A stretch of 64,000 bases of DNA from Deltaproteobacteria bacterium (lineage in GTDB: Bacteria > Desulfobacterota > GWC2-55-46): positions 62,001 to 126,000 of the forward strand of contig JADLDY010000001.1 in the NCBI GenBank assembly GCA_020846435.1, written 5' to 3'. Shown one piece after another: positions 1 through 64,000 of this stretch. Positions within the stretch are counted from its first letter, which is position 1. Each line of letters opens with the position of its first letter. The position numbers were made by a program, and so were the translations under genes. The notes below the pieces were generated by a model, which had not been told where the DNA came from, ran no database searches, and saw nothing but the letters and a program-made list of their open reading frames with translations.

Positions 1-224
1 AGAAGAAGGATATCATCTCGATCTCCGCGACGATAAGCGTCGAGCGCGAGTCGCAAAAGGGCATAATCATAGGCAAGGGCGGCTCGATGCTCAAAAAGAT
101 AGGCTCGTCCGCGAGGACCGAGATAGAAGGGCTCCTCGGCAAGAAGGTTTTCCTCGAGCTCTTTGTCAAGGTAAGCAAGGAGTGGACGAGGAAGCCGGAC
201 GCTCTCAAGGACTTCGGGTATTAG
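1..224 (+). CDS. era: GTPase Era, C-terminal fragment
   Basis: The gene is cut by the window start; only about 73 C-terminal residues are visible, ending at TAG 222-224. The fragment reads [21 protein letters not shown], then a basic stretch and a KVSKEW segment. This is the KH RNA-binding domain of Era, with the GxxG loop in IIIGKGG. Era binds the 3' end of 16S rRNA during 30S assembly. The following gene is der, another ribosome-assembly GTPase, a common pairing. The GTPase domain lies outside the window, so its integrity cannot be judged. Confidence 0.93.
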
Positions 225-225
225 C

Positions 226-346
226 AGACCGCCCAAAAAGTCCATCTGTTTTGGTGTCTTTGTCGTTCGGCATTGCGGCGTACACATAAAGCACGCCTCA
301 TGCCTCGCTCCTCGACGAGAAGCATCTGGAGCTTTTTGAGCAGCCT
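226..346. repeat. ~120-bp interspersed repeat with inverted ends, copy 1
   Basis: This is a non-coding element between era and der. It opens with a degenerate GCCCAAAAAGTCCATCTG end and closes with GGAGCTTTTTGAGCAGCCT, an inverted partner. The middle carries GCGGCGTAC, GCACGCCTCA and CCTCGCTCCTCGACG blocks. Five other full-length copies and one remnant occur in the window, always between genes. The inverted ends could form a long hairpin in RNA. No transposase is associated with it, so a MITE-like or REP-like element is the best description. Confidence 0.85.
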
Positions 347-402
347 GTATAAGATATTTCTTTAGCAATCCGGTCTAAATTGAAAGGAAACAGCAGGACT
401 GA

Positions 403-1713
403 ATGAAGCCAATAGTAGCGGTGGTCGGAAGGCCGAATGTCGGAAAATCGACCCTCTTCAACAAGATACTGGGGAAAAAGAAGGCCATAGTCCATGACCA
501 GCCCGGAGTCACGCGCGATCTCAACTACGCCGACACCGAGGAGCTGGGACGCAGCTTTACGCTCGTCGACACCGGCGGGTTCGAGCCCGACGCCGGGAAC
601 ATAATAACAAAGCAGGTCAGGGACCAGGCGAGGCTCGCTATCGAGGACGCCGACGTCATAGTCTTCGTGATGGACGCGAGGGTCGGGCTCACTCCGCAGG
701 ACACGGAGCTCGTCGACATGCTCCGTCGCGCGGGAAAGCCGGTCATATATGTGGCCAACAAGATAGACACGCCCAGGCAGGCCGCGCTCGTCGCTGATTT
801 CTACTCGCTTGGAGTGGACGAGATAATGGGCGTCTCAGCCGAGCACGGTCTGGGCATAACAGAGCTTCTTGACGAGATATTGAAGAGGCTCCCTGAAAGG
901 GACGAGCCTCCTATCGATGAGGAGAGGATAAAGGTCGCTATAGTCGGCAGGCCCAACGTCGGCAAGTCTTCTCTTCTGAACCGCCTCATCGGCAAATCCA
1001 GGTCTATCGTGAGCGACATCGCGGGCACGACGCGCGACTCTGTCGACACCCCGGTCGACCTTGACGGCAGGCAGTATCTTTTCATCGACACCGCGGGCAT
1101 AAGGAAGAAGAGCAAGGTGAGCCTTACGGTAGAGTCCTATTCGGTCATGGAGGCCATAAGGTCGATAGAGCGGTGCGACGTCGCCCTCCTCCTTGTCGAC
1201 GGCAAGGAAGGCGTCATGACGCAGGACGAAAAAATTGCCGGGATAATAGAGGACCGCAAGAAGTGCTGCGCGGTTATCGTCAACAAGTGGGACCTCGCTG
1301 AGAAGGACACCCACACGGTCGAGTACGCGAAGGAGACGCTCAGAAATAAGCTCCCCTTTATCGCCTACGCCCCGGTGTTATTCACCTCGGCCCTCACTGG
1401 CCAGAGGGTCCCGAAGGTATTGGAGACCGTCTCCGACCTCTTTGAGAGGGGCAGGTCCAAGGTCGCTACATCGGCACTGAACTCTGCGCTTGAGTCGATA
1501 GTGGCGAGAAAACACCCGCCAGCCTCAAGAGGCAGGGAAGTGAAGTTCTACTACATGACGCAGGTCGGAGTCCTCCCCCCGACTTTCCTCATATTCTGCA
1601 ACCACCCGGACGGAGTGGAAGACTCTTACGTGCGCTTCCTGACCTCGTCTCTCAGGGACGCCCTCGGCATGGACGGCATACCCTTGAGGGTCGTATTCAA
1701 ACAGAGGCACTGA
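403..1713 (+). CDS. der: Ribosome-assembly GTPase Der (EngA)
   Basis: Tandem GTPase needed for maturation of the 50S subunit. Domain 1 has GRPNVGKST at residues 9-17, DTGG near 56-59 and NKID near 119-122. Domain 2 has GRPNVGKSS near 182-190, DTAG near 229-232 and NKWD near 294-297. A KH-like domain fills the last ~90 residues. At 436 residues it has the usual family length. It follows era after a repeat element, and the next gene starts 4 bp after its stop, suggesting co-transcription. Confidence 0.97.
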   Translation: MKPIVAVVGRPNVGKSTLFNKILGKKKAIVHDQPGVTRDLNYADTEELGRSFTLVDTGGFEPDAGNIITKQVRDQARLAIEDADVIVFVMDARVGLTPQDTELVDMLRRAGKPVIYVANKIDTPRQAALVADFYSLGVDEIMGVSAEHGLGITELLDEILKRLPERDEPPIDEERIKVAIVGRPNVGKSSLLNRLIGKSRSIVSDIAGTTRDSVDTPVDLDGRQYLFIDTAGIRKKSKVSLTVESYSVMEAIRSIERCDVALLLVDGKEGVMTQDEKIAGIIEDRKKCCAVIVNKWDLAEKDTHTVEYAKETLRNKLPFIAYAPVLFTSALTGQRVPKVLETVSDLFERGRSKVATSALNSALESIVARKHPPASRGREVKFYYMTQVGVLPPTFLIFCNHPDGVEDSYVRFLTSSLRDALGMDGIPLRVVFKQRH

Positions 1714-1717
1714 ACAG

Positions 1718-2578
1718 ATGAGTTTTACGGCCATTGTCAGGGACAGCGGCAGGATATTCCTGAAGAGGAACTGCCTGACGAGCGCCGCCGCCATCTCTTT
1801 TTACGCTTTCTTCTCTCTCATCCCGCTCCTTTTCCTGATGACCGCGGGGCTCGGCTTTGTCCTGGGCTCGAGGCCTGACCTGCAGGACAGGATAATCATC
1901 CTGGTGAGCGAGAGCGTGCCGTACCTGACCCCGAGGATCGCCTCCGACCTCAAGGACTTATCTCTCAACTGGAAGACGTTCGGCTGGGTCGGCCTCCTGG
2001 TCTTTCTCTCGGGTGCCGAGCTCGTTGTCGGGGAGGCGGCCAAGGCCCTGATGGAGATATTCGGGACAGAGAACAGGTTCGGCTTTTTCAGGCAGAAGGT
2101 CGTAAACCTCACAGGCGTGCTCATCGGGGTGCTCGCGGCGGTCGCTTCCATCGCCCTCACTGCCGCCTCCTACTACCTCGAGGCCGTGGAGGCGAACATA
2201 TTCGGGCTCGGCTACGTCTATACCTTTTACATCATATTTTTCGCCAGGTTTATCGCCCCTTTCCTCCTCCTTGTCTGCGTAGTGGCGTTTGTCTTCAAGC
2301 TCCTTTCAGGCCCTGAGATGGACATGAGGAACGCCTTTTTCGGCAGCGCCATCTTCACGATCCTCTGGGAGCTGGCAAAGCAGCTTTTCACCGTCTATGT
2401 GACGAATTTCGACAGCTACAACAAGTTCTACGGCTCCATCGGCACTCTCATGATCTTCCTTTTGTGGATATTCTACTCGGCCAATATATTCCTTTTCGCC
2501 GCCTCAAGCGCCATTGTCGCCTCCAGGAGCGGCGCTCACCCGCGGCATGTGCGCCACGTGCGCCCCAGGAAGAGATAA
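1718..2578 (+). CDS. YihY/BrkB-family inner-membrane protein
   Basis: 286-residue integral membrane protein of the YihY/virulence factor BrkB family, once mis-assigned as ribonuclease BN. The N-terminus has the family pattern: an amphipathic segment, then a helix around AAAISFYAFFSLIPLLF (residues ~23-40). Further helices follow near 75-95, 125-150, 170-195, 205-225 and 240-265, about six in all. The C-terminus is short and basic (HPRHVRHVRPRKR). The biochemical function of the family is not established. It begins 4 bp after der. Recognition is by family pattern rather than any catalytic motif. Confidence 0.85.
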   Translation: MSFTAIVRDSGRIFLKRNCLTSAAAISFYAFFSLIPLLFLMTAGLGFVLGSRPDLQDRIIILVSESVPYLTPRIASDLKDLSLNWKTFGWVGLLVFLSGAELVVGEAAKALMEIFGTENRFGFFRQKVVNLTGVLIGVLAAVASIALTAASYYLEAVEANIFGLGYVYTFYIIFFARFIAPFLLLVCVVAFVFKLLSGPEMDMRNAFFGSAIFTILWELAKQLFTVYVTNFDSYNKFYGSIGTLMIFLLWIFYSANIFLFAASSAIVASRSGAHPRHVRHVRPRKR

Positions 2579-2705
2579 AAGCCATGTAATTACGGGACTT
2601 ATGACGGTAATCCGCTCAAGATTTTTATTGTAAAACCGCATGAACTGTGACAGAATAATTTTATTTAAAATCAGCGCGAAAACAAATCATCGTACAGGAG
2701 CATAG

Positions 2706-4586
2706 ATGAATCAGCTATATAAGAACATAGCCATGTGGCTCATAATCATAGCCACAGTAGTGCTGATGTTTAACCTTATAAGCTACAAGCAGCCGTCCTC
2801 CGACAAGGTCATTTTCAGCGATTTCATACAGCAGGTCGAGTCCGGCAACGTCGCCGAGGTCACAATACAGGGCAGCGACATACTTGGCAAATACAAGGAC
2901 GGCAAGCCTTTTCAGACCTTCTCGCCCCAGTACCCCGACCTCATAGGTAAGCTTCGTGACAGCGGCGTCAAGATAGCCGTCGAGCCGGTCGTTGACAGCC
3001 CGTCCTGGGGCACGATATTCGTCTCCTGGTTCCCGATGATACTTCTCATAGGCGTCTGGATATTTTTCATGCGCCAGATGCAGAGCGGCGGCGGCAAGGC
3101 CATGAGCTTCGGCAAATCCAGGGCCAGGCTCCTGAACGAGAGCCAGCACAGGGTCACCTTCAAGGACGTCGCTGGCATCGAAGAGGCCAAGGAAGAGGTC
3201 GAGGAGATAATCGACTTCCTCAAAGACCCGAAGAAGTTCACCCGCCTCGGCGGCCGCATACCAAAGGGAGTCCTCCTTGTAGGTCCTCCGGGAACGGGCA
3301 AGACCCTTCTCGCGAAAGCCATAGCGGGAGAGGCCGGAGTGCCGTTCTTCACCATATCCGGCTCTGATTTCGTCGAGATGTTCGTCGGAGTTGGCGCCTC
3401 AAGGGTAAGAGACCTTTTCGTGCAGGGCAAGAAGAACGCCCCGTGCATAATATTCATTGACGAGATAGACGCGGTCGGACGCCACAGGGGAGCGGGCCTT
3501 GGCGGAGGCCACGACGAGAGGGAGCAGACTTTGAACCAGCTTCTCGTCGAGATGGACGGGTTTGAGTCGAACGAGGGCGTCATAATAGTCGCGGCCACCA
3601 ACAGGCCAGACGTTCTTGACCCGGCGCTCCTTCGCCCCGGCAGGTTCGACAGGAACGTGGTCGTGCCCAAGCCCGACATAAAGGGCAGGGCCGAGATACT
3701 CAAAGTCCACACCTCAAAGACGCCGATGTCCCCGGACGTTGACATAGACATTATAGCGAGGGGCACGCCGGGCTTCTCCGGCGCTGACCTCGCCAACCTC
3801 GTCAACGAGGCGGCTCTCCTTGCCGCGAGGCGCGGCAAGGACAAGCTCGAGAAGGTCGAGTTTGACGAAGCCAAGGACAAGCTCCTCATGGGTTCCGAGC
3901 GCAGGTCCATGATAATAAGCGACGCCGAAAAGAAGATTACCGCCTATCATGAGGCAGGGCACACGCTGGTGGCCAGGCTCATTCCCGGGACCGACCCTAT
4001 TCACAAGGTCTCGATCATCCCGAGGGGCATGGCTCTGGGTCTCACGCAGCAGCTGCCGATAGACGAGAGGCACACTTACAGCAGGGAGTATCTCCTGAGC
4101 AACATCTCCGTCCTCATGGGCGGCAGGGCCGCCGAGGAGATAGTCCTTCATCACATGACCACGGGAGCTGGCAACGACATCGAGCGGGCTACCGAGCTCG
4201 CCCGCAAGATGGTCTGCGAGTGGGGCATGAGCGATAAATTGGGCCCCCTTTCCTTCGGCAAGAAAGAAGAGCACATCTTCCTCGGCAAGGACATGGGCCA
4301 GAGGAGGGACTTCAGCGAGGATACCGCCGAGGAGATAGACACCGAGATAAAGAAGATCGTGATGGACAACTACTCAAGGGCGCGCCAGCTCGTTGAGTCC
4401 AATATAAGCGCTCTCCACAGGCTCGCGAAGGCCCTCCTTGAAAAAGAGGCGCTCGACGGGGCCGAGATAGAAAGGCTTATCCGCATGGACGACGGCGGCC
4501 CTTCTGACACGCCTGAGCCGCCTGATGCCAGACCCGAGTCCATCAACCCGGACGACGCGGCTTCTCTTGGAGTCGCGGTCAAGTAA
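2706..4586 (+). CDS. ftsH: ATP-dependent zinc metalloprotease FtsH
   Basis: Membrane-anchored AAA+ protease that degrades misassembled membrane proteins and short-lived regulators. A first membrane helix lies at residues ~9-25 and a second at ~104-122, bracketing a periplasmic domain. Walker A GPPGTGKT is at 193-200, Walker B IIFIDEID near 248-255, the SRH with ATNRPD near 297-302, and the zinc site HEAGH at 415-419. A 626-residue length is normal. ATG is preceded by ACAGGAGCATAG. A G+C-rich hairpin follows the gene. The 127-bp upstream gap includes a weak TTGTAA/CAGAAT pair with 17-bp spacing (2628-2656), so it may start its own transcript. Confidence 0.98.
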
Positions 4587-4613
4587 CAAGGCCCCTCTTT
4601 ATTCCGATTTCAT

Positions 4614-4647
4614 GCCGGCCGCTTGTGCGGCCGGCTTTGTCCTTTTA
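4614..4647 (+). terminator. Rho-independent-like terminator after ftsH
   Basis: A perfect 9-bp stem GCCGGCCGC/GCGGCCGGC with a TTGT loop is followed by TTTGTCCTTTT. The T tract is interrupted, so termination may be partial and read-through into folP is possible. Confidence 0.7.
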
Positions 4648-4686
4648 TGACTTTATAATCCACTTTAAACAGGGGCGGATCTTCTT

Positions 4687-5892
4687 TTGAGCTCACCCGT
4701 CAGATGCCTTGAGATTGCTTCGATCGAGACCTCCCGCGCCGAGATGGACAGGATCGGCGTGGACCCCTCGGGCGCGGCCATCATGGCCCCGAAGCAGTTC
4801 CACTACAACCTCAAGCTCGAAGGGTTGAAGCCCGCGCAGGCGAACATCCTGAAGCAGGACATGCTCTCCATTGGCGGGGAAGCGGCCGTGGCAAGGGGGG
4901 CGGCCTCGTGCTCTGTCTCTTCTTCCGGCGCGATTGTCTCCGGCACCCTCAGGCAGTTCGAAGTCCTCATCGAAAAGTTGAAGGGCCAGTCCCTGGGGCT
5001 CTCCGGCATATCCGATGCCATGCGGGCGGCTATCGACAACAGGGGCCGCTCGACCTATGAATTGAAGGGCGCTGGCAGGTCTTTTACGATCGGCCCGAGG
5101 CCGCTGATAATGGGCATATTGAACGTCACTCCGGATTCGTTCTCGGACGGAGGCCGTTTCCTTGACCCGGCTGAAGCCGTTGAAAGGGCTCTTGAGATGG
5201 CATCAGATGGCGCTGACTGGATAGACGTGGGCGGAGAGTCCACGAGGCCCGGGGCTCAAGAGGTCCCGGCTGATGAAGAGATAAGACGCGTAGTCCCGGT
5301 CATAGAGTCGCTCTCGAAGCACGGGCTTACCGTCTCGATAGACACCATGAAGGCGTCTGTCGCAGAGTCCGCCATAGGCGCCGGCGCGGCCATAGTCAAC
5401 GACGTGTCGGCCCTCTCGGCGGATGAGCGCATGGCTTCTGTCGTGGCAGGCTCAGGCGTTCCTGTTATACTCATGCACATGAGGGGGACGCCCGGGACCA
5501 TGCAACTTGATACAACTTATGCTGACCTCATGTCAGAAGTTTACGGCTACCTGCATTCGCGAGTCGAGTTCGCCGCCTCGCAAGGCATTGACCCTGAAAG
5601 AATAATAGTCGACCCTGGCCTCGGCTTCGGCAAATCAGTCGAGGGCAACTTCGAGATACTCTCGAGGCTGCGCGAGTTCAAATCTCTGGGGAGGCCGGTT
5701 CTCGCCGGGCCGTCGAGAAAGTCATTCATAGGCAGGACGACAGGCGCTGCCGCTCCCGGAGACAGGCTTGCCGGTACGATAGCGGCCTGCGCGCTGGCCG
5801 TCGCAAACGGCGCGGCCATCCTCAGAGTGCACGACGTGAAAGAAGCCCGCATGGCGGCCCTCGTCGCCGCCGCGGTTGCTGAAAAGTCTTGA
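4687..5892 (+). CDS. folP: Dihydropteroate synthase, long form
   Basis: Condenses 6-hydroxymethyl-dihydropterin pyrophosphate with p-aminobenzoate in folate synthesis. The catalytic TIM barrel starts near residue 135, with NVTPDSFSDGG (~146-156), the GGESTRPGA loop, VDPGLGFGKS and AGPSRKSFIG near the C-terminus. About 130 extra residues precede the barrel, making 401 residues against ~270-290 for the E. coli type; I do not recognise the extension with certainty. The start is TTG with an upstream AGGGGCGGA; no in-frame ATG lies between it and residue 20. The downstream cdaA ORF overlaps or abuts its stop. Confidence 0.93.
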   Translation: MSSPVRCLEIASIETSRAEMDRIGVDPSGAAIMAPKQFHYNLKLEGLKPAQANILKQDMLSIGGEAAVARGAASCSVSSSGAIVSGTLRQFEVLIEKLKGQSLGLSGISDAMRAAIDNRGRSTYELKGAGRSFTIGPRPLIMGILNVTPDSFSDGGRFLDPAEAVERALEMASDGADWIDVGGESTRPGAQEVPADEEIRRVVPVIESLSKHGLTVSIDTMKASVAESAIGAGAAIVNDVSALSADERMASVVAGSGVPVILMHMRGTPGTMQLDTTYADLMSEVYGYLHSRVEFAASQGIDPERIIVDPGLGFGKSVEGNFEILSRLREFKSLGRPVLAGPSRKSFIGRTTGAAAPGDRLAGTIAACALAVANGAAILRVHDVKEARMAALVAAAVAEKS

Positions 5893-5893
5893 T

Positions 5894-6694
5894 ATGCTGG
5901 AGAGTCTTTTAGGGATGAACACGATAATAACGGTCCTTGATATAGCCATAGTCGCCCTTGTGCTCTACTGGTTCATGCTGATGTTCAAGGGCTCGCGCGC
6001 CGAGAGGATGATCTGGGGCCTCGGCATAATAGTGATGGTCTATTTCGTCTCACAGAGGTTCGAGCTCCTGACGCTCCACTGGATACTCTCGAACTTCCTG
6101 AGCTCGATCGTCGTCTTCATCATCGTCGTCTTCCAGCAGGACATCAGGAGGGCGCTCGTGCAGATGGGCAAGCCTTTCAGCACAAGGGACACGATGACCT
6201 CGGGCGGCGCGCTAGACGAGATACTGAGGGCTGTTTCATACATGTCCAAGAAAAAGACAGGCGCGCTCATAGTCCTGGAGCGTTCAATCGACCTGGGCGA
6301 CTTCCTCGAAGACCAGCTCGGGGTCGAGCTTGACGCGAAGGTCTCCAAGGAGCTCCTTCTTTCCGTCTTCAATTCCGCCTCGCCGATACACGACGGCGCG
6401 GTCGTCGTCAGGAGGGGCAGGGTCTTCAAGGCAGGGTGTATACTCCCGCTCTCTGAAAAGGAGCTTTCCAAGTCCATGGGCACGAGGCACAGGGCCGCCA
6501 TCGGACTGGCCGAAGAGACCGACGCCGCGATAATCGTCGTCTCCGAGGAGACGGGAGGCATTACGCTCGCGGTCGAGGACGGCCTTACGGCCGACATCGG
6601 CATTGAGAAGCTCACTTCCGACCTGAAGCAGCTCTTCGCTTACAGAGGCTACCCGAGGAAGGAAATACTGGAGCGCGGGGCCTCTAACAGATGA
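5894..6694 (+). CDS. cdaA: Diadenylate cyclase CdaA
   Basis: Makes c-di-AMP from two ATP at the membrane. Three predicted helices lie within the first ~75 residues. A DisA_N domain follows, containing the signature HDGAVVVRRG (DGA motif) and GTRHRAAIG (RHR motif), both needed for catalysis. The ATG at 5894 lies 1 bp after the folP stop; an in-frame TTG at 5876 would add six residues and overlap folP. I prefer the ATG. The order cdaA-cdaR-glmM is the widely conserved c-di-AMP module linking this messenger to cell-wall precursor synthesis. The stop overlaps cdaR by ATGA. Confidence 0.96.
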   Translation: MLESLLGMNTIITVLDIAIVALVLYWFMLMFKGSRAERMIWGLGIIVMVYFVSQRFELLTLHWILSNFLSSIVVFIIVVFQQDIRRALVQMGKPFSTRDTMTSGGALDEILRAVSYMSKKKTGALIVLERSIDLGDFLEDQLGVELDAKVSKELLLSVFNSASPIHDGAVVVRRGRVFKAGCILPLSEKELSKSMGTRHRAAIGLAEETDAAIIVVSEETGGITLAVEDGLTADIGIEKLTSDLKQLFAYRGYPRKEILERGASNR

Positions 6695-7341
6695 GGAATT
6701 TTCTCGCAACCAATCTGAGGCTCAAGGTAATGGCGCTCGCGTTCGCGATAGCGCTCTGGTTCTTCGTCGCCGGGCAGTCGAAGACGGAAGTCGGCGTGCT
6801 GGTGCCGCTTAGCCTCAAGGGCGTGCCCAGGGACATGGTAATGACGAGCATGCCTCCCGGCGACATAGAGGTGAGGGTAACGGGGCCGAGGCTCTTCATG
6901 GCCAACCTCTCGCCAGCGCAGATATCTGCCGAGCTTGACATGAGCGGCGGACTTGAAGGGCTCAACGCCTATAAGATACAGTCGACAGACATAACGACGC
7001 CCATGGGCATAGACGTATTGAGGTTCCGTCCCAATTCGATAGAGGTGAGGCTCGAGAAGCTCTCTAAGACCGAGCTGCCGGTGCGGGTCAGGGTCGTGGG
7101 CAGGCCGGCGCAAGGCTACAGGGTCGCGGAAGTGCAAGTCGTCCCGAAGACGGTCACGGCCATTGCGACGAAAAGGGAATTGAAAGATATCGGAGCTGTT
7201 TTCACGAAGCCGCTGGATGTTTCCGGCAGGGACTCGTCAAAGAGCATGTCGGTTGAACTTGACACGGCAGGCGGCGCGTTGAGGGGTCTCAGTTCCGGCA
7301 AGGTAGATGTCAAGGTAATCATCAGAAGGGAGAGGCATTGA
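6691..7341 (+). CDS. cdaR: CdaR/YbbR-domain regulator of diadenylate cyclase
   Basis: 216-residue protein with one N-terminal membrane helix (residues ~11-27, [15 protein letters not shown]) and two YbbR-type beta-rich domains after it, placed outside the cytoplasmic membrane. In Firmicutes CdaR binds CdaA and modulates its activity. The family usually has two to four YbbR repeats; two is at the short end. The start ATG overlaps the cdaA stop and the end overlaps the glmM start, so the three are very probably translationally coupled. Confidence 0.9.
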
Positions 7342-8699
7342 TGAAAACGAAGAAGAGGCTTTTCGGGACGGATGGCGTAAGGGGAGTTGCTAACATAGAG
7401 CCGATGACCTCCGAGATGGCGCTCCAGTTAGGGCGGGCCATAGCGTATATCTTCAAGAAGGAGCCCAGGCGCCACCGCATCGTCATAGGCAAGGACACCA
7501 GGCTCTCTGGCTACATGCTCGAGAGCGCCATGATGGCCGGCATCTGCTCGATGGGGGTCGATACCGTCATCGTAGGGCCGCTGCCGACGCCGGGCATCGC
7601 GTTCATCACCTCGAGCATGAGGGCCGACGCCGGGGTCGTGATATCGGCCTCCCACAACGCGTACCAGGACAACGGGATAAAGTTCTTCTCGAGAGACGGC
7701 TTGAAGCTCCCGGACGAGCTCGAGCTCAAGATAGAGCAGTTCATATTCGAGAACCAGAACCCGAGCCACAGGCCGACGGCGAGCGAGGTCGGCAAGGCGT
7801 ACAGGGTCGAGGACGCCATAGGCAGGTACGTCGTTTTTGCCAAGAGCACCTTTCCAAAAGAGCTTACCCTCGACGGCCTCAAGATAGCGGTAGACTGCGC
7901 CAATGGCGCGGCCTACAAGGTCGCTCCGGCCGTCTTCTACGAGCTCGGCGCTGAAGTGATACCGATTTCCGTCAAGCCAAACGGCGAGAACATAAACCTC
8001 GAGTGCGGCGCCCTCCATCCCGAGAAGGTCGCGGCCGCGGTGAGAGAGTCCGGCGCGCATGTCGGGTTCGCCCTCGACGGCGATGGCGACAGGTGCATAA
8101 TGGTCGACGAGAAGGGCAATGTCCTCGACGGCGACTACATACTCGCCATCTGCGCGATGGCCATGATGAAGGAAGGGACGCTCAAGAAGAACACGGTCGT
8201 CTCGACCATCATGAGCAACTCCGGGTTTGAGGCGGCCATCAATACGGCCGGAGGCCGCGTCATAAGGACAGGCGTCGGCGACAGGTATGTCGTCGAGGAG
8301 ATGCTCAAAGGCGGGTACAACCTCGGCGGCGAGCAGTCGGGCCACATAATCTTCCTTGACCACACTACGACAGGCGACGGCATAATATCGGCCCTGCAGA
8401 TATTGAAGATAATGGTGATGGAGGGCAAGCCCCTCTCAGAGCTCGCAAAGGTGATGACGACCTTCCCGCAGGTGCTCGTCAACGTCAAGGTCAGGGAGAA
8501 AAAGGAGCTTTCCGCCATGCCGAAGGTAGCCAGTGCGTTGAAGGGCGTGGAAGAGAAGCTCGCAGGCCGGGGCAGGGCGTTCATACGCTATTCGGGCACC
8601 GAGCCTCTGGCGAGGATAACCATTGAGGGCGAGGAGCAAAAAGAGATAACCGCGATGGCCAATGAACTGGCGGCGCTCCTTGAAAAGGAACTGGGCTGA
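7341..8699 (+). CDS. glmM: Phosphoglucosamine mutase GlmM
   Basis: Interconverts glucosamine-6-P and glucosamine-1-P for peptidoglycan and LPS precursor synthesis. Visible motifs are [11 protein letters not shown] at the N-terminus, the phosphoserine loop ISASHN near residue 101, the metal-binding DGDGDRC near 240, and the phosphate-binding RYSGTEP near the C-terminus. At 452 residues it has normal length. The ATG at 7341 overlaps the cdaR TGA; a TTG one codon earlier is the alternative. Position after cdaA-cdaR matches the known c-di-AMP cluster. Confidence 0.98.
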
Positions 8700-8714
8700 G
8701 GATCTCTTTGTTTC

Positions 8715-8791
8715 TGTCATTCTGAGAGCGAAGCGACCGAAGAATCTCGTACGCTTTGCTCAGGGCTTTGGCTCACACGCTCAGAACGACA
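8715..8791. repeat. TGTCATTCTGAG-type hairpin repeat, copy A
   Basis: A 77-bp non-coding element begins TGTCATTCTGAGAGCG and ends CGCTCAGAACGACA, an inverted pair. Inside are GCGAAGCGACCGAAGAATCT and a GCTTTGCTCAG block. It resembles the 'cattctgagcgaagcgaagaatc' interspersed repeat seen in many bacterial genomes. It lies between glmM and pdxJ and has a relative at 48833-48923. Confidence 0.75.
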
Positions 8792-8810
8792 TGCAGTTGT
8801 GAATTGATCC

Positions 8811-8851
8811 GGGGTTCCTCAGAAAAAATAACTGACTTTCAGAGACACCTT
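8811..8851. repeat. Half copy of the 80-bp nested-hairpin repeat
   Basis: AGAAAAAATAACTGACTTTC followed by AGAGACACC matches, with a few changes, the right half of the complete element at 26878-26958. The left half is absent. It lies in the pdxJ upstream region, so it may sit in the pdxJ leader. Confidence 0.5.
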
Positions 8852-8874
8852 AAAAACTGAGCTGGAGTTTCAAG

Positions 8875-9600
8875 ATGGCAAAACTTTCAGTCAATGTAGA
8901 CCATGTCGCCACAGTCAGGCAGGCGAGGCTTTCAATCGAGCCTGACCCGGTAGTTGCAGCGGCAAAAGCCGAACTTTGCGGGGCTGACGGCATAACCGTC
9001 CACCTCCGCGAGGACAGGAGGCACATACAGGACAGGGACGTCTATATCCTCAGGAAGACCGTAAAGACTGAGCTGAACCTTGAGATGGCCGCCACCAAGG
9101 AGATGCTCGACGTAGCTCTCGAGGTCAAGCCTGACATGGTGACGATAGTGCCCGAGAAGAGGCAGGAGCTCACGACCGAAGGCGGCCTCGACGTCAAGAC
9201 CCACGGCGACGCCCTGAAGAAGTATGTCTCGCATCTCAAGGACGCTGGCATAAGGGTGAACCTTTTCATCGACCCTTCTCCTGAGGCTGTGAAGTCCTGC
9301 CACAGGATAGGCTCGGACGGCGTGGAAATACACACCGGCGCCTACGCGGGCACGAAAGGGCCGGTGCGCGAATCCGAACTCAAGAGGATATACGATACTG
9401 CGGTCCTGTCCAGGAGGCTCGGCTTGAAGACCCACGCGGGCCACGGACTCGATTACAACAACATACTCCAGGTCGCCTCGATAAGCGAGATAGACGAGTT
9501 CGCGATCGGTTACAGCATAATCTCCCGCGCTCTCTATGTCGGCATAGAGGATGCCGTAAGGGAGATGAAGAGGCTCATAACAGCCGGCAGGGGCAGGTAG
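8875..9600 (+). CDS. pdxJ: Pyridoxine 5'-phosphate synthase PdxJ
   Basis: Last step of DXP-dependent vitamin B6 synthesis: condenses 1-deoxyxylulose-5-P with aminoacetone-3-P. The 241-residue TIM barrel opens with the hallmark NVDHVATVRQAR and continues with HLREDRRHI, LNLEMAAT, the catalytic Glu in VPEKR, and HAGHGLDYNN near the end. Length and motifs are complete. It precedes acpS in the same order as many deltaproteobacterial-type genomes, with a 78-bp gap in which I see no terminator. Confidence 0.97.
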   Translation: MAKLSVNVDHVATVRQARLSIEPDPVVAAAKAELCGADGITVHLREDRRHIQDRDVYILRKTVKTELNLEMAATKEMLDVALEVKPDMVTIVPEKRQELTTEGGLDVKTHGDALKKYVSHLKDAGIRVNLFIDPSPEAVKSCHRIGSDGVEIHTGAYAGTKGPVRESELKRIYDTAVLSRRLGLKTHAGHGLDYNNILQVASISEIDEFAIGYSIISRALYVGIEDAVREMKRLITAGRGR

Positions 9601-9678
9601 GTCTTCGTGGCCGTGAAAGGCCCGTGCAGTCTGAATTGGTTTTTTTGGTTTTCCGGCCACGGTCAACGGTAATAAAAT

Positions 9679-10029
9679 ATGATCCACGGCATAGGCATAG
9701 ACACAGTCGAGATATCGAGGTTCAAGCGGGCCCTCGACAGGTGGGGAGACAGGCTGAAAACCCGCCTGTTCACGCCGGGCGAGCTCGCCTATTGCCTCGG
9801 ACAGAGGAGCCCTGAGCGCCATCTTTCAGCCAGGTTCGCCGCCAAGGTAAGTTTTTTCAAGGCGCTCGGAAGGCCCCTTTGCTACCGTGACGTCGAAGTC
9901 TCAAGGGACTCAACAGGGGCGCCCTCTCTCGTGTCGAACGCTATCGAAAAAGGCATGAGCGTGTCTGTCTCCATCTCGCACGACGGAGACCTCAGCATAG
10001 CCGAGACGGTCATCGAGAGGGTCTCTTGA
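9679..10029 (+). CDS. acpS: Holo-ACP synthase AcpS with altered metal-site residue
   Basis: Transfers 4'-phosphopantetheine from CoA to acyl carrier protein. The 116-residue protein has the family start IGIDTVEISRF, including the catalytic Asp, then FAAK and KALG, and ends with the expected SVSISHDG. The central family motif is normally FAAKEAxxKALG, whose Glu ligates Mg2+. Here it reads FAAKVSFFKALG, so Val stands where Glu is expected. Reading the codons (gcc aag gta agt ttt ttc aag) confirms this. Context (pdxJ-acpS-nnr) supports the assignment. Whether the enzyme is active, or the substitution is a sequence error, cannot be settled here. Confidence 0.88.
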   Translation: MIHGIGIDTVEISRFKRALDRWGDRLKTRLFTPGELAYCLGQRSPERHLSARFAAKVSFFKALGRPLCYRDVEVSRDSTGAPSLVSNAIEKGMSVSVSISHDGDLSIAETVIERVS

Positions 10030-11588
10030 AGATAGCCGATTCTCTGACCATCCGTTCAATCGACAAAATCGCAATTGAAAAATACGGCATCCCTGGCCTC
10101 TCTCTCATGGAGAACGCCGGCAGGGGCGCCGCCGATATAGCGTTAAGGGAACTCGGGGGAGCGTCTGTTGGAGCGAAGGCGGTTATCTTCGCGGGCAAGG
10201 GCAACAACGGCGGGGACGGGTATGTGGTTGCCCGCCTTTTGCGTGACGCCGGCGTCAAGGTCATAGTCTTCAGCCTCTGCAGGACAGGCGAGCTCAAGGG
10301 GGACGCCGCCGCTAATGCTTCCGCCTGGATGAAGATGGGCGGTAAGGTAATAGAGATCCTTACAAGCGAGGCGGCCCAAGCCGCTCGCCGGACAGTTGAA
10401 GAAGCGTCAATCGTCATCGACGCCATATTCGGCACCGGCCTCACGAAAGTTGTCAAAGGCGTCCACGCCGACGCCATAAGGCTCATCAACGGCGCGGCTA
10501 AAAATGTTTTGTCCATCGACATCCCCTCGGGCGTGAACGCGACTACCGGAGCTGTCCTCGGCGAGGCCGTGAAGGCGGGCGTGACGGCGACGATGGCAAT
10601 GCCCAAGCTCGGCCTCTTTCTTTTTCCAGGAAGGTCGTACGCTGGCAGGGTCGAGGTCGTTGACATAGGCGTTCCCAAAGAGGTGATCGAGGACCCTTCC
10701 ATCAGATGGAACCTACTTGGTCCCTCTGACATGAAAACGATATTGAAGCCGAGGAATCAGGACGCGCACAAGTCCTCTCACGGCCATCTCCTCGTGCTCG
10801 CGGGCTCCCCGGGCATGACAGGCGCGGCGTATATGTCCGGGATGGCTGCCATGCGGACAGGCGCGGGCCTCGTGACAATCGGCGTGCCTCAAAGCCTTCA
10901 CGACATAATGGAAGTAAAGACGACTGAAGTCATGACAATCGGCCTCAGGGAGACGACGGGCAGGCGGCTCGGGGCCGCCTCTTATGAGGAGATAAAGCGC
11001 GCTCTTGCAGGCAAGAGCGCGCTTGTAATAGGGCCGGGGGCCGGGACTTCCGAAGAGCTGGCGCGTCTCATCGGCCTCATCCTTCAGGATATTCATATCC
11101 CGTTAGTCATAGACGCCGACGGTCTCAACTCGTTTGCCACGAAGATAGCTTCTCTCAAGGGCATGAAGTCAGAGGTAGTCCTCACTCCCCACCCCGGCGA
11201 GATGTCGCGCCTTCTCAATAGCGACATACCGTCCATACAGGCGGACAGAGTGGGGGCGGCCCAAAGGCTAGTTGAGATGACAGGCGCGGTTGTCGTGTTG
11301 AAGGGCGCGTGCTCGGTCATTGCCTGCCCGGACGGACAAGTCTATTTAAACCCCACGGGCAACCCCGGGCTAGCAACGGCCGGCACCGGCGACATACTCT
11401 CCGGCATGCTCGGGGCGTTTCTCGCGCAGGGCTACAAAGCCTCCGAGGCTTCGGCCGCAGCGGTCTACATCCACGGGCTTGCCGCTGACGAGGCTAAAAA
11501 GAAGACCGGCGAGATAGGCATGATGGCTACCGACCTCCTTGAGCATATACCCGGCCTCGTCAATTCATTTGCCGGGACAAGAAATTGA
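10026..11588 (+). CDS. nnr: Bifunctional NAD(P)HX epimerase/dehydratase
   Basis: Repairs hydrated NADH and NADPH. Residues 1-~215 form the YjeF_N epimerase domain with GKGNNGGDGYVVARLL; the C-terminal ~280 residues form the ADP-dependent dehydratase (ribokinase-like) domain with a GPGAGTS loop and the nucleotide-binding NPTGNPGLATAGTGD. The length of 520 residues matches the fused form. The start is TTG overlapping the acpS stop; an ATG first appears only at residue ~28, which would cut the epimerase domain, so TTG is preferred. The end overlaps tsaE. Confidence 0.95.
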   Translation: MKIADSLTIRSIDKIAIEKYGIPGLSLMENAGRGAADIALRELGGASVGAKAVIFAGKGNNGGDGYVVARLLRDAGVKVIVFSLCRTGELKGDAAANASAWMKMGGKVIEILTSEAAQAARRTVEEASIVIDAIFGTGLTKVVKGVHADAIRLINGAAKNVLSIDIPSGVNATTGAVLGEAVKAGVTATMAMPKLGLFLFPGRSYAGRVEVVDIGVPKEVIEDPSIRWNLLGPSDMKTILKPRNQDAHKSSHGHLLVLAGSPGMTGAAYMSGMAAMRTGAGLVTIGVPQSLHDIMEVKTTEVMTIGLRETTGRRLGAASYEEIKRALAGKSALVIGPGAGTSEELARLIGLILQDIHIPLVIDADGLNSFATKIASLKGMKSEVVLTPHPGEMSRLLNSDIPSIQADRVGAAQRLVEMTGAVVVLKGACSVIACPDGQVYLNPTGNPGLATAGTGDILSGMLGAFLAQGYKASEASAAAVYIHGLAADEAKKKTGEIGMMATDLLEHIPGLVNSFAGTRN

Positions 11589-12031
11589 TGGAAGAGGTTT
11601 TCCGTTACAGGTCCTCTTCGCCTGAAGAGACCGAGAGGATAGGCGAGCGTCTGTCGGCTTCGTTGAAAGAGGGCGACCTCGTCGCGCTCATCGGCGAGCT
11701 TGGAGGAGGCAAGACCCGCTTCGTAAGGGGGCTGGCAAAAGGGCTCGGGTCAAAGGGCTTTGTCAAGAGCCCGAGCTTCACGATTGTGAATGTCTATGAG
11801 GGCGGCAGGCTCCCCCTCTATCACATAGACCTCTACAGGATAGGCAGGGCCTCAGAGTTCGAGAGCGCGGGGCTCGACGAGCTGATATATGGCCACGGGG
11901 TCTCAGCCATTGAGTGGGCTGACAAGGCCCCTGAGCTTCTGGGCGAGTGCAGGACAACCGTCAGTTTTTCCTATGCCGGGGAGTTTGAGAGAGAAATTGA
12001 AATTCGGGTTAAAGGTGCTGGAAAAGTTTGA
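11588..12031 (+). CDS. tsaE: tRNA t6A37 synthesis ATPase TsaE
   Basis: Component of the machinery that installs threonylcarbamoyl on A37 of ANN-decoding tRNAs, working with TsaB and TsaD. The 147-residue protein shows the P-loop LIGELGGGKTRFVRGLAKGLG shortened by the usual spacing, KSPSFTIVN, YHIDLYRIG and the late IEWADK motif. ATG 11588 overlaps the nnr stop; a TTG one codon upstream is the alternative. It ends the pdxJ-acpS-nnr-tsaE run; a 58-bp gap separates it from lpdA. Confidence 0.95.
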   Translation: MEEVFRYRSSSPEETERIGERLSASLKEGDLVALIGELGGGKTRFVRGLAKGLGSKGFVKSPSFTIVNVYEGGRLPLYHIDLYRIGRASEFESAGLDELIYGHGVSAIEWADKAPELLGECRTTVSFSYAGEFEREIEIRVKGAGKV

Positions 12032-12089
12032 GAGTGCTGTGATATAAGGAAAGATACCAAAGTTCGCGGTTATCAGGGGGATGGATTAG

Positions 12090-13481
12090 ATGAGAGAGTT
12101 CGATGTTGTCATCATCGGGGCAGGCCCCGGCGGTTATGTCTCCGCGATAAGGGCGGCCCAGCTCGGCGCGAAGGTCGCGGTCATAGAGAGGAACAAGATC
12201 GGCGGCACCTGCCTCAACTGGGGCTGCATACCCACGAAAGCGCTCTACTACTCGGCCAGGGCCCTTGAGGCGGCCAGGCACGCCTCCGACTTCGGCGTCA
12301 ATGTGGGAGAGGTGAGCTTTGACCTCGCGAAGGCGGTCGACAGGAAAGACGGGGTTGTAAAAAAGCTCGTCGGCGGCATAGAGCAGCTCCTCAAAGGCAA
12401 CAAGGTCGAGGTCATAAGGGGAGACGGCTTCGTCGAAGCGGCTGGCAGGGTCAGGGTCACGAAGGCTGACGGAGTTGAAGAACTCTCCTGCAAATCGATA
12501 ATAATAGCGACAGGCTCTGAGCCTGCCCTTATACCGGCTTTCAATATTGACAGGAAGAATGTGCTCACCTCGACCGAGATGCTCGATATAAAGAAGGTGC
12601 CCTCTTCGCTCCTCGTCATCGGCGGCGGAGTAATGGGCTGTGAGTTCGCCTCGATGTTCTCTTCCTTCGGCAGCAAGGTCATGATAGTCGAGCTCCTTCC
12701 GACCATCCTGTCGACTGAAGACAAGATGGTCTCGAGGGTCATCGCGAAAAGATACAAGGAGACCGGCGTCGAAGTCCTGACCGAGGTCCAGGTCGAGTCT
12801 GTCAAGGCCGAAGGCGGACAGGTCAAGACCACTCTCAAGGATGGCAGAGAGTTCATAACCGAGAAGGTCATGGTAGCCATAGGCCGCTCGTTCAACTCCG
12901 TTGGCATAGGCCTCGACAAGCTTGGCGTCGCGATGGAGAAGGGCAGAGTCAGTGTTGACGACAGGATGGAGACGAGCGTCAAGGGCATATACGCCATAGG
13001 AGACGTTACCGGCAAGATGCTGCTCGCGCACGTCGCGTCCGTTCAGGGCATAGTCGCCGCGAACAACGCGATGGGAAAAGACGCGAGGATGGACTACTCG
13101 GTCATACCGGCAGGCATCTTCACCGACCCGGAGATAGCCTCAGTCGGCATGCGCGAAAAAGAGGCAGAGGCAAAGGGCATTACTGTTGCCGTCGGCAGGT
13201 TCCCGTACGCCGCGAGCGGCAAGGCGATGGGAATGGGCGAGACCGAAGGCTTCGTGCAGATAGTCTCTGACCCGGCGACAGACAAGGTGCTTGGGTGCTC
13301 CATAGTGGGCGCGCACGCCACAGACCTAATAGGCGAAGTGGCCCTCGCCATGAAGACCGGCGCGACTGTAAAGGATATAGCGGAGACCATACACGCCCAC
13401 CCGACGCTCCCTGAGATAGTGATGGAAGCGGCGGAGGATGTGCATGGGATGGCGATACATAAGATTGGCAGGAAGAAGTAG
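12090..13481 (+). CDS. lpdA: Dihydrolipoyl dehydrogenase
   Basis: FAD enzyme that reoxidises dihydrolipoamide in 2-oxoacid dehydrogenase or glycine cleavage complexes. It has the N-terminal FAD motif GAGPGGYVSAIRAAQLG, the redox-active GGTCLNWGCIPTKAL (Cys near 41 and 46), the NAD motif VIGGGVMGCEFAS, the second FAD motif YAIGDVTGK and the C-terminal His-Glu pair in HAHPTLPE. At 463 residues it is complete. No E1, E2 or gcv genes are beside it, so the partner complex is unknown. An AGGGGGAT lies before the ATG. Confidence 0.96.
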   Translation: MREFDVVIIGAGPGGYVSAIRAAQLGAKVAVIERNKIGGTCLNWGCIPTKALYYSARALEAARHASDFGVNVGEVSFDLAKAVDRKDGVVKKLVGGIEQLLKGNKVEVIRGDGFVEAAGRVRVTKADGVEELSCKSIIIATGSEPALIPAFNIDRKNVLTSTEMLDIKKVPSSLLVIGGGVMGCEFASMFSSFGSKVMIVELLPTILSTEDKMVSRVIAKRYKETGVEVLTEVQVESVKAEGGQVKTTLKDGREFITEKVMVAIGRSFNSVGIGLDKLGVAMEKGRVSVDDRMETSVKGIYAIGDVTGKMLLAHVASVQGIVAANNAMGKDARMDYSVIPAGIFTDPEIASVGMREKEAEAKGITVAVGRFPYAASGKAMGMGETEGFVQIVSDPATDKVLGCSIVGAHATDLIGEVALAMKTGATVKDIAETIHAHPTLPEIVMEAAEDVHGMAIHKIGRKK

Positions 13482-13486
13482 ATTCC

Positions 13487-13607
13487 AGGCCGCTCAAAAA
13501 GTCCATCTGCTTTGTTGTCAGCGTCGCTCATAATTGCGGCGTACATGAAGAGTACGCCTCATTCCTCGCTCCTCGACGCCTCGCATATGGAGCTTTTTGA
13601 GCAGCCT
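13487..13607. repeat. ~120-bp interspersed repeat, copy 2
   Basis: This is one of the best-preserved copies. It begins AGGCCGCTCAAAAAGTCCAT and ends ATGGAGCTTTTTGAGCAGCCT less its first base; the ends are near-perfect inverted complements. It sits 6 bp after the lpdA stop and upstream of lysC, so it could act as a transcript 3' hairpin. Confidence 0.88.
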
Positions 13608-13666
13608 GAATAAGATATGGTTTTTTGCTATTCAGCAGTTTTCATAAAGTCTGAAAGGATTCTTTC

Positions 13667-14908
13667 ATGGCACTGATAGTCCAGAAGTTCGGCGGCACCT
13701 CCGTCGGCAACATGGATAGGATAAAGAATGTGGCCAAGCGGGTTGCCAGGACCTTCAGCGAAGGCAACGAGGTCGTCGTTGTGCTCTCGGCCATGTCAGG
13801 CGAGACCAACAGGCTCGTTGGCCTGTGCCACGAGGCGAGCGAGTTCCCAATAGGCAGGGAATACGACCTCGTCATCTCGACAGGCGAGCAGGTGACAATA
13901 GGCCTCCTTGCCATAGTTTTAAAAGAGATGGGCTACAACGCCAAGAGCCTCCTCGGCCATCAGGTGCCCATCGTGACAGACTCGCAGTTCGCCTCAGCGA
14001 GGATAGAGTCGATAGACGGCCAGAAGATGAAAGAAGAGCTCTCAAAAGGCACGATACTCGTAGTGGCCGGGTTCCAGGGCGTTGACCCGCTCGGCAATAT
14101 CACGACACTCGGCAGGGGAGGCTCTGACACCACGGCCGTGGCCATAGCCGCCGCCTTGAAGGCCGACCTCTGCGAGATATACACCGACGTCGAAGGCGTC
14201 TACACGACAGACCCGAATGTATGCCAGGAGGCCAGGAAGCTTGAGAGGGTCTCCTATGACGAGATGCTTGAGATGGCGAGCCTCGGGGCCAAGGTGCTCC
14301 AGACGAGGTCTGTAGAGTTCGCGAAGAAATACGAAGTCCCGGTAATGGTCAGGTCTTCATTTAACGACGCCGCCGGGACGCTTGTCTGCAAGGAGGACGA
14401 GGAAATGGAAAAGGTCGTAGTCTCGGGCATCACATACAACAAGAACGAGGCCAAGATTTCGGTCCTGAGGGTGCCAGACAGGCCGGGGATAGCGGCAAAG
14501 CTCTTCCGCCCGCTTACCGAAGCCGGGATAAACGTGGACATGATAGTCCAGAACATCAGTCAGGACGCGCACACAGACCTCACCTTCACAGTCTCGAAAG
14601 AGGACTTCAAGAGGGGCCTCAAGATAGTCCAGGAGACGGCCAGCCAGATAGAGGCGAAGGATGTCGTCGGAGACCCTAATATCGCGAAGATCTCGATAGT
14701 AGGCGCTGGCATGAGAAGCCACGCCGGGGTAGCCTCCCAGATGTTCGACGTAATGGCCCGGGAAGGCATAAACATACAGATGATATCAACCTCCGAGATA
14801 AAGGTATCCTGCGTGGTCGACGTGAAGTACACGGAGCTCGCGGTAAGGGTCCTCCATGAGGCGTTCGGCCTGGGAAAGAGCGAAGTGGTCGAGGAGAAGC
14901 AAGGCTAA
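13667..14908 (+). CDS. lysC: Aspartate kinase
   Basis: First step of the aspartate family pathway (Lys, Thr, Met, Ile). The kinase domain opens with LIVQKFGGTSVG and includes the GRGGSDTTAVAIAAAL loop near residues 149-164. Two ACT domains occupy the last ~150 residues, visible as VLRVPDRPGIAAKLF and ISIVGAGMRSHAGVASQMF, and would bind the allosteric end product. At 413 residues it is the usual alpha-type length. It precedes cimA, as in Geobacter-like genomes, with a repeat between. Confidence 0.97.
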   Translation: MALIVQKFGGTSVGNMDRIKNVAKRVARTFSEGNEVVVVLSAMSGETNRLVGLCHEASEFPIGREYDLVISTGEQVTIGLLAIVLKEMGYNAKSLLGHQVPIVTDSQFASARIESIDGQKMKEELSKGTILVVAGFQGVDPLGNITTLGRGGSDTTAVAIAAALKADLCEIYTDVEGVYTTDPNVCQEARKLERVSYDEMLEMASLGAKVLQTRSVEFAKKYEVPVMVRSSFNDAAGTLVCKEDEEMEKVVVSGITYNKNEAKISVLRVPDRPGIAAKLFRPLTEAGINVDMIVQNISQDAHTDLTFTVSKEDFKRGLKIVQETASQIEAKDVVGDPNIAKISIVGAGMRSHAGVASQMFDVMAREGINIQMISTSEIKVSCVVDVKYTELAVRVLHEAFGLGKSEVVEEKQG

Positions 14909-14909
14909 C

Positions 14910-15024
14910 AGGCTGCTCAAAAAGTTCATCTGCGTTGTTGTCTTCGTCGGTTGTCCGGCGTGGAGCGTTAGTGGCTCGTGCCTTGCTCCTCGACGCCTGG
15001 CAGCTGGAGCTTTCTGAGCAGCCT
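14910..15024. repeat. ~120-bp interspersed repeat, copy 3 (divergent)
   Basis: Begins AGGCTGCTCAAAAAGTTCATC and ends TGGAGCTTTCTGAGCAGCCT when the overlong end is trimmed. The middle has drifted: the usual GCGGCGTAC/GTACGCCTCAT blocks are replaced by GGCGTGGAGCG and GTGGCTCGTGCC, and those two changes keep partial pairing. It lies between lysC and cimA. Confidence 0.82.
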
Positions 15025-15135
15025 GAACAAAAACGAAAGTTTATAAATTTTTCATTGCTTAGTCGCTGAACGCTCCTCGCAATGATGAAGCTTCCATCTG
15101 AATTTTCACGATAAACGGTCACGGACACGGAACAT

Positions 15136-16716
15136 ATGATACTCCTTTACGATACGACTCTCAGGGACGGCACCCAGGCCGAGGACATCTCCTTTTCCGT
15201 CGAGGACAAGGTAAGGGTAGCCAGAAGCCTCGATGAGCTTGGCGTCCATTACATCGAAGGCGGCTGGCCCGGTTCCAACCCCAGGGACATAGAGTTCTTC
15301 AAGGCCGTTGCCGCCGAGAAACTGAGCCGCGCCGCCCTCGTGAGCTTCGGTTCGACCAGAAAGGCCGGGGTGAAGGCAAAGGACGACGCCAACTTGAAGG
15401 CGCTCCTTTCCTCGCGTACGCCCGTCATAACCATATTCGGCAAGACCTGGAAGCTCCATGTCACAAAGGCATTGAGGGTCTCTCTCGAAGAGAACCTCGA
15501 GATGATCTTTGATTCCGTGAGCTACCTGAAGAAGAAGGTCGACAAGGTCTTCTACGACGCCGAGCACTTTTTTGACGGCTACAAGGACGACCCGGCCTAC
15601 GCGCTCGAAACTCTCAAGGCGGCAGAGGACGCAGGGGCAGACTACCTCGTGCTTTGCGACACCAACGGAGGGACATTGCCGTTCGAGGTCGCCGAGATAA
15701 TGAGGGAGGTAAAGCTCAGGACCTCAGTGCCTGTCGGCATTCACGCGCACAACGACTCCGAAACGGCCGTGGCCAACTCGCTTTGCGCGGTAAGGGAAGG
15801 GGCAATGATGGTGCAGGGCACCATCAACGGATTCGGCGAAAGGTGCGGGAACGCCAATTTGTGCTCCATCATCCCGGCCCTCAAGGTCAAGATGGGGCTC
15901 GACTGCCTCTCCGGCGAACAGCTCAAAAAACTGCGCTCGACCGCGCGATTCGTCAACGAGATAGCGAATTTGCCGCACGCCAAGCATCAGCCCTATGTCG
16001 GCGACAGCGCCTTCGCGCACAAGGGCGGCATACACGTGAGCGCCATTTTGAAAAACCCGGCCACCTACGAGCACATGATGCCCGAGCTCGTCGGCAACCA
16101 CCAGAGGGTGCTCGTCTCCGACCTCTCCGGCAGGTCGAACATACTTTACAAGGCTGAGGAGTACGGGGTCGACATCAAGAGCGGGTCGGACGTCGTCAGA
16201 GACGTTCTCGCCGAGCTCAAGTCATTAGAGCACCAGGGCTTCCAGTACGAAGGCGCTGAAGCTTCCTTCGAGCTCCTCATCCAGAAGGCTCTCAAGAAAA
16301 AGCAGAGATACTTCAAGCTCCTCGACTTCAGGGTGATAGACGAAAAGAGGAGCGAGGACGAGGCCCCGCACGCAGAAGCGACGATAAAGCTCGAAGTGGG
16401 CGGCGTCGTCGAGCATACGGCGGCCGAGGGGAGCGGCCCGGTGAACGCCCTCGACAAGGCGTTGAGAAAGGCGCTCGAGAGGTTCTACCCGGCCATAAAG
16501 GACGTCCAGTTACTGGACTTCAAGGTAAGGGTGCTGGAAGGCATGCAGGGCACAGCCGCGAAGGTGCGGGTCCTGGTCGAGTCCGGCGACAGCGCCGACA
16601 AGTGGGGCACGGTCGGGGTCTCTGACAACGTAATAGAGGCGAGCTGGCAGGCTCTCGTCGACAGCCTCGAGTACAAGCTCTCCAAGGACCAGCGAAAGAA
16701 AAAAAGCCGCAAATAG
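15136..16716 (+). CDS. cimA: (R)-citramalate synthase
   Basis: Condenses acetyl-CoA with pyruvate to citramalate, the first step of the threonine-independent isoleucine route. The protein starts [19 protein letters not shown], the HMGL-like TIM-barrel signature, and carries [15 protein letters not shown] and [16 protein letters not shown] regulatory LeuA_dimer-type domain fills residues ~390-520. The ~526-residue length and the [10 protein letters not shown] start fit the CimA-type family rather than LeuA. It is an alternative to 2-isopropylmalate or homocitrate synthase, but the lysC-cimA context favours isoleucine synthesis. Confidence 0.93.
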
Positions 16717-16731
16717 AAAAAAGGGCTTAAT

Positions 16732-17148
16732 ATGAGCCTTGATAAGCGCTACCCCGCTTTCATCATCATCCTCGCCGTATTTCTCGGCTTCTTTCTTTTC
16801 ACTTCAGATGTTTTTCGCAATGACCGTCAGGCGGCGCAGGGCCGCCAGGCGGTCATTGACAACGCCTTCGCAAAGCCAGCGCCCTCTTCCCAGCCATCTC
16901 AACCAGAATCGTCCCTTCCGGTATTCCCGATAGACCTGAACAAGGCTTCCGTCGAGGACCTCATCCTCTTGCCCGGCATCGGGGAGAAGACCGCGCAAAG
17001 GATAGTCGATAAAAGGGGCGAGCTGGACGGCTTTGACTCTGTCGATGACCTCCTGGAAGTGAAGTGGGTCGGCAAAGCCAAACTGGAAAAGATAAGGGGC
17101 CTTGTAACGATAGAACAAAGGGAAAAGAAAAAACAGGGGCCTTTTTGA
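16732..17148 (+). CDS. ComEA-like helix-hairpin-helix protein
   Basis: 138-residue membrane-anchored protein. One N-terminal membrane helix (residues ~8-24) is followed by a Ser/Pro/Gln-rich linker (~48-62). A ComEA-type helix-hairpin-helix then begins at PIDLNKASVEDLILLPGIGE and continues with the second hairpin around WVGKAKLEKIRGL. The family binds double-stranded DNA non-specifically; ComEA does so during natural transformation. No other competence genes are nearby, so a DNA-uptake role is inference. It starts 15 bp after cimA. Confidence 0.85.
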   Translation: MSLDKRYPAFIIILAVFLGFFLFTSDVFRNDRQAAQGRQAVIDNAFAKPAPSSQPSQPESSLPVFPIDLNKASVEDLILLPGIGEKTAQRIVDKRGELDGFDSVDDLLEVKWVGKAKLEKIRGLVTIEQREKKKQGPF

Positions 17149-17275
17149 GAGACTTTTTCGTTTTTTACCTTAAAAATACGCCACAAATGCGCTGATTTCA
17201 GATATATTGTCAGTGCGTCTGGATTTTCTGCGTGCTTTCTTTCCCATTCATCATTTAATTATTATCGGAGCTCTC

Positions 17276-17605
17276 ATGCCTGAAGACATACTCGCGGAAC
17301 TTCGCGCCAAGGAAGTCGAGCTCGAGGCCCGCATAAACGAGGCCAGGCGCGAGGCCTCGTCCATCAGGGAGGCGGCCTTGAAGTCCGCCCGCGATATAAA
17401 GGCCGCCGGGGCCAGTGAGCTCGAAGGTGAGCTCAAGGCGTTCATCGACGAGAGGACAAGGGAGATGAACGATGAGGCGGCTTCAATTGAGGAGAAAGGC
17501 CGGCAAGAGGCCTTAAGGCTCAAGGAGATCGGCGAGAGGAATTTCGAGAGGGCAGTGGAAGAGGTCGTGAAGTTCATAAAACAGCCGCGAGGCGGTCAGC
17601 TGTGA
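17276..17605 (+). CDS. V/A-type ATPase peripheral stalk subunit (H/G type)
   Basis: 109-residue, almost wholly charged alpha-helical protein with long heptad patterns, rich in Glu, Arg and Ala. It is the first gene of the ATPase operon, where the coiled-coil G/H subunit that pairs with subunit E is expected. The ATG at 17276 has TCGGAG just upstream. An in-frame GTG at 17207 would add 23 unrelated hydrophobic residues; I reject it. The stop overlaps the start of subunit I by 4 bp. Sequence identity in this family is low, so the assignment rests mainly on position and coiled-coil character. Confidence 0.85.
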   Translation: MPEDILAELRAKEVELEARINEARREASSIREAALKSARDIKAAGASELEGELKAFIDERTREMNDEAASIEEKGRQEALRLKEIGERNFERAVEEVVKFIKQPRGGQL

Positions 17606-19485
17606 TAAAGGAGATGCTAAAGGTCCAGATAATCGGGCCAAGGTCGCTCCTTGACGAGGCCGTAAGGGAGATACACGCCGCGGCAGTCGTCCATGTCGAG
17701 ACTCTTCCTGAAAAGAGGCTCCTTGAGAGCGAGTTTCCGGGCAGGTTTCCCATAGAGCGCGAGAAGCTCATGGAAAAGGAGGCGCTTGAAAAGTACGCCG
17801 AGCGTCTCAGGAGCTTCAAGGCCCTCATTCCAGTACCTTCGTCCCACAGGATAGTCAGGGTCGGCTTTGGCGAGATACACGGATACATGGCCGAGCTCTC
17901 TGCGTTCGAGGAGAGGGCAAGAGAGCTGCGGGCCAGGAAGGACAGCCTCGCCGACGAGCTTTCGATAATAATCAAGTACCAGAAGCTCCTACGGGGCTTC
18001 GCGCCGATAGTCACCCGCCTCGGCGGTCTCAGAAACTTCGACATAACCGGACTGACCCTTGAGAGGACGAGGGAGGACATCTCAGGCCTCCTTGAAACCG
18101 AGGTCTCCCGCGTGACCGAAGGCAAGTACAGCGTCCATACGAGAGAGATCGACGAGCACACCCTCGGGGTCGTCCTGACTTATCCCAAGTCCTATGCCCC
18201 TCAGGTCAAGGCGCTTCTTTCAGGCAGGGCCGTAAGCGAGATGAGGCTTCCGGACGAGTACTCGGACATGACGCTGATAGAGGCGTTGAAGCTCATGGGC
18301 ATGCGCTCGGCCGAGCTACCCGGTCTCATGAGCGGCGTTGACGGCGAGCTCTACTCCATCTCGACAGTCTGGTACGGGACCGTCATCGGTGTAGCCCGGG
18401 CGATAGAGGACAGCCTCGAGGAGATAGGGGTCCTTTCCTACGCCAGCGCGACAAGGTTCGCCTTCATCATAGAAGGCTGGGTGCCGGCAGATGCGTACGA
18501 GCAGCTTGCGTCCAGGCTCAAAGGCCTCTTTCACGACAGGATTCACCTGAGGACGATCGATATCAGGAAAGAAGAGCGGGCTTTGATACCGGTCTTCATA
18601 AAAAACCACAGGCTCATAAGGCCGTTCGAGGTCTTTCTTGCCGCGCTCTCGACGCCCAGGTACGGCTCGATCGACCCGACGCCATTTGTCGCTCTTTTCT
18701 TCCCGGTCTTTTTCGGCCTCATCGTCGCTGACATGGGCTACGGAGCCGTGATATTCACTCTGGCCCTGTATTTGAGGCGCAGGTTTGGCGCGGAAAAACA
18801 GTTTTTGCGCGACGCGGCTACCGTCTTCGCGGTAAGCGGCGCGTCGGCGATAATCTTCGGTTTTCTTTTCGGCGAGTTCTTCGGCGACCTCGGCGAGAGG
18901 GCAGGGCTCCTCCACCCTGTTCTCCTCAACAGGATAGAGGCGTTAAAGACGCTCATCGCGGTCACGATCGCCATAGGCGTGGGTCATGTCATCCTCGGAG
19001 TCGTGATAGGCATCGTGAGCCACGCCAGAAGGCGCGACCTTAAAGAGACTGGCGCGAAGGCTGTTTACCTGACCCTCATAGCTTCGTTCATAGCCCTCGC
19101 GCTGGCCATGGCAGGCTTTGTTCCAGACGCTCTCATACCATGGGCAGCCTCTGTCATGGGCTTATCGTTCATAGCCCTTTCGGTCCTGGAGGGCATGCTC
19201 GGGCCGATAGAGTTCATGGAGGCCCTCGGCAACATCATATCCTACGTGCGCCTCATGGCCGTAGGAACCGCGTCGGTAGTCATGGCCCTCGTTGCCAACC
19301 AGATGGGCGCTCTTGCCGACAACGCGGCGCTCGGCGTCATCATCGCGGCGCTCATCCATTGTCTCAATCTGCTCTTGAGCGTCCTGAGCCCGTCGATACA
19401 GTCGATGAGGCTGCAGTACGTCGAGTTCTTCAGCAAGTTCTACGAGGGCGGCGGCAGGCTTTACAGGCCTTTTAAAAAGAGATGA
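17602..19485 (+). CDS. atpI: V/A-type ATPase subunit I (a-subunit)
   Basis: Membrane subunit providing the ion half-channels next to the K ring. The N-terminal ~340 residues are cytosolic and helical. At least seven membrane helices follow, starting near PTPFVALFFPVFFGLIVADMG and including GAEKQFLRDAATVFAVSGASA. The conserved Arg-bearing helix is visible as GNIISYVRLMAVGTASVVMA, where the Arg faces the ring carboxylate. At 627 residues it has normal length. It starts at GTG overlapping the previous stop. Confidence 0.95.
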   Translation: MIKEMLKVQIIGPRSLLDEAVREIHAAAVVHVETLPEKRLLESEFPGRFPIEREKLMEKEALEKYAERLRSFKALIPVPSSHRIVRVGFGEIHGYMAELSAFEERARELRARKDSLADELSIIIKYQKLLRGFAPIVTRLGGLRNFDITGLTLERTREDISGLLETEVSRVTEGKYSVHTREIDEHTLGVVLTYPKSYAPQVKALLSGRAVSEMRLPDEYSDMTLIEALKLMGMRSAELPGLMSGVDGELYSISTVWYGTVIGVARAIEDSLEEIGVLSYASATRFAFIIEGWVPADAYEQLASRLKGLFHDRIHLRTIDIRKEERALIPVFIKNHRLIRPFEVFLAALSTPRYGSIDPTPFVALFFPVFFGLIVADMGYGAVIFTLALYLRRRFGAEKQFLRDAATVFAVSGASAIIFGFLFGEFFGDLGERAGLLHPVLLNRIEALKTLIAVTIAIGVGHVILGVVIGIVSHARRRDLKETGAKAVYLTLIASFIALALAMAGFVPDALIPWAASVMGLSFIALSVLEGMLGPIEFMEALGNIISYVRLMAVGTASVVMALVANQMGALADNAALGVIIAALIHCLNLLLSVLSPSIQSMRLQYVEFFSKFYEGGGRLYRPFKKR

Positions 19486-19507
19486 AAGAGAATATCAGGA
19501 GGTGTAT

Positions 19508-19720
19508 ATGGAAAAAGGGATAATAGCCCTGGCGGCGGCCCTGGCGATCGGCATACCGGCCATCGCGACAGGCTGGGCGCAGAGCAGGATAGGCTCGGCA
19601 GGGGCGGGGACAATGGCTGAGAAGCCAGAGCTTGCCGGTATCTTCATAATCCTCGTGGCCATACCGGAGACGATGGTCCTTTTGGGCTTCGTCGTAGCCT
19701 ATCTCATAATAAGCGGCTGA
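19508..19720 (+). CDS. atpK: V/A-type ATPase rotor ring subunit K (c)
   Basis: 70-residue two-helix hairpin forming the rotating ring. Helix 1 spans about residues 4-25, the polar loop carries GSAGAGTMAEKPELAG, and helix 2 holds the ion-binding carboxylate in AIPETMVLLGF. A Gln sits in helix 1 (TGWAQSRIG). A Gln plus Glu-Thr pair is reminiscent of Na+-binding rings, but ion specificity cannot be concluded. ATG 19508 is preceded by a strong AGGAGGT; an in-frame GTG at 19502 overlaps that Shine-Dalgarno and is rejected. The strong site suits the high copy number of this subunit. Confidence 0.95.
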   Translation: MEKGIIALAAALAIGIPAIATGWAQSRIGSAGAGTMAEKPELAGIFIILVAIPETMVLLGFVVAYLIISG

Positions 19721-19721
19721 T

Positions 19722-20303
19722 ATGTCGGAAGACACTCTCATAACAGCCCTTGAGGAGGAGGCTTTCTCTCAGGCGGAGCGCATCCTTGAAGAGGCCCGGG
19801 CTTCGGCCGAGGGTATCCTCAGCGACGTCAGGGCAGAGGTCTCCAGAGAGCGCGAAAGGCGCTCCGCGGAGGTTGACGCGGAGATGAAGGCGCACAGGGC
19901 CGCGCTCTTGAACGCCGCGTCCATAAGGGCAGCGGGCGCTGTCCTCTCGGTCCGCCACAGCCTCATTGAAGAGGCTATGGCCGAGGCTGTGAAAAAGTTC
20001 TCTTCAATGCACAAAGATGAGTACGGAAAATTTCTGAACCAGCTCTTCTCAGAAGTCAAGGCTGAATGGGAAAAGCACAGGCCTCTCGATGAGCCTGTCG
20101 CGCTCGTTGCCCCCTCCGACATCGGCCTTATCGAGACTGCGGCCCAGCTCAAGGCCGACGAAAGTGTCTCTTCAGGGGTCGTCATGACGACGCTTGACGG
20201 CTCAGTGAGGTTCGAGAACACGGTCGAGGGGAGGCTCGCGAGGGCGAAGGCGGCCATGATGCCGGCTATGAACGAGATGCTCTTTGACGGAGTATTCCCG
20301 TGA
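19722..20303 (+). CDS. atpE: V/A-type ATPase subunit E
   Basis: 193-residue peripheral-stalk subunit. The N-terminal ~95 residues form a long charged helix (EEEAFSQAERILEEARASAEG) that pairs with the H/G subunit. The C-terminal half is the alpha/beta domain that caps the A/B hexamer, ending in a segment RFENTVEGRLARAKAAMMP typical of the family. It starts one base after the K stop and overlaps the next gene by 4 bp. Confidence 0.92.
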   Translation: MSEDTLITALEEEAFSQAERILEEARASAEGILSDVRAEVSRERERRSAEVDAEMKAHRAALLNAASIRAAGAVLSVRHSLIEEAMAEAVKKFSSMHKDEYGKFLNQLFSEVKAEWEKHRPLDEPVALVAPSDIGLIETAAQLKADESVSSGVVMTTLDGSVRFENTVEGRLARAKAAMMPAMNEMLFDGVFP

Positions 20304-21376
20304 ACGCCCTGTTGCAGCGGCCTGCTGACGTTGACCTCAGTTATTTCAACGCGCGCGTGCGCGCCATGAGGGGCTTACTCTTTCGCAGGGAGGAGTATGA
20401 GCCGCTAATGCGGCTCTCTTCAATCGACGCGCTCCTTGAGAGGCTCAAGGCGACCCGTTACGGCCCTCACATCGAGGCGGCTCTTTCAAGGCGACCTGAG
20501 CCGTCAGAGGCGCTCTCGGCGGCTCTCGTGACAGAGCTTGCCGCATCTCTCTCAATGCTCTGGAAGAGCGCGCCAGAGGGCGCGAGGCCGCTTTTGAAGG
20601 CCATGTACACGCACTGGGAGATCTTTGACCTCAAGGTCCTTCTGCGCGGGATAGCCAGAGGGGTCCGCCGCGAGGAGATGAAGGCTTCGCTTATTCCGGC
20701 CGGGGAGTTCGACGCGGCCTCCCTCGACGCGCTCCTCACGTCAAAGGACATCCCCGACCTCATAAGTTTCCTTGAGACATGGGGGAGCCCATATGCCGGC
20801 GTTTTGAAGCCGGGGCTCATCGAGTATAAAAGGAGCGGCAGGATCATAGAGATGGAGCTTCGGGCCGACCTCGCGACGAACGCACTCCTCATCGACGCGC
20901 TTTCCGCCAGTTCAACAGGCGCCAGCATAATGCGGGAGTGGCTAGGCAGGAAGGCTGACTTTCAGAACGCTCTCACGCTTTTTAAAATATCCGGCGAGGG
21001 ATATTCGGCCAATGCCGCTTCCGGCTTTTTCATGGAAGGCGGCTTTGGCCTGACGCGCGAGCGTTTCATAAGGCTTTTCGGACTGAAGGATAAGGAAGAG
21101 CTCTTAAACGCGCTTGGAGCGGCAGGCACTGGCGCCATGAAAAAGGCGCTCGCTCTCTCCGGCGGCGACACCATGCTAATGGAAGAAGCGGTAGAGGACG
21201 CCATGAAGGAGCACTTCAGGACGCTCTCAATCATAGACCCGCTTTCCATCGCTCTTGCCGCGTCTTTCATATACATGAAAATAAGGGAGATGAAAAACCT
21301 GAGGCTCATCGGAAGGGGCCTCGCCTTCGGCGTCCCGCTCGATGAGCTCAGGCTTTTTATCTTCTATCCGGTGTAG
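20300..21376 (+). CDS. atpC: V/A-type ATPase subunit C
   Basis: 358-residue, almost all-helical, funnel-shaped subunit that joins the central shaft to the membrane ring (called d in eukaryotes). It begins with the typical DLSYFNARVRAMRGLLFRREEY and ends with the conserved KIREMKNLRLIGRGLAFGVP, which is a good family marker. The GTG start overlaps the subunit E stop, a coupling arrangement repeated through the operon. Confidence 0.92.
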   Translation: MNALLQRPADVDLSYFNARVRAMRGLLFRREEYEPLMRLSSIDALLERLKATRYGPHIEAALSRRPEPSEALSAALVTELAASLSMLWKSAPEGARPLLKAMYTHWEIFDLKVLLRGIARGVRREEMKASLIPAGEFDAASLDALLTSKDIPDLISFLETWGSPYAGVLKPGLIEYKRSGRIIEMELRADLATNALLIDALSASSTGASIMREWLGRKADFQNALTLFKISGEGYSANAASGFFMEGGFGLTRERFIRLFGLKDKEELLNALGAAGTGAMKKALALSGGDTMLMEEAVEDAMKEHFRTLSIIDPLSIALAASFIYMKIREMKNLRLIGRGLAFGVPLDELRLFIFYPV

Positions 21377-21379
21377 GCG

Positions 21380-21709
21380 ATGAGCGAGCTCCTTGTGATA
21401 ACGCGCACCGGCGCGTCGCTGGGCTTCCAGACAGCGGGGCTCGCGACACTCGAAGTGGACTCTCAGACCGACATGTCGGCCCTTCTCCTTGATTTGCAGG
21501 AGGAGGGGCGTTACGGCCTCATCGCCATAGAGGAGAGTTTTCTTGACAAGGCTTCAGAACACGCGAAAAAGCGCCTCAGGAAAAAGGGGCTTCCAGTGAT
21601 AGTGCCTCTTAACCTGCCGCTCAGCTGGGGTGAGGAAGAGGCAGGGGAGTCCCCTGTGCTGAGGCTTATAAGGCGCGCCATAGGCTACCAGATAAAGATA
21701 AAGAGATGA
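21380..21709 (+). CDS. atpF: V/A-type ATPase subunit F
   Basis: 109-residue small alpha/beta protein of the central shaft. It shows the family pattern of a Rossmann-like start (LLVITRTGASLGFQTAGL), YGLIAIEESFLDKA in the middle, and a basic C-terminal helix that would contact subunit D. It lies 3 bp after subunit C and 1 bp before subunit A. Confidence 0.9.
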   Translation: MSELLVITRTGASLGFQTAGLATLEVDSQTDMSALLLDLQEEGRYGLIAIEESFLDKASEHAKKRLRKKGLPVIVPLNLPLSWGEEEAGESPVLRLIRRAIGYQIKIKR

Positions 21710-21710
21710 G

Positions 21711-23465
21711 ATGACAGAGAAAAAGGGGAAGATTTACGGGGTGGCAGGCCCGACGGTCCTTGTAAAGGGCATGAGCGGGCCTGTCATGAACACCGTCTGC
21801 CTCGTCGGCAGGCAGGGGCTCCTTGGCGAGATAATCAGGGTCAAGGGCGACTTCGCCACTTTGCAGGTCTACGAGGACACGAGCGGCATCTCGGTCGGCG
21901 AAGAGGTCGTAAGCTATGGGCTGCCCTTGAGCGTAACCCTCGGCCCGGGGCTCCTTGCCGGCATATTCGACGGCATACAGAGGCCGCTCGAGAAGATAAG
22001 GCTCGCCGCCGGAGGCTTCATACCCAGGGGCATAAAGATAGAGGCCATCGACAGGGAGAGGCTCTGGGAGTTCGCGCCGCTTAAGAAAAAGGGCGACCCT
22101 GTCGAGCCCGGAGACATCATAGGCACTGTCCAGGAGACGCCGAGGATAGTCCACAAGATAATGGTCCCCCCCGGCTCATCCGGCACGATTACAGAGATAA
22201 AGTCCGGCATGGTCTCAGGCAAGGAGCATGTCTGCATGCTCTCGACCGGCAAGTCCATCGGCCTTTTTCAGGAGTGGCCCGTCAGAATCCCGAGGCCGTT
22301 CAAATCAAAACTTCCACCTACGACCCCGTTCATAACCGGGCAGAGGGTCTTTGACACGCTCCTTCCGGTTGCCGAAGGCGGCACGGCGATAGTGCCGGGA
22401 GGCTTCGGCACAGGAAAGACGGTCGTCGAGCAGACCATAGCGAAGTTCTCCAAGAGCGACATCGTAGTCTATGTCGGCTGTGGCGAGAGGGGCAACGAGA
22501 TGTCGGAGATATTGAGTGACTTTCCGGCGTTGAGCGACCCTGCCTCAGGCCTGCCGTTGAGCCAGCGCACGGTAATCGTCGTCAACACCTCGAACATGCC
22601 TGTTGCCGCGAGGGAGGCTTCGATCTTCACCGGAATAACGATAGCCGAGTACTTCCGCGATATGGGTTACAGCGTTGCCATGCTCGCCGACTCGATATCG
22701 CGCTGGGCAGAGGCTTTAAGGGAGATATCGTCGAGGCTCGAAGAGATGCCCGGCGAAGAGGGCTTCCCGCCGTATCTGGCCACCCAGCTCGGCATATTCT
22801 ACGAGCGTTCCGGAAAAGTCAGGTGCCTCGGGGCAGATGAGAGGACCGGCTCTGTCACGGTCATCAGCGCGGTCTCCCCACCGGGCGGCGATTTTTCCGA
22901 GCCTGTCACGCAGGCTTCATTGAGGTTTGCCGGCACGCTCTGGGCGCTCGACCCGGACCTCGCGTACAGGAGGCACTTCCCGGCCGTCAACTGGCTCGCG
23001 AGCTTCAGTTTGTATCACTCGGAACTTGGCGGCTGGTTCTCCGGGAATGTAGCCGAAGACATGGCGAGACTGAGAAGGAAGCTCTTCACGCTCCTTCAGA
23101 GGCAGACCGAGCTTCGCGACATAATACAGATAATCGGAGTGGAGGCTTTGCAGGAGTCCGACAGGCTTACGTTAGAGGTCGCGAACATCGCGACAGAGTC
23201 TTTCTTGAAGCAGAGCGCGTTCAGCGAGGTCGACGCCTTCAACACCTACGAGAAGCAGTATTGGATGCTCAAGGCCATATTCGCTTACATGGAGAGCGCG
23301 GAAGCCGCATTGAGGCGCGGCGTCTACATAGAGACGATACTCGAGAACCCGGCGGCATCTTCCCTGGCGGCAATGAAGGAGATGGCGAACGAGGGCTTCT
23401 CGAAAAAGGCTTCTGAGCTGATACGCGACATCGAGAGCGAGTTCGCCATACTCGATGAAAAATAG
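21711..23465 (+). CDS. atpA: V/A-type ATPase catalytic subunit A
   Basis: Catalytic nucleotide-hydrolysing or -synthesising subunit. At 584 residues it has the A-subunit-specific insertion (bulge domain, including PEATP-like region EPGDIIGTVQETPRIVHK). The P-loop GGFGTGKTVVEQ, Walker B-like YSVAMLADSISRWAEALREIS and the EEMPGEEGFPPYL signature are all present. The N-terminal barrel begins GKIYGVAGPTVLVKG. It follows subunit F by one base. Confidence 0.98.
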   Translation: MTEKKGKIYGVAGPTVLVKGMSGPVMNTVCLVGRQGLLGEIIRVKGDFATLQVYEDTSGISVGEEVVSYGLPLSVTLGPGLLAGIFDGIQRPLEKIRLAAGGFIPRGIKIEAIDRERLWEFAPLKKKGDPVEPGDIIGTVQETPRIVHKIMVPPGSSGTITEIKSGMVSGKEHVCMLSTGKSIGLFQEWPVRIPRPFKSKLPPTTPFITGQRVFDTLLPVAEGGTAIVPGGFGTGKTVVEQTIAKFSKSDIVVYVGCGERGNEMSEILSDFPALSDPASGLPLSQRTVIVVNTSNMPVAAREASIFTGITIAEYFRDMGYSVAMLADSISRWAEALREISSRLEEMPGEEGFPPYLATQLGIFYERSGKVRCLGADERTGSVTVISAVSPPGGDFSEPVTQASLRFAGTLWALDPDLAYRRHFPAVNWLASFSLYHSELGGWFSGNVAEDMARLRRKLFTLLQRQTELRDIIQIIGVEALQESDRLTLEVANIATESFLKQSAFSEVDAFNTYEKQYWMLKAIFAYMESAEAALRRGVYIETILENPAASSLAAMKEMANEGFSKKASELIRDIESEFAILDEK

Positions 23466-23474
23466 GAGAGACGA

Positions 23475-24824
23475 TTGGCCATTGACCTCATAAAACGCGA
23501 GTACCGCACCATAAGCTCGATCTCCGGCCCTCTCGTCTTCGTAGAGAAGGTCACTGGCGCTTCTTTAGGCGAGATGTGCTCTGTCGTGCTCGGCAGCGGA
23601 GAGAAGCGCACAGGCCAGATACTCCAGCTCATGGGCACGACAGCCATTGTGCAGGTCCTTCAGGGCACTTCCGGCATAGACCCTGAGGCCGCCCGCGTAT
23701 TCCCGACAGGAGAGGCCGCAAGGATCGGCGTCTCAAAGGACCTTTTCGGCAGGGTCATGAACGGCTTCGGAGTGCCCATCGACGGCCTGCCGCCGATAAT
23801 ACCGGACGAGTACCTTGACATCAACGGGCTGCCCATGAACCCGGCCTCGCGCGAGAAGCCGGACTTTTTCGTGCAGACCGGGATATCCGCGATAGACGGG
23901 CTCAATACGCTCGTGCGCGGGCAAAAGCTCCCGATCTTCTCGGGCGCGGGCCTTCCGGCCAAAGAGCTCGCCCTCCAGATAGTCAGGCAGGCGAAAGTCG
24001 CCGAGACAGGGGACTTCGCCGTCATACTCGGGGCCATGGGCATAACCTCGAGGGAGGGCTTTTTCTTCAGGAAGTCTCTCCAGGAATCAGGCGCGCTCGA
24101 ACGGACGATAGCGTTCATAAACGAGGTGAGCGACCCGACGATAGAGAGGCTTTTTACGCCCAGGATAGCCCTGACTGTCGCCGAGTACCTTGCCTTCGAG
24201 CGCGGCTACCACGTCATGGTCATCCTCACGGACATGACCTCGTACTGCGAGTCGCTGCGCGAGATAGGCTCTGCCAGAGAGGAGATACCCGGCAGGAGGA
24301 GCTACCCGGGCTACATGTACACGGATCTGGCCACCCTCTACGAGAGGGCGGGCAGGCTCAAGGGCAAGAAAGGCTCTGTCACGCTCATGCCGATTTTGAC
24401 CATGCCTGACGACGACATAACGCATCCGATACCCGACCTCACCGGATATATAACCGAAGGGCAGATAGTCCTCTCCCGCGCCCTCCACAGGAAGGGCATA
24501 TACCCGCCGATAGAAGTCCTGCCGTGCCTCTCCAGGCTCATGACCCTGGGCATAGGAAAGGGCAAGACAAGGGAAGGGCACAGGGCTATCTCGGATCAGC
24601 TCTACTCGGCGTACGCGAGGGGCATCGACGTAAGAAGGCTCGTGACCATAGTCGGCGAAGAGGGCCTCTCCGACCTCGACAGGAGGTATCTTGAGTTCGC
24701 TGACGAGTTCGAGAGGAAGTTCGTCGGACAGCTCGATGAAGACCGCTCGATAGACGCGACCCTCGACCTGGGGCTTGAGCTCTTGAAGAGCGTGCCTGAA
24801 GGCGAGTCCGTAAGGAGAAAATAG
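23475..24824 (+). CDS. atpB: V/A-type ATPase non-catalytic subunit B
   Basis: 449-residue partner of subunit A in the hexamer. The equivalent of the P-loop is degenerate ([15 protein letters not shown]), as expected for the B subunit. Other markers are [36 protein letters not shown] and [20 protein letters not shown]. The start is TTG with AGGAGAG upstream at a good distance; no ATG occurs nearby in frame, so TTG is accepted. It is followed after one base by subunit D. Confidence 0.97.
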
Positions 24825-24825
24825 C

Positions 24826-25455
24826 ATGGCCGTCCTTGAAAAGAGCGCGCCCACGAGGGAGCAGTTCCTTTCGCTCAGAAGGCGTTACGAAGTCATAGGC
24901 AAGGGCCTGGAGCTCTTGAAGAGCAAGCGGGAGGCCCTGATGAAGGAGTTCTTCAGCATGGTCGACGAGTCGATCAGGATGAGGGACGAGCTCACGGCCA
25001 TGCTCGGCGCGGCGTACAGGGGGCTGGAGAGGGCGAGGGCGCTAAACGGAGCGGCAGTCGAGTCGTTCGCCTTCGGCGCCAGGCGCACTGTTTCGCTGAA
25101 CATCAGGGCAAGGAACGTCTGGGGCGTCCTCATCCCTGAGATAGAGGACGTGAAGCTCGCGAGGACGCTTGATGCCATGGACGTCTCGCCTGTCGGCGAG
25201 AACTCCGGCGTCATCGACACGGCGCGCAGGTTCGAGGCGGCGTCAGAATTGATAGTCAAAATAGCCTCCCGCGAGATAAGGCTCACCGCCATAGGGGAAG
25301 TCATAAGGGCTGATTCGAGGAAGATAAACGCCATAAACGAAGTGATACTGCCCTCCATAAAAAACCGCGTCAAGTTCATAGAAAGGGTCCTCGAGGAGCG
25401 GGAAAGGGAGGAGATATTCCGCCTCAAGAGAAATAAAGCCAGAAAACAGTCCTGA
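24826..25455 (+). CDS. atpD: V/A-type ATPase subunit D (rotor shaft)
   Basis: 209-residue antiparallel coiled coil forming the rotor axle, analogous to F-type gamma. It opens with PTREQFLSLRRRYEVIGKGLELLKSKREAL, trimmed here by the family start, and ends with a second long helix KIINAINEV-like segment IKNRVKFIERVLEEREREE. Length and placement as the last operon gene match Thermus-type V/A ATPases. No terminator is evident in the 125 bp before purB. Confidence 0.94.
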   Translation: MAVLEKSAPTREQFLSLRRRYEVIGKGLELLKSKREALMKEFFSMVDESIRMRDELTAMLGAAYRGLERARALNGAAVESFAFGARRTVSLNIRARNVWGVLIPEIEDVKLARTLDAMDVSPVGENSGVIDTARRFEAASELIVKIASREIRLTAIGEVIRADSRKINAINEVILPSIKNRVKFIERVLEEREREEIFRLKRNKARKQS

Positions 25456-25517
25456 CCCCTCAGTTTTACACGCTTTTTTGCCGGTTTTGTCCCTGTGCTT
25501 CGCCTGAAATATCCCAC

Positions 25518-25547
25518 TTGTAATAATCGCCCCCCTTCTGGTATATT
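25518..25547 (+). promoter_or_regulatory. Candidate sigma-70-type promoter of purB
   Basis: TTGTAA at 25518-25523 and TATATT at 25542-25547 are separated by 18 bp, placing a start site near 25554, about 27 bp before the purB GTG. The match is by eye and moderate. Confidence 0.45.
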
Positions 25548-25580
25548 ACCTTTTTTCCAATACATATTCCGGAGCCGCAA

Positions 25581-26876
25581 GTGATAGAGAGGTACACGAG
25601 AAAACAGATGGGCCGCATCTGGGAACCTGAGATGAGGTTTGGTAAGTGGCTCGAAGTGGAGATCGCCGCCTGCGAGGCGTGGAACAGGCTCGGCAAGATA
25701 CCTGATAAGGCGCTCAAGACCATAGTCAAAAAAGCCAATTTCAATGTCGAGCGCATAGACGAGATCGAAAAGACGGTCAAGCACGATGTCATAGCGTTTT
25801 TGACCTCGGTCGCCGAATTCGTCGGCCCTGACTCTCGCTACATACACATGGGGCTTACCTCTTCCGACATTATCGACACCTCGTTCGCGCTCCTTTTGAG
25901 GGAAGCCGCGGATATCATCATATGCGACATAGAGGGGCTTCGCGAAGTCCTGAAGAAAAGGGCGTACGAGCACAAGGACACGCCGATGATGGGCCGCTCT
26001 CACGGCATACACGCCGAGCCCATGACCTTCGGGTTGAAGATGGCGCTCTGGTACGACGAGATGGGCAGGAACCTCGAGCGCATGGAGCGCGCGAAGGAAG
26101 TCATCTCCTGCGGCAAGCTCTCCGGCGCAGTGGGCACCTTCTCGCAGATAGACCCCAGGGTCGAGACCTATGTCTTAAAGAAGCTCGGCCTGAAGGCCGA
26201 GTCTGTGGCAACCCAGGTCGTTCACAGGGACAGGCACGCCGAGTTTTTCAACGCCCTGGCCATAACTGCCGCGTCCCTTGAGAAGTTCGCCATAGAGGTG
26301 CGCCACCTCCAGAGGACAGAGGTCCTTGAGGCTGAAGAGCCGTTCACAAAGGGGCAGAAGGGCTCCTCAGCCATGCCGCACAAGAGAAACCCCATTCTCT
26401 CCGAGAACATCACCGGGCTCGCGAGGCTCGTGCGCGGATACGCGGCAAGCGCGATGGAGAACATAGCCCTGTGGCACGAGAGGGACATAAGCCACTCGTC
26501 AGTCGAGAGGGTTATCGCGCCGGACGCGACTATCGCGCTCGACTTCATGCTCTCGAGGGCTACCGGCCTCATGAGAGACCTTGTCGTGTACCCGCAGAAC
26601 ATGCTCGACAACATCGACAAATTAAAGGGTGTAGTCTTCTCTCAGAAGGTGCTCTTGAAGCTCATCGACAAGGGGACGACAAGGGAAGAGGCCTACGCGA
26701 TAGTGCAGAGGAACGCCATGAAGGTCTGGGAAGGGCTCGGGGATTTCAGGAGCCTCCTCATAGACGACCTCGAGGTCATGAACTTCCTTTCAATAAAGGA
26801 ACTTGACGCCTGCTTCGACCTGAAGCCGTACCTCAAGCACGTTGACTACATATTCAAGAGGACTTTCAGAAAATAA
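25581..26876 (+). CDS. purB: Adenylosuccinate lyase
   Basis: Acts twice in purine synthesis: cleaves SAICAR to AICAR and adenylosuccinate to AMP. The fumarase/aspartase-superfamily signature GSSAMPHKRNPI is present (near residue 262-273), as are the MGLTSSDIIDTS region and the catalytic-His region MGRSHGIHAEP. The 431-residue length is normal. The start is GTG. It heads a purB-purC-purS-purQ group, although a hairpin repeat separates it from purC. Confidence 0.97.
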   Translation: MIERYTRKQMGRIWEPEMRFGKWLEVEIAACEAWNRLGKIPDKALKTIVKKANFNVERIDEIEKTVKHDVIAFLTSVAEFVGPDSRYIHMGLTSSDIIDTSFALLLREAADIIICDIEGLREVLKKRAYEHKDTPMMGRSHGIHAEPMTFGLKMALWYDEMGRNLERMERAKEVISCGKLSGAVGTFSQIDPRVETYVLKKLGLKAESVATQVVHRDRHAEFFNALAITAASLEKFAIEVRHLQRTEVLEAEEPFTKGQKGSSAMPHKRNPILSENITGLARLVRGYAASAMENIALWHERDISHSSVERVIAPDATIALDFMLSRATGLMRDLVVYPQNMLDNIDKLKGVVFSQKVLLKLIDKGTTREEAYAIVQRNAMKVWEGLGDFRSLLIDDLEVMNFLSIKELDACFDLKPYLKHVDYIFKRTFRK

Positions 26877-26877
26877 A

Positions 26878-26958
26878 GGGTGCTCTGAAAATTGCTCTTT
26901 TTCCCGAGCTCTTCGTTTCCTTGATCTCGGAAAAAATATCTGATTTTTAGAGCACCCC
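26878..26958. repeat. Complete 80-bp nested-hairpin repeat
   Basis: Outer arms GGGTGCTCTGAAAAT and ATTTTTAGAGCACCCC are inverted complements (one or two mismatches). An inner pair CCGAG/CTCGG with flanking T and A runs nests inside. It begins one base after the purB stop. Half copies occur at 8811-8851, 29736-29768 and 62562-62606. No run of T follows the outer stem, so it is not a typical terminator. Confidence 0.75.
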
Positions 26959-26988
26959 AAATAGTATTAAAAGGCGGAGGCTTTTGTA

Positions 26989-27693
26989 ATGGAAAAGCGC
27001 GAGAAGATCTACGAAGGCAAGGCAAAACAGCTCTTTACGACCGACAACCCTGACCTCCTCGTCCAGTACTTCAAGGACGAGGCCACGGCGTTTGACGGGA
27101 AGAAAAAGGGCATAATAGAGGAAAAGGGCGTCCTCAACAACAAGATATCCTCAAGGATATTCGAGATGCTCGAGAAAAAGGGCGTGAAGACCCATTTTGT
27201 CGAGCGCCTCTCCGACAGGGAGATGCTCGTCAGGAAGCTGCGCATAATCCCGGTCGAGGTCGTCATAAGGAACGTCGCCGCAGGGAGCCTTTGCAAGAGG
27301 CTCGGGATAGAAGAGGGCATGACTTTGAAGGAGCCCACCCTCGAGTTCTTCTACAAGAGCGACCCGCTCGGCGACCCGATGATAAACGAATACATCGCGA
27401 GGGCCTTCGGCTGGGCGACCGACGCGGAGCTTGGCCAGATGAAGGAAGCGGCCTTCAGGATAAACTCCATCCTTTCGGAATTTTTCAGCGTCAGGGGTAT
27501 AATACTGGTCGACTTCAAGCTCGAGTTCGGCGAGCACAAGGGAGAAGTGCTTCTTGGCGACGAGATAACCCCTGACGGGTGCAGGCTCTGGGACAAGACT
27601 ACGCGCGAGAAGATGGACAAGGACAGGTTCAGGAGAGACCTGGGCAAGGTCGAAGAGGCCTACCAGGAAGTCCTTAGGAAGGTGATGGAATAG
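26989..27693 (+). CDS. purC: SAICAR synthetase
   Basis: Joins aspartate to CAIR with ATP. The 234-residue bacterial short form starts REKIYEGKAKQLF and contains YFKDEATAFDGKKK, EVVIRNVAAGSL, LVDFKLEFG and GDEITPDGCRLWD, all core family motifs. A purine-rich AAAGGCGGAGG precedes the ATG. purS follows after 1 bp. Confidence 0.98.
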   Translation: MEKREKIYEGKAKQLFTTDNPDLLVQYFKDEATAFDGKKKGIIEEKGVLNNKISSRIFEMLEKKGVKTHFVERLSDREMLVRKLRIIPVEVVIRNVAAGSLCKRLGIEEGMTLKEPTLEFFYKSDPLGDPMINEYIARAFGWATDAELGQMKEAAFRINSILSEFFSVRGIILVDFKLEFGEHKGEVLLGDEITPDGCRLWDKTTREKMDKDRFRRDLGKVEEAYQEVLRKVME

Positions 27694-27694
27694 T

Positions 27695-27934
27695 ATGAAG
27701 GCTAAGATTTACGTTACCCTTAAAAAGGGCGTGCTCGACCCGCAGGGCAGGGCTGTCATGGGCGCGTTGAAGTCCATGGATTTCAATGAGGTCAAAGACG
27801 TTAGAGTCGGCAAGTACATGGAGCTCGAATTGAGCGGCGCCTCGAAGGAAGAAGAGGAAAAGAGGCTTCGCGAGATGTGCGAGAAGCTCCTCGCCAACAC
27901 GGTCGTCGAGAACTACAGGATAGAGATAGAGTAG
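27695..27934 (+). CDS. purS: FGAM synthase subunit PurS
   Basis: 79-residue subunit of the three-part formylglycinamidine ribonucleotide synthase (PurS-PurQ-small PurL). It shows the family pattern KGVLDPQGRAVMGALKSMDF and GKYMELEL, ending with an NTVVENYRIE strand. PurS is needed to channel ammonia between PurQ and PurL. It lies 1 bp after purC and 66 bp before purQ. Confidence 0.95.
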   Translation: MKAKIYVTLKKGVLDPQGRAVMGALKSMDFNEVKDVRVGKYMELELSGASKEEEEKRLREMCEKLLANTVVENYRIEIE

Positions 27935-28000
27935 GCCGTTATACGTGGCCGTGAAATCAAATGGCGCGGTCGTGAAGACACCTCGAGGGCAGGCTAACAG

Positions 28001-28693
28001 ATGAAATTCGGAGTAATAGTATTTCCAGGTTCAAACTGCGACCATGACTGCTACCATGTTGTGAAGCATGTCTTCAAGCAGGAGGCGGACTACGTCTGGC
28101 ACAAGTCTACGAGCCTCGAAGGCTTCGACTGCGTGATACTTCCGGGCGGCTTCTCCTACGGCGATTATCTGCGCACCGGCGCGATTGCGAGCTCTTCCCC
28201 GGTCATGAACGAGGTCGTCTCGTTCGCTAAAGGAGGCGGCCTCGTCCTCGGCATATGCAACGGCTTCCAGATACTGACCGAGGCAGGCCTCCTTCCCGGG
28301 GTGCTCATGAGGAACAAGGGCTTGAAGTTCATATGCTCGCGCACGAGCCTCAAGGTCGAGAACGCCGCCTCAAGGTTCACGAAGGCCTACAAAAAGGGGC
28401 AGGTCGTGGACATACCGATAGCCCACGCCGACGGCAACTACTACGCCAGCGCCGACGACATAAAGCTCCTTGAAGACTCGGGAAGGGTCGCGTTCAGGTA
28501 CTCGACGCCCGAGGGCGCGGTTATAGATGCCGCAAACCCCAACGGCTCCGTCAACAACATAGCCGGCATACTGAATGAGGCCGGCAACGTCCTGGGCATG
28601 ATGCCCCACCCCGAGAGGGCCTGCGAAGGCGAGCTCGGCCCGATAGACGGAAAAGGCGTTTTCGAGTCTGTTATCGGCGCAGTGCTCAAGTGA
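28001..28693 (+). CDS. purQ: FGAM synthase glutaminase subunit PurQ
   Basis: Class I glutamine amidotransferase supplying ammonia to PurL. The N-terminus reads [14 protein letters not shown], the nucleophile sits in [18 protein letters not shown] (Cys near 86), and the catalytic His-x-Glu in MMPHPERA. At 230 residues it is complete. The large subunit purL is not in this window, so it must be encoded elsewhere, which is unusual given that purS and purQ are here. Confidence 0.97.
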
Positions 28694-28718
28694 AAAAAAC
28701 AGAGGCGGAAAAAAGCTG

Positions 28719-29591
28719 ATGGAGATAAAGACCCGGCTTAAAGACGAGCTCTCGTCCGGCAGGTTTGTAATAACGGCTGAGATATGCCCTCCGAGGGGCA
28801 CTGACGTCTCATCTTTTCTTGAGAAGGCGCGCCTCTTGAGGGGCAGGATAGCGGCGGCGAACGTCACCGACAACCAGCGGGCCGTCATGCGTCTCTCTTC
28901 GCTTGCCTGCTCGGTCCTCCTCATGAACGAGGGCATAGACCCGGTCTTCCAGATGACGTGCAGGGACAGGAACAGGCTCGCCATCCAGTCAGACCTTCTT
29001 GGCGCGTGGGTGCTCGGGGTTAAAAACGTCCTTGCCTTGACCGGAGACCATGTCGCTTTCGGCGATCACAGGGAGGCCAAGGCGGTATTTGACATCGACT
29101 CTGTACAGCTCGTGGGCGTAGTAGAGACGCTCAACAGCGGCCGCAACATGAATGGCACGGAGCTGCGCGGCAAGCCCGATTTTTACACTGGCGCGGTCGT
29201 CGCCCCCGAGGCAGACCCCTTTGGCCCGGAGTGGATTAAGTTCGAGAAGAAGGTGGCTTCAGGCGCGAAGTTCTTCCAGACGCAGGCCATCTATGACATG
29301 GACAAGTTCAAGGAGTTCTTTGATAAGGCCTCGAACACGGGCGTGAAGGTCATGGGCGGCATCCTTCTGCTCAAATCAGCGAAGATGGCCCATTACCTCA
29401 ACAACAACGTCCCAGGCGTGACTGTCCCGTCCTCGCTCATAGAAGAGCTTGAAGGAGCGAGCGACCAGCTTGAAAAGGGTATCGAGATAGCTTCAAGACA
29501 GGTGAGGGAATTGAAGAAGTTCTGCCACGGCGCGCACATCATGGCAATCGGTCAGGAAGAGAGCGTTGTGAAGATTATAGAGGGAGCCTAA
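28719..29591 (+). CDS. metF: Methylenetetrahydrofolate reductase, MetF type
   Basis: Reduces 5,10-methylene-THF to 5-methyl-THF with FAD. The 290-residue barrel begins VITAEICPPRGTD with the catalytic Glu and includes VTDNQRAVMRLSS, QMTCRDRNRLAIQSDLLGA and VLALTGDH, which are strong family markers. The C-terminal half holds FFQTQAIYDM. It serves methionine synthesis or, in acetyl-CoA-pathway organisms, the methyl branch; the sequence cannot separate these. It follows purQ by 25 bp and is followed by a repeat and a terminator. Confidence 0.92.
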   Translation: MEIKTRLKDELSSGRFVITAEICPPRGTDVSSFLEKARLLRGRIAAANVTDNQRAVMRLSSLACSVLLMNEGIDPVFQMTCRDRNRLAIQSDLLGAWVLGVKNVLALTGDHVAFGDHREAKAVFDIDSVQLVGVVETLNSGRNMNGTELRGKPDFYTGAVVAPEADPFGPEWIKFEKKVASGAKFFQTQAIYDMDKFKEFFDKASNTGVKVMGGILLLKSAKMAHYLNNNVPGVTVPSSLIEELEGASDQLEKGIEIASRQVRELKKFCHGAHIMAIGQEESVVKIIEGA

Positions 29592-29709
29592 GGCCGCTCA
29601 AAAGCTCCATCTGCTTTGTTGTCATCGTCGCTCGTCACTGCGGCGTACAAAAGAGTACGCCTCATTCCTCGCTCCTCGCCGCCTCGCATATGAAGCTTTT
29701 GAGCAGCCT
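29591..29709. repeat. ~120-bp interspersed repeat, copy 4
   Basis: Begins AGGCCGCTCAAAAGCTCCAT and ends ATATGAAGCTTTTGAGCAGCCT less its first bases. The middle has GCGGCGTACAAAAGAGTACGC, itself an inner hairpin, then CCTCATTCCTCGCTCCTCG. It starts at the last base of the metF stop. Confidence 0.88.
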
Positions 29710-29735
29710 TAATTTCGTATTCTCTAGTTGACTTC

Positions 29736-29768
29736 AAAAAAATATCTATTTTTTTTAGAGATAGCTTG
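29736..29768. repeat. Half copy of the 80-bp nested-hairpin repeat
   Basis: CAAAAAAATATCTATTTTTT followed by AGAGATAG matches the right half of the element at 26878-26958. The left half is missing. Confidence 0.45.
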
Positions 29769-29783
29769 AATCTGCTTAAAAGC

Positions 29784-29812
29784 AAAACCCCGCTGAAAAG
29801 CGGGGTTTTTTT
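29784..29812. terminator. Bidirectional terminator between metF and the cupin gene
   Basis: Perfect 11-bp stem AAAACCCCGCT/AGCGGGGTTTT with a GAAA tetraloop, flanked by a T run on the + side and an A run on the other. It can end both the metF transcript and the oppositely directed cupin transcript. Confidence 0.92.
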
Positions 29813-29839
29813 GTGCAACAAGGCTCTCGCGATGCTGAT

Positions 29840-30277
29840 TTAAGGTTCGTCCTCTCTCGTTATGAAGAACTCCTCTTCCTCTGGCGCCTCTTCTTCCTTT
29901 TCTTCTATCGCGGCAGGCTCGGCGGCTTCTTCAGCGCTCTTCGCGGCTTTTACTCCGCGGTGTCCGCCAGCGGATATGAATATCGCGTCGTCGCTCCCTA
30001 TGTTCTCCACGTGGAATGAGGCTGACTCCTTTGAATGGAAGGCCTCTCCCGGGCCGACGATAAAGTCCATCTTCGAGCACTTCACACGCACGTTGCCTTT
30101 TATCACAAATATTATCTCTTCGGCGTCAGCGTCAGGGGAGACCTTGCGGGGCGCTTCGCCCGGCCTGAGCCTCGTGTAGAGCATGTAGACGGCCTCTGAG
30201 CCCAGTTCTTCCCTGCCGAGGCGGAAGGACCCGTCGGAAGAGCCTTCCGCTAGTTTCGGGAGCTTGAATATCTTCAT
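29840..30277 (-). CDS. Cupin-domain protein with acidic tail
   Basis: 145-residue protein starting MKIFKLPKL at the ATG that overlaps the preceding gene's stop; a longer in-frame ORF exists upstream but runs into that gene. Residues ~35-110 form a single cupin barrel: RLRPGEAPRKVSPDADAEEI (metal-type motif 1 largely lost its His pair), VIKGNVRVK, and VGPGEAFHSKE then SFHVENIG. The last ~35 residues are Glu/Ala-rich and probably disordered. The ligand is unknown. It forms a two-gene unit with an AbrB-like protein. Confidence 0.8.
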   Translation of the reverse strand: MKIFKLPKLAEGSSDGSFRLGREELGSEAVYMLYTRLRPGEAPRKVSPDADAEEIIFVIKGNVRVKCSKMDFIVGPGEAFHSKESASFHVENIGSDDAIFISAGGHRGVKAAKSAEEAAEPAAIEEKEEEAPEEEEFFITREDEP

Positions 30278-30474
30278 GCCATCGCGTCCATGGTTTCCCT
30301 GAAGTGCTCGATGAAGTCCTCGCCGTGCATGGGCCGTATTACTATCCATTTGCGTTTTTTGTCGAGCACTACTTCGACCTCCGCGCCGGGGATAAGCTCG
30401 AGGAACCGGAGGAACTCCCCCGGGAGCGCCACTCCCTCTTTGCCCTTCTCGATCTTCACTATCTTTTCCTTCAT
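30274..30474 (-). CDS. AbrB/SpoVT-type DNA-binding protein (antitoxin-like)
   Basis: 66-residue protein resembling the swapped-hairpin AbrB/MazE fold: KIVKIEKGKEGVALPGEFLRF, trimmed, with the typical LPGEFL-LIPGAEVEVV arrangement (a variant of IPKxxRxxLGLxxGDxV). Such proteins are autoregulating transcription factors or antitoxins, but the downstream partner here is a cupin, not a recognised toxin. It overlaps the cupin gene by 4 bp and has its own promoter upstream. Confidence 0.75.
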   Translation of the reverse strand: MKEKIVKIEKGKEGVALPGEFLRFLELIPGAEVEVVLDKKRKWIVIRPMHGEDFIEHFRETMDAMA

Positions 30475-30543
30475 CGCAAGCCCCGTTCTCAGTTTTTTAA
30501 AGCAGCCGAAGGTATGTCACGGACTTACCGGTAAAGTGATTAT

Positions 30544-30572
30544 ATATTAAATTCTGACCATGGCATAGTCAA
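30544..30572 (-). promoter_or_regulatory. Promoter of the AbrB-like/cupin operon
   Basis: On the minus strand TTGACT (30572-30567) and TAATAT (30549-30544) are separated by exactly 17 bp, with an overlapping TATAAT a few bases on. It points to the AbrB-like gene, about 70 bp downstream. Confidence 0.65.
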
Positions 30573-30679
30573 GATTTTATGTTCCAATCCCGCTGATTTT
30601 GTGATATTTTTAATAAAGTGTTGACGGCTTCGCTTCTAAGACCGGTCCTGGAACAACAGTTCTTCTCAAAGGAAGGTTT

Positions 30680-31240
30680 ATGACGCACGCCCCTGAGCAA
30701 AAACAGGCCCCCCAGAAGCCCAGGATCTTCAAACAGAGATACTTCATGGCAAAGGAGCTTCAGTTCTCGCTCGCCTTTGTCATTGTCCTCGCTCTCCTCG
30801 GCGGCATATTCCTTCAGGCTCTCTCTTCAGCCCTCATAAGCTACTGGAAGCTCAAGACCCCGTTCCTCGGTGTTTTTCTCATCGCGGGCTATGGCGCGAT
30901 AGTCGTCCTTCTGGCTGTCTTTTTCACTCACAGGCTCATAGGCCCCTTCAAGAGGCTCGAATACGAGATGAAGCTCATCCGTGACGGGAACCTCTCAAAG
31001 CGCCTTTCCATACGCACGCACGACGACCTGCACATAAGGAACTTCGTCAGGTACGTCAATTTGTTCCTGTCCAGGTTCGAGGAAATGAGCGAGGAGTACA
31101 ACCGCCTCAACAGCACCGTCATCACGAAGCTCGACATGGCCGTCGAAGAGCTCTCAAGGGGCAGTATGGAATGCCCGCGGCTCAAAGCGGAGATCGAGGA
31201 CCTGAGGAAACAGGTCAGGGAGTTCAGGGAAAAATGGTAA
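30680..31240 (+). CDS. HAMP-domain membrane protein without output domain
   Basis: 186-residue protein. A basic N-terminus (~30 residues) leads into two membrane helices (~31-55 and ~63-85) joined by a very short loop. A HAMP linker follows, recognisable as HRLIGPFKRLEYEMKLIRDG, then a coiled-coil end (EEMSEEYNRLN and later LKAEIEDLRKQVREFREKW). There is no kinase, MCP, cyclase or phosphatase domain. It may be a stand-alone signal relay or scaffold; similar proteins are commonly left as methyl-accepting-chemotaxis-like. It overlaps the downstream nuclease gene. Confidence 0.8.
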   Translation: MTHAPEQKQAPQKPRIFKQRYFMAKELQFSLAFVIVLALLGGIFLQALSSALISYWKLKTPFLGVFLIAGYGAIVVLLAVFFTHRLIGPFKRLEYEMKLIRDGNLSKRLSIRTHDDLHIRNFVRYVNLFLSRFEEMSEEYNRLNSTVITKLDMAVEELSRGSMECPRLKAEIEDLRKQVREFREKW

Positions 31241-31995
31241 AGGCTGTCCTTAACAACGCGAAGGCGCTCCTTCTGGCCGTCCTTTTCGCGGCTGTTCCTC
31301 TGATAGCGGCGGCTGCCATGCCTTCCGGCGATTACTTCGTCAGGGACGTCATCGACGGGGATACCATCGTCCTCGATAACGGAGTGACAGTAAGGTACGT
31401 CGGCATGGACACGCCTGAGATAAACGAGCCTTTTTACCTCGAGGCCAAGGTCAGGAACGTCATGCTCGTGCAGGGCAGGCACGTGAGGGTCCTCGTGTGC
31501 GGCATGGAGCCGACTGACAAGTACGGCCGCGTACTCGCCTGGGTCACTTCCGGCGGCACGCCTGTGAACGAGACGCTCCTTAAAGAGGGGCTCGCCAAGG
31601 TGTTGACCATCCCGCCGTGCGGCCTGGTGAGGGCCAACGCGTACAAGGCCCTTGAAAACGAGGCCAGGGCAAAGAAGCTCGGCATCTGGAGCGCGATAGC
31701 CAGGAGCGCTGTAAGGGAGATAACCCCGGTGGAGGCCAGAATGCACCTGGGCGAGACCGTAAGGCTCCGCGGCACTGTCCAGTCGGTCATGCCCTGGGGC
31801 AGGAGCTGGTTTCTGGACTTCAGGAGCCCTAACGGCTTTCGCGCAGTCGTGATACCGAAAGCCTCCGACGAGTTCGACATGAGGGGCATGAACGTCCTTG
31901 ACCTGCGCGGCAGGGAGGTCGTGATAACAGGCGTGATAACTTTGCGCAACGGCGTCCCTGAGATGCTCATAGACTCGCCTTCGAGGATAGAGTAA
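31234..31995 (+). CDS. Exported thermonuclease-like protein with C-terminal OB-like domain
   Basis: 253 residues from the ATG at 31234, which overlaps the HAMP gene stop. A signal peptide covers residues ~1-24 (LLLAVLFAAVPLIAAAA). The SNase fold follows: VIDGDTIVLDNGVTVRYVGMD (trimmed) with TPE, then DKYGRVLAWV and LLKEGLAKV. Key Arg/Asp/Glu of the SNase site seem present (DGDT, RYVGMDTPE, YGR). Residues ~165-250 look like a second OB-type domain (VRLRGTVQSV, REVVITGVI). The family degrades nucleic acids; extracytoplasmic action is inferred from the signal peptide. Confidence 0.87.
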   Translation: MVKAVLNNAKALLLAVLFAAVPLIAAAAMPSGDYFVRDVIDGDTIVLDNGVTVRYVGMDTPEINEPFYLEAKVRNVMLVQGRHVRVLVCGMEPTDKYGRVLAWVTSGGTPVNETLLKEGLAKVLTIPPCGLVRANAYKALENEARAKKLGIWSAIARSAVREITPVEARMHLGETVRLRGTVQSVMPWGRSWFLDFRSPNGFRAVVIPKASDEFDMRGMNVLDLRGREVVITGVITLRNGVPEMLIDSPSRIE

Positions 31996-32017
31996 GGTCA
32001 AAAAGCCGCTTTTTTTG

Positions 32018-32046
32018 TTGACTTCCCATTCGCCAGTTTATATTAT
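32018..32046 (+). promoter_or_regulatory. Promoter of tRNA-Cys
   Basis: TTGACT at 32018-32023 and TATTAT at 32041-32046 are 17 bp apart. The predicted start near 32053 lies about 7 bases before the mature tRNA 5' end. Confidence 0.75.
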
Positions 32047-32059
32047 TACCGGATAATTC

Positions 32060-32134
32060 GGCGGCGTGCCCAAGTGGTAAGGGAGCAGTCTGCAAAACTG
32101 CCATTCAGCGGTTCGAATCCGCTCGCCGCCTCCA
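32060..32134 (+). tRNA. tRNA-Cys (GCA)
   Basis: Complete cloverleaf. The acceptor stem GGCGGCG pairs with CGCCGCC, the discriminator base is U and CCA is encoded. The anticodon stem GCAGT/ACTGC encloses the loop CTGCAAA, giving anticodon GCA. The T arm reads GCGGTTCGAATCCGC. It has its own promoter and terminator, so it is a single-gene transcript. Confidence 0.98.
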
Positions 32135-32148
32135 TTTTTCCAATGATT

Positions 32149-32182
32149 CAGCCTGCCGGACATCCGGCAGGCTGTTTTTTTT
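32149..32182 (+). terminator. Rho-independent terminator after tRNA-Cys
   Basis: A 12-base inverted pair CAGCCTGCCGGA/TCCGGCAGGCTG with a two-base gap (the top pairs open to form the loop) is followed by eight T. Confidence 0.93.
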
Positions 32183-32256
32183 GCCGCTACTTTACTCTCC
32201 ATAAACCGTTAAAAAATCATACCCATGAGGGCAACGCGGATATATAATAAGGGGCC

Positions 32257-32967
32257 ATGGCAAACGAAGCGGTCTTCTCGATAAAGGGGCTTACCAAGGT
32301 CTACCGGATGGGGGAGGTGAGCGTGCACGCCCTGCGCGGGGTAGACCTCGACCTCTACGACGGCGAGCTCGTCGTATTCCTCGGCCCTTCGGGCAGCGGG
32401 AAGTCAACCCTCCTCAACATCATGGGCGGGCTCGATACCGCTACCGAAGGCCATGTCTCGTACAGGGGAAAAGACCTCACGAGGGCGGGTGAGGCCGAGC
32501 TCACCGGGTACCGGCGCTTCCATGTCGGCTTCGTATTCCAGTTCTATAACCTCATACCAAGCCTTACAGCCAAAGAGAACGTCGCCGTGGTGACCGAGAT
32601 AGCCTCGAAACCGATGCGCCCGGAGGACGCCCTCTCCATCGTCGGCCTCGGCGGCCGCCTCGATCATTTCCCCGCACAGCTCTCGGGCGGCGAGCAGCAG
32701 AGGGTCGCCATAGCCAGAGCGATATCCAAAAACCCTGATGTGCTCTTGTGCGATGAGCCCACAGGCGCGCTCGATTCCGAAACAGGCATCGTCGTCCTCG
32801 AGGCGCTCGAGAGGATAAACCGTGAGCTTCACACGACTACCGCCATAATAACCCACAACTCTGACATAGCGGCGATGGCCGACAGGGTCGTGCATCTGAG
32901 CAACGGCCAGATAACCGAGGTCGCGACCAACTCCGTGAAAAAGCCGCCCAGGGAGATACACTGGTAG
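32257..32967 (+). CDS. ABC exporter ATPase, LolD/MacB type
   Basis: 236-residue ATP-binding subunit. Walker [10 protein letters not shown] is at residues 43-51, the Q-loop in [10 protein letters not shown], the signature [15 protein letters not shown], Walker [13 protein letters not shown] and the switch His in IITHNSD. The family drives FtsX-type permeases that extrude substrates from the membrane or periplasm rather than import solutes. It is followed after one base by its permease and then by an adaptor, together a DevABC-like tripartite exporter. Confidence 0.95.
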
Positions 32968-32968
32968 A

Positions 32969-35332
32969 GTGAAGGCTATCGACATAAAACTCCTGCGAGA
33001 CCTCCTCAGGATGAAGGGGCAGGTCCTGGCCATCGTCCTCATCATAGTGAGCGGCGTCTCTACCTATGTCATGTTCCTGAGCACGATGGACTCCCTTACG
33101 CTCACGAGGGACGCCTTTTACAGGGAGTACGGCTTTGCCGACGCGTTCGTCTCTTTAAAGAGAGCCCCTGAGTCCATTAAAAAGAGGATCGAGGAGATCC
33201 CAGGTGTTCAGGCGGTCGAGACGAGGGTCGTTGCCGAGGTCAAGCTCAAGGTCAGGGACTTCGGAGAGCCTGTGACCGGCAGGCTCGTCTCCCTCCCTGA
33301 GCGCGGCGAGCCCCGCATCAACAGGCTCTATTTGAGGAACGGACGGCTCCCTGACCCGTCAAGGGAGGATGAGGCCGTAGTAAGCGAGGCGTTCGCAGAG
33401 GCGCACGGACTCGAGCCCGGGGACGAGGCAGGGGCCGTGATAAACGGCAGGTGGCGGCGTTTGAGGATAGTCGGCGTCGCGCTCTCCCCGGAGTTCGTCA
33501 TGCAGGTGAGGCCCGGCGCCCTCTCCCCTGACTACAAGCGTTACGCCATAGTCTGGATGGGAAGGAAGGCTATCGCCACTGCGTACGGCATGGACGGCGC
33601 GTTCAACGACGCGGTCATCGAGATGACGCAGGGCGCTCGCGCGCATGAGCTCATGGCGAGGCTCGACGGCCTCCTTGCCAGGTACGGCGGGCTCGGCTCT
33701 TATCTGCGCGAAGACCAGCTGTCGCACCGCTTTTTGAACGAGGAGTTCAAGCAGTTGGAGAGGAGCGCCACGATATTCCCCGCCATATTCATTGGCGTGG
33801 CGGCCTTCCTCCTCAATGTCGTCATAACAAGGATCGTGAGCACGCAGAGGGACCAGCTTGCCGCTCTCAAGGCGTTCGGCTATTCTAACGCCGCTGTCGG
33901 GGCCCACTATGTCAAGATGGTCATGTTGATAGTCGCCGTCGGCGTAATAGGCGGAGTCCTCCTCGGCTGGTGGTTCGGCGGCAAGCTCGCGGGTATCTAC
34001 ATGGTCTTTTACAGGTTCCCGTACCTCAAGATGACTCTCGGGCCGGGCGTCGTCATATCGGTCGCGCTTATTACGGGCCTGTCAGCCCTTGCAGGCGCCA
34101 TCTTCGCCGTGAGGCGGGCGGCTGTCCTCGCGCCAGCTGAGGCTTTGAGGCCTGAGCCTCCGGCGAGGTACTCCCGGAGCCTGATCGAGAGGTTCTCTCT
34201 TGGCAAAGCCCTGTCCCAGCCGACGAGGATGATAATAAGGAGCCTCGAGAGAAGGCCTCTGAAGTCGCTGCTTTCAATCACAGGCATCTCGATGTCGTGC
34301 GCCATACTGATCTCAGGCATGTTCTCCGGTGACTCGATAGACTACCTGATAGATGTACAGTTCAAGCGTTCGCAGAAAGAGGACATGTCAGTCACGTTCA
34401 TAGAGCCTTCCTCGTGGAAGGCCCTCTACGAACTCCAGGGCATGGAGGGGGTCAGGAAGTCTGAGCCCTTGCGCGCCGTTCCTGTCAGGCTCCGGAACGC
34501 GAACAGCAGTTACAGGACTTCGATACAGGGCATAGACCCGTCGAACACGATGCAAAAGCTCCTCGATTCCTCGCTGGAGCCTGTCGATATACCTCCCAGG
34601 GGCATTGTGCTGACCGATTACCTGGGAGAGATGCTCGGCGTCAGGCCCGGGGACATGCTTACCGTCGAGGTGCTCGAGGGCGCGCGCCCGGTCGCGCTGT
34701 TACCGGTCGCAGGCCTCGTGAAGCAGTACATAGGCATCTCCGGGTACATGGACATAGACAGCCTTAACAGGCTCACCGGCGAGGGGAGGGCCATAACCGG
34801 CTCTCTCCTTGCCATTGACCGGGAGCGCATCGGCGCGATATACAAGAAGATGATCGACATGCCTGCGGTTGCCGGGACAGCGGTGAGGGCCGACGAGATA
34901 AAGAACTTTTACGACACGCAGGCTGAGGTGCTCCTTTTTTTTACCTTCATAGCGACCCTCCTCGCCTCGACGATAGCCTTCGGCGTGATATACAACAGCG
35001 CGCGCATTGCCCTGTCCGAAAGGAACAGGGAGCTGGCGAGCCTTCGCGTTCTGGGTTATACCAAGGCCGAGATATCGTACATATTCCTCGGCGAGCTGGC
35101 AGTGCTGACCCTCGCGTCTCTGCCGCTGGGTTTCGTGCTAGGGCACAGCATAAGCGCCTATATCGCCGGGGCCTTGAGCTCTGATCTGTACCGCGTACCG
35201 CTTGTCATAAAGACCGACACCTACGCCTTTGCCGCGGCGGTTGTCCTTGCCTCGGCCGTTGTGTCCGGGCTTATCGTACGTTACAGGCTCGGCAGGCTTG
35301 ACCTTGTCGAGGCCTTGAAAGCGAGGGAGTGA
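32969..35332 (+). CDS. ABC exporter permease with two FtsX domains
   Basis: 787-residue membrane protein starting at GTG one base after the ATPase stop. A first helix lies at ~17-38, then a large extracytoplasmic (MacB-PCD-like) domain, an FtsX domain with helices near 270-395 (IGVAAFLLNVVITRIVSTQRDQ trimmed to its core), another helix near 430-450, a second extracytoplasmic domain, and a second FtsX domain with helices near 650-780. It ends LVEALKARE, typical of the family. The tandem FtsX layout means one polypeptide may supply both halves of the pore. The substrate is unknown. Confidence 0.92.
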   Translation: MKAIDIKLLRDLLRMKGQVLAIVLIIVSGVSTYVMFLSTMDSLTLTRDAFYREYGFADAFVSLKRAPESIKKRIEEIPGVQAVETRVVAEVKLKVRDFGEPVTGRLVSLPERGEPRINRLYLRNGRLPDPSREDEAVVSEAFAEAHGLEPGDEAGAVINGRWRRLRIVGVALSPEFVMQVRPGALSPDYKRYAIVWMGRKAIATAYGMDGAFNDAVIEMTQGARAHELMARLDGLLARYGGLGSYLREDQLSHRFLNEEFKQLERSATIFPAIFIGVAAFLLNVVITRIVSTQRDQLAALKAFGYSNAAVGAHYVKMVMLIVAVGVIGGVLLGWWFGGKLAGIYMVFYRFPYLKMTLGPGVVISVALITGLSALAGAIFAVRRAAVLAPAEALRPEPPARYSRSLIERFSLGKALSQPTRMIIRSLERRPLKSLLSITGISMSCAILISGMFSGDSIDYLIDVQFKRSQKEDMSVTFIEPSSWKALYELQGMEGVRKSEPLRAVPVRLRNANSSYRTSIQGIDPSNTMQKLLDSSLEPVDIPPRGIVLTDYLGEMLGVRPGDMLTVEVLEGARPVALLPVAGLVKQYIGISGYMDIDSLNRLTGEGRAITGSLLAIDRERIGAIYKKMIDMPAVAGTAVRADEIKNFYDTQAEVLLFFTFIATLLASTIAFGVIYNSARIALSERNRELASLRVLGYTKAEISYIFLGELAVLTLASLPLGFVLGHSISAYIAGALSSDLYRVPLVIKTDTYAFAAAVVLASAVVSGLIVRYRLGRLDLVEALKARE

Positions 35333-35335
35333 AAG

Positions 35336-36547
35336 ATGCCTCTTAAAAGAAAAATATGGATTGCCGTTGCCGCGCTGGCGGTACTGGCCGCGCTTGTCTA
35401 CGGGTTCGTGCCAGAGGCTGTGGAGGTCGAGACAGCGAAGGTCGAGACCGGGCCGATGATGGTGACGGTCGACGAGGAGGGAAAGACGCTCGTCAAGGAT
35501 AGGTTCGTGCTCTCGGTCCCTGTCGCCGGTTACATGAGAAGGCTCTCTTTTGACGTGGGTGACGCCGTCTCAAAAGGGCAGGCGATGATCGAGCTTGAGC
35601 CGCTTCGCTCCGTGGAGCTCGACCCGAGGTCAAGGGCCGCGGCCGAGGCAGGTGTTGCCGCCGCCGCAGCCACAGTCAGCGCCTCAGAGCAGAACGAGGC
35701 GGCCAGGAGGTCAGAGGCCTGGCTCGCGAAAGAAGATCTCACAAGGGCAAAGGCCCTTTTTGACGGCGGACATATCTCAAAGAGCGCCTTTGACAGGGCG
35801 CAGAGCGCGGCCAGTCAGACGGAAGCCGCGTGGGGCGCGGCCTCTTCCAGCGTAAAGACAGCCCGCGCCGAGCTCGCGAGGGCCAGAGCCGCCCTCGGCT
35901 ACTCTCTGGCAGAAGGCATTGGTGAGAGCCGTGTAAAGGCGGTCTCCGTGCGCTCCCCTGTAAAGGGGCGCATATTGAAGCTCCACAAAGAGAGCGAAGG
36001 GACCGTTGCCGCCGGAGAGCCTTTGGCCGATGTCGGGGACACGGCTTCCCTTGAGGTGCGCGCGGAGGTCCTCTCCTCGGACGCTGTCAGCATAAAGCCT
36101 CTCTCTCCTGTTTTCTTTGAGCGATGGGGAGGGTCTACAAGGCTCGAAGGCAAGGTAAGGTCTGTCGAGCCCGCGGCGTTCACGAAGGTCTCGAGCCTCG
36201 GGGTCGAGGAGCAACGCGTCGTCGTCATATCCGACATAACGTCGGCCCCCGATGACTGGCAGAAGCTTGGCGACGGGTACAGGGTCGAGGCGAGGTTCGT
36301 CGTCTGGGAGTCTCAAAAGGCCTTGAAGGTCCCGGCGAGCGCGGTCTTCAGGACAGGGGACACTCATGCGGTATTCGCAGTCAAGGACGGCCGAGCTCAA
36401 AAGAGGCTGGTAAGGATCGGCCAGATGAACGGGATCGCCGCTGAGGTGACTGAAGGCCTTTCAGAGGGCGAGGAGGTCGTTATTCATCCTGACGACGCGC
36501 TCAAGGATGGCGCGAGGGTCAAAAAGGCGGCCCCTTCCGCCAGGTAA
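35336..36547 (+). CDS. HlyD-type periplasmic adaptor (MFP)
   Basis: 403-residue membrane fusion protein linking the ABC permease to the outer membrane. One N-terminal helix (~6-24) anchors it. The first half of the barrel-sandwich domain is near 55-90, a coiled-coil hairpin rich in Ala, Glu and Arg spans ~95-195, the second half follows (VRSPVKGRILKLHKESEGTV core), then a beta-barrel and membrane-proximal domain. It lies 3 bp after the permease. No TolC-type outer-membrane factor is encoded nearby. Confidence 0.92.
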   Translation: MPLKRKIWIAVAALAVLAALVYGFVPEAVEVETAKVETGPMMVTVDEEGKTLVKDRFVLSVPVAGYMRRLSFDVGDAVSKGQAMIELEPLRSVELDPRSRAAAEAGVAAAAATVSASEQNEAARRSEAWLAKEDLTRAKALFDGGHISKSAFDRAQSAASQTEAAWGAASSSVKTARAELARARAALGYSLAEGIGESRVKAVSVRSPVKGRILKLHKESEGTVAAGEPLADVGDTASLEVRAEVLSSDAVSIKPLSPVFFERWGGSTRLEGKVRSVEPAAFTKVSSLGVEEQRVVVISDITSAPDDWQKLGDGYRVEARFVVWESQKALKVPASAVFRTGDTHAVFAVKDGRAQKRLVRIGQMNGIAAEVTEGLSEGEEVVIHPDDALKDGARVKKAAPSAR

Positions 36548-36573
36548 AGGCGCTTGGCGGGTTCGAGCTGTTT

Positions 36574-36589
36574 TGTGATGAAAATCACA
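36574..36589. promoter_or_regulatory. CRP/FNR-family binding site
   Basis: TGTGA-N6-TCACA with both half-sites perfect for the CRP consensus. Its centre (36581.5) is about 41.5 bp before a start site that a TAAAGT -10 element at 36612-36617 would give, the spacing of a class II activator site. It lies 27 bp after the adaptor gene stop and upstream of the b-cytochrome/multihaem/barrel operon. Confidence 0.65.
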
Positions 36590-36851
36590 GTTTTTCCGCT
36601 GTGGAGCATGTTAAAGTTTAATTTTTAATGTATGTTCTCGCATGGAAGCGGCCGTCATTGAAGCCTCGGAGGTCCCGAAAGGGCCTGGCAGGCTTTGGGC
36701 GGCCTTTCTGATTATTGGTTTTTGAAGGATTTCATATCTGATATACTGATAAACTGTTAAAGTCGGGGTGCTCTGCCACCGATATCATCCAGTGCCGCAG
36801 TCATACCGGCTTGCCGGGAAAGCCCGCAAACAGTTGTCCTGAGATGGTTTC

Positions 36852-36892
36852 CCGGAAGAGGTCTTTTAATCATCCATTAAAAAATCTTCCGG
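36852..36892. promoter_or_regulatory. Long leader hairpin upstream of the cytochrome operon
   Basis: CCGGAAGA pairs with TCTTCCGG (8 bp), and inside it TTTTAAT pairs with ATTAAAA (7 bp) around a CATCC loop; the two stems are separated by an internal loop GGTC/AA. No T run follows, so it is not a simple terminator. It may be an operator, an RNA-processing or stability element, or part of an attenuator. Confidence 0.6.
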
Positions 36893-36994
36893 AAGAATGG
36901 CGCGTTTCGTAATTTTAATCACTTATTTCGCACTGGATATGTTCTATAACCACATATGTTCGGCGCTCTCTTTTCTGGGCGCATGGAGGATTGA

Positions 36995-37960
36995 ATGTCA
37001 GAAGCAGGGGTAGTGGCAGCCGGCAGGCAGGAAGAATTACTTGCCGTAAAACCATTTGAACAGCAACGCGTGCAGTTCGAGGGCTGGCTGGTCTTCGTTG
37101 CCATACTGGTGACGCTCGCGTGCGCGTACGAGTCCCTGGCGCAGACCTTCGTGCCTGCGGCAAGCATCCTCTCGATGCTTCACACGTACGGGATAATGGA
37201 GGCCTACCCCGTGGTCTACGAGCCGGGCAAGGGCATATGGCGGCTCATGGGCTGGACCGGCTCCGGCATGATGGTCCTCATGATGGCGTATACCATCAGG
37301 AAGAGGCTCGGGCACAAGTCTTCCCTGGGCTCCATGCGCGTGTGGCTCAACTTCCACATGCTCATGGGCATCGTAGGGCCGATACTCATAACCTTCCATA
37401 CCACTTTCAAGTTCGGCGGGCTCATAGGCACGAGCTACTGGGCCATGCTCGCGACCGTCATGTTCGGAGTCGTCGGCAGGTACATCTACATCCAGATACC
37501 CAGGGGCATCAACGGCGCCGAGCTTTCCATGAAGGACATAGACTCCATAGTCGGCGCCATGGAAAAGCGCATAGAGAGCCAGCTCGAGAAAAAGGGAGTC
37601 GACCAGAAGAAGATCCTCTCTCTCCTGAACGGCGTGAACGACGCCGCCGTGCACGACGGGAACGGCTTTGTGGTCCTTCTACACCTCATAGCGAACGACC
37701 TGAAGAACAGGTTCAGGACCTGGAAGTTGAAGCGCGCCATCGTGAGGCAGTTCGGCTTTGACAGCTGGACGGCGGAAAAGACGATCGCCCTGGTCAAGAA
37801 GAAGGCCGCGCTCGTGAGGAAGAAGAGCCTCCTGTCAACGACCCACAGGATGCTCAAATACTGGCACGTCGTCCACATACCGCTTGCCATAGTGATGTTC
37901 TCTATCATGTTCATACATATCATCGTATACTTCGTGTTCAGCCCTTCTGCCGGGTATTAA
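36995..37960 (+). CDS. Five-helix b-type cytochrome of the electron-transfer operon
   Basis: 321-residue integral membrane protein with helices near residues 30-50, 84-100, 119-140, 148-168 and 291-318. Helix 3 carries His-x13-His (HMLMGIVGPILITFH) and helix 5 also His-x13-His (HIPLAIVMFSIMFIH), the pattern expected for two bis-His b haems bridging helix pairs. A charged ~110-residue segment lies between helices 4 and 5. It resembles cytochrome b561/ferric-reductase-like membrane domains, though I cannot name a precise family. It is followed after 5 bp by the giant multihaem cytochrome, so a quinol-to-cytochrome electron donor role is inferred. Confidence 0.82.
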   Translation: MSEAGVVAAGRQEELLAVKPFEQQRVQFEGWLVFVAILVTLACAYESLAQTFVPAASILSMLHTYGIMEAYPVVYEPGKGIWRLMGWTGSGMMVLMMAYTIRKRLGHKSSLGSMRVWLNFHMLMGIVGPILITFHTTFKFGGLIGTSYWAMLATVMFGVVGRYIYIQIPRGINGAELSMKDIDSIVGAMEKRIESQLEKKGVDQKKILSLLNGVNDAAVHDGNGFVVLLHLIANDLKNRFRTWKLKRAIVRQFGFDSWTAEKTIALVKKKAALVRKKSLLSTTHRMLKYWHVVHIPLAIVMFSIMFIHIIVYFVFSPSAGY

Positions 37961-37965
37961 AGAAA

Positions 37966-40900
37966 ATGGAGCCGTTATCCGTGTCCAAGACTGACATGGC
38001 GCCTTTGCGGCGCGCTTTTCATACGACCTTCCTTGCCGCCATGCTCGTCCTTCTTTTAAGCGTCCTGCTGCTGCCTGCCGCCTCATTCGCGGCCGACGGC
38101 AAGGAAGGCGTGCACACGCTGATCTCCCCCGGCCCTCTTGCCTCTGCCCACGCCAAATACGACGGCATACTGAGCTGCACCAAGTGCCACAGGCTTGGCG
38201 GCGGCGTCCCTGACAGGCTGTGCCTGGACTGCCACGACAAGCTCGATGAGCGCATAAAGGCCGGAAGGGGCCTGCACGCCAAGTACAAGGACCCGTGCGC
38301 CAAGTGCCACAGTGACCACAAGGGCCGCTCTTACAAGATGATAATCCTTGAAGAGAAGAAGTTCGACCACGATAAGACCGAGTACAAGCTCGTCGACAAG
38401 CACCAGAAGGTCGAGTGCGCCAAGTGCCACAAGAAGCAGGGCGAGTTCATTGGCGCGCCCAAGACCTGCGTGGGCTGCCACAAGGACGAGCATAAAAAGC
38501 AGCTCGACCAGGACTGCTCAAAGTGCCACAACATCAAGGACTGGAAGGACATAACCTGGTTCGACCACGACAGGGACTCGGTCTACGCCCTTACCTGGAA
38601 GCACAAGGAAGTGAAATGCGCCAAGTGCCACGCGCAGGGCAAGTGGAAGCCGATAGAGCACAAGAAGTGCGACGCCTGCCACAAGGACGTGCATAAGGCC
38701 CAGTTCAAGGGCCAGCTCTGCGACGCCTGCCACACTACAAAGGACTGGAAGGCCGACAAGTTCAAGCATGTCCCGCCCGAGTACAAGGGCTACGCTCTCG
38801 ACGGCAAGCACCTTACGACCCCGTGCGACAAGTGCCATGTCAAGGGCGCGTACAAGCCCATAAAGTCCGCTACCTGCGACGGCCCCGGGTGCCACCCCAA
38901 CCCGCACAAGAAGCAGTTCGAGGGCAAAAAGTGCGACGCCTGCCACGTGACCGCCGGCTGGGGCAAGGACGCGTTCGACCACGGCGACCCCGCGTACAAG
39001 GGCTACAAGCTCGAGGGCAAGCACCAGAAGGTCAAATGCGAGGAGTGCCATCAGAAGGGCGTGTACAAGCCCCTGAAGTACAAGCTCTGCGAGGACTGCC
39101 ACAAGGACGAGCACAAGGGCCAGTTCAAGGCTCAAAAATGCGATTCGTGCCACACGGTCAAGGACTGGAAAGAGGAGACCTTCGACCACAACGGCCCCAG
39201 ATACTCGGGCTACAAGCTCGACGGCAAGCACTTGAAGACCCCTTGCGACAAGTGCCACGTCAAGGGCGAGTACAAGCCCATAAAGTACAAGGCTTGCATC
39301 GACTGCCACAAGGACGAGCATAAGGATCAGTTCAAGGGCAGGACGTGCGAGTCGTGCCATGACACGAAGGACTGGAAGAAGACCTCCTTTGACCATAACT
39401 CGCCTTCGTACAAAGGCTACAAGCTCGATGGCAAGCACCTTAAGACGCCTTGCGACAAGTGCCACATAAACGCGAAGTGGAGGCCTCTGCCGGACGGGTG
39501 CAATAACTGCCACGAGAAGGACGATACGCACAAGCAGGAGCTCGGCAGCCTCTGCGGCAAGTGCCATAACACTACCGACTGGAAAAAATACACGCTCAAC
39601 CACAACACCCAGGCGAAGTTCCCGCTCATCGGCAAGCACAAGGACGTGAAATGCGAGAAGTGCCACCCCGAGAGCAAGAAGCCCAAGAGGTACAGGACCG
39701 GCGAGCTCAAGTGCGTGGACTGCCACAAGGACGTGCACAAGGGCAAGTTCAAGGAAGAGTGCTCGAGCTGCCATAACCAGTCCGACTGGGTACCCAAGAG
39801 GTACGACCACGGCAGCAAGACCGGCTATCAGCTTTCAGGCGCGCACGAGGGCACGAGCTGCGGGAGCTGCCATAAGACGGCCGACTATAAGATGACCAAG
39901 AAGAGCTGCTTCCAGTGCCATAACGACCCGCACGACAACCAGTTCGGCAAGGTCGAGTGCTCTGAGTGCCACACGCAGGCTTCGTGGAGCCCGATGCAGT
40001 TCAGGCACACCGGCACCCGCTACCCTCTGACCGGAGCGCACAGGGCTGCTCTTTGCGGCGAGTGCCACAAGGGCGGCAACTTCAGGAACACGGCAACCGT
40101 CTGCTCCAACTGCCACATGGACAAATACGCGGCCGCCCCAAGCCACGTCGCCAAGAGCTATGGGACCAACTGCTCGGCGTGCCACATCGAGACGATGACC
40201 GCCTGGGGCTTCAAGCACCCGGGAGGCACTGACTGCGCCTCGTGCCACCTTGCAGAGAGGCCGGCGACCCATACCTCCAACACGGTCAGGTTCCCGGCGA
40301 CCTGCGCCACCTGCCACAAGTACCCGGCGTGGACTCCGTCTACGTTCAACCATCTGGCCAAGACCGACTGCTCGGCCTGCCACGGCCCGCAGAAGCCCTC
40401 GACCCATACGGCCAACGCGGTGAAGTACCCGGTGACCTGCGAGACGTGCCACAAGTATCCGGCGTGGACGCCGAGCATATTCACCCACGCTTCAACAACC
40501 AATTGCTCGGCCTGCCATAGCCCGCAGAAGCCGTCGACCCATACGGCCAACAGCCAGAAGTACCCGAACACCTGCGAGCAGTGCCACAGGCACCCGTCAT
40601 GGACGCCTTCGACCTTCAACCACACGGCGGCGACAAACTGCATAGCCTGCCACGTGTCTCAGAAGCCCGCGACCCATACGGCCAACGCGGTGAAGTACCC
40701 GTCGACCTGCGAGAGCTGCCACAGGTACCCGGCATGGGCGACGGTCTCGCATGTCGTCACGACGACTAACTGCTCGAGCTGCCACCTCTCCAAGAGGCCG
40801 GCGACCCACACGGCCAATACGACGAAGTACCCGACTACATGCGAGCAGTGCCATAAATACACTACTCCGTGGACGACGGCCACGCATGTCGTAACTACGG

Positions 40901-42555
40901 CGAACTGCTCGAACTGCCACCTCACGCAGAGACCGGCGACCCACACGGCCAATACGACGAAGTACCCTGTGACCTGCCAGAGCTGCCACAGGTACACCGC
41001 TCCGTGGACGACGGTCACGCATGTCGCCGCCACGGTGAACTGCTCGAACTGTCATCTCACGCAGAGGCCGACTACCCACACCGGGAACACGGCGAAGTAC
41101 CCGGCGACCTGCGAGAGCTGCCACAGCACCTCTGTGTGGACCCCGTCGACCTTCACGCACCCGACGACGGCCGTCTGCTCGAACTGTCACCTCACGCAGA
41201 GGCCTGCGACGCACACCGCGAACCCGACAGCGTACCCGACTACCTGCTCGAATTGCCACAGGTACCCTGTATGGGCGACGATTTCGCATATCGTCACGAC
41301 GACTAACTGCTCGAGCTGCCATCTTTCGAAGAGGCCGGCGACCCACACGGCCAATACGACGAAGTACCCGGTGACATGCGAGCTGTGCCATAAATACACT
41401 ACTCCGTGGACGACGGCCACACACATGGTCACGACGGCTAACTGCTCGAACTGCCACCTCACGCAGAGGCCGGCGACGCACACGGCCAATACGACGAAGT
41501 ACCCGACGACCTGCCAGAGCTGCCACAGCACTTCTGTCTGGACCCCGTCGACCTTCACGCACCCGACGACGGCCGTCTGCTCGAACTGCCACCTTACGCA
41601 GCGCCCGACGACCCACACGGCCAACCCGGCCGCGTACCCGACGGTCTGCTCGAACTGCCATACCTATCCCGTGTGGGCGACAGTGAAGTACTCGCATAGC
41701 GGCGCCACGAACTGCTCGACCTGCCATCTGGCGAAGAGGCCGGCGACGCATACGGCCAACCCGACAGCGTACCCGACGACCTGCTCGAGCTGCCATACGT
41801 ACCCGGTCTGGGCGACAGTGAAGTACTCGCATACCGGAGTCACGACGAACTGCTCGAATTGCCATCTTGCGAAGAGGCCGGTGACCCACACGGCCAGCAC
41901 GCAAAAGTTCCCGACGACCTGCGAGCAGTGCCACAAGTACCCTTCGTGGACGCCGAGCACACTGGTCCACACAACGACCATGACCTGCTCGACCTGCCAT
42001 CTTTCGCAGAGGCCGACGACGCACACGGCGAACCCGACAGCGTACCCGACGACCTGTTCGAGCTGTCATAATTACCCGACCTGGGCCGCCATCTCGTACA
42101 CTCACACGGCCTCGACGACAAATTGCCAGTCATGCCATCTTTCGAGGAGGCCGGCTTCGCACTTGTCGAACCCGACAAAGTACACGACCGTTTGCGAGGC
42201 CTGCCACAAGTACGCGAGCGGCTGGACGTTCGTACATTCGACGAGCACCGCGATAAGCTGCAACTCGTGCCATTCGACGGATTACCCGGCCCCGCACCTT
42301 GCGTATAACTCGAGGTTCGGCACGGTTTGCCAGAACTGCCATACATACCCCGTGTGGCCTACTACCAGGTTCACGCACACGTTCAGCGTCTTCCCCGTGA
42401 ACCATGAGGGCTTCACGAGGTGCTCTGACTGCCATCCGGCCAAGGCTTACGGCAACAAGGGCGGCTGCATTGAGTGTCATACCGCCAGGGGCGAGAAGGT
42501 GCACAAGGTAAGCACTAACGCCGGGTGTTTGAGCTGCCACCCGAGGGGAAACTGA
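37966..42555 (+). CDS. Giant secreted multihaem c-type cytochrome, 65 candidate haem sites
   Basis: 1529 residues. A signal peptide spans ~1-42 (LLLSVLLLPAASFA, cleavage before ADG). I count 64 CXXCH motifs plus one CX4CH (C304-DGPG-C309-H310). Sites 1-30 (to residue ~750) are Lys-rich three-haem units of ~70 residues with motifs such as CHKDEHKGQFK, DWKEETFDH and GYKLDGKHLKTP. Sites 31-62 are Thr/Pro-rich two-haem units of ~45 residues (CSNCHLTQRPATHTANTTKYP, then CxxCHxYPxWTPSTFTH). Free His recur in every unit, fitting bis-His ligation. Sites 63-65 form a short cap. No catalytic domain is visible, so an electron wire is the likely role. It sits between a b-cytochrome gene and a beta-barrel gene. 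Confidence 0.95.
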   Translation: MEPLSVSKTDMAPLRRAFHTTFLAAMLVLLLSVLLLPAASFAADGKEGVHTLISPGPLASAHAKYDGILSCTKCHRLGGGVPDRLCLDCHDKLDERIKAGRGLHAKYKDPCAKCHSDHKGRSYKMIILEEKKFDHDKTEYKLVDKHQKVECAKCHKKQGEFIGAPKTCVGCHKDEHKKQLDQDCSKCHNIKDWKDITWFDHDRDSVYALTWKHKEVKCAKCHAQGKWKPIEHKKCDACHKDVHKAQFKGQLCDACHTTKDWKADKFKHVPPEYKGYALDGKHLTTPCDKCHVKGAYKPIKSATCDGPGCHPNPHKKQFEGKKCDACHVTAGWGKDAFDHGDPAYKGYKLEGKHQKVKCEECHQKGVYKPLKYKLCEDCHKDEHKGQFKAQKCDSCHTVKDWKEETFDHNGPRYSGYKLDGKHLKTPCDKCHVKGEYKPIKYKACIDCHKDEHKDQFKGRTCESCHDTKDWKKTSFDHNSPSYKGYKLDGKHLKTPCDKCHINAKWRPLPDGCNNCHEKDDTHKQELGSLCGKCHNTTDWKKYTLNHNTQAKFPLIGKHKDVKCEKCHPESKKPKRYRTGELKCVDCHKDVHKGKFKEECSSCHNQSDWVPKRYDHGSKTGYQLSGAHEGTSCGSCHKTADYKMTKKSCFQCHNDPHDNQFGKVECSECHTQASWSPMQFRHTGTRYPLTGAHRAALCGECHKGGNFRNTATVCSNCHMDKYAAAPSHVAKSYGTNCSACHIETMTAWGFKHPGGTDCASCHLAERPATHTSNTVRFPATCATCHKYPAWTPSTFNHLAKTDCSACHGPQKPSTHTANAVKYPVTCETCHKYPAWTPSIFTHASTTNCSACHSPQKPSTHTANSQKYPNTCEQCHRHPSWTPSTFNHTAATNCIACHVSQKPATHTANAVKYPSTCESCHRYPAWATVSHVVTTTNCSSCHLSKRPATHTANTTKYPTTCEQCHKYTTPWTTATHVVTTANCSNCHLTQRPATHTANTTKYPVTCQSCHRYTAPWTTVTHVAATVNCSNCHLTQRPTTHTGNTAKYPATCESCHSTSVWTPSTFTHPTTAVCSNCHLTQRPATHTANPTAYPTTCSNCHRYPVWATISHIVTTTNCSSCHLSKRPATHTANTTKYPVTCELCHKYTTPWTTATHMVTTANCSNCHLTQRPATHTANTTKYPTTCQSCHSTSVWTPSTFTHPTTAVCSNCHLTQRPTTHTANPAAYPTVCSNCHTYPVWATVKYSHSGATNCSTCHLAKRPATHTANPTAYPTTCSSCHTYPVWATVKYSHTGVTTNCSNCHLAKRPVTHTASTQKFPTTCEQCHKYPSWTPSTLVHTTTMTCSTCHLSQRPTTHTANPTAYPTTCSSCHNYPTWAAISYTHTASTTNCQSCHLSRRPASHLSNPTKYTTVCEACHKYASGWTFVHSTSTAISCNSCHSTDYPAPHLAYNSRFGTVCQNCHTYPVWPTTRFTHTFSVFPVNHEGFTRCSDCHPAKAYGNKGGCIECHTARGEKVHKVSTNAGCLSCHPRGN
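40234..42330 (+). repeat. In-frame ~135-bp tandem repeat array encoding haem pairs
   Basis: The 3' part of the multihaem cytochrome gene is a run of degenerate units averaging 45 codons, each with two CXXCH sites. Nucleotide identity is high: CGGCGACCCACACGGCCAAT and ACGACGAAGTACCC recur. A block starting at 40771 recurs at 41308 (offset 537 bp) over roughly 220 bp with few changes, which shows segmental duplication on top of the basic repeat. Confidence 0.9.
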
Positions 42556-42562
42556 CAAGTAG

Positions 42563-43798
42563 ATGAAAAACAAGCTGAGGTTCCTTACCTTACTGGCCAT
42601 GGCCCTGCCGGTTGTTACTGCGGGGGCTTCACAAGCCGCTCAACTGGGCGGCGTGATATCATTCGAGGACTATTATTCAGGGGATACGGCCTCCGGCAGC
42701 AGGCACGCCATGACCGGCAGGCTCAAGCTCGATATCACGAAGATAGGCCCTTCCCAGAAGATAGGTTTTCACTTCGACGCAAGGCAGAGGTTCGACCTCT
42801 CCGGTGAGATCTCCACTTCGAGCAAGGAGGGGAGGATCGACCAGGCGCAGCTCGAATACGCCGGTACGAGCCTTTACCTCTCCATAGGAAGGCTCTGGCC
42901 CAAGGATATGCCGATAGAGGTGGTCGACGGCGTCAACGCCGTCTACCAGGGGCAGGGTTCCAAGACAGGGTTCGGCGTTTACGCGGGGTTGCGCCCCAAC
43001 CCGTACAGCCAGTCAACCACCGCTGATTTTACCTCGGCCGGCCTTTACCTTTCGCACGCGGGCGAGAAGCTCTCGGCAGGAGCGGCCTTCGTGCACAACG
43101 GGTACAAGGGAGACACAGACAGGCAGTACTTCTACGGATACGGCACATGGATGCCCCGTCCTTCGCTCTTCGCCCTGGGCAATATCACGGCGGACCTGAG
43201 CCCTTCAGGAGAGGTGGACCTCACGAACCTCATCGCCGAGCTTACATGGAGGCCCGACGAAGTAAAGAGCTTCACGCTGGGCTATAACCAGTTCAGGGCC
43301 TTCAAGTACTACGCCTCCACCCTCTTCGCGGACATAGACGACAGCCGCCAGGACGGCTTTTACCTGGGCGCGACTTACAGGCTTAACCCCCAGTACATGG
43401 TCTACGGCAGGGTCGAGACGCAAAAGAGGTTCTTCCCGGCGACCGAGACGGGCCAGAACAACATGTTGAGTTACAGGGCTGGCGTGAGCGGCGATAACGT
43501 CCTCAATACCGGGGTCTTCATGAACCTGAGCGCTTCTGTCACCGATAGCTACGGCTCAGAGTACACGGCTTACAGCTTTGACATGAGCAGGATGCTTGGC
43601 GAATCGGTCCAGCTCATGTTCAACGGCGCGTATACCCAGAACGTATACGGCGCGTCTTCGAGCGGAGGGATCGTCAGCTTCGGCGGGTCGGCCTTCTACA
43701 TGGCGAGGAGGTGGAACCTGTCTTTGAGCGTCGACACGGAGCGTGGGACGGATTACACGACCAACAGGATCCTTACGAGGGTGAGCTTCAACCTCTAA
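42563..43798 (+). CDS. Putative outer-membrane beta-barrel (porin-like) protein
   Basis: 411-residue exported protein: signal peptide ~1-26 (ALPVVTAGASQA, cleavage near AQ), then a succession of ~9-11-residue amphipathic strands with alternating hydrophobic residues, Gly/Tyr/Asp turns and aromatic girdle residues (FGVYAGLRPN, YFYGYGTWMP, GFYLGATYRL, YMVYGRVETQ). It ends in RVSFNL, an alternating final strand. About 16 or more strands can be drawn. No family is recognised with certainty. It follows the giant cytochrome by 7 bp, as barrel sheaths do in porin-cytochrome conduits, and a terminator closes the operon. Confidence 0.82.
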   Translation: MKNKLRFLTLLAMALPVVTAGASQAAQLGGVISFEDYYSGDTASGSRHAMTGRLKLDITKIGPSQKIGFHFDARQRFDLSGEISTSSKEGRIDQAQLEYAGTSLYLSIGRLWPKDMPIEVVDGVNAVYQGQGSKTGFGVYAGLRPNPYSQSTTADFTSAGLYLSHAGEKLSAGAAFVHNGYKGDTDRQYFYGYGTWMPRPSLFALGNITADLSPSGEVDLTNLIAELTWRPDEVKSFTLGYNQFRAFKYYASTLFADIDDSRQDGFYLGATYRLNPQYMVYGRVETQKRFFPATETGQNNMLSYRAGVSGDNVLNTGVFMNLSASVTDSYGSEYTAYSFDMSRMLGESVQLMFNGAYTQNVYGASSSGGIVSFGGSAFYMARRWNLSLSVDTERGTDYTTNRILTRVSFNL

Positions 43799-43816
43799 GA
43801 GGCGGCAGATGAAATC

Positions 43817-43850
43817 AAAAAAAGGCAACCCTTTAGGGTTGCCTTTTTTT
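43817..43850. terminator. Bidirectional terminator after the cytochrome operon
   Basis: Perfect 15-bp stem AAAAAAAGGCAACCC/GGGTTGCCTTTTTTT with a TTTA loop. It lies between the beta-barrel gene (+) and rsgA (-), so it can serve both. Confidence 0.95.
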
Positions 43851-43869
43851 GATCCTCTTTCAGGTTTTT

Positions 43870-44931
43870 TCAGTCTTTCATCTGCTTCTTTGCCGACTTG
43901 ATGAAGCGTCCGAACGCTCTGTCTTTTTTCCGTTTATCCGCATACGACAGCTCGTGGTACTCAGATTCCTTCTTAAGCTTCATATAGCTGGAATAGCGTT
44001 CTGCACTCAACTCGCCATTTGCAACCGCGGCAAGAACCGCGCAGTCAGTTTCCTGTGCGTGGCCGCAATTCGCGTAACGACATTTTTCGGAAAGTTCAAT
44101 GATATCTTCAAAGCCCTGATCAACCCCGCCGCCGACACCAAGAAGACCCAGCTCTCGCATCCCCGGCGTATCAATCAGCATAGAGCCTTGCTCAAGGCAG
44201 ATAAGCTGCCGGCGCGTCGTTGTGTGCGTGCCTTCTCCCGTTCCACTGACGGCATTTGTGTTGAAAGCGTTCTGCCCGATCACTCGGTTGATGAGGGTTG
44301 TCTTGCCGACTCCCGATGATCCAAGCAGGCAATATGTTTTTCCCGGGATTAACAGCTGTTGGAATTCGTCGAATCCGGACCCGGTCAAGTTGCTGAGGGC
44401 AAAGACTCTGGATACGGCGCTGGCCTGTTTGACAGCCGCGAGTTCTTCTTCCAGTTCAGCGTGAGAGATCAAATCCGTTTTTGTAAGAATGACAATCGGC
44501 TCGACATGGCCGTCAGCCGCCATTACCAGATACCTGTCCAATCTTTTCATGTTGAAGTCGAAATGACACGATTGAACAATGAAAGCGATATCGATGTTGG
44601 CCGCGATCATCTGGAAATCAACGTTTTCACCGGCGCATTTGCGGCGCAAAAACGTTTTTCTCGGAAAAACTCCATGAATGATCGCTTCGGTGTCATCGTT
44701 GTGATATTGCACCGTAACCCAATCGCCCACACACGGCAGGTCGACTGAGGATTCAACTCGAAAATAAAATTTTCCCGCAAGTTCAGCCGGGATCTCCATG
44801 AGTTCGTTTTTGACAAGATACGAACCACGATCAACCGCTGATACGCGCGCTATATGGTGGCCTTCCTGACGCAAGGCATTGGAATGTGTCTCAAACCATT
44901 CATCAAAACCCAGCTCTTTCAGACTTATCAT
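43870..44931 (-). CDS. rsgA: Ribosome small-subunit GTPase RsgA, foreign composition
   Basis: 353-residue circularly permuted GTPase that acts late in 30S maturation. After an N-terminal OB-fold, G4 (ILTKTDL) precedes G1 (GSSGVGKTTLINRV) and G3 (DTPGMREL), the permuted order of this family. The zinc knuckle CRYANCGHAQETDC follows. Composition differs from its neighbours: lines I counted run near 50% G+C, Arg is often CGT/CGC and Ile often ATT/ATC, where the flanking genes favour AGG and ATA. This suggests recent acquisition. The region upstream is only ~90 bp, with no obvious promoter. Confidence 0.95.
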   Translation of the reverse strand: MISLKELGFDEWFETHSNALRQEGHHIARVSAVDRGSYLVKNELMEIPAELAGKFYFRVESSVDLPCVGDWVTVQYHNDDTEAIIHGVFPRKTFLRRKCAGENVDFQMIAANIDIAFIVQSCHFDFNMKRLDRYLVMAADGHVEPIVILTKTDLISHAELEEELAAVKQASAVSRVFALSNLTGSGFDEFQQLLIPGKTYCLLGSSGVGKTTLINRVIGQNAFNTNAVSGTGEGTHTTTRRQLICLEQGSMLIDTPGMRELGLLGVGGGVDQGFEDIIELSEKCRYANCGHAQETDCAVLAAVANGELSAERYSSYMKLKKESEYHELSYADKRKKDRAFGRFIKSAKKQMKD

Positions 44932-45023
44932 GTTTTGTCACCGGACATTCAAGATGCCGATAATCTCAATATCCCGCATCCTGTCCATGGGCATATGAAT
45001 TCGCCGCTGAGCCGTTTGCAAGG

Positions 45024-46322
45024 CTACGCGGTGCCGAACTTCTTCTCGACCTTCACGCCTATGCCGCGCAGGAAGTCGTTCGGAAGCTCTCCTCCTGCGA
45101 AGATGTAGACGAAGTCGTTGGGCACTTTGGTGAGTTTCCCGTCCGCTTCTATCTGCGCGTCCTTTTCCCTTATCTCTTTGAGGTTCGAGTTAAGGAGGAG
45201 CGAGAGCTTCTTTTCGGAGAGCGCCTTGTCCAGACGGTCCTTGTTGCCCGGCTTTATCCTTGAGAGAGCGTCTCCCCTGTACGAGAGCGTCACCCTGTTG
45301 CCGCAGGAGGCAAGGGACATGGTCGCTTCCACCGCGCTGTCTCCTCCGCCCACGACGATTATGTCATGGCCCTTGTGCTGCTCAGGGTCGAGGAGGCTGT
45401 AGCTCACCTTCGTGAGCTCTTCGCCAGGCACCCCGAGCTTTCTTGGCGTGCCCCTCCTGCCTATGGCGAGGACGATGGTCCTGGTGAGGTACTCGCCCTT
45501 TGTCGTAGTGACCTTGAACTCGCCGGGGAGCTCGGTGAGGGCGGTCATCTTCTCGTTAGTGTTTACTTTAAGACCGGACTTCTGGATGACGCCTGAAAAG
45601 AGCTCAAGGAGGGATTCTTTCGTCGTCTCCCTGACCTTTATCTTCCCGTGGAGCGGCAGGTCCATCGGCTGGGTCATTACTATCTTGTGCCTGGGGTAGT
45701 GGAGGATAGCTCCTCCGATGTCGTTCTGTTCTATGGTTATGAACTTGAGCCCGGCCTTTTGGGCGGCCAGGGAAGCGCTTATGCCTGCCGGTCCCGCGCC
45801 GACTATGAGGACGTCGTACGCGTCGCTTGATTTCTTCTTGTCCTTGATGAAGCAGGTGATGTACTCGACGGCCTGACGCCCCTGGGTGACGGCGTTACGC
45901 ACCAAGCCCATGCCGCCGAGCTCTCCGGCTATGAAGATGCCCTTTACGTTGGTCTCGAAGTTGGGGGAGACGTAAGGTATGTCAACGCCCCTTTTCTCGT
46001 TGCCGAAGACGAGCGTTATGGCCCCGACCGGGCAGGCGGCCGCGCACGCGCCGTGGCCCACGCAGTGGGTCGCGTTGATGAGCGCGCCCCTTCCGGAGAT
46101 GAGGCCGAGGACGTCGTGCTGCGGGCAGGCTTTGACGCAGGCGGTCGAGCCGATGCACAGCGCGGGGTCTATCTTCGGGTGCAGAGTCGTCGGCTCTTCG
46201 TTCATGCCGAACTCGACGGCCTTCTTGAGCTTGGCCTTCGTCTTGCTGGACTTCTTCCCGTAGTAATAGATGTATATGATTATGGCGAGAGCTACTATGA
46301 GCGTTGAGAGCAGGCTTGTCAG
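45024..46322 (-). CDS. Membrane-anchored Fe-S/FAD NAD(P)-dependent oxidoreductase
   Basis: 432 residues from a proposed CTG at 46322. Residues ~3-21 form a membrane helix (SLLSTLIVALAIIIYIYYYG). A ferredoxin-like domain follows, with CIGSTACVKACP and CVGHGACAAACP; in each, the usual second Cys of the cluster is replaced (Ser, His). The rest is a thioredoxin-reductase-like two-dinucleotide fold: VGAGPAGISASLAAQKAG (FAD) and VVGGGDSAVEATMSL (NAD(P)H). No CxxC redox pair is seen in the reductase part. The ATG at 46205 would drop the membrane helix; a GGAGG lies 8 bases before the CTG, so the longer form is preferred. Substrate unknown. Confidence 0.85.
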   Translation of the reverse strand: MTSLLSTLIVALAIIIYIYYYGKKSSKTKAKLKKAVEFGMNEEPTTLHPKIDPALCIGSTACVKACPQHDVLGLISGRGALINATHCVGHGACAAACPVGAITLVFGNEKRGVDIPYVSPNFETNVKGIFIAGELGGMGLVRNAVTQGRQAVEYITCFIKDKKKSSDAYDVLIVGAGPAGISASLAAQKAGLKFITIEQNDIGGAILHYPRHKIVMTQPMDLPLHGKIKVRETTKESLLELFSGVIQKSGLKVNTNEKMTALTELPGEFKVTTTKGEYLTRTIVLAIGRRGTPRKLGVPGEELTKVSYSLLDPEQHKGHDIIVVGGGDSAVEATMSLASCGNRVTLSYRGDALSRIKPGNKDRLDKALSEKKLSLLLNSNLKEIREKDAQIEADGKLTKVPNDFVYIFAGGELPNDFLRGIGVKVEKKFGTA

Positions 46323-46335
46323 CTTCGTTACCTCC
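46320..46335 (-). promoter_or_regulatory. Shine-Dalgarno with CTG start
   Basis: On the minus strand GGAGG (46335-46331) precedes CTG (46322-46320) by 8 bases. No ATG, GTG or TTG exists in this frame between the upstream in-frame TGA and the end of the membrane helix, so CTG is the only common start codon able to give the anchored protein. Confidence 0.6.
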
Positions 46336-46546
46336 GGAGTTGTTAACGCCCCCGGCGGCCCTTGCCGCGGTCATGGAGGCGTTTCATCTATTTTAAATCT
46401 TTCCGGCCTGACTGAAAAGCCCTTTTTAAGTCGCCTTTTTTCTGAGATTGACTTTTGAGGGCGTTTTGGTTAAGCTTTAAAGCTCCTGAACCCTCTATTG
46501 GGCTGTAAGTACCCGTTTTAAATGGAATAAAAGGTAACTGATAGAG

Positions 46547-46552
46547 TATAAT
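46547..46552 (+). promoter_or_regulatory. -10 element of the aconitase promoter
   Basis: A consensus TATAAT lies ~45 bp before the aconitase start, with no good -35 at 16-18 bp (AATGGAAT region). This suggests an activator-dependent promoter. An A+T-rich stretch TTTTAAATGGAATAAAAGG lies just upstream. Confidence 0.55.
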
Positions 46553-46596
46553 AGTGTTTACAGGCGTATAACACCCCCCCAATAAGGAGGATTATC

Positions 46597-48528
46597 GTGA
46601 GTAAGAGTGTCGCGCAAAAGCTCATAGACAGCCATCTGGTTTCAGGTGAGCCTGTCCAGGGCAAGGAAGTCAACATCAGGATAGACCAGACCATCACGCA
46701 GGACGCGACAGGCACCATGGCGTACCTGCAGTTCGAGGCGATGGGCGTGCCCCGTGTGAAGACAGAGCTCTCCGTGAGCTATGTCGACCACAACACGCTC
46801 CAGTACGGCGGTTTTGAGAACGCCGACGACCACAGGTTCCTCCAGACCCTGGCCTCAAAGTACGGCATCTACTTCTCCAAGCCCGGCAACGGAATATGCC
46901 ACCAGGTGCACCTGGAGAGGTTCGGCAAGCCCGGCAAGACCATGCTCGGCTCTGACAGCCACACGCCCACCGGCGGCGGCATAGGCATGCTCGCCATAGG
47001 CGCCGGCGGACTTGACGTTGCCGTGGCCATGGGCGGCGGCGCCTTCAGCCTCGTGTACCCCAAGGTCGTCCTCGTGAACCTCAAGGGCAAGCTGAAGCCC
47101 TGGGTCTCGGCCAAGGACATCATCCTCGAGCTTCTTCGCAGGATGACGGTGAAGGGCGGCGTAGGAAAAGTAATCGAGTACGGCGGCCCCGGAGTAGCGA
47201 GCCTCACCGTCCCAGAGAGGGCGACCATTACCAACATGGGCGCGGAACTTGGCGCGACCAGCTCGGTATTCCCGTCTGACGAAGTGACCAGAGAGTTTCT
47301 GGCCGCGCAGGGCAGGGAAGCCGACTGGATAGAGCTCAAGGCCGACGAGGGCGCGAAATACGACGAGACAATCGAACTTGACCTTAACAAGCTCGAGCCA
47401 ATGATAGCCAGGCCCCACATGCCTGACCAGGTCTGCAAGGTCTCCGAAGTAGAAGGCCTCAAGGTAGACCAGGTCTGCGTGGGAAGCTGCACCAACTCTT
47501 CTTACAGAGATTTGATGCTCGTCTCCGAAGTCTTCCACAAGGGCGAGTTCAAGGTGCACCCGGAAGTCAGCATGACGATATCCCCGGGCTCCAAGCAGGT
47601 CCTCGACATGATGGCCCTGAACAAGGGTCTTTCGCACCTCATCGAGGCCGGCGCGAGGATATTGGAAGCCACCTGCGGCCCGTGCATCGGCAACGGGCAG
47701 TCGCCTCCGTCAGGCGGTGTATCGCTCAGGACCTTTAACAGGAACTTCGAAGGCAGAAGCGGCACCAAGGACGGCAAGGTCTATCTCGTCAGCCCCGAAG
47801 TCGCTGTGGCGGCCGCTATCTACGGCGTCATAACCGACCCGAGGAAACTGGGTAAGTTCCCGAAGGTCAAGATGCCGGTGAAGTTCCTCATCGACGACTC
47901 GATGGTCGTCGCCCCGGCAAAGGACCCTTCAAAGGTGACCGTCTCCAGGGGCCCTAACATCAAGGAGCTCCCCAAGCAGGGCGCGCTTCCCGAGACCTTG
48001 AAGGGCAAATGCCTCATCAAGCTCGGCGATAATATAACCACCGACGACATAACCCCGGCTGGAACATGGCTCAAGTACCGCTCGAACGTGCCCAAGTACT
48101 CCGAGAGCGTATTCGCGCAGATAGACGCCAAGTTCCACGAGAAGGCGAAAGCCGCTGGCGGCGGCTTCGTCATCGGCGGAGAGAACTACGGACAGGGCTC
48201 TTCGCGTGAGCACGCGGCCCTTTGCCCCATGTACCTCGGCATCAAGGCTATCGTTGCCAAGAGCTTCGCCAGGATACACAAGGACAACCTGGTGAACTTC
48301 GGCATACTGCCCTTGACCTTCGCTAACGCGGCCGACTACGACGGCATTGAGGACGGAGACGAGCTCGAGATGCCGGGCATAAACAAGAGCTTTGGCAATG
48401 AGACCGTTACCTTGAAGAATGTAACCAAGGGCAGGGAGATAAAATTGAAGCACGGCTTCTCTCCGAGACAGGTCGAGACCATCCTCGCTGGCGGCACGCT
48501 CAACTACACCACCGCGAAGAGCAGGTAA
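46597..48528 (+). CDS. Aconitate hydratase, Aquifex/short type
   Basis: Isomerises citrate and isocitrate in the TCA cycle using a [4Fe-4S] cluster. At 643 residues it belongs to the short aconitase group, not the ~850-900-residue AcnA or AcnB. Cluster ligands appear in GSCTNSSYRDLM and ATCGPCIGNGQSPP. The swivel domain has DNITTDDITPAGTW and GENYGQGSSREHAAL. It starts at GTG behind a perfect AAGGAGG, and a strong terminator follows, so it is probably monocistronic. Confidence 0.95.
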   Translation: MSKSVAQKLIDSHLVSGEPVQGKEVNIRIDQTITQDATGTMAYLQFEAMGVPRVKTELSVSYVDHNTLQYGGFENADDHRFLQTLASKYGIYFSKPGNGICHQVHLERFGKPGKTMLGSDSHTPTGGGIGMLAIGAGGLDVAVAMGGGAFSLVYPKVVLVNLKGKLKPWVSAKDIILELLRRMTVKGGVGKVIEYGGPGVASLTVPERATITNMGAELGATSSVFPSDEVTREFLAAQGREADWIELKADEGAKYDETIELDLNKLEPMIARPHMPDQVCKVSEVEGLKVDQVCVGSCTNSSYRDLMLVSEVFHKGEFKVHPEVSMTISPGSKQVLDMMALNKGLSHLIEAGARILEATCGPCIGNGQSPPSGGVSLRTFNRNFEGRSGTKDGKVYLVSPEVAVAAAIYGVITDPRKLGKFPKVKMPVKFLIDDSMVVAPAKDPSKVTVSRGPNIKELPKQGALPETLKGKCLIKLGDNITTDDITPAGTWLKYRSNVPKYSESVFAQIDAKFHEKAKAAGGGFVIGGENYGQGSSREHAALCPMYLGIKAIVAKSFARIHKDNLVNFGILPLTFANAADYDGIEDGDELEMPGINKSFGNETVTLKNVTKGREIKLKHGFSPRQVETILAGGTLNYTTAKSR

Positions 48529-48552
48529 TACCTGTTTTAAAGCAGAAACGAG

Positions 48553-48585
48553 AAAGCCCCCTTCCGAAAGGAAGGGGGCTTTTTT
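48553..48585 (+). terminator. Rho-independent terminator after aconitase
   Basis: Perfect 13-bp stem AAAGCCCCCTTCC/GGAAGGGGGCTTT with a GAAA tetraloop and six T. Confidence 0.95.
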
Positions 48586-48703
48586 ATTCTACAGGTCGCT
48601 GAAAACCCATAGCGAGCGTATTCCCCGCAGTTTTCTGCGGGGTCAAGCGAGCGAATAGAAAATCGAGACTTCCTTAGGTTTCGAAACTCCCAGCGGGCCG
48701 CTG

Positions 48704-48823
48704 GGAGCTTCAAAAAGTCCCATCTACTTTGTTGGCATCAAAGCTCGTAATTGAGGCGTACAAGAAAGTACGCCTCATTCCTCGCTCCTCGACGCCTCGT
48801 ATCTGGAACTTTTTGAGCAACCT
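48704..48823. repeat. ~120-bp interspersed repeat, copy 5
   Basis: Starts GAGCTTCAAAAAGTCCCATC and ends TGGAACTTTTTGAGCAACCT. The core GAGGCGTACAAGAAAGTACGC and CCTCATTCCTCGCTCCTCG are preserved. The left end has been replaced by the neighbouring hairpin, so this copy has one intact terminus. Confidence 0.85.
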
Positions 48824-48832
48824 GTAATGTCC

Positions 48833-48923
48833 TGTCATTCTGAGCGAAGCGAAGAATCTAAATTATTAAAAACGAGATTGCTTCGCGTTACTCGCAATGA
48901 CAAGGCGCTCCCTCGGAATGACA
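48833..48923. repeat. TGTCATTCTGAGCG-type hairpin repeat, copy B
   Basis: Begins TGTCATTCTGAGCGAAGCGA, trimmed to its core, with AGAATCT; ends with GCAATGACA and CGGAATGACA, inverted partners of the start. Related to the element at 8715-8791. Confidence 0.75.
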
Positions 48924-48930
48924 ATGCGGT

Positions 48931-49626
48931 TCAAATGGAGAGCAGCTTTTCTACTTCCTCGTTTTTAAGGCGCATGGGCGTGTTTGCCAAGGCAGGGGAA
49001 TAAGGTATCTCGACGAGTACGGGAACTCCGGAGAGCTTTTCGATGTGCTCCCTGTTGTGCTCTCGGCTGAGGTCGTTGCCTGAATCAACGGGGTTGTTGA
49101 GTATGATGCCTTTTATGGCGAGCCCCATCTGCCGGGCGCAGCTGACGGTCAGGAGCGTGTGGTTTATCGTGCCGAGGCGGTTGGCCGAAACAATCAGGAG
49201 CGGCGCTCCGAGGAAAAGGGCAAGCTCTGCCATTGATCTGCCTTCGGCGGCTGGAGCGAGCAGGCCCCCGGCCCCTTCTACAAGTATTACATCGTGGGCC
49301 GCCTGAAGGCCGACGAATATGTCCCTTATCCTGTTGAAGTCGATTGTTGCCTTGAAGAGCCTGGCGGCCAGGTCTGGCGCTAAAGGGGCGGTGAATCTGT
49401 ACGGGTTTATGAGGTCAAGCTCTGCCTCCGTGCCTGACGCTTCTTTGAGCTTCAACGCGTCTTGCGGGATAATCTTTTCGCCTATGACAGGGCAGCCCGT
49501 CTCTACCGGCTTCATCACGCCGACTCTCAAGCCAGCGTCCCTGAAAGACTTCGCAATAAGGCAGGCGGCCTGAGTCTTGCCGACATTAGTGTCTGTGCCG
49601 GTTATGAAGAAGGCTGGTTTAGTCAT
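48931..49626 (-). CDS. bioD: Dethiobiotin synthetase
   Basis: Forms the ureido ring of dethiobiotin from DAPA, CO2 and ATP. The 231-residue protein begins PAFFITGTDTNVGKTQAAC, with the P-loop, and carries VEGAGGLLAP and KGIILNNP. The ATG at 49626 overlaps the VOC gene stop; a longer in-frame ORF upstream lacks homology. It is the last gene of the biotin cluster in transcription order. Confidence 0.96.
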   Translation of the reverse strand: MTKPAFFITGTDTNVGKTQAACLIAKSFRDAGLRVGVMKPVETGCPVIGEKIIPQDALKLKEASGTEAELDLINPYRFTAPLAPDLAARLFKATIDFNRIRDIFVGLQAAHDVILVEGAGGLLAPAAEGRSMAELALFLGAPLLIVSANRLGTINHTLLTVSCARQMGLAIKGIILNNPVDSGNDLSREHNREHIEKLSGVPVLVEIPYSPALANTPMRLKNEEVEKLLSI

Positions 49627-50039
49627 GCGCCTTTTTTCTCTTCTCCCTTGCCCCATGAGCCTATCTCGATGAGGTTGCCTTCCGGGTCTGCTATGAACGA
49701 AGAGCGCATGCCCCATGGCTCGTTGCGAGGGCTGAATATGGGTTTTGCTCCCATCTTGACGGCCCGCTCGAACTCCGTGTCTACATCTGAGAATTTCGGC
49801 AGGTCTATGGCGAGTTCGAATGTGCCGTTGAGCCCCTTCGGGTAGGAAACCTCTGTTTTCAGGTAACCTTCAAGCTCTTTTCTCTCGAACATCATGAGCC
49901 TTATGCCCTCGTGCCTGAACTCGGCCATCGGGCCTTGCCCGTTCCAGTCGATATCAACCTTGAGCACTTCCCTGTAAAACTCGACCATCTTCTTCAAGTC
50001 TTTGACGAAGATGCCGATAGCGTCGAATTTGATACCCAT
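49623..50039 (-). CDS. VOC-family (glyoxalase-fold) protein
   Basis: 138 residues starting MGIKFDAIGIFVKDLKKMVEFY. Two beta-alpha-beta-beta-beta units are seen: FDAIGIFVKDLKKM ... IRLMMFE, and FELAIDLPKF ... SFIADPEGNLIEIG. The family includes glyoxalase I, dioxygenases and resistance proteins; the substrate is not predictable. It overlaps bioD by 4 bp but no known biotin role exists for this family, so it may be a passenger gene. Confidence 0.85.
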   Translation of the reverse strand: MGIKFDAIGIFVKDLKKMVEFYREVLKVDIDWNGQGPMAEFRHEGIRLMMFERKELEGYLKTEVSYPKGLNGTFELAIDLPKFSDVDTEFERAVKMGAKPIFSPRNEPWGMRSSFIADPEGNLIEIGSWGKGEEKKGA

Positions 50040-50053
50040 AAGGACTCCTGGGC

Positions 50054-50175
50054 AGGCTGCTGAAAAAGTCCATCTGCGTCGTTGTCTTCGTTGCGAGTTC
50101 ATTGCGGCGTACAAGCAAAGTACGCCTCATTCCTCGCTCCTCGACGCCTCGCATATGGAGCTTTTTGAGCAGCCT
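50054..50175. repeat. ~120-bp interspersed repeat, copy 6
   Basis: Begins AGGCTGCTGAAAAAGTCCATC and ends TGGAGCTTTTTGAGCAGCCT when trimmed to the terminus. Core GCGGCGTACAAGCAAAGTACGC and CCTCATTCCTCGCTCCTCG are intact. It separates bioA from the VOC-bioD pair, so it may have inserted within an older operon. Confidence 0.88.
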
Positions 50176-50222
50176 GATTTTCTTTTAAGCTCTGCAATAT
50201 AAGGGGCTTCGTTTTACTCAGA

Positions 50223-51584
50223 TCACTGTACTTCCGTAATCTCTTTTATCCCCTTGTACGCCGCCTCAACTATTTTTTTAAGCTCGCTTTTCTTGACGCT
50301 CAAGGGCGGCATTATGACGACAATGTCTCCGAGCGGCCTGAGTATGACCCCTGAGTCCCTCATGGAGAGGCACGCCCTGTATCCGACCCTTGATCTGGCG
50401 GGGAACGACTCTTTTGTTTTTTTGTCTTTGACGAGCTCGATGCCTGCTACAAGGCCGATTTGCCTCACCTCGCCGACATGGGGAAGGTCATCGAACCTTT
50501 CGAGGAGCTTCTTGAAAAGCTCTATCTTAGGCCCGAGCCCTTTGATCACCTTTTCTTTTTCAAAGATCTCGAGGCTGGCCAAAGCCGCAGCGCACCCGAG
50601 CGGGTTGCCGGTATATGTGTGGCCGTGGAAAAAGCTTTTGTACTCTTCATATCTGCCGAGAAAAGCCTTGTAGATCTTCTCTGTCGTGAGGGTCGCGGCA
50701 AGCGGCATGTATCCGCCGGTCAGTCCCTTGGCAAGACAGAGGAAATCCGGGGCAACATTTTCGACTTCGCACGCGAACATCCGTCCTGTCCTGCCGAAGC
50801 CGGTCGCCACTTCATCGGCGATGAGGAGCACGCCGTATTTCTTAGTTAGAGAGCGCACCGCTTTTAAAAACCCGGGAGGCGCGACTATCATGCCTGCCGC
50901 GCCCTGGAATACTGGCTCAATGATGCAGGCGGCAATCTCTCCAGAGTGCTTTTTCAGCATATCCTCGAACGCCTTGAGGCATTCTGTCTTGCAATCTGAA
51001 CTGTTCTTTCCGACAGGGCACCTGTAGCAATACGGGTAGGGGGCCCTGAACGCGCTGAAAAGAAGGGGCCTGTACTTTTTTACGAATATGTCTATCTCTC
51101 CCACGCTCATCGAGCCGAAGGTATCTCCGTGGTACGCTCCAGTGAAGGCGATGAACTTTCTTTTGCCTTCGAAGCCTTTTTGCTCCCAGTACTGGAAAGA
51201 CATCTTCAGGGCTATCTCTACGGCTGTCGAGCCGTTGTCGGAGAAAAAGACCCTTTTTAAGCCCTTCGGGGCTATTTTGATAAGCCTTTCGGCCAGCTCA
51301 ATCGATGGCGTATTCCCCAACCCCAGGAGCGTTGAATGGGCGATTTTGCCGAGCTGAGCCTTTATCGCCCGGTCTATCTCCGGCCTTCCGTGTCCGTGCA
51401 CATTGACCCAGAGGGAGGAGACTCCGTCAAGGTATCTATGTCCGTCCGTGTCGATGAGATAGCTGCCCTGGCCCTTATCGATAACCAGCGGGTCGGAATT
51501 CTCCCATTCCTTCATCTGGGTGAAGGGGTGCCACACATGGGCCTTGTCGAGCCTCTGGAGCTTTTTTGTCCTGTCAGACTTCAA
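50223..51584 (-). CDS. bioA: DAPA aminotransferase BioA
   Basis: Transfers an amino group from S-adenosylmethionine (or lysine in some species) to KAPA. The 453-residue class III aminotransferase starts with the BioA-type DKAHVWHPFTQMKEW and includes FTGAYHGDTFGSMSVGE, LLIADEVATGFGRTG and the PLP-Lys region LAKGLTGGYMPLAAT. It begins 5 bp after the bioC stop. Confidence 0.97.
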   Translation of the reverse strand: MKSDRTKKLQRLDKAHVWHPFTQMKEWENSDPLVIDKGQGSYLIDTDGHRYLDGVSSLWVNVHGHGRPEIDRAIKAQLGKIAHSTLLGLGNTPSIELAERLIKIAPKGLKRVFFSDNGSTAVEIALKMSFQYWEQKGFEGKRKFIAFTGAYHGDTFGSMSVGEIDIFVKKYRPLLFSAFRAPYPYCYRCPVGKNSSDCKTECLKAFEDMLKKHSGEIAACIIEPVFQGAAGMIVAPPGFLKAVRSLTKKYGVLLIADEVATGFGRTGRMFACEVENVAPDFLCLAKGLTGGYMPLAATLTTEKIYKAFLGRYEEYKSFFHGHTYTGNPLGCAAALASLEIFEKEKVIKGLGPKIELFKKLLERFDDLPHVGEVRQIGLVAGIELVKDKKTKESFPARSRVGYRACLSMRDSGVILRPLGDIVVIMPPLSVKKSELKKIVEAAYKGIKEITEVQ

Positions 51585-51589
51585 TTGTT

Positions 51590-52411
51590 TCAGACCTTTC
51601 TTAATCCCGCGATGATGAGAGCGTAGCTCGCTTCTATGCCGCCCTGAGGAGAGGGGAAGCGTTCGGCGTAGAGCCTTCCAGCCTCTTTCAGCCGCTTTCC
51701 GGGAGAGAGCCCTTTGCCGCGCTCCATGGCCGGGGCCGCGCCTATGTTCTTCAATGCCTTGAGGAGTTCGATGAAGCTGTTGTAGCGCCTCTTTATGATC
51801 CGCTCTTCGATGAAGACGGCTTCTAACCCCGATGCTTTGACCGCGCTCTCGATTGAGGCCCTGTCCTGAAATTCTATTTTGCCGTAGCTCTTATAGCACT
51901 CTCTCAGCTCCCAAAGCGTCAAAGGCGCGAGCGTGGAGAAGACGAAGAGGCCGCCGGGCTTCAGGACCCTCGCGGCTTCCCGCAGGGCCAGAGGAAGGTC
52001 GCCGGCCCACTGGAGCGCGAGAGAAGAGCCTATCGAATCGAAGACTCCTTCCCTGAAAGGAAGCGAGCAGCAGTCGGCCGCCGCAAGGAGTAATGCGTCC
52101 CCGTGCTTTTCTCTGGCCTTTCGCAGCATGTTTGTCGCTATGTCAGAAGCGCAGGCTTTTGTCCCTGCCACAGAAGAGCTGACAAGCCCCGCGAGAGCTC
52201 CCGTGCCGGAGCCGATGTCCAGGAAGAAGGACTTCTCAACGCTCTTTCCGGCTGAGGGCGCTTTCGCGACTGCGTGCGTCCTCTGGCCGAGCATCTGGAA
52301 GAGCCTCTTGAAGACCTCGAAGGCGACATCTTTCTGAAAGAGAGCAAACTCGTCGTAGGTAGCTGCGGCTTTTGAGAAAGACTTTTTTATCGTATCTCTG
52401 TCGGATGCCAT
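51590..52411 (-). CDS. bioC: Malonyl-ACP O-methyltransferase BioC
   Basis: Methylates malonyl-ACP so that fatty-acid enzymes can extend it to pimeloyl-ACP methyl ester. The 273-residue protein begins ASDRDTIKKSFSKAAATYDEFA, the characteristic BioC start, followed by the SAM site LDIGSGTGALAGL and IGSSLALQWAGDL. I chose the ATG at 52411, with GAGAG upstream; in-frame ATGs up to 52441 would add up to ten residues. It sits between bioH and bioA, with an 88-bp gap before it. Confidence 0.94.
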   Translation of the reverse strand: MASDRDTIKKSFSKAAATYDEFALFQKDVAFEVFKRLFQMLGQRTHAVAKAPSAGKSVEKSFFLDIGSGTGALAGLVSSSVAGTKACASDIATNMLRKAREKHGDALLLAAADCCSLPFREGVFDSIGSSLALQWAGDLPLALREAARVLKPGGLFVFSTLAPLTLWELRECYKSYGKIEFQDRASIESAVKASGLEAVFIEERIIKRRYNSFIELLKALKNIGAAPAMERGKGLSPGKRLKEAGRLYAERFPSPQGGIEASYALIIAGLRKV

Positions 52412-52499
52412 CAATCGTCTCTCAAACATCCTCTTCATCATCGAGGGGGATGGATTTGTAAAATTATTCGCGGCAAATCGCGGCGCAAGGCTTGTAAAA

Positions 52500-53288
52500 T
52501 TAAAGCCCCGCGAGAAAGTCCCGCAGTATCGTGTTGAACAGCTCAGGCCTTGTGATATGGGGCGCGTGCCCGGCGCTCTCGATTATCTCGAGTTTCGCGC
52601 CTTTTATTCTGCTGCCCATGTACTCGGCCGCGCCTATCGGGCAGATGGAATCCAGCCTTCCGTGCACAAGGAGGACAGGTATGTCGATTGCCTTGAGCTC
52701 TTCTCTCAGGTCTGTCATGTAAAGGGCTTCGAGCGCCTTTGTCATCTCTTCATACCTGAACGCAGGGAAGCAGCCCGGCACCGTGCCTTCGCAGGTGACA
52801 GGCCCGGGAAAGGCGTACCTGTCCGTCATCTTCATGGCAACGGAAGTCTTTTGTTCCTCTTCGGTGAAGTTCAGGCGATAGAACCTCTCGAGAGTCGGCG
52901 CAGGCTCCTTTTTCATGTCCATTATCATGCGCTTGACCAGAGCCTTTGACTGGCCCCAGGGGAAGTCCTCTTTTTCGACGAAGCAGGGGGTCGAGCCGAC
53001 GAGCACCAGAGCCTTGAAGCTCTCCTTGAAGTCGGAGAGTCCGTTTATCAGCGCCATTGAGCCGAGCGACCAGCCGACCCCTATGGCCTTTGTCCTGCCC
53101 AGGGGACGGAGCCCCTCCTTTATCTCTCTTATCGCCGGAAGGAGGCTTGGCTCATCCCACGGAAGCTGCCCCCCGTGGCCGGGCAGGTTGATGTTTATAG
53201 CGGTCTCGCTCAGGCCCCTTATGGCCTCTTCCCAGACCCACTTGTCGGTCGCCCATCCGTGGACAAATATGAGCGGCGTGTCAGCCAT
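52500..53288 (-). CDS. bioH: BioH-type pimeloyl-ACP methyl ester esterase
   Basis: 262-residue alpha/beta hydrolase with the oxyanion region FVHGWATDKWVWEE, nucleophile GWSLGS (Ser near 78), acid in VHGRLDSICP and His in ESAGHAPHI. GWSLG is typical of BioH. It would remove the methyl group that BioC adds, releasing pimeloyl-ACP for BioF. Overlap with bioF by 8 bp and the presence of bioC support the role. Other esterases (BioG, BioV) are the alternative by function, but the fold and motifs fit BioH better. Confidence 0.88.
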   Translation of the reverse strand: MADTPLIFVHGWATDKWVWEEAIRGLSETAININLPGHGGQLPWDEPSLLPAIREIKEGLRPLGRTKAIGVGWSLGSMALINGLSDFKESFKALVLVGSTPCFVEKEDFPWGQSKALVKRMIMDMKKEPAPTLERFYRLNFTEEEQKTSVAMKMTDRYAFPGPVTCEGTVPGCFPAFRYEEMTKALEALYMTDLREELKAIDIPVLLVHGRLDSICPIGAAEYMGSRIKGAKLEIIESAGHAPHITRPELFNTILRDFLAGL

Positions 53289-54438
53289 TCAATGCCTCCT
53301 TGAAAGCTGACAGGGCAAATTCCAGCTCTTCTTTTGAGTGTGCCGCGGTGACGGTCACACGCAGCCTCGAAGTCCCCTCAGGCACGGTCGGCGGCCTTAT
53401 GCCCTGCACGAAGACGCCGTGTTCGAGGAGCCTTCTGGAGGCTTCCATTGTCCGGTGGCTCTCGCCTGTTTTTACCTGGATAATGGGCGTTACGCTTTCC
53501 ATCGTGTCGAAGCCGGCCTCTTTGAGCCCCTTGGTGATAGTTGAAGTATTGTCCCAGAGTTTTTCTATAAGTTTTGGATTATCTTCGATAATATCTATGG
53601 CCTTTGTTGCAGCGGCGCACGCTGACGGCGGCAGGGCCGTCGTGTAGATAAACGGCCGTGCCTTTGATATGAGGAGGTCGATTATCTCCTGCCCGGCCGT
53701 CACGAACGCCCCGAAAGAGCCCAGGGCCTTGCCGAGCGTGCCCATCTGTATGATAGATGGGTGGTCTTTGATCCCGAAGTGCTCAAGGCTCCCTCTGCCG
53801 GATTTTCCCAGGACGCCGGTCGCGTGCGCGTCGTCTATGACGAGGACAGCGTTGTATCTTTCAAGGAGACTGGCGATCTCCGGCAGGGGGGCTATTGTGC
53901 CGTCCATGCTGAAGACGCTGTCTGTCACGATAAGCTTTTTTTTCGCTCTCGAAGCCTTGAGCAGGTCTTCGAGTGCACTGGTGTCCCTGTTGGCGTATCT
54001 CTTGACCTTTGCGCGGCTCAGCACGCAGGCGTCGACTATCGAAGCGTGGTTGAGCCTGTCTGAGAAGACTTCCGTCGACCTGTCGGCCAGCGTGCAGATG
54101 AGTCCGAGGTTCGCGTTGTAGCCGGAGTTGAAGAGGAGCGCGCAGGGAGCTTTCTTGAACTCCCTTATGCGCTCTTCCAGTATGACATGGGGCTCCATGT
54201 TGCCGGATACGAGGCGGGATGCTCCGGCCCCTGTTCCCCATTTTTCAATCGCCTTTATGGCCGCCTCTTTCACGAGCGGGTGGCCCGCGAGCCCCAGATA
54301 GTCATTGGAGCACATGAGCACGACTTCATGGCCGTTCATGGTGACCTTCGGTCCCTGAGGGCCCTGTATAAGCCTTAAGGTCCTCTTTAAGCCAAGTGTT
54401 GTAAGTCTTGATATCTCTTCGAGTATTTCTTCTCGCAT
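53281..54438 (-). CDS. bioF: KAPA synthase BioF
   Basis: PLP enzyme joining pimeloyl-ACP and alanine. The 385-residue protein has MCSNDYLGLAGHP, ALLFNSGYNANLG, VTDSVFSMDGT, VIDDAHATGVLG and the PLP-Lys in GTLGKALGSFG, all family hallmarks. It starts 2 bp after the bioB stop and overlaps bioH. Confidence 0.97.
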   Translation of the reverse strand: MREEILEEISRLTTLGLKRTLRLIQGPQGPKVTMNGHEVVLMCSNDYLGLAGHPLVKEAAIKAIEKWGTGAGASRLVSGNMEPHVILEERIREFKKAPCALLFNSGYNANLGLICTLADRSTEVFSDRLNHASIVDACVLSRAKVKRYANRDTSALEDLLKASRAKKKLIVTDSVFSMDGTIAPLPEIASLLERYNAVLVIDDAHATGVLGKSGRGSLEHFGIKDHPSIIQMGTLGKALGSFGAFVTAGQEIIDLLISKARPFIYTTALPPSACAAATKAIDIIEDNPKLIEKLWDNTSTITKGLKEAGFDTMESVTPIIQVKTGESHRTMEASRRLLEHGVFVQGIRPPTVPEGTSRLRVTVTAAHSKEELEFALSAFKEALNG

Positions 54439-54440
54439 CT

Positions 54441-55430
54441 TTATTTGTAGCCCCTGGGTCTCAAGCCCAGGTCAGCGAGCATCCTGAGGTCGTCATTCGG
54501 CTCTCTGCCAGGCGTGGTGAGGTAGTTGCCTATCATCATGCCGTTCGCGCCTGCGGCGAATATGAGCGGCTGGAGGTCGCGCAGGTTTGTCTGCCTGCCC
54601 CCGCATATGACTATATCGGTCTTCGGGAGCATGAGGCGGCCCAAGGCGATTATTTTCAGGCATTCCAGCGGCGTGAGGTTCTGCGCTTTTTCGAGCGGGG
54701 TGCCTGGCCTGGGGTTCAAAAAGTTTATTGGGACGGAATCCGCCCCAAGCTCTTTGAGCGTGGCAAAGAGCTCGACCCGTACATCCCAGCCCTCGCCGAG
54801 TCCGAATATGCCGCCGGAGCAGACATGGAAGCCGAGCTCTTTGGCGGTCCTTACGACCTCGACATCTCGGTCGTACTCATGGGTCGTGCAGATGTTAGGG
54901 AAAAAGCTCCTGCCTGTCTCGAGGTTGTGATGATAGCTCTCGAGTCCGCTATCTTTGAGTTTCTTCAAGGTCTCGCGGTTGAGTATGCCGAGGGAAGCGC
55001 ATCTTTCCATCTCGACGCTCTCTTTCATCGAGGCCAGGGCCGAAGTCAAGGCGGCTATGTCCCGCTCCTTTTCAATGGCCGTGCCGCTGGTGACGATCGA
55101 GAACTCCCTTGCACCGAAGGCCGCCGCTTCTCTGGCCGCGCCGACGATCTTAGCCGGCTCTGACATCGGGTATTCGGTGACGCCTGTCGAGTATTTGACC
55201 GACTGGGCGCAAAATGAGCAGTCTTCCTTGCAAAGGCCGCTCTTGGCGTTGACGATGGAGCAGAGGTTTACCTCGACCCCGAGATGACGCCTCCTTACCT
55301 GCTCGGAGACAGCGAGGAGTTCGTATATAGACTCTTCAGGGATCGCCGCGAGCTTCAAGGCTTCGAGTGGGGAGAGCCCCTCGCCTGAGAGCCCCTTTTC
55401 AAGGGCGAGAGTGAGAATGTCATTGTTCAT
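54441..55430 (-). CDS. bioB: Biotin synthase BioB
   Basis: Radical SAM enzyme inserting sulfur into dethiobiotin. The cluster motif appears in SGLCKEDCSFCAQS (Cys-x3-Cys-x2-Cys). Further conserved stretches are YHHNLETGRSFF and FLNPRPGTPLE. At 329 residues from ATG 55430 it is full length; the 30 codons open upstream overlap the operator and are not coding. It is the first gene of the biotin operon, 30 nt after the predicted transcription start. Confidence 0.97.
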   Translation of the reverse strand: MNNDILTLALEKGLSGEGLSPLEALKLAAIPEESIYELLAVSEQVRRRHLGVEVNLCSIVNAKSGLCKEDCSFCAQSVKYSTGVTEYPMSEPAKIVGAAREAAAFGAREFSIVTSGTAIEKERDIAALTSALASMKESVEMERCASLGILNRETLKKLKDSGLESYHHNLETGRSFFPNICTTHEYDRDVEVVRTAKELGFHVCSGGIFGLGEGWDVRVELFATLKELGADSVPINFLNPRPGTPLEKAQNLTPLECLKIIALGRLMLPKTDIVICGGRQTNLRDLQPLIFAAGANGMMIGNYLTTPGREPNDDLRMLADLGLRPRGYK

Positions 55431-55466
55431 GTTTATCCGCCTGTTATCGCTTTTTTCAACAGTTTT

Positions 55467-55495
55467 AAATAACACGGGGAAGCCTTGATTGTCAA
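55467..55495 (-). promoter_or_regulatory. Promoter of the biotin operon
   Basis: On the minus strand TTGACA (55495-55490) and TTATTT (55472-55467) are 17 bp apart. The -35 lies inside a half-site of the BirA operator, so repressor binding would block RNA polymerase. Confidence 0.65.
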
Positions 55496-55520
55496 CCTGA
55501 ATGTAATGTCCGGTTGACAA
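55489..55520. promoter_or_regulatory. BirA operator upstream of bioB
   Basis: TTGTCAACC, a 14-bp spacer, then GGTTGACAA: two perfect inverted 9-bp half-sites with the spacing described for bacterial BirA boxes (TTGTnAACC-N14/15-GGTTnACAA). It implies a BirA with an N-terminal DNA-binding domain elsewhere in the genome, repressing bioB-F-H-C-A when biotin is plentiful. Confidence 0.92.
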
Positions 55521-55536
55521 GCTGGCAAGGGGTGGG

Positions 55537-56028
55537 TCAGCCGAGGGGCGTCAGCTTTTCAAAAGACGCCTTGAGCCCGAGCCTTCTGGAGAGTTTCTTC
55601 AAACCGGCCCGTATGGATGCTGTATTCCCGGGGCACCATGCCTGGAGAGCGACGACGCTCATCGCGCCGAGAGATTTTGACTCTATCTCCGTTATCTCGG
55701 CCCCTTCTGATGAGACCATCTCTGAAAGGAGGCGCAGGGTATCAGGCCTTCCGGCGCCGTAGAGCGTTATCTGTATGTTGCCGGGCGCTCCAGTGTCTGC
55801 TTCCGTGATCTGCCCTGACTTTATCATGACGGATGAGCCTTTGAACTCTTTCATCGTCTTTGAGAGGCCGGTCCTCCTGCCGAGCACGAGGATCGTCGCG
55901 GCAAACCCCTTGCCGAACGAGGTGAGGAGGCACGAGTCTACCGCGCAGCCGTTCTCGCTGAGAGAGGCGAATATCTCGCGGATCACCCCCCGTTCAGGTC
56001 CAAAGGCAACAAGGGCATACCTTTTCAT
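55537..56028 (-). CDS. Double ACT-domain protein, GcvR-like
   Basis: 163 residues comprising two ACT domains (about 1-75 and 85-155): YALVAFGPERGVIREIFASL, and IQITLYGAGRPDTLRLLSEM. The arrangement matches glycine-cleavage-regulator (GcvR)-type proteins, which sense an amino acid and act through partner proteins. No gcv genes are in the window. It reads toward the BirA box from the other side of bioB and ends 16 bp from it, but is on the same strand, so read-through into bioB is conceivable. Confidence 0.82.
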   Translation of the reverse strand: MKRYALVAFGPERGVIREIFASLSENGCAVDSCLLTSFGKGFAATILVLGRRTGLSKTMKEFKGSSVMIKSGQITEADTGAPGNIQITLYGAGRPDTLRLLSEMVSSEGAEITEIESKSLGAMSVVALQAWCPGNTASIRAGLKKLSRRLGLKASFEKLTPLG

Positions 56029-56398
56029 AGCGTCTCCTTCCTTTCATTGGAAAAGCCATTCGGGCTCAATTGGTGTTATGCCGGGAGGTTTTTTCTGGTT
56101 TGTTCTTTCGAGTGAGAACGCGTTCAAGGCTTGATTCTGTCCTCGATGCCGCGGACAGGAGGTTTGCCTGTGGAAGAGGAGAGCGCTCTTTGGTCCTGAG
56201 GTTTCCCGCGATCTGACCGGGGGGTGATGTATGCGCGCCCCTTGGCCTATTGTTCTCCTCGGCGGGGCGAACGGGCCGTGACTTTTGTCACGCTTGCGCT
56301 TTTTTTCGTCTGAAAAGGCTCATTTTCATCCTTTTGACATGCCGGGAACGATGACGGCGCCCTGCGGGTTCAGGCCATGGGGTTGACGGGAAGGCTCG
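56029..56398. other. 370-bp gene-free region upstream of the ACT gene
   Basis: No ORF with credible features is visible. It contains a GTGA-N6-TCAC palindrome at 56278-56291 followed by GCTTGCGCTTTTTTTCG, which looks like a short hairpin with a T run, and otherwise G+C-rich sequence without known motifs. Confidence 0.5.
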
Positions 56399-57727
56399 TC
56401 ACTTCTTTTCTTTCTTCTCAGCCCTCTCTTTCATCATTTTGGCTATCTGTGCGTCATAGCCCCTGTCCGTGGGTTTGTAGTATCTCCGGGACTTCAGTTC
56501 GTCAGGCAAATAGTCCTGCTCAGCTACCGCGTCCTTGAAGTTGTGCGGGTACTTGTACCCCTTGCCGTAGCCGAGCCCCTTCATCAGTTTCGTCGGAGCG
56601 TTCCTTATGTGGAGCGGAACTCTGAGCGCGCCGTGTTTTTTAACATCGTCAGCGGCCTCTAGGTACGCCATGTACGAGGCGTTGGATTTTGCCGCGGTCG
56701 CCAGATAGCAGACCCCCTGCGCCAGAGGTATCCACCCCTCAGGCATGCCTATGAAATCGACCGAGTCCTTCACCGCGTTGGCGACCATTATGGCCCTCGG
56801 GTCGGCGTTCCCGATGTCTTCGGAAGCGAATATGACCATGCGCCGCGCTATGAAAAGAGGGTCTTCTCCGGCTTCTATCATGCGGGCGAGCCAGTAGAGC
56901 GCTCCGTCAGGGTCGCTCCCGCGCATGGACTTTATGAAGGCCGAGATGACGTTGTAATGCTCTTCGTCAGACTTGTCGTACAGGAGCATTTTTTTCTGCA
57001 TGGCCTCTGTCGCGGCCTCGAGCGTTATATGCTTTACCCCGTCGGCGCCCGGCTCGGTTATCATGAAGGCCGCTTCCAGTGAGTTCAGCGCGCTCCTCGC
57101 GTCCCCGGCAGAGCTGTCCGCGATGAAGCCCAACGCCTCTTCCGTGACCTCGGCCTTCATGTTGCCGAGTCCCCGTTCTTTATCCGAGAGGGCGTCGTTC
57201 AATATCTTTTTAATCGATTCGTCCGAGAGGGCTTCGAGCACCAATACCTTGCACCTTGAAAGGAGCGGCGCGTTGATCTCGAAGGAGGGGTTTTCAGTGG
57301 TAGCTCCTATGAGCGTTATCGTGCCGTCTTCAACGCTGTGCAAAAAGGCGTCCTGCTGGCTCTTGTTGAACCTGTGTATCTCGTCGACGAACAGGACGGT
57401 CTTCCTGCCCCGCTGGAGGCTGTCTCTGGCCGCCTTTATTACCTCCCTTATCTCCTTGACCCCTGAGAGGACGGCCGAGAACTCGACGAAGTCGGCCTTC
57501 GACGCTTCGGCCACGATCCGGGCGAGAGTGGTCTTGCCGGTACCCGGAGGGCCCCATAGTATGAGGGAGGGGAGTTCGCCCCTTTTTATGACCCTGTCGA
57601 GGATTCTGCCTTCTCCGACAAGGTGTTCCTGCCCTATGAAGCCTTTAAGGGCCGAAGGCCTCATCCTCTCCGCGAGAGGGGCGTTCTTCATCTCTTTCGG
57701 GCTCTTGCCGAAAAGGTCCATTTCCAT
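56399..57727 (-). CDS. rarA: Replication-associated recombination ATPase RarA (MgsA)
   Basis: AAA+ clamp-loader-like ATPase that acts at stalled replication forks. Motifs are LAERMRPSALKGFIGQEHL near the start, Walker [14 protein letters not shown], Walker B FVDEIHRFNKSQQD, sensor region GATTENPSFEINAPLLSR, and the C-terminal tetramerisation part with KYPHNFKDAV. About 442 residues is normal. I chose the ATG at 57727 because GAGGAG lies 7 bases upstream; the ATG at 57733 is too close to it. Confidence 0.95.
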   Translation of the reverse strand: MEMDLFGKSPKEMKNAPLAERMRPSALKGFIGQEHLVGEGRILDRVIKRGELPSLILWGPPGTGKTTLARIVAEASKADFVEFSAVLSGVKEIREVIKAARDSLQRGRKTVLFVDEIHRFNKSQQDAFLHSVEDGTITLIGATTENPSFEINAPLLSRCKVLVLEALSDESIKKILNDALSDKERGLGNMKAEVTEEALGFIADSSAGDARSALNSLEAAFMITEPGADGVKHITLEAATEAMQKKMLLYDKSDEEHYNVISAFIKSMRGSDPDGALYWLARMIEAGEDPLFIARRMVIFASEDIGNADPRAIMVANAVKDSVDFIGMPEGWIPLAQGVCYLATAAKSNASYMAYLEAADDVKKHGALRVPLHIRNAPTKLMKGLGYGKGYKYPHNFKDAVAEQDYLPDELKSRRYYKPTDRGYDAQIAKMMKERAEKKEKK

Positions 57728-57808
57728 GATCATTCTCCTCTTCGGGCAATTCTACTATACGGGCCTGTGAAATGGAAGCAAGGGGCAGGCCTTTCGGCCT
57801 CAAACGGG

Positions 57809-57838
57809 TTGACACTGTAAATCCAGATGGGTTAGCAT
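57809..57838 (+). promoter_or_regulatory. Promoter of the nadD operon
   Basis: TTGACA at 57809-57814 and TAGCAT at 57833-57838 are 18 bp apart, about 30 bp before the nadD ATG. Confidence 0.6.
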
Positions 57839-57869
57839 ATCTTTTTTACTCCATTCTGAAGGGTGCCGG

Positions 57870-58514
57870 ATGCGCGTTGCTGTATTTGGAGGGACTTTCA
57901 ACCCGGTGCATTACGGCCATCTCCGGCTTGCCGAAGAGGTGAGGGATGCCTGTGGCCTTGACACGGTCATCTTCATGCCGACTTTCCTTACGCCCCACAA
58001 ACAAAACGAACCGCAGACGCCCGCCAGAGTGCGCCTCGAGCTTGTCCGCCGCGCAATCTCGGATAATCCCAGCTTTTCGGTCTCCAGCCTTGAGATAGAG
58101 CGCGAAGGCAGGTCTTTTACGATAGACACTGTAAGAGAGCTCCTGAAGGAGCCTGATACGCGAGTCTCCCTAATCATGGGGAGCGATTCCTTCAACGACA
58201 TAGCACAGTGGCATGAATACGAAGAGCTCATCCGTCTTTCAAGCTTCATCGTCGTGCCGAGGCCCGGTTATCCGGTAAGGAAGCCCGAGGAGGTGCTGAA
58301 GGTTGAACTGGCCTCCAAGTTCTGGTATGATTCCCTGTCCGGCGCGTATGTCAATTCCAGCGGGAATTCTATCACTTACCTCGCTACGACGCCCATTGAC
58401 ATATCCTCTTCAGATATAAGGGAGCGGGTTGGGGCCGGGAGAAGCGTAAGGTATCTCCTTCCCGACAGCGTCATAGAGTTCATCCAGGAGCAGTGCATAT
58501 ACGGGCGGCCCTGA
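57870..58514 (+). CDS. nadD: Nicotinate-nucleotide adenylyltransferase
   Basis: Adenylates nicotinate mononucleotide in NAD synthesis. The 214-residue protein starts RVAVFGGTFNPVHYGHLRLA with the (T/H)xGH nucleotide motif HYGH, and ends with ISSSDIRERVGAGRSVRYLLP, the second signature. It heads the nadD-rsfS-rlmH order shared by many bacteria. Confidence 0.97.
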   Translation: MRVAVFGGTFNPVHYGHLRLAEEVRDACGLDTVIFMPTFLTPHKQNEPQTPARVRLELVRRAISDNPSFSVSSLEIEREGRSFTIDTVRELLKEPDTRVSLIMGSDSFNDIAQWHEYEELIRLSSFIVVPRPGYPVRKPEEVLKVELASKFWYDSLSGAYVNSSGNSITYLATTPIDISSSDIRERVGAGRSVRYLLPDSVIEFIQEQCIYGRP

Positions 58515-58521
58515 AAAAAGC

Positions 58522-59085
58522 ATGACAAGGAGCATTCAACTGGAACCGAAGAAAATGGCTCTCGAGATAGCCAAACTGGCGCTCGACAAGAAGGCCGAAA
58601 AAGTCGTCATACTCAACATCAAGAAACTCTCCGCAATAGCGGACTACCTGCTCATATGCAGCGCCGACTCTGAACGGCAGGTGCAGGCCATAGCCGACTC
58701 CATCGAGGACGGCTTGAGGAAAAAAGGCGAGAGGCCGCTCGGCATCGAGGGCGTCACGGAAGGCAGGTGGGCGCTCATCGACTATGTCGACGTCGTGGTC
58801 CACATATTCCTCGACCGGGTGCGCTCGTTCTACGACCTCGAAGGGCTCTGGGCGGAAGCCCCGGTCACCGAGGTGAAGGACAAGGCCGCCGCTATTCTCA
58901 AGGAAGCCTCCGATAAGGCAAAAGCCGCCGCTGTGAAGGCTCCTAAAAAGGCCGCCGTAGCGAAGGCCGCGAAAAAGCCAGCCGTTAAAAAGGCCACGAA
59001 AAAAACTTCCGCGGCGAAGGCTCCTGAAAAGGCCGCTGTCACCAAGGCCAAACCAGCGGCCGGGAAAAAGAAGAAGAGCGAGTAG
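58522..59085 (+). CDS. rsfS: Ribosomal silencing factor RsfS with lysine/alanine-rich tail
   Basis: Binds L14 and prevents subunit joining in starvation. Residues ~10-115 form the RsfS/Iojap domain: KVVILNIKKLSAIADYLLICS and EGRWALIDYVDVVVHIF, with DYLLICSADS and WALIDYVDVVVHI as strong markers. Residues ~125-187 are an unusual basic tail of repeated AxKAPKKAA, KKPAVKKA and KPAAGKKKK units, similar in character to histone H1 or HU-like extensions. The typical family length is ~105-120 residues; the tail adds over 60. It probably binds rRNA or nucleic acid, by inference from charge. Confidence 0.93.
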   Translation: MTRSIQLEPKKMALEIAKLALDKKAEKVVILNIKKLSAIADYLLICSADSERQVQAIADSIEDGLRKKGERPLGIEGVTEGRWALIDYVDVVVHIFLDRVRSFYDLEGLWAEAPVTEVKDKAAAILKEASDKAKAAAVKAPKKAAVAKAAKKPAVKKATKKTSAAKAPEKAAVTKAKPAAGKKKKSE

Positions 59086-59090
59086 CGCCG

Positions 59091-59561
59091 GTGAAGATAA
59101 CCTTCGTCGCCGTGGGCTCTGTCAAGAAGTCCTCCATCTTCGAGTCTGCCGCCGAGTACCTCAAGAGGATCAAAAGGTATGTCCCGGCCGAGGCCGTGGA
59201 GGTCAAGGACGAAGGCGCTTCCCCGAAGGTCCCCAGGGAGGATGTCCTGCGTAAAGAGGGGCAAAGGATCCTCGCGGCGCTCGGCCAGGGTGGCTGCACG
59301 GTAGTCCTCGCTGACACTGGCTCCTCCATGACGTCAGCGGCCTTCTCGAAGTTCATCGAGGGGCTCATGAACCAGGGAAGGAAGAATGTCTCGTTCGTCG
59401 TAGGCGGGGCCTACGGGCTCCACAAGGACGTCTACGGCGCGGCAGACCATGTCCTGTCGCTCTCAGCGATGACCCTGCCGCACGACCTCGCGCGGCTCTT
59501 TCTTTATGAACAGGTTTACAGGGCGTTTACCATAATGAGGGGCGAGCCCTACTCCCACTGA
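59091..59561 (+). CDS. rlmH: 23S rRNA pseudouridine-1915 N3-methyltransferase RlmH
   Basis: SPOUT-family methyltransferase. The 156-residue protein shows the knot motifs VVLADTGSSMTSAAFSKFI, FVVGGAYG and LSLSAMTLPHDLARLFLYEQ, trimmed, and ends in the conserved RGEPYSH. The start is GTG, 5 bp after rsfS. A C-terminal PYxH is required for activity in this family and is present. Confidence 0.97.
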   Translation: MKITFVAVGSVKKSSIFESAAEYLKRIKRYVPAEAVEVKDEGASPKVPREDVLRKEGQRILAALGQGGCTVVLADTGSSMTSAAFSKFIEGLMNQGRKNVSFVVGGAYGLHKDVYGAADHVLSLSAMTLPHDLARLFLYEQVYRAFTIMRGEPYSH

Positions 59562-59562
59562 C

Positions 59563-59606
59563 AGGCCGCACAAAAAGTCCATTGCTTAGGCGTTTTTCAG
59601 CGGCCA
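59563..59606. repeat. Remnant of an interspersed repeat after rlmH
   Basis: AGGCCGCACAAAAAGTCCATTG matches the left end of the ~120-bp repeat; it then jumps to TTTTTCAGCGGCC, which makes an inverted pair AGGCCGC/GCGGCC. It looks like an internally deleted copy that still forms a hairpin. Confidence 0.6.
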
Positions 59607-59640
59607 TTAAACAGTAAACACAAACCCTAACGGCAGGCCT

Positions 59641-60987
59641 ATGTACACCAAGATACTCCTCATCTTCATAATTTTAATACTGAGCGCGTTCTTCTATCTG
59701 CACACGATGAACCCGGGCTCCCTGACCTACACGGTCTCGGCCGCGAGCATCTACGAGATGCCGCCGACCATGCTCCTTTTCGTCGGGTTTTTCGCCGGAG
59801 TCGTGATAGCGGTCCTGAACTCGCTCCTTGTCGACGCGAGACGGGCCTGGCTCGAGATGCAGTCGAGAAAGGAAAAGAAGCTGCTCGCGCAGGCTGACGA
59901 GAATTACAGGAAGGGCACCGAGCTCCTCGTCAAGGGAGAGACCGCCGGGGCGAGGGAGCTTATCGAGAAGGCCCTCAAGGCCAAGCCCTCTGAAACCGGC
60001 ATGATAATAAGCCTCTCAGAGACATACATGAGGGAGAACAGGCCGTCCGAGGCCGTGAAGGTGCTCGAAGGCGGATTCCTGGGCAACTCTTCCTCGATCG
60101 GGATATTGAACTCTCTGGCGCGGTGCGCGGCCGACTCAGGCGACATCATGAGGGCGACCAAGGCCCTCGAAGAGGTCGTAAAGCTCGACCCGAGGAACCT
60201 TTACGCCCTGAGGCGCCTCAGAGACTTCAGGGTAAAGGAATCGCTCTGGAGTGACGCCGCCGACCTGCAGAAAAAAATAGTCGACAGTGAAAAGGACGAG
60301 ACTTCGAGGAAGAAGGAGAAGAGGCTTTTGACCGGCCTCCTCTTCGAGTCGGCGTCGAGGGCGTGCTCCGACGGCAAGCTCTCCGACGCGCTCATAAAGT
60401 TGAAAGAGGTCTTGAGGAACGACGACGCGTTCATGCCAGCGCACGTGCTTTTGGGAGACGTGCTCGCGAGGCAGGGCAACATCCTCAACGCGATAAAGGT
60501 ATGGGAGAAGGCGAGAGTCAAGTTCCCGAAGTCCGAAGCCCTGATGCTCCGCCTCGAGGATATATACATAAGCGAGTCCGCGCCTGAGCGGATACTCGAG
60601 AAGTACAAGAAGGAGATTCACGCCAACCCCACAGACTACAACCTGAGGCTCCTTCTGGCCCGCCTTTACCTGAGGCTCGAGATGGTCGACAACGCCATCG
60701 AGGAGCTCGAAGCCATGGCCAATGAGGGTGTCGAGGGCTACTACCACTCGGTGCTTCTCGGCGAGGCCTATTTGAGGAGAAAGCAGTCTGGCAAGGCCGC
60801 GCACCTCTTCCAGAAGGCGCTCGGCATGGACAGGGAGTTCAGCCCCGCGTTCGCCTGTTCGTCGTGCTCCGCCTCAGCCCAGGCATGGGCTCCGAGGTGC
60901 CCGTCCTGCGGAGAGTGGAACTCTCTCGCCATGAAGGGCTCGCCTCCGCCCGCCAGGGTCTCTTCGGCCCAGCGAAAGCTGTTCTGA
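59641..60987 (+). CDS. lapB: LapB/YciM-type TPR protein with rubredoxin-like end
   Basis: 448-residue membrane-anchored TPR protein. Helices lie at ~3-19 and ~38-60, then TPR repeats run from ~80 to ~400. The C-terminal metal site reads FACSSCSASAQAWAPRCPSCGEWNSL in full, i.e. CxxC-x12-CxxC, the rubredoxin-type domain of LapB. LapB guides FtsH to degrade LpxC, setting LPS synthesis; an ftsH gene is in this window but far away. E. coli LapB has one membrane helix and 389 residues; this protein has an extra helix pair and is longer, so the assignment to the same role is good but not certain. Confidence 0.83.
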   Translation: MYTKILLIFIILILSAFFYLHTMNPGSLTYTVSAASIYEMPPTMLLFVGFFAGVVIAVLNSLLVDARRAWLEMQSRKEKKLLAQADENYRKGTELLVKGETAGARELIEKALKAKPSETGMIISLSETYMRENRPSEAVKVLEGGFLGNSSSIGILNSLARCAADSGDIMRATKALEEVVKLDPRNLYALRRLRDFRVKESLWSDAADLQKKIVDSEKDETSRKKEKRLLTGLLFESASRACSDGKLSDALIKLKEVLRNDDAFMPAHVLLGDVLARQGNILNAIKVWEKARVKFPKSEALMLRLEDIYISESAPERILEKYKKEIHANPTDYNLRLLLARLYLRLEMVDNAIEELEAMANEGVEGYYHSVLLGEAYLRRKQSGKAAHLFQKALGMDREFSPAFACSSCSASAQAWAPRCPSCGEWNSLAMKGSPPPARVSSAQRKLF

Positions 60988-61026
60988 CGCTCTCGCGTCG
61001 CAAAAAAAAACGGAGAACATGTAAAA

Positions 61027-62559
61027 GTGAAGAAGGTCTGCCTTATTGTCATGGACGGGTGGGGGATAAACGCCGATAAAGAGGGCAATGCCACGCGCCT
61101 TGCCTCGACCCCGAACCTTGACAGGCTCTTTCGCGAGTACCCGAGCTCGACAATAGAGACCTCGGGTCTTGCCGTCGGCCTGCCTGAGGGGCAGATGGGC
61201 AATTCCGAGGTGGGCCACCTCACCATGGGCTCGGGCCGCGTCGTGTATCAGGAGCTTACGAGGATAAGCAAGGTCATAAACGAAGGCGGACTCGATGACC
61301 ATCCTGAGATAGTAAAGCTCGTCTCCACCCTCAAGTCCTCTGGCAGGGCCCTGCACCTCATGGGCCTTCTTTCCGACGGCGGCGTGCACAGCCACATCAG
61401 CCACCTTTTAGGCCTCCTCGACATATTCAGAAAAAAGGGTCTTGAGAAGATATTCATACACGCCTTCCTTGACGGACGCGACACGCCTCCGTCGAGCGGC
61501 GCGAAGTACATGGACGAGCTTGTCGCGCATATCAGTAAGACCGGCTCTGCCGCGAAGGTAGCGTCAGTCATGGGCAGGTATTTTGCCATGGACAGGGACA
61601 ACCGCTGGGACAGGGTAAAGAAGGCCTATGACGCGATAACCGGCAAGGCCGATGTCACGGCGAAGGACGCGGCAACAGCCGTCGCCGCCGCTTACGCGAA
61701 AGGCGAGACCGACGAGTTCGTGAAGCCCGTTGTCATAACCGCCGATGGAAAGCCAATCGGTTCGCTTGCGGACGGAGACGGCGTCATCTTCTTCAACTTC
61801 AGGGCTGACAGGGCAAGGGAGATAGCGAGGGCCTTTGTCCTCGATGAGTTCGACGGTTTCGAAAGGGAGAAGCGTCCGGCCCTATCGACATTCCTGTGCA
61901 TGACAGAGTATGAATCAGCTCTCGGCGCGCCTTCCATCTTCAAGACGCAGGACTTGAAGAACATCCTCGGCGAGGTATTGAGCAGGAACAACGTCAGGCA
62001 GTTCAGGGTGAGCGAGACGGAGAAGTACGCCCATGTGACCTTTTTTTTCAACGGAGGCACGGAAGCGCCCTTCGAGGGCGAGGAAAGGCTCCTCATCCCG
62101 TCGGTCAAGGACGTGGCGACCTACGACCTCAAGCCTGAGATGCGCGCCATCGAGATAGCGGAGGCCGCGGTAGAGAAGATAAAGGAAGGCTCTTACTCCT
62201 TCATGCTGATGAACTTCGCCAACGGAGACATGGTCGGCCATACCGGAGTCATAGATGCCGCTGTAAAGGCCTGCGAGGCGGTTGACAGGGCCGTCGGCAT
62301 GGTATCTGCTGCGGCTCTCGAGAGAGGCTGGGCGGTCATCATCACCGCCGACCACGGCAACGCCGAGCAGATGAAAGACCCTTCTGACGGCGGCGTTTTT
62401 ACGGCCCACACGATAAACGCCGTACCGTTCATATTTGCCGACAACGAAAGAAAGGACGTGAAGCTTTCAAACGGCGGGCTTGAGGACGTGGCCCCGACAG
62501 TCCTGAAGGCCATGGGCCTGCCGCAGCCGCCTGATATGACAGGCAAGGCGCTTTTCTGA
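61027..62559 (+). CDS. gpmI: 2,3-bisphosphoglycerate-independent phosphoglycerate mutase
   Basis: Glycolytic enzyme of the alkaline phosphatase superfamily, Mn2+-dependent. The 510-residue protein begins VCLIVMDGWGIN with a metal ligand, has the phosphoserine loop GQMGNSEVGHLTMGSGR, DGRDTPPSSG, and late metal ligands in NFANGDMVGHTG and ITADHGNAEQM. The start is GTG. It ends with a half copy of a repeat in its 3' region. Confidence 0.97.
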   Translation: MKKVCLIVMDGWGINADKEGNATRLASTPNLDRLFREYPSSTIETSGLAVGLPEGQMGNSEVGHLTMGSGRVVYQELTRISKVINEGGLDDHPEIVKLVSTLKSSGRALHLMGLLSDGGVHSHISHLLGLLDIFRKKGLEKIFIHAFLDGRDTPPSSGAKYMDELVAHISKTGSAAKVASVMGRYFAMDRDNRWDRVKKAYDAITGKADVTAKDAATAVAAAYAKGETDEFVKPVVITADGKPIGSLADGDGVIFFNFRADRAREIARAFVLDEFDGFEREKRPALSTFLCMTEYESALGAPSIFKTQDLKNILGEVLSRNNVRQFRVSETEKYAHVTFFFNGGTEAPFEGEERLLIPSVKDVATYDLKPEMRAIEIAEAAVEKIKEGSYSFMLMNFANGDMVGHTGVIDAAVKACEAVDRAVGMVSAAALERGWAVIITADHGNAEQMKDPSDGGVFTAHTINAVPFIFADNERKDVKLSNGGLEDVAPTVLKAMGLPQPPDMTGKALF

Positions 62560-62561
62560 AA

Positions 62562-62606
62562 TAAAAATCGCTCTTTTTCCTGATCTCATCATCAGGGCAT
62601 AAATAA
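62562..62606. repeat. Half copy of the 80-bp nested-hairpin repeat
   Basis: AAAATCGCTCTTTTTCCTGA and CTC match the left half of the complete element at 26878-26958 (AAAATTGCTCTTTTTCCCGAGCTC). The right half is absent or very diverged. Confidence 0.45.
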
Positions 62607-62655
62607 AAAAGCTCACATATTTTCATGTTCAGCAGTTTATAAAAAGAGGTGCGCC

Positions 62656-62826
62656 ATGCCGAGCAAAAGTTCGTACAGCTACCTTACCTGTCCCATGTGC
62701 GACGTCGAGATACCGATGGCAGGGGATGAGAAGATAGGAGAGCAGGTCTACTGCCCGTACTGCCAGACTCCTCTCGCGCTGAGGAAGACAAAGACGGACG
62801 AGGTATACCTCGAAGAGGATTTCTGA
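62656..62826 (+). CDS. Small zinc-ribbon protein, 56 residues
   Basis: ATG 62656, preceded by AAAGAGGT, opens a 56-codon frame ending TGA 62824-62826. The product begins MPSKSSYSYLTCPMCDVEIP and has a second pair in YCPYCQTPLALR, giving CPMC-x17-CPYC, a zinc ribbon. The end is acidic (TDEVYLEEDF). It could be a small carrier-like or nucleic-acid-binding zinc protein; I do not recognise a named family. It lies between gpmI and the oppositely directed archease, whose stop is 1 bp away. Confidence 0.8.
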   Translation: MPSKSSYSYLTCPMCDVEIPMAGDEKIGEQVYCPYCQTPLALRKTKTDEVYLEEDF

Positions 62827-62827
62827 C

Positions 62828-63259
62828 TCAGATGTCGAGCACGACCGTCGCCTTCCAGCCGTTGTCAGTCTGCTCAAGAGCGAACATGTGGAGAGTCACC
62901 GCTTTTACGTCCGCGCCTAACTGATGCTTTTCGGGGTCAGGCGCTTCTCCCGATAATACGGCCGACAGGCCGTACCCTGAGTCTTCTTTTGTTATCCTTA
63001 TCTCATCCACCCTCAGAAAAAGTCTTCTGGCGTCCTTGTAATAGACAAGCTCGCCCAGAAAGTCGAAGAGCAGCATCTCTGCGTCGGCGTTCTCGAGCCG
63101 CACTTCTACTTTTTCCTTCCTCTCGATCTTGTCAGGCTCGTCTATCATCACGTTCGTCAGGGCTTCTGCCGCCGCGATGAAGACCTCCTCGAGGCTTTCT
63201 CCTGTCGCCTCGAACGCAATGTCAGCGGTCGCTATCTCTCCGATGTAGCGGTAAGACAT
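62828..63259 (-). CDS. Archease family protein
   Basis: 143 residues from ATG 63259; a GTG at 63265 overlapping the rtcB stop is the alternative start. It begins SYRYIGEIATADIAFEATG, the archease signature (HTAD-like with Asp ligand), and carries LLFDFLGELVYYKD and a final VVLDI strand. Archease accelerates guanylylation of RtcB and widens its NTP use. It overlaps or abuts rtcB, the usual arrangement. Confidence 0.93.
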   Translation of the reverse strand: MSYRYIGEIATADIAFEATGESLEEVFIAAAEALTNVMIDEPDKIERKEKVEVRLENADAEMLLFDFLGELVYYKDARRLFLRVDEIRITKEDSGYGLSAVLSGEAPDPEKHQLGADVKAVTLHMFALEQTDNGWKATVVLDI

Positions 63260-63261
63260 CT

Positions 63262-64000
63262 TCACCCTTTGATGTTCCCTACGGGGGTGAGCTTGAGGAC
63301 GCGCGAGCTGAGGCCCGCGAGCTCGGTCGCTTCTACCACTTCGTCTATCTCCTTGTAAGCGGCCCCGGCCTCCTCCGCCAGCCCGCCGCAGGTGACGGTC
63401 CTGACGTATATGCCGCGCTCTTCCATGTCGTGCAGGAGCTTGGAGCCTCTGTACATCTTCTTGGCCTGGTGCCTGCTCATCGTCCTGCCGCTGCCGTGCG
63501 CCGTCGTGTAAAAGGCGTCGGCGCCCGTTGAGAGCCCGGCGAGAAGATATGAGCCTGTCTCCATAGAGCCGCCTATTATCACAGGCTGTCCCGTCTCTTT
63601 GTACCGCTCTGGCAGCCCCTCCATGCCGGGGCCGAATGCGCGCGTCGCGCCCTTTCTGTGGACGAGGAGCTCTCTTGTCTTGCCCTTTATCAAGTGCCTT
63701 TCGAGCTTGGCCGTGTTGTGCGTGACGTCATAGACCATCGACATGCCGAGGTCTTCGGCTGAGCGTCCAAAGACCTTTGAGAACACGTCGCGGAGCATGT
63801 GCAGTATCATCTGTCTGTTGACAAAGGCCATGTTGGCGGCGCACTTCATCGCGCTGAAGTAGTCCTGGCCTTCGGTCGAGTTGAACGGGGCGCAGGCCAG
63901 TTCCCTGTCGAGCACCTTGAGGCCGTATTTTTTCTCCATGACCTTGAGGAAGAGCTGGAGGTAGTCGGTAGCTATCTGGTGGCCGAAGCCGCGTGAGCCG
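63262..64000 (-). CDS. rtcB: RNA 3'-phosphate ligase RtcB, C-terminal part
   Basis: The gene continues beyond the window's right edge; ~245 C-terminal residues are visible. Motifs are GSRGFGHQIATDY, ACAPFNSTEGQDY, MSMVYDVTHNTAK, RKGATRAFGPG, IIGGSMETGSYLL and TAHGSGRTMSRHQAKK, which includes the guanylylated His (HGSGR). RtcB joins 2',3'-cyclic-phosphate or 3'-phosphate RNA ends to 5'-OH ends, in tRNA repair or RNA healing. Pairing with archease is normal. Confidence 0.95.
   Translation of the reverse strand, partial: GSRGFGHQIATDYLQLFLKVMEKKYGLKVLDRELACAPFNSTEGQDYFSAMKCAANMAFVNRQMILHMLRDVFSKVFGRSAEDLGMSMVYDVTHNTAKLERHLIKGKTRELLVHRKGATRAFGPGMEGLPERYKETGQPVIIGGSMETGSYLLAGLSTGADAFYTTAHGSGRTMSRHQAKKMYRGSKLLHDMEERGIYVRTVTCGGLAEEAGAAYKEIDEVVEATELAGLSSRVLKLTPVGNIKG

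Follow-up and report, generated by a model that had tools for sequence, protein, structure and literature searches.

A PCC3-like porin–cytochrome locus with putative periplasmic and surface wires joined in one polypeptide

Three adjacent genes in the window (the whole 64,000-nucleotide stretch of DNA analyzed here) encode a b-type cytochrome, a c-type cytochrome with 65 haem sites in one chain and a small β-barrel, which raises the question of whether they form a new class of electron conduit across the envelope, what feeds it and in which direction its electrons run. The three open reading frames lie on the + strand at 36995–37960 (b-type cytochrome, 321 aa), 37966–42555 (multihaem c-type cytochrome, 1529 aa) and 42563–43798 (outer-membrane β-barrel, 411 aa), separated by gaps of 5 and 7 bp. 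They are followed at 43814–43853 by a strong 18-bp terminator hairpin with A/T flanks (ΔG −27.2, z −7.9, 0 of 200 shuffles as good), to which no strand is assigned; its near-palindromic sequence makes it a probable terminator for the trio and the convergent gene rsgA (43870–44931, − strand) alike. This hairpin was absent from the output of a simple terminator scan, and no usable match came from sigma-70 or Rfam scanning of the locus. A first-pass annotation had read the trio as a trans-envelope conduit encoded by three closely spaced genes closed by one terminator. The reading frames and the hairpin bear out the gene layout, and the conduit in one operon is well supported, as far as sequence can tell, by conservation, co-occurrence and anatomy. 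Its three-part set of b-cytochrome, wire and barrel is present but lacked a fourth partner, a predicted Fe–S/FAD oxidoreductase encoded beyond rsgA at 45024–46205 (− strand), which contains two ferredoxin-like cluster motifs and a Pyr_redox_3 domain. Elsewhere in the window (21711–24824) are V/A-type ATP synthase genes with two catalytic-type subunits, which is unexpected in such a bacterium.

The b-type cytochrome contains no CxxCH motif and is identified by its motifs, modelled helices and alignments. The two His-x13-His pairs previously ascribed to an inner-membrane protein were found as H121/H135 and H294/H308, each within a W-x3-H-x13-H motif: W117-x3-H121-x13-H135 on TM3 and W290-x3-H294-x13-H308 on TM5, with F157-G-x2-G161 on TM4 between them. 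W117/H121/H135 and W290/H294/H308 are invariant in both alignments made (16/16 and 35/35 b-cytochromes). In TM4, which reads FGVVG (157–161) in the window, G158 and G161 are invariant and the serine of the PCC3 motif is replaced; the distant locus L068 has SGLVG. The AlphaFold2 model (mean pLDDT 79.6, pTM 0.63) contains helices at 21–52, 81–104, 114–136, 143–166 and 257–315, compatible with five TM segments, and by the positive-inside rule the Lys/Arg-rich stretch between TM4 and TM5 would be cytoplasmic. Pfam gave nothing firm for the protein; DUF4405, Ferric_reduct and Ni_hydr_CYTB matched some family members weakly, and no haem protein was among the matches of two fold searches with the model. 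Helical-bundle look-alikes, mostly ABC exporters (Z ≤10.6; none in Foldseek with E <0.4), were set aside. The placing of the four histidines on TM3 and TM5 would suit a diheme route through the membrane like that of ferric reductases, an argument that He et al. made for PCC3 (PMC5566968).

The giant cytochrome has a Sec-type signal-like N terminus and 65 sites (64 CxxCH and one CX4CH at residue 304), or one site every 23.5 residues, so motif count and N terminus confirm the secreted 65-site cytochrome described at first pass. Its 130 cysteines equal 2 × 65, its 134 histidines suffice for bis-His ligation, and the sites are expected to be loaded with haem; Pfam recognizes cytochrome c7/c3-type repeats. 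Three parts can be distinguished on the + strand. Segment 1 (residues 71–516; 38176–39513), delimited by site spacing and profile scores, is Lys-rich and has 20 sites (19 CxxCH and the CX4CH). It is followed by a nine-haem block with a characteristic spacing pattern (residues 530–717; 39553–40116) and by a Thr/Ser-rich tail, recognized by spacing, repeats and composition (residues 736–1525; 40171–42540), in which 36 haems are mostly arranged as 45-aa two-haem repeats (135 bp).

Fourteen complete single chains, from the window and 13 named loci, could be compared. Segment 1 spans 438–442 aa and carries 20 sites, CX4CH included, in 11 of them; the remaining three span 368, 507 and 511 aa and thus differ by about one 70-residue module, less or more. 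The nine-haem block spans 179–183 aa in all 14, and the tail ranges from 9 to 38 haems and from 231 to 864 aa (CV 0.45). Five further, incomplete chains begin within the locus and reach the block before running off their contigs (L052, L054, L056, L088 and L066, the last identical to L097). Segment 1 measures 440, 439 and 439 aa in three of them, 310 aa in another and 232 aa in L066/L097, which brings the count to 14 of 19 chains at 438–442 aa (others 232, 310, 368, 507 and 511); the constancy of segment 1 is therefore strong, although not absolute. The 232-residue segment of L066/L097, with 11 haems, could reflect real shortening or collapse of repeats in the assembly. Partial or split chains at L045, L053, L060–L063, L071, L072 and L101 also stand outside the 14-chain count, and L062, L063 and L045 carry the block as well (span 180). 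The block was found through its spacing pattern, so that its count of nine haems follows from the pattern and what is observed is its presence in every chain covering the region. It was initially taken to be the unique barrel-crossing part, because Gammaproteobacterial loci encode a separate nine-haem protein with a span of 178–179; this reading was reduced to a guess, as the same spacing occurs within the first multihaem cytochrome of 6 of 19 split loci. Our guess is that the block is the barrel-crossing or an outer-periplasmic part, and the Thr/Ser-rich tail would be extracellular.

The barrel protein has a signal-like N terminus and no cysteine, and its AlphaFold2 model (mean pLDDT 83.1, pTM 0.69) has 22 strands and lacks a plug, in agreement with the outer-membrane barrel assigned earlier. 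For comparison, MtrB has 26 strands, four of them short and out of contact with MtrA and the other 22 full length (PMC7198977). Neither the window barrel nor its family matched an MtrB-type Pfam or NCBIfam model, with nothing firm in Pfam, and a sequence search against solved structures found no match. Structural comparison listed general barrels led by TonB receptors, with MtrB not among the matches listed; such a list weighs neither for nor against kinship with MtrB. The best matches listed by Foldseek were general porins. The barrel profile did align to Bacteroidota-type proteins encoded after multihaem cytochromes in split loci (hhalign 99.5%, E 1.1e-22, 374 columns), the comparison set being seven proteins of 512–605 aa that were picked by position and size and have an extra N-terminal part. 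Any relation between the small barrel and the proteins in barrel position in Gammaproteobacteria was not detectable (6.9%). One of the latter (L121:8149-10179) has a weak SPOR-domain match, and a SPOR domain also lies in the N-terminal part of a 29-haem cytochrome (L068:216-3713, E 2.7e-22), where it could possibly serve as a cell-wall anchor for the wire.

The barrel is closely tied to the other two genes. Of 59 relatives, 23 have the b-cytochrome; the 17 with the barrel all belong to these 23, and none of the 36 that lack the b-cytochrome has it. Across 395 genomes of the phylum, the barrel profile matched seven, of which five were strong (E ≤2.4e-139) and two, G082 and G153, weak and partial and without a b-profile match; the b profile matched 15, five of them strongly (E ≤7.5e-95), and those five also hold the strong barrel matches. 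Scanning named bacterial genomes yielded 49 loci, each counted once where its contig also appeared under a G handle. The 49 come from Deltaproteobacteria-type groundwater MAGs (including GWA2_54_12 and GWB2_55_19), Nitrospirota, Nitrospinota and a Desulfuromonadales MAG and, more distantly, from Bacteroidota, Ignavibacteriota, Calditrichota, Neomarinimicrobiota and Gammaproteobacteria. The Deltaproteobacteria-type groundwater MAGs probably belong to the GTDB class GWC2-55-46. For that class a ubiquinone pathway and possible use of O2 have been reported (PMC13386864). A multihaem cytochrome gene lies downstream of the b-cytochrome gene in 42 of the 49; three of the other seven are at contig edges (L085, L103, L116) and four lack it (L084, L086, L089, L106). 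L084, L086 and L089, all Nitrospinota, have a b-cytochrome with no adjacent multihaem cytochrome. The search for the same trio in other genomes that the first-pass annotation had proposed gave a uniform answer: all 14 named loci whose contig reaches the small barrel show the order b-cytochrome, cytochrome, barrel on one strand, one of them (L079) with a cytochrome gene split by a frameshift. The arrangement is more than chance. That annotation had also considered that the barrel might be unrelated to conduits and independent of the cytochrome, against which stand the co-occurrence and the hhalign match.

Two paralogous loci, L095 and L109, on the same contigs as L059 and L058, encode the b-cytochrome, a 21-haem cytochrome and the Fe–S/FAD protein. 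They have no barrel, and their cytochromes end within the block and have no tail; the joint lack of barrel, tail and most of the block is as expected if block and tail accompany the barrel. At L091 (7589-9364), genes for a 13-haem cytochrome and a short b-type protein immediately precede those for a second b-cytochrome and a 43-haem cytochrome.

Does this constitute a new class of conduit, as the first-pass annotation had ventured? It does not, because PCC3 and PCC4, which had already been described, join an inner-membrane protein with two H-x13-H motifs, multihaem cytochromes and a porin (PMC5566968). PCC3, defined in 2017 (PMC5566968) and modelled later (PMC10734462), resembles the window in encoding within one cluster an inner-membrane protein of about 300 aa (five TM segments, with one W-x3-H-x13-H motif on TM3 and another on TM5), a porin and giant cytochromes that are rich in small residues and spend few residues on each haem. 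It differs in having separate periplasmic and extracellular cytochromes (medians of 21 and 34 haems according to He et al. 2017, PMC5566968), whereas the 1529-aa chain has equivalents of both; in its large porin, mostly with many TM regions and up to 42 of them (PMC5566968), compared with 411 aa and 22 predicted strands; and in its TM4 motif, SGxxG instead of FGxxG. Because its wire is one chain, its barrel is small and the serine of TM4 is replaced, we call the locus PCC3-like rather than PCC3; the homology shown here that bears on PCC3 membership is to the Gammaproteobacteria MAG loci L119–L122 only.

Better-known conduits are more remote. Like MtrCAB, MtoAB and PioAB, the window encodes a multihaem wire that would be sheathed by a barrel, and the cytochrome has a weak DmsE/MtrA-type similarity (TIGR03508, 106 bits against a cut-off of 192, best stretch at residues 661–896). 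Unlike these systems, it shows no MtrB-type family match, has 65 sites rather than 10 + 10 haems and includes the inner-membrane protein in the same operon. It also shares the combination of porin and multihaem cytochromes with the Geobacter OmbB-OmaB-OmcB and Ext conduits, but these have separate 8- and 12-haem cytochromes (PMC5566968), no family match to them was found in the window, and the inner-membrane components named for Geobacter are ImcH, CbcL and CbcBA (PMC12133095).

The closest counterparts with separate wires are the split loci L102–L122 (Bacteroidota, Ignavibacteriota, Calditrichota and Gammaproteobacteria), in which the b-cytochrome, the first multihaem cytochrome and the Fe–S/FAD protein are homologous to those of the window. 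They differ in having two or three separate cytochromes and a barrel of about 510–690 aa with an extra N-terminal part, which is homologous only in the Bacteroidota type and not detectably related in Gammaproteobacteria. The first cytochrome has 17–23 haems and a nearly constant span (CV 0.08, n=19), and the second 9–55 haems and a variable span (CV 0.58, n=20, some cut by contig ends); the first thus behaves like segment 1 and the second like the tail. A similar locus in Burkholderiales is reported to vary in the length of the larger of its two cytochromes (PMC7399161). Profile scores follow the same division, in that the N-part profile scores higher for 19/19 first cytochromes and the C-part profile for 17/20 second cytochromes (full-sequence scores; exceptions L104, L112 and L113, with L115 close). 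Six first cytochromes align in one piece and end at model position 481–499 (two others end at 428 and 562), and in six second cytochromes the match near their own N terminus starts at 498–507, around window residue 520 (others start at about 428–438 or at 565–572). Repeats are able to shift such end points, so this position is a likely junction of the segments rather than a proven one.

In the b-cytochrome tree, one branch (99/99) divides fused-type from split-type loci, with a warning from the program about long branches, and the simplest reading is one fusion, or one fission, in the past of the family. The 22 tree rows labelled fused comprise the 14 complete single chains, the frameshift-split L079 and seven that run off their contigs (L077, L080, L083, L088, L091, L097 and L098). 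What is new here is the single-chain wire with a small barrel, together with the flavoprotein partner. No description of the single-chain form was found in the parts of the open-access journal literature that were searched.

The Fe–S/FAD protein bears directly on what feeds the conduit. Besides its two ferredoxin-like cluster motifs, it carries a membrane anchor and an FAD/NAD domain that resembles thioredoxin reductase. In the window, the frame is open upstream as far as the anchor and the full-length match extends to about 46322, so its start is probably a non-ATG codon; a frameshift suspected from the short ORF was dropped, as the anchor lies in the same open frame. The second cysteine of the second motif is replaced by histidine (C-x-G-H-G-x-C) in 34 of 35 proteins (in L107 the motif was not found by pattern), and the second cysteine of the first motif by serine or threonine in 25 of 35, including the window protein, which could indicate unusual cluster ligands. 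The gene is present beside 12 of the 14 trios. An ankyrin-repeat-like protein is encoded beside it at L068 (one same-order family) and in the Gammaproteobacteria L119–L122. Such a partner suggests a donor on the NAD(P)H or ferredoxin side rather than quinol only; NAD(P)H or a ferredoxin in the cytoplasm becomes no less likely a source of electrons than quinol. The partner is not mentioned in the portion of the He et al. 2017 account of PCC3 that we used (PMC5566968).

On balance we favor a PCC3-like porin–cytochrome conduit in which periplasmic and surface wires are parts of one polypeptide and electrons run outward from an NAD(P)H- or ferredoxin-type donor. The membrane-anchored Fe–S/FAD protein would take electrons from NAD(P)H or from a ferredoxin-type donor in the cytoplasm, and the electrons would cross the inner membrane via two b haems, one held by H121/H294 on the cytoplasmic side and one by H135/H308 on the periplasmic side. 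The N-terminal 20-site segment would carry them over the periplasm to the nine-haem block, inside or at the 22-strand barrel, and the 36-haem tail outside the cell would deliver them to a mineral, a humic substance or a partner cell. Localization, complex formation, the barrel-crossing segment, the outward direction and the acceptor are all inferred. MtrA spans 80 Å with 10 haems (PMC7198977); extrapolated at similar packing, the 20 sites would cover about 170 Å and all 65 about 570 Å, so segment 1 could cover most of the periplasm and the tail would have to sit elsewhere.

A serious competitor, to which we give about one chance in three, is that the b-cytochrome oxidizes quinol directly and that the Fe–S/FAD protein is an unrelated neighbor. 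He et al. proposed a quinone-active cytochrome b by analogy to bc1 and to hydrogenase cytochrome b (PMC5566968), and the Fe–S/FAD gene is on the opposite strand in Deltaproteobacteria-type loci, missing at L078 and L094 and, in the window, outside the operon of the trio and separated from it by rsgA. Against this, the gene was found within the fetched stretch at 29 of the 49 loci, of which many are truncated by contig ends, and it directly follows the b-cytochrome gene on the same strand in eight loci of other phyla (L102, L103, L105, L106, L108, L110, L111 and L115, of which L103 is cut off and L106 has no cytochrome gene).

The reverse direction, with the wire drawing electrons from extracellular Fe(II) or another solid donor and passing them through the b-cytochrome to the quinone pool and O2, is unlikely, at roughly one chance in four. 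PCC3 was found in Fe(II) oxidizers and was modelled as running from donor to quinone (PMC5566968). In the genome itself, three matches to the COX1 family exceed the cut-off and there is a bc-type cytochrome b; these haem-copper oxidase-family and bc-type matches would make inward flow possible. The conserved Fe–S/FAD partner, however, indicates a donor at the NAD(P)H level, and Fe(II)-driven reduction of NAD(P)+ would be uphill. In Sideroxydans ES-1, moreover, both PCC3 clusters were downregulated on Fe(II) (PMC8788666). PCC3 has been termed functionally unverified (PMC12442390), and no functional test of any PCC3-like relative was found in the parts of the literature available to us.

The genome also has a ResB-type cytochrome maturation gene, and a search of it for CcmF found none. 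A second multihaem cluster (L161, contig C18, 6459–14453) encodes 7-, 4-, 11-, 4- and 6-haem proteins with PQQ- and NHL-type β-propellers, and recalls the Uet set as summarized in PMC10734462.

That the giant cytochrome instead stays inside as a periplasmic electron store, with the barrel a solute porin, is very improbable: it would agree with the general porins that head the Foldseek matches listed, with the existence of the barrel-less L095 and L109 and with by-eye inspection, which identified no lipid anchor or surface signal, but those same paralogues have no tail, the barrel accompanies the cytochrome in 14/14 loci and is related to proteins encoded at multihaem loci in other phyla, and the full chain would far exceed the width of the periplasm if packed like MtrA (extrapolated from PMC7198977).

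If the outward, PCC3-like conduit is right, one protein would do the job that takes several in Shewanella or Geobacter, and the locus would be a minimal system for moving electrons across the envelope. A bolder version of it, which we regard as rather doubtful, holds that one chain, with as many as 66 CxxCH haems, extends without a break from the b haems of the inner membrane over the periplasm and via the 22-strand barrel to the cell exterior, and that an NAD(P)H-linked Fe–S flavoprotein feeds it by way of a diheme b protein resembling ferric reductases, quinol playing no part; if true, this would be a one-piece, quinone-independent trans-envelope cable with a periplasmic part nearly fixed in length and a variable outer part. 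The nearly fixed inner part and the variable tail offer a sequence-level test of which haems are periplasmic and which are outside. The flavoprotein partner, finally, provides a testable answer to how PCC3-type conduits may be fed, which was left as a quinone hypothesis in 2017 (PMC5566968).

Follow-up and report, generated by a model that had tools for sequence, protein, structure and literature searches.

The window, a stretch of 64,000 nucleotides, contains three closely spaced genes encoding an inner-membrane protein (IMP), a giant multihaem cytochrome c (MHC) and an outer-membrane beta-barrel-like protein (OMP), followed on the strand opposite to this cassette by the gene for an oxidoreductase with iron-sulfur and FAD sites, here called the FeS-FAD protein (Table 1). 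The arrangement resembles PCC3, a putative porin-cytochrome conduit that was proposed on bioinformatic grounds (He et al., 2017, PMC5566968) and has also been described in Gallionellaceae (PMC10734462). The first-pass annotation of this DNA had considered the cytochrome on its own. Its view of the cytochrome itself stands in part, whereas the conserved IMP, OMP and FeS-FAD neighbours and the resemblance to PCC3 had been missed.

Table 1. Features of the cytochrome locus, with positions counted from the first letter of the window.
Feature	Position	Strand	Description	Basis
Inner-membrane protein (IMP)	36995..37960	+	321 aa, ferric-reductase-like/cytochrome b-like	Motifs, hydropathy, co-occurrence
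Giant multihaem cytochrome c (MHC)	37966..42555	+	1529 aa, 64 CXXCH + 1 CX4CH	
Probable Sec signal peptide of MHC	37966..38091	+	Residues 1-42, hydrophobic stretch, AxA-like site SFA/AD	Sequence and hydropathy
N-module of MHC	38098..40170	+	Nine Lys-rich haem triads (27 sites) and transition sites; putative counterpart of the periplasmic PCC3-type cytochrome	
CX4CH (CDGPGCH) of MHC	38875..38895	+	Residue 304; middle haem site of triad 4	
C-module of MHC	40171..42552	+	Thr/Pro-rich 22-23-residue units, ~36 sites; putative counterpart of the extracellular PCC3-type cytochrome	
Outer-membrane beta-barrel-like protein (OMP)	42563..43798	+	411 aa, signal peptide	Co-occurrence; HMM match to Emticicia OMP
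Membrane-anchored 2x[4Fe-4S] + FAD/NAD(P) oxidoreductase (FeS-FAD)	45024..46322	-	Conserved partner	Profile matches, neighbourhood

The haem-motif count given at first pass was reproduced by direct counting, and 2,000 shuffles of the MHC residues yielded a mean of 0.9 and a maximum of 5 CXXCH motifs. The 65 sites correspond to one haem per 23.5 aa. As many as 128 of the 130 Cys residues lie within CXXCH and the other two form the CX4CH, leaving none outside haem motifs; the CX4CH site is CXXCH in more distant relatives. The statement that the protein carries a signal peptide and no other catalytic domain was likewise upheld: the signal peptide is evident in the sequence, and a Pfam profile search found c7/c3 matches above cut-off and no non-cytochrome domain. 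Neither a lipobox nor a surface-display signal was seen on sequence inspection. The sites were also said to follow two repeat chemistries. In the N-half they follow each other at 17+17+35 and in the C-half at alternating distances of 22 and 23, and this difference indicates that the two chemistries are real. The halves also differ in composition, with 16.6% Lys and 5.2% Thr in the N-half against 20.4% Thr and 3.9% Lys in the C-half, and the boundary was placed at about haems 27-30, near residue 735. Each unit of the C-module consists of a CXXCH and nearly always one further His, and the array ends in a terminal cap (...CLSCHPRGN).

A low-spin c haem of the class found in MHC normally requires a second His. 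With the motif His residues excluded, MHC was found to have 69 spare His for its 65 sites. N-half triads chiefly show a 0+1+2 pattern of spare His, and almost all C-half units have exactly one. Across 19 relatives and the window protein, the ratio of spare His to haem was 1.00-1.17. The absence of other Cys together with about one spare His per haem, kept across relatives, suggests, indirectly though in quantitative terms, that most sites are probably genuine bis-His haems, with near-complete loading. Cytochrome c assembly proteins are encoded in the same genome. The gene does not look like a product of faulty assembly. No exact repeat within it exceeds 50 bp, and even the two most similar 150-bp stretches show 10 differences, making collapse or expansion during assembly unlikely. 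The concentration of substitutions at third codon positions points the same way. These repeat lengths, the 157-kb contig on which the gene sits and independent intact relatives, including open versions of 1494 aa (63 sites) and 1576 aa (67 sites) in same-genus genomes, rule out an assembly or repeat artefact. In one other genome (G017, L071 6394-9112), a giant cytochrome was observed in two overlapping frames (12 + 26 sites), attributable to a frameshift or a sequencing error.

The gaps within the cassette are 5 bp between IMP and MHC and 7 bp between MHC and OMP. Of 30 family genomes, 15 have both MHC and OMP, neither of which occurs without the other; IMP is present in those 15 plus one, and the order IMP-MHC-OMP is constant in the family genomes wherever the contig is long enough. 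Promoter and terminator scans yielded no usable signal above shuffles. The IMP, for which searches of Pfam and NCBIfam returned no match, matches WX3HX13H exactly at two places, residues 117 and 290, which would supply the ligands of two b haems. A simple hydropathy scan showed four clear hydrophobic segments, compared with the five transmembrane helices of PCC3 IMPs. OMP relatives mostly have Phe at the C-terminal end. The barrel fold is putative: the AlphaFold model of the OMP was of very low confidence (pLDDT 28.6), and a strand count by amphipathicity gave too noisy a signal for use. A relative of the FeS-FAD gene adjoins most cassettes and was not found beside a few, for example at loci L058 and L065. 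In the window, the listed start of this open reading frame (46205) is too late; an in-frame hydrophobic helix lies upstream, and the start codon is uncertain. The best family match of the FeS-FAD protein is of the YpdA/thioredoxin-reductase type and falls below cut-off, so that another substrate is possible.

Genes for an ABC transporter ATPase, a 787-aa FtsX permease and an HlyD-like protein occupy positions 32257-36547 (+) directly upstream of the cassette in the window, a run not found at that place in the same-genus relatives L052 and L053. Two family genomes carry a second, smaller pair of IMP and cytochrome genes (L073 5528-8483 and L074 4881-7866). The smaller cytochrome has 21 CXXCH and 5 CX4CH motifs, the latter being unusually frequent, and the pair has an adjoining FeS-FAD gene and no OMP gene next to it.

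The first-pass suggestion that two haem-wire modules had been fused in MHC gained support from relatives that carry the halves as separate genes. On plasmid pEMTOL02 of Emticicia oligotrophica (EMTOL_RS21090-21110), genes for an IMP, an FeS-FAD protein, a 23-haem cytochrome, a 40-haem cytochrome and an OMP stand in a row. The IMP, FeS-FAD protein and OMP are homologous to those of the window, the OMPs matching by profile with an E value of 5.7e-20, and 23 + 40 haems come close to the 65 of MHC; however, the cytochromes are two separate genes and the Emticicia OMP has an extra N-terminal part. Split clusters were also found in three genomes of another family of the same order (f4); seven triads make up the 21 haem sites of their first cytochrome. 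The FeS-FAD gene belongs to the same run of genes as those for the IMP and the two cytochromes in both the f4 and the Emticicia clusters. Against the first and second cytochromes of split pairs, the N-module scored 316 v 245 bits and 271 v 159 bits, whereas the C-module scored higher against the second than the first (224 v 85 bits and 143 v 83 bits). Because BLAST scores among repetitive Cys/His-rich proteins are partly compositional, the module argument rests on the score difference. The split clusters and the best match of each module thus point to a fusion of two cytochromes.

Fused relatives are not confined to one family: another occurs in family f51 of the phylum (G090), and a probable further one, truncated where its contig stops, in family f108 of the order (G426). 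Triads were counted in the window protein and the 13 others with a complete N-part, the only 14 proteins long enough. The N-module was found to have nine triads in 12 of the 14 and ten in 2, as judged by a long gap after every third site through site 27 or 30, while the C-module of the same proteins ranges from about 11 to 40 sites.

Several other proteins were noted at these loci. Three split clusters of the same order encode a protein of ~700 aa whose gene separates those for the FeS-FAD protein and the IMP (L097 9413-11524, L112 5781-7889 and L113 7636-9729), and that of L097 appears ankyrin-repeat-like by eye. In G230 (L098 4223-8287), a 26-haem cytochrome runs into ankyrin-like repeats in one frame. 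L097 also encodes a 29-haem extracellular-type cytochrome (3213-6713) with ~400 residues of repeated non-haem domains before its haem array, and these repeats resemble, by eye, the SPOR domain detected with Pfam in an OMP-like neighbour (L097 613-2730). At L094 1243-2535, not far from the fused cassette in G090, lies the gene for an exported protein of 430 aa that has a single CXXCH close to its N-terminal end (VACTTCHFQHYPALNAFG); it may be a single-haem cytochrome-porin. Plasmid matches in Bradyrhizobium, Methylophaga and Variovorax, where IMP-like genes lie beside a 2Fe-2S protein and a small cytochrome, do not represent this system.

What might such a fused cytochrome do? The preferred reading, to which a probability of about 0.72 is assigned, is that of a PCC3-like conduit carrying electrons across the envelope, with its periplasmic and extracellular multihaem cytochromes joined in one chain. 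The two b haems of the IMP would be the point of electron entry or exit, coupled to the quinone pool and/or to the cytoplasmic FeS-FAD oxidoreductase and thereby to NAD(P)H. The nine triads of the N-module would cross the periplasm from the IMP side to the outer membrane, the chain would then pass the OMP barrel, and the C-module, a variable Thr/Pro-rich haem array, would lie at or beyond the cell surface and exchange electrons with minerals, electrodes or partners. For MHC itself, we infer haem loading, continuous stacking, barrel passage, surface exposure and electron transfer. An AlphaFold model of residues 427-1025 (repeat-shifted rows) was of very low confidence (pLDDT 36.6), and no stacking could be read from it. 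MtrA, with ten haems, is quoted as ~100 Å long (PMC5566968), from which 27 to 28 linear sites are estimated to extend ~27 nm, near the width of the periplasm; the C-module may add up to a few tens of nm by the same kind of estimate. The first-pass proposal that the chain could span the periplasm many times over is not favoured, as the fixed nine-triad N-module would roughly match the width of a single periplasm and the variable C-module would continue past it.

Since the haems are attached in the periplasm and the C-module is expected across the outer membrane, the fused chain poses an assembly problem, and assembly of the barrel around the chain would be one possible route for the haem-loaded C-module. 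Electron flow could run either way, as export to minerals or electrodes or as uptake such as Fe(II) oxidation. In the same genome, three COX1-family matches exceed the cut-off, whereas no dsrA does and RuBisCO was not found; this pattern would suit a respirer of oxygen or nitrogen oxides and is compatible with either direction.

The locus can also be read as a purely periplasmic haem capacitor or wire, with the 65 haems storing or spreading electrons from the IMP and the OMP being unrelated or a small-molecule porin. This reading is unlikely. The lack of a visible lipobox or surface-display signal on MHC, the Lys-rich N-module, similar to periplasmic cytochromes, and the modest size of the OMP (411 aa), perhaps too narrow for a haem protein, would agree with it. 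However, the OMP gene lies directly 3' of the MHC gene and has an identical distribution among the genomes, the C-module finds its nearest counterparts in the separate second cytochromes of split clusters and is rich in Thr, Ser and Ala as reported for extracellular PCC3 cytochromes (PMC5566968), and the near-fixed length of the N-module contrasts with the variable length of the C-module. Very unlikely, in turn, is an extracellular filament or matrix cytochrome that is nanowire-like, either polymeric or a long monomer, and does not cross a membrane. The coupled IMP gene and the periplasmic-type N-module favour a membrane-to-membrane path, and homology to the OmcS, OmcE or OmcZ filaments was rejected, as a PDB sequence search found no match to their chains, although high haem density and variable array length are features that a filament would also have. 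Repeat-driven decay, by which many CXXCH motifs would be unloaded by-products of tandem duplication, is scarcely credible even though the C-module is a tandem array of 135-bp units whose number changes within the genus. When C-units were aligned, the CXXCH and the spare His were found to be invariant while other positions diverged; the ratio of spare His to haem is near 1 in all relatives, and substitutions in the N-module (0.278 at third codon positions vs 0.08 at positions 1 and 2) follow a purifying pattern.

A further reading is compatible with the trans-envelope conduit and refines its input: electrons would come from NAD(P)H by way of the FeS-FAD protein and the IMP, as in a split NADPH-oxidase-like export system, and not the quinone pool. 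The IMP motif pattern has been likened to a ferric reductase/NOX domain (PMC5566968), and the FeS-FAD gene adjoins the cassette at most loci and lies inside the gene run of split clusters; conversely, it is on the opposite strand in the window and was not found beside a few cassettes (for example L058 and L065). NAD(P)H input is accordingly held as tentative, at somewhat less than an even chance. The boldest form of the conduit model is rather doubtful as a whole: a single polypeptide forming an unbroken haem wire that leads from the inner membrane over the periplasm and through the barrel to the outside, in which the number of N-triads serves as a ruler for periplasm width and a split NADPH-oxidase-like pair of FeS-FAD protein and IMP feeds the wire from NAD(P)H.

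In the PCC3, MtrCAB and OetABI conduits, the inner and outer steps fall to different cytochromes, which have to come together. The hand-over between them would disappear in a conserved fused chain, if true. Its near-fixed inner part and free outer part would constitute a natural test of the haem-chain length needed to cross the periplasm, and the chain raises a sharp question of assembly, with haem attachment in the periplasm and half of the chain expected outside. The occurrence of split and fused forms within one order makes a direct comparison possible.

How does the window system compare with known cytochrome systems? A haem chain through an outer-membrane barrel, as proposed here, is shared with MtrCAB, MtoAB and PioAB, but theirs consists of a decahaem MtrA and a larger barrel. 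Membership of MHC in the MtrA/DmsE family was rejected (TIGR03508 score of 106.1 v a cut-off of 192.2 bits; 65 sites vs ten). The ANME/Methanoperedens cytochromes with 86 haems (PMC9012536) and 113 haems (PMC7082337) are likewise very large single chains thought to conduct across the envelope; unlike MHC, they are archaeal, often have S-layer or other domains, lack an outer-membrane barrel and contain more haems. The published 113 haems (PMC7082337) exclude MHC as a record. Thus, the first-pass description of an extreme multihaem cytochrome was justified, whereas its rarity as an isolated curiosity was not, cytochromes with 85, 86 and 113 haems having been published. The PDB sequence search gave only two matches to MHC, both weak, 3oue and 1rwj ("Cytochrome c family"). 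These c7-type triheme proteins are similar to MHC over two stretches and are short chains (82 and 158 residues) built of three-haem domains.

The resemblance to PCC3 involves several components. Two WX3HX13H motifs are reported as the hallmark of PCC3/PCC4 IMPs (PMC5566968), and both are present in the window IMP, whose 321 aa are near the ~300 aa of PCC3 IMPs. The extracellular cytochrome of PCC3 has a median of 34 haems, and up to 85, and is rich in Thr, Ser, Ala and Gly, and the periplasmic cytochrome, encoded by a separate gene, has a median of 21 haems (PMC5566968), the number found in the first cytochrome of the f4 split clusters. MHC similarly has very many haem sites with few residues per haem, and the window combines a Thr/Ser/Ala-rich extracellular-type part and a 21-27-haem periplasmic-type part with an outer-membrane protein. 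There are also differences. PCC3 IMPs are reported to share an SGXXG motif in the fourth helix (PMC5566968), which is retained as SGVVG in the Emticicia IMP and as SGXXG in the same-order split clusters, whereas the window IMP has FGVVG (GVVG at 158). In the window and its relatives, a single gene encodes both the periplasmic-type and the extracellular-type part. Because of FGVVG in place of SGXXG and of cytochromes that are not separate, the window system is not filed as a strict member of PCC3. In addition, the window OMP (411 aa) is smaller than many reported PCC3 porins, the conserved FeS-FAD partner is absent from the main text of PMC5566968, and the PCC3 systems in that paper come from Alpha-, Beta- and Gammaproteobacteria, to which the window lineage does not belong. 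The literature covered, which had preprints and most subscription journals outside its scope, yielded no account of a fusion of this kind or of the cassette in this lineage, and a search by lineage name found nothing. Overall, as judged from sequence, the window system is a conserved, fused variant of the PCC3-like type.
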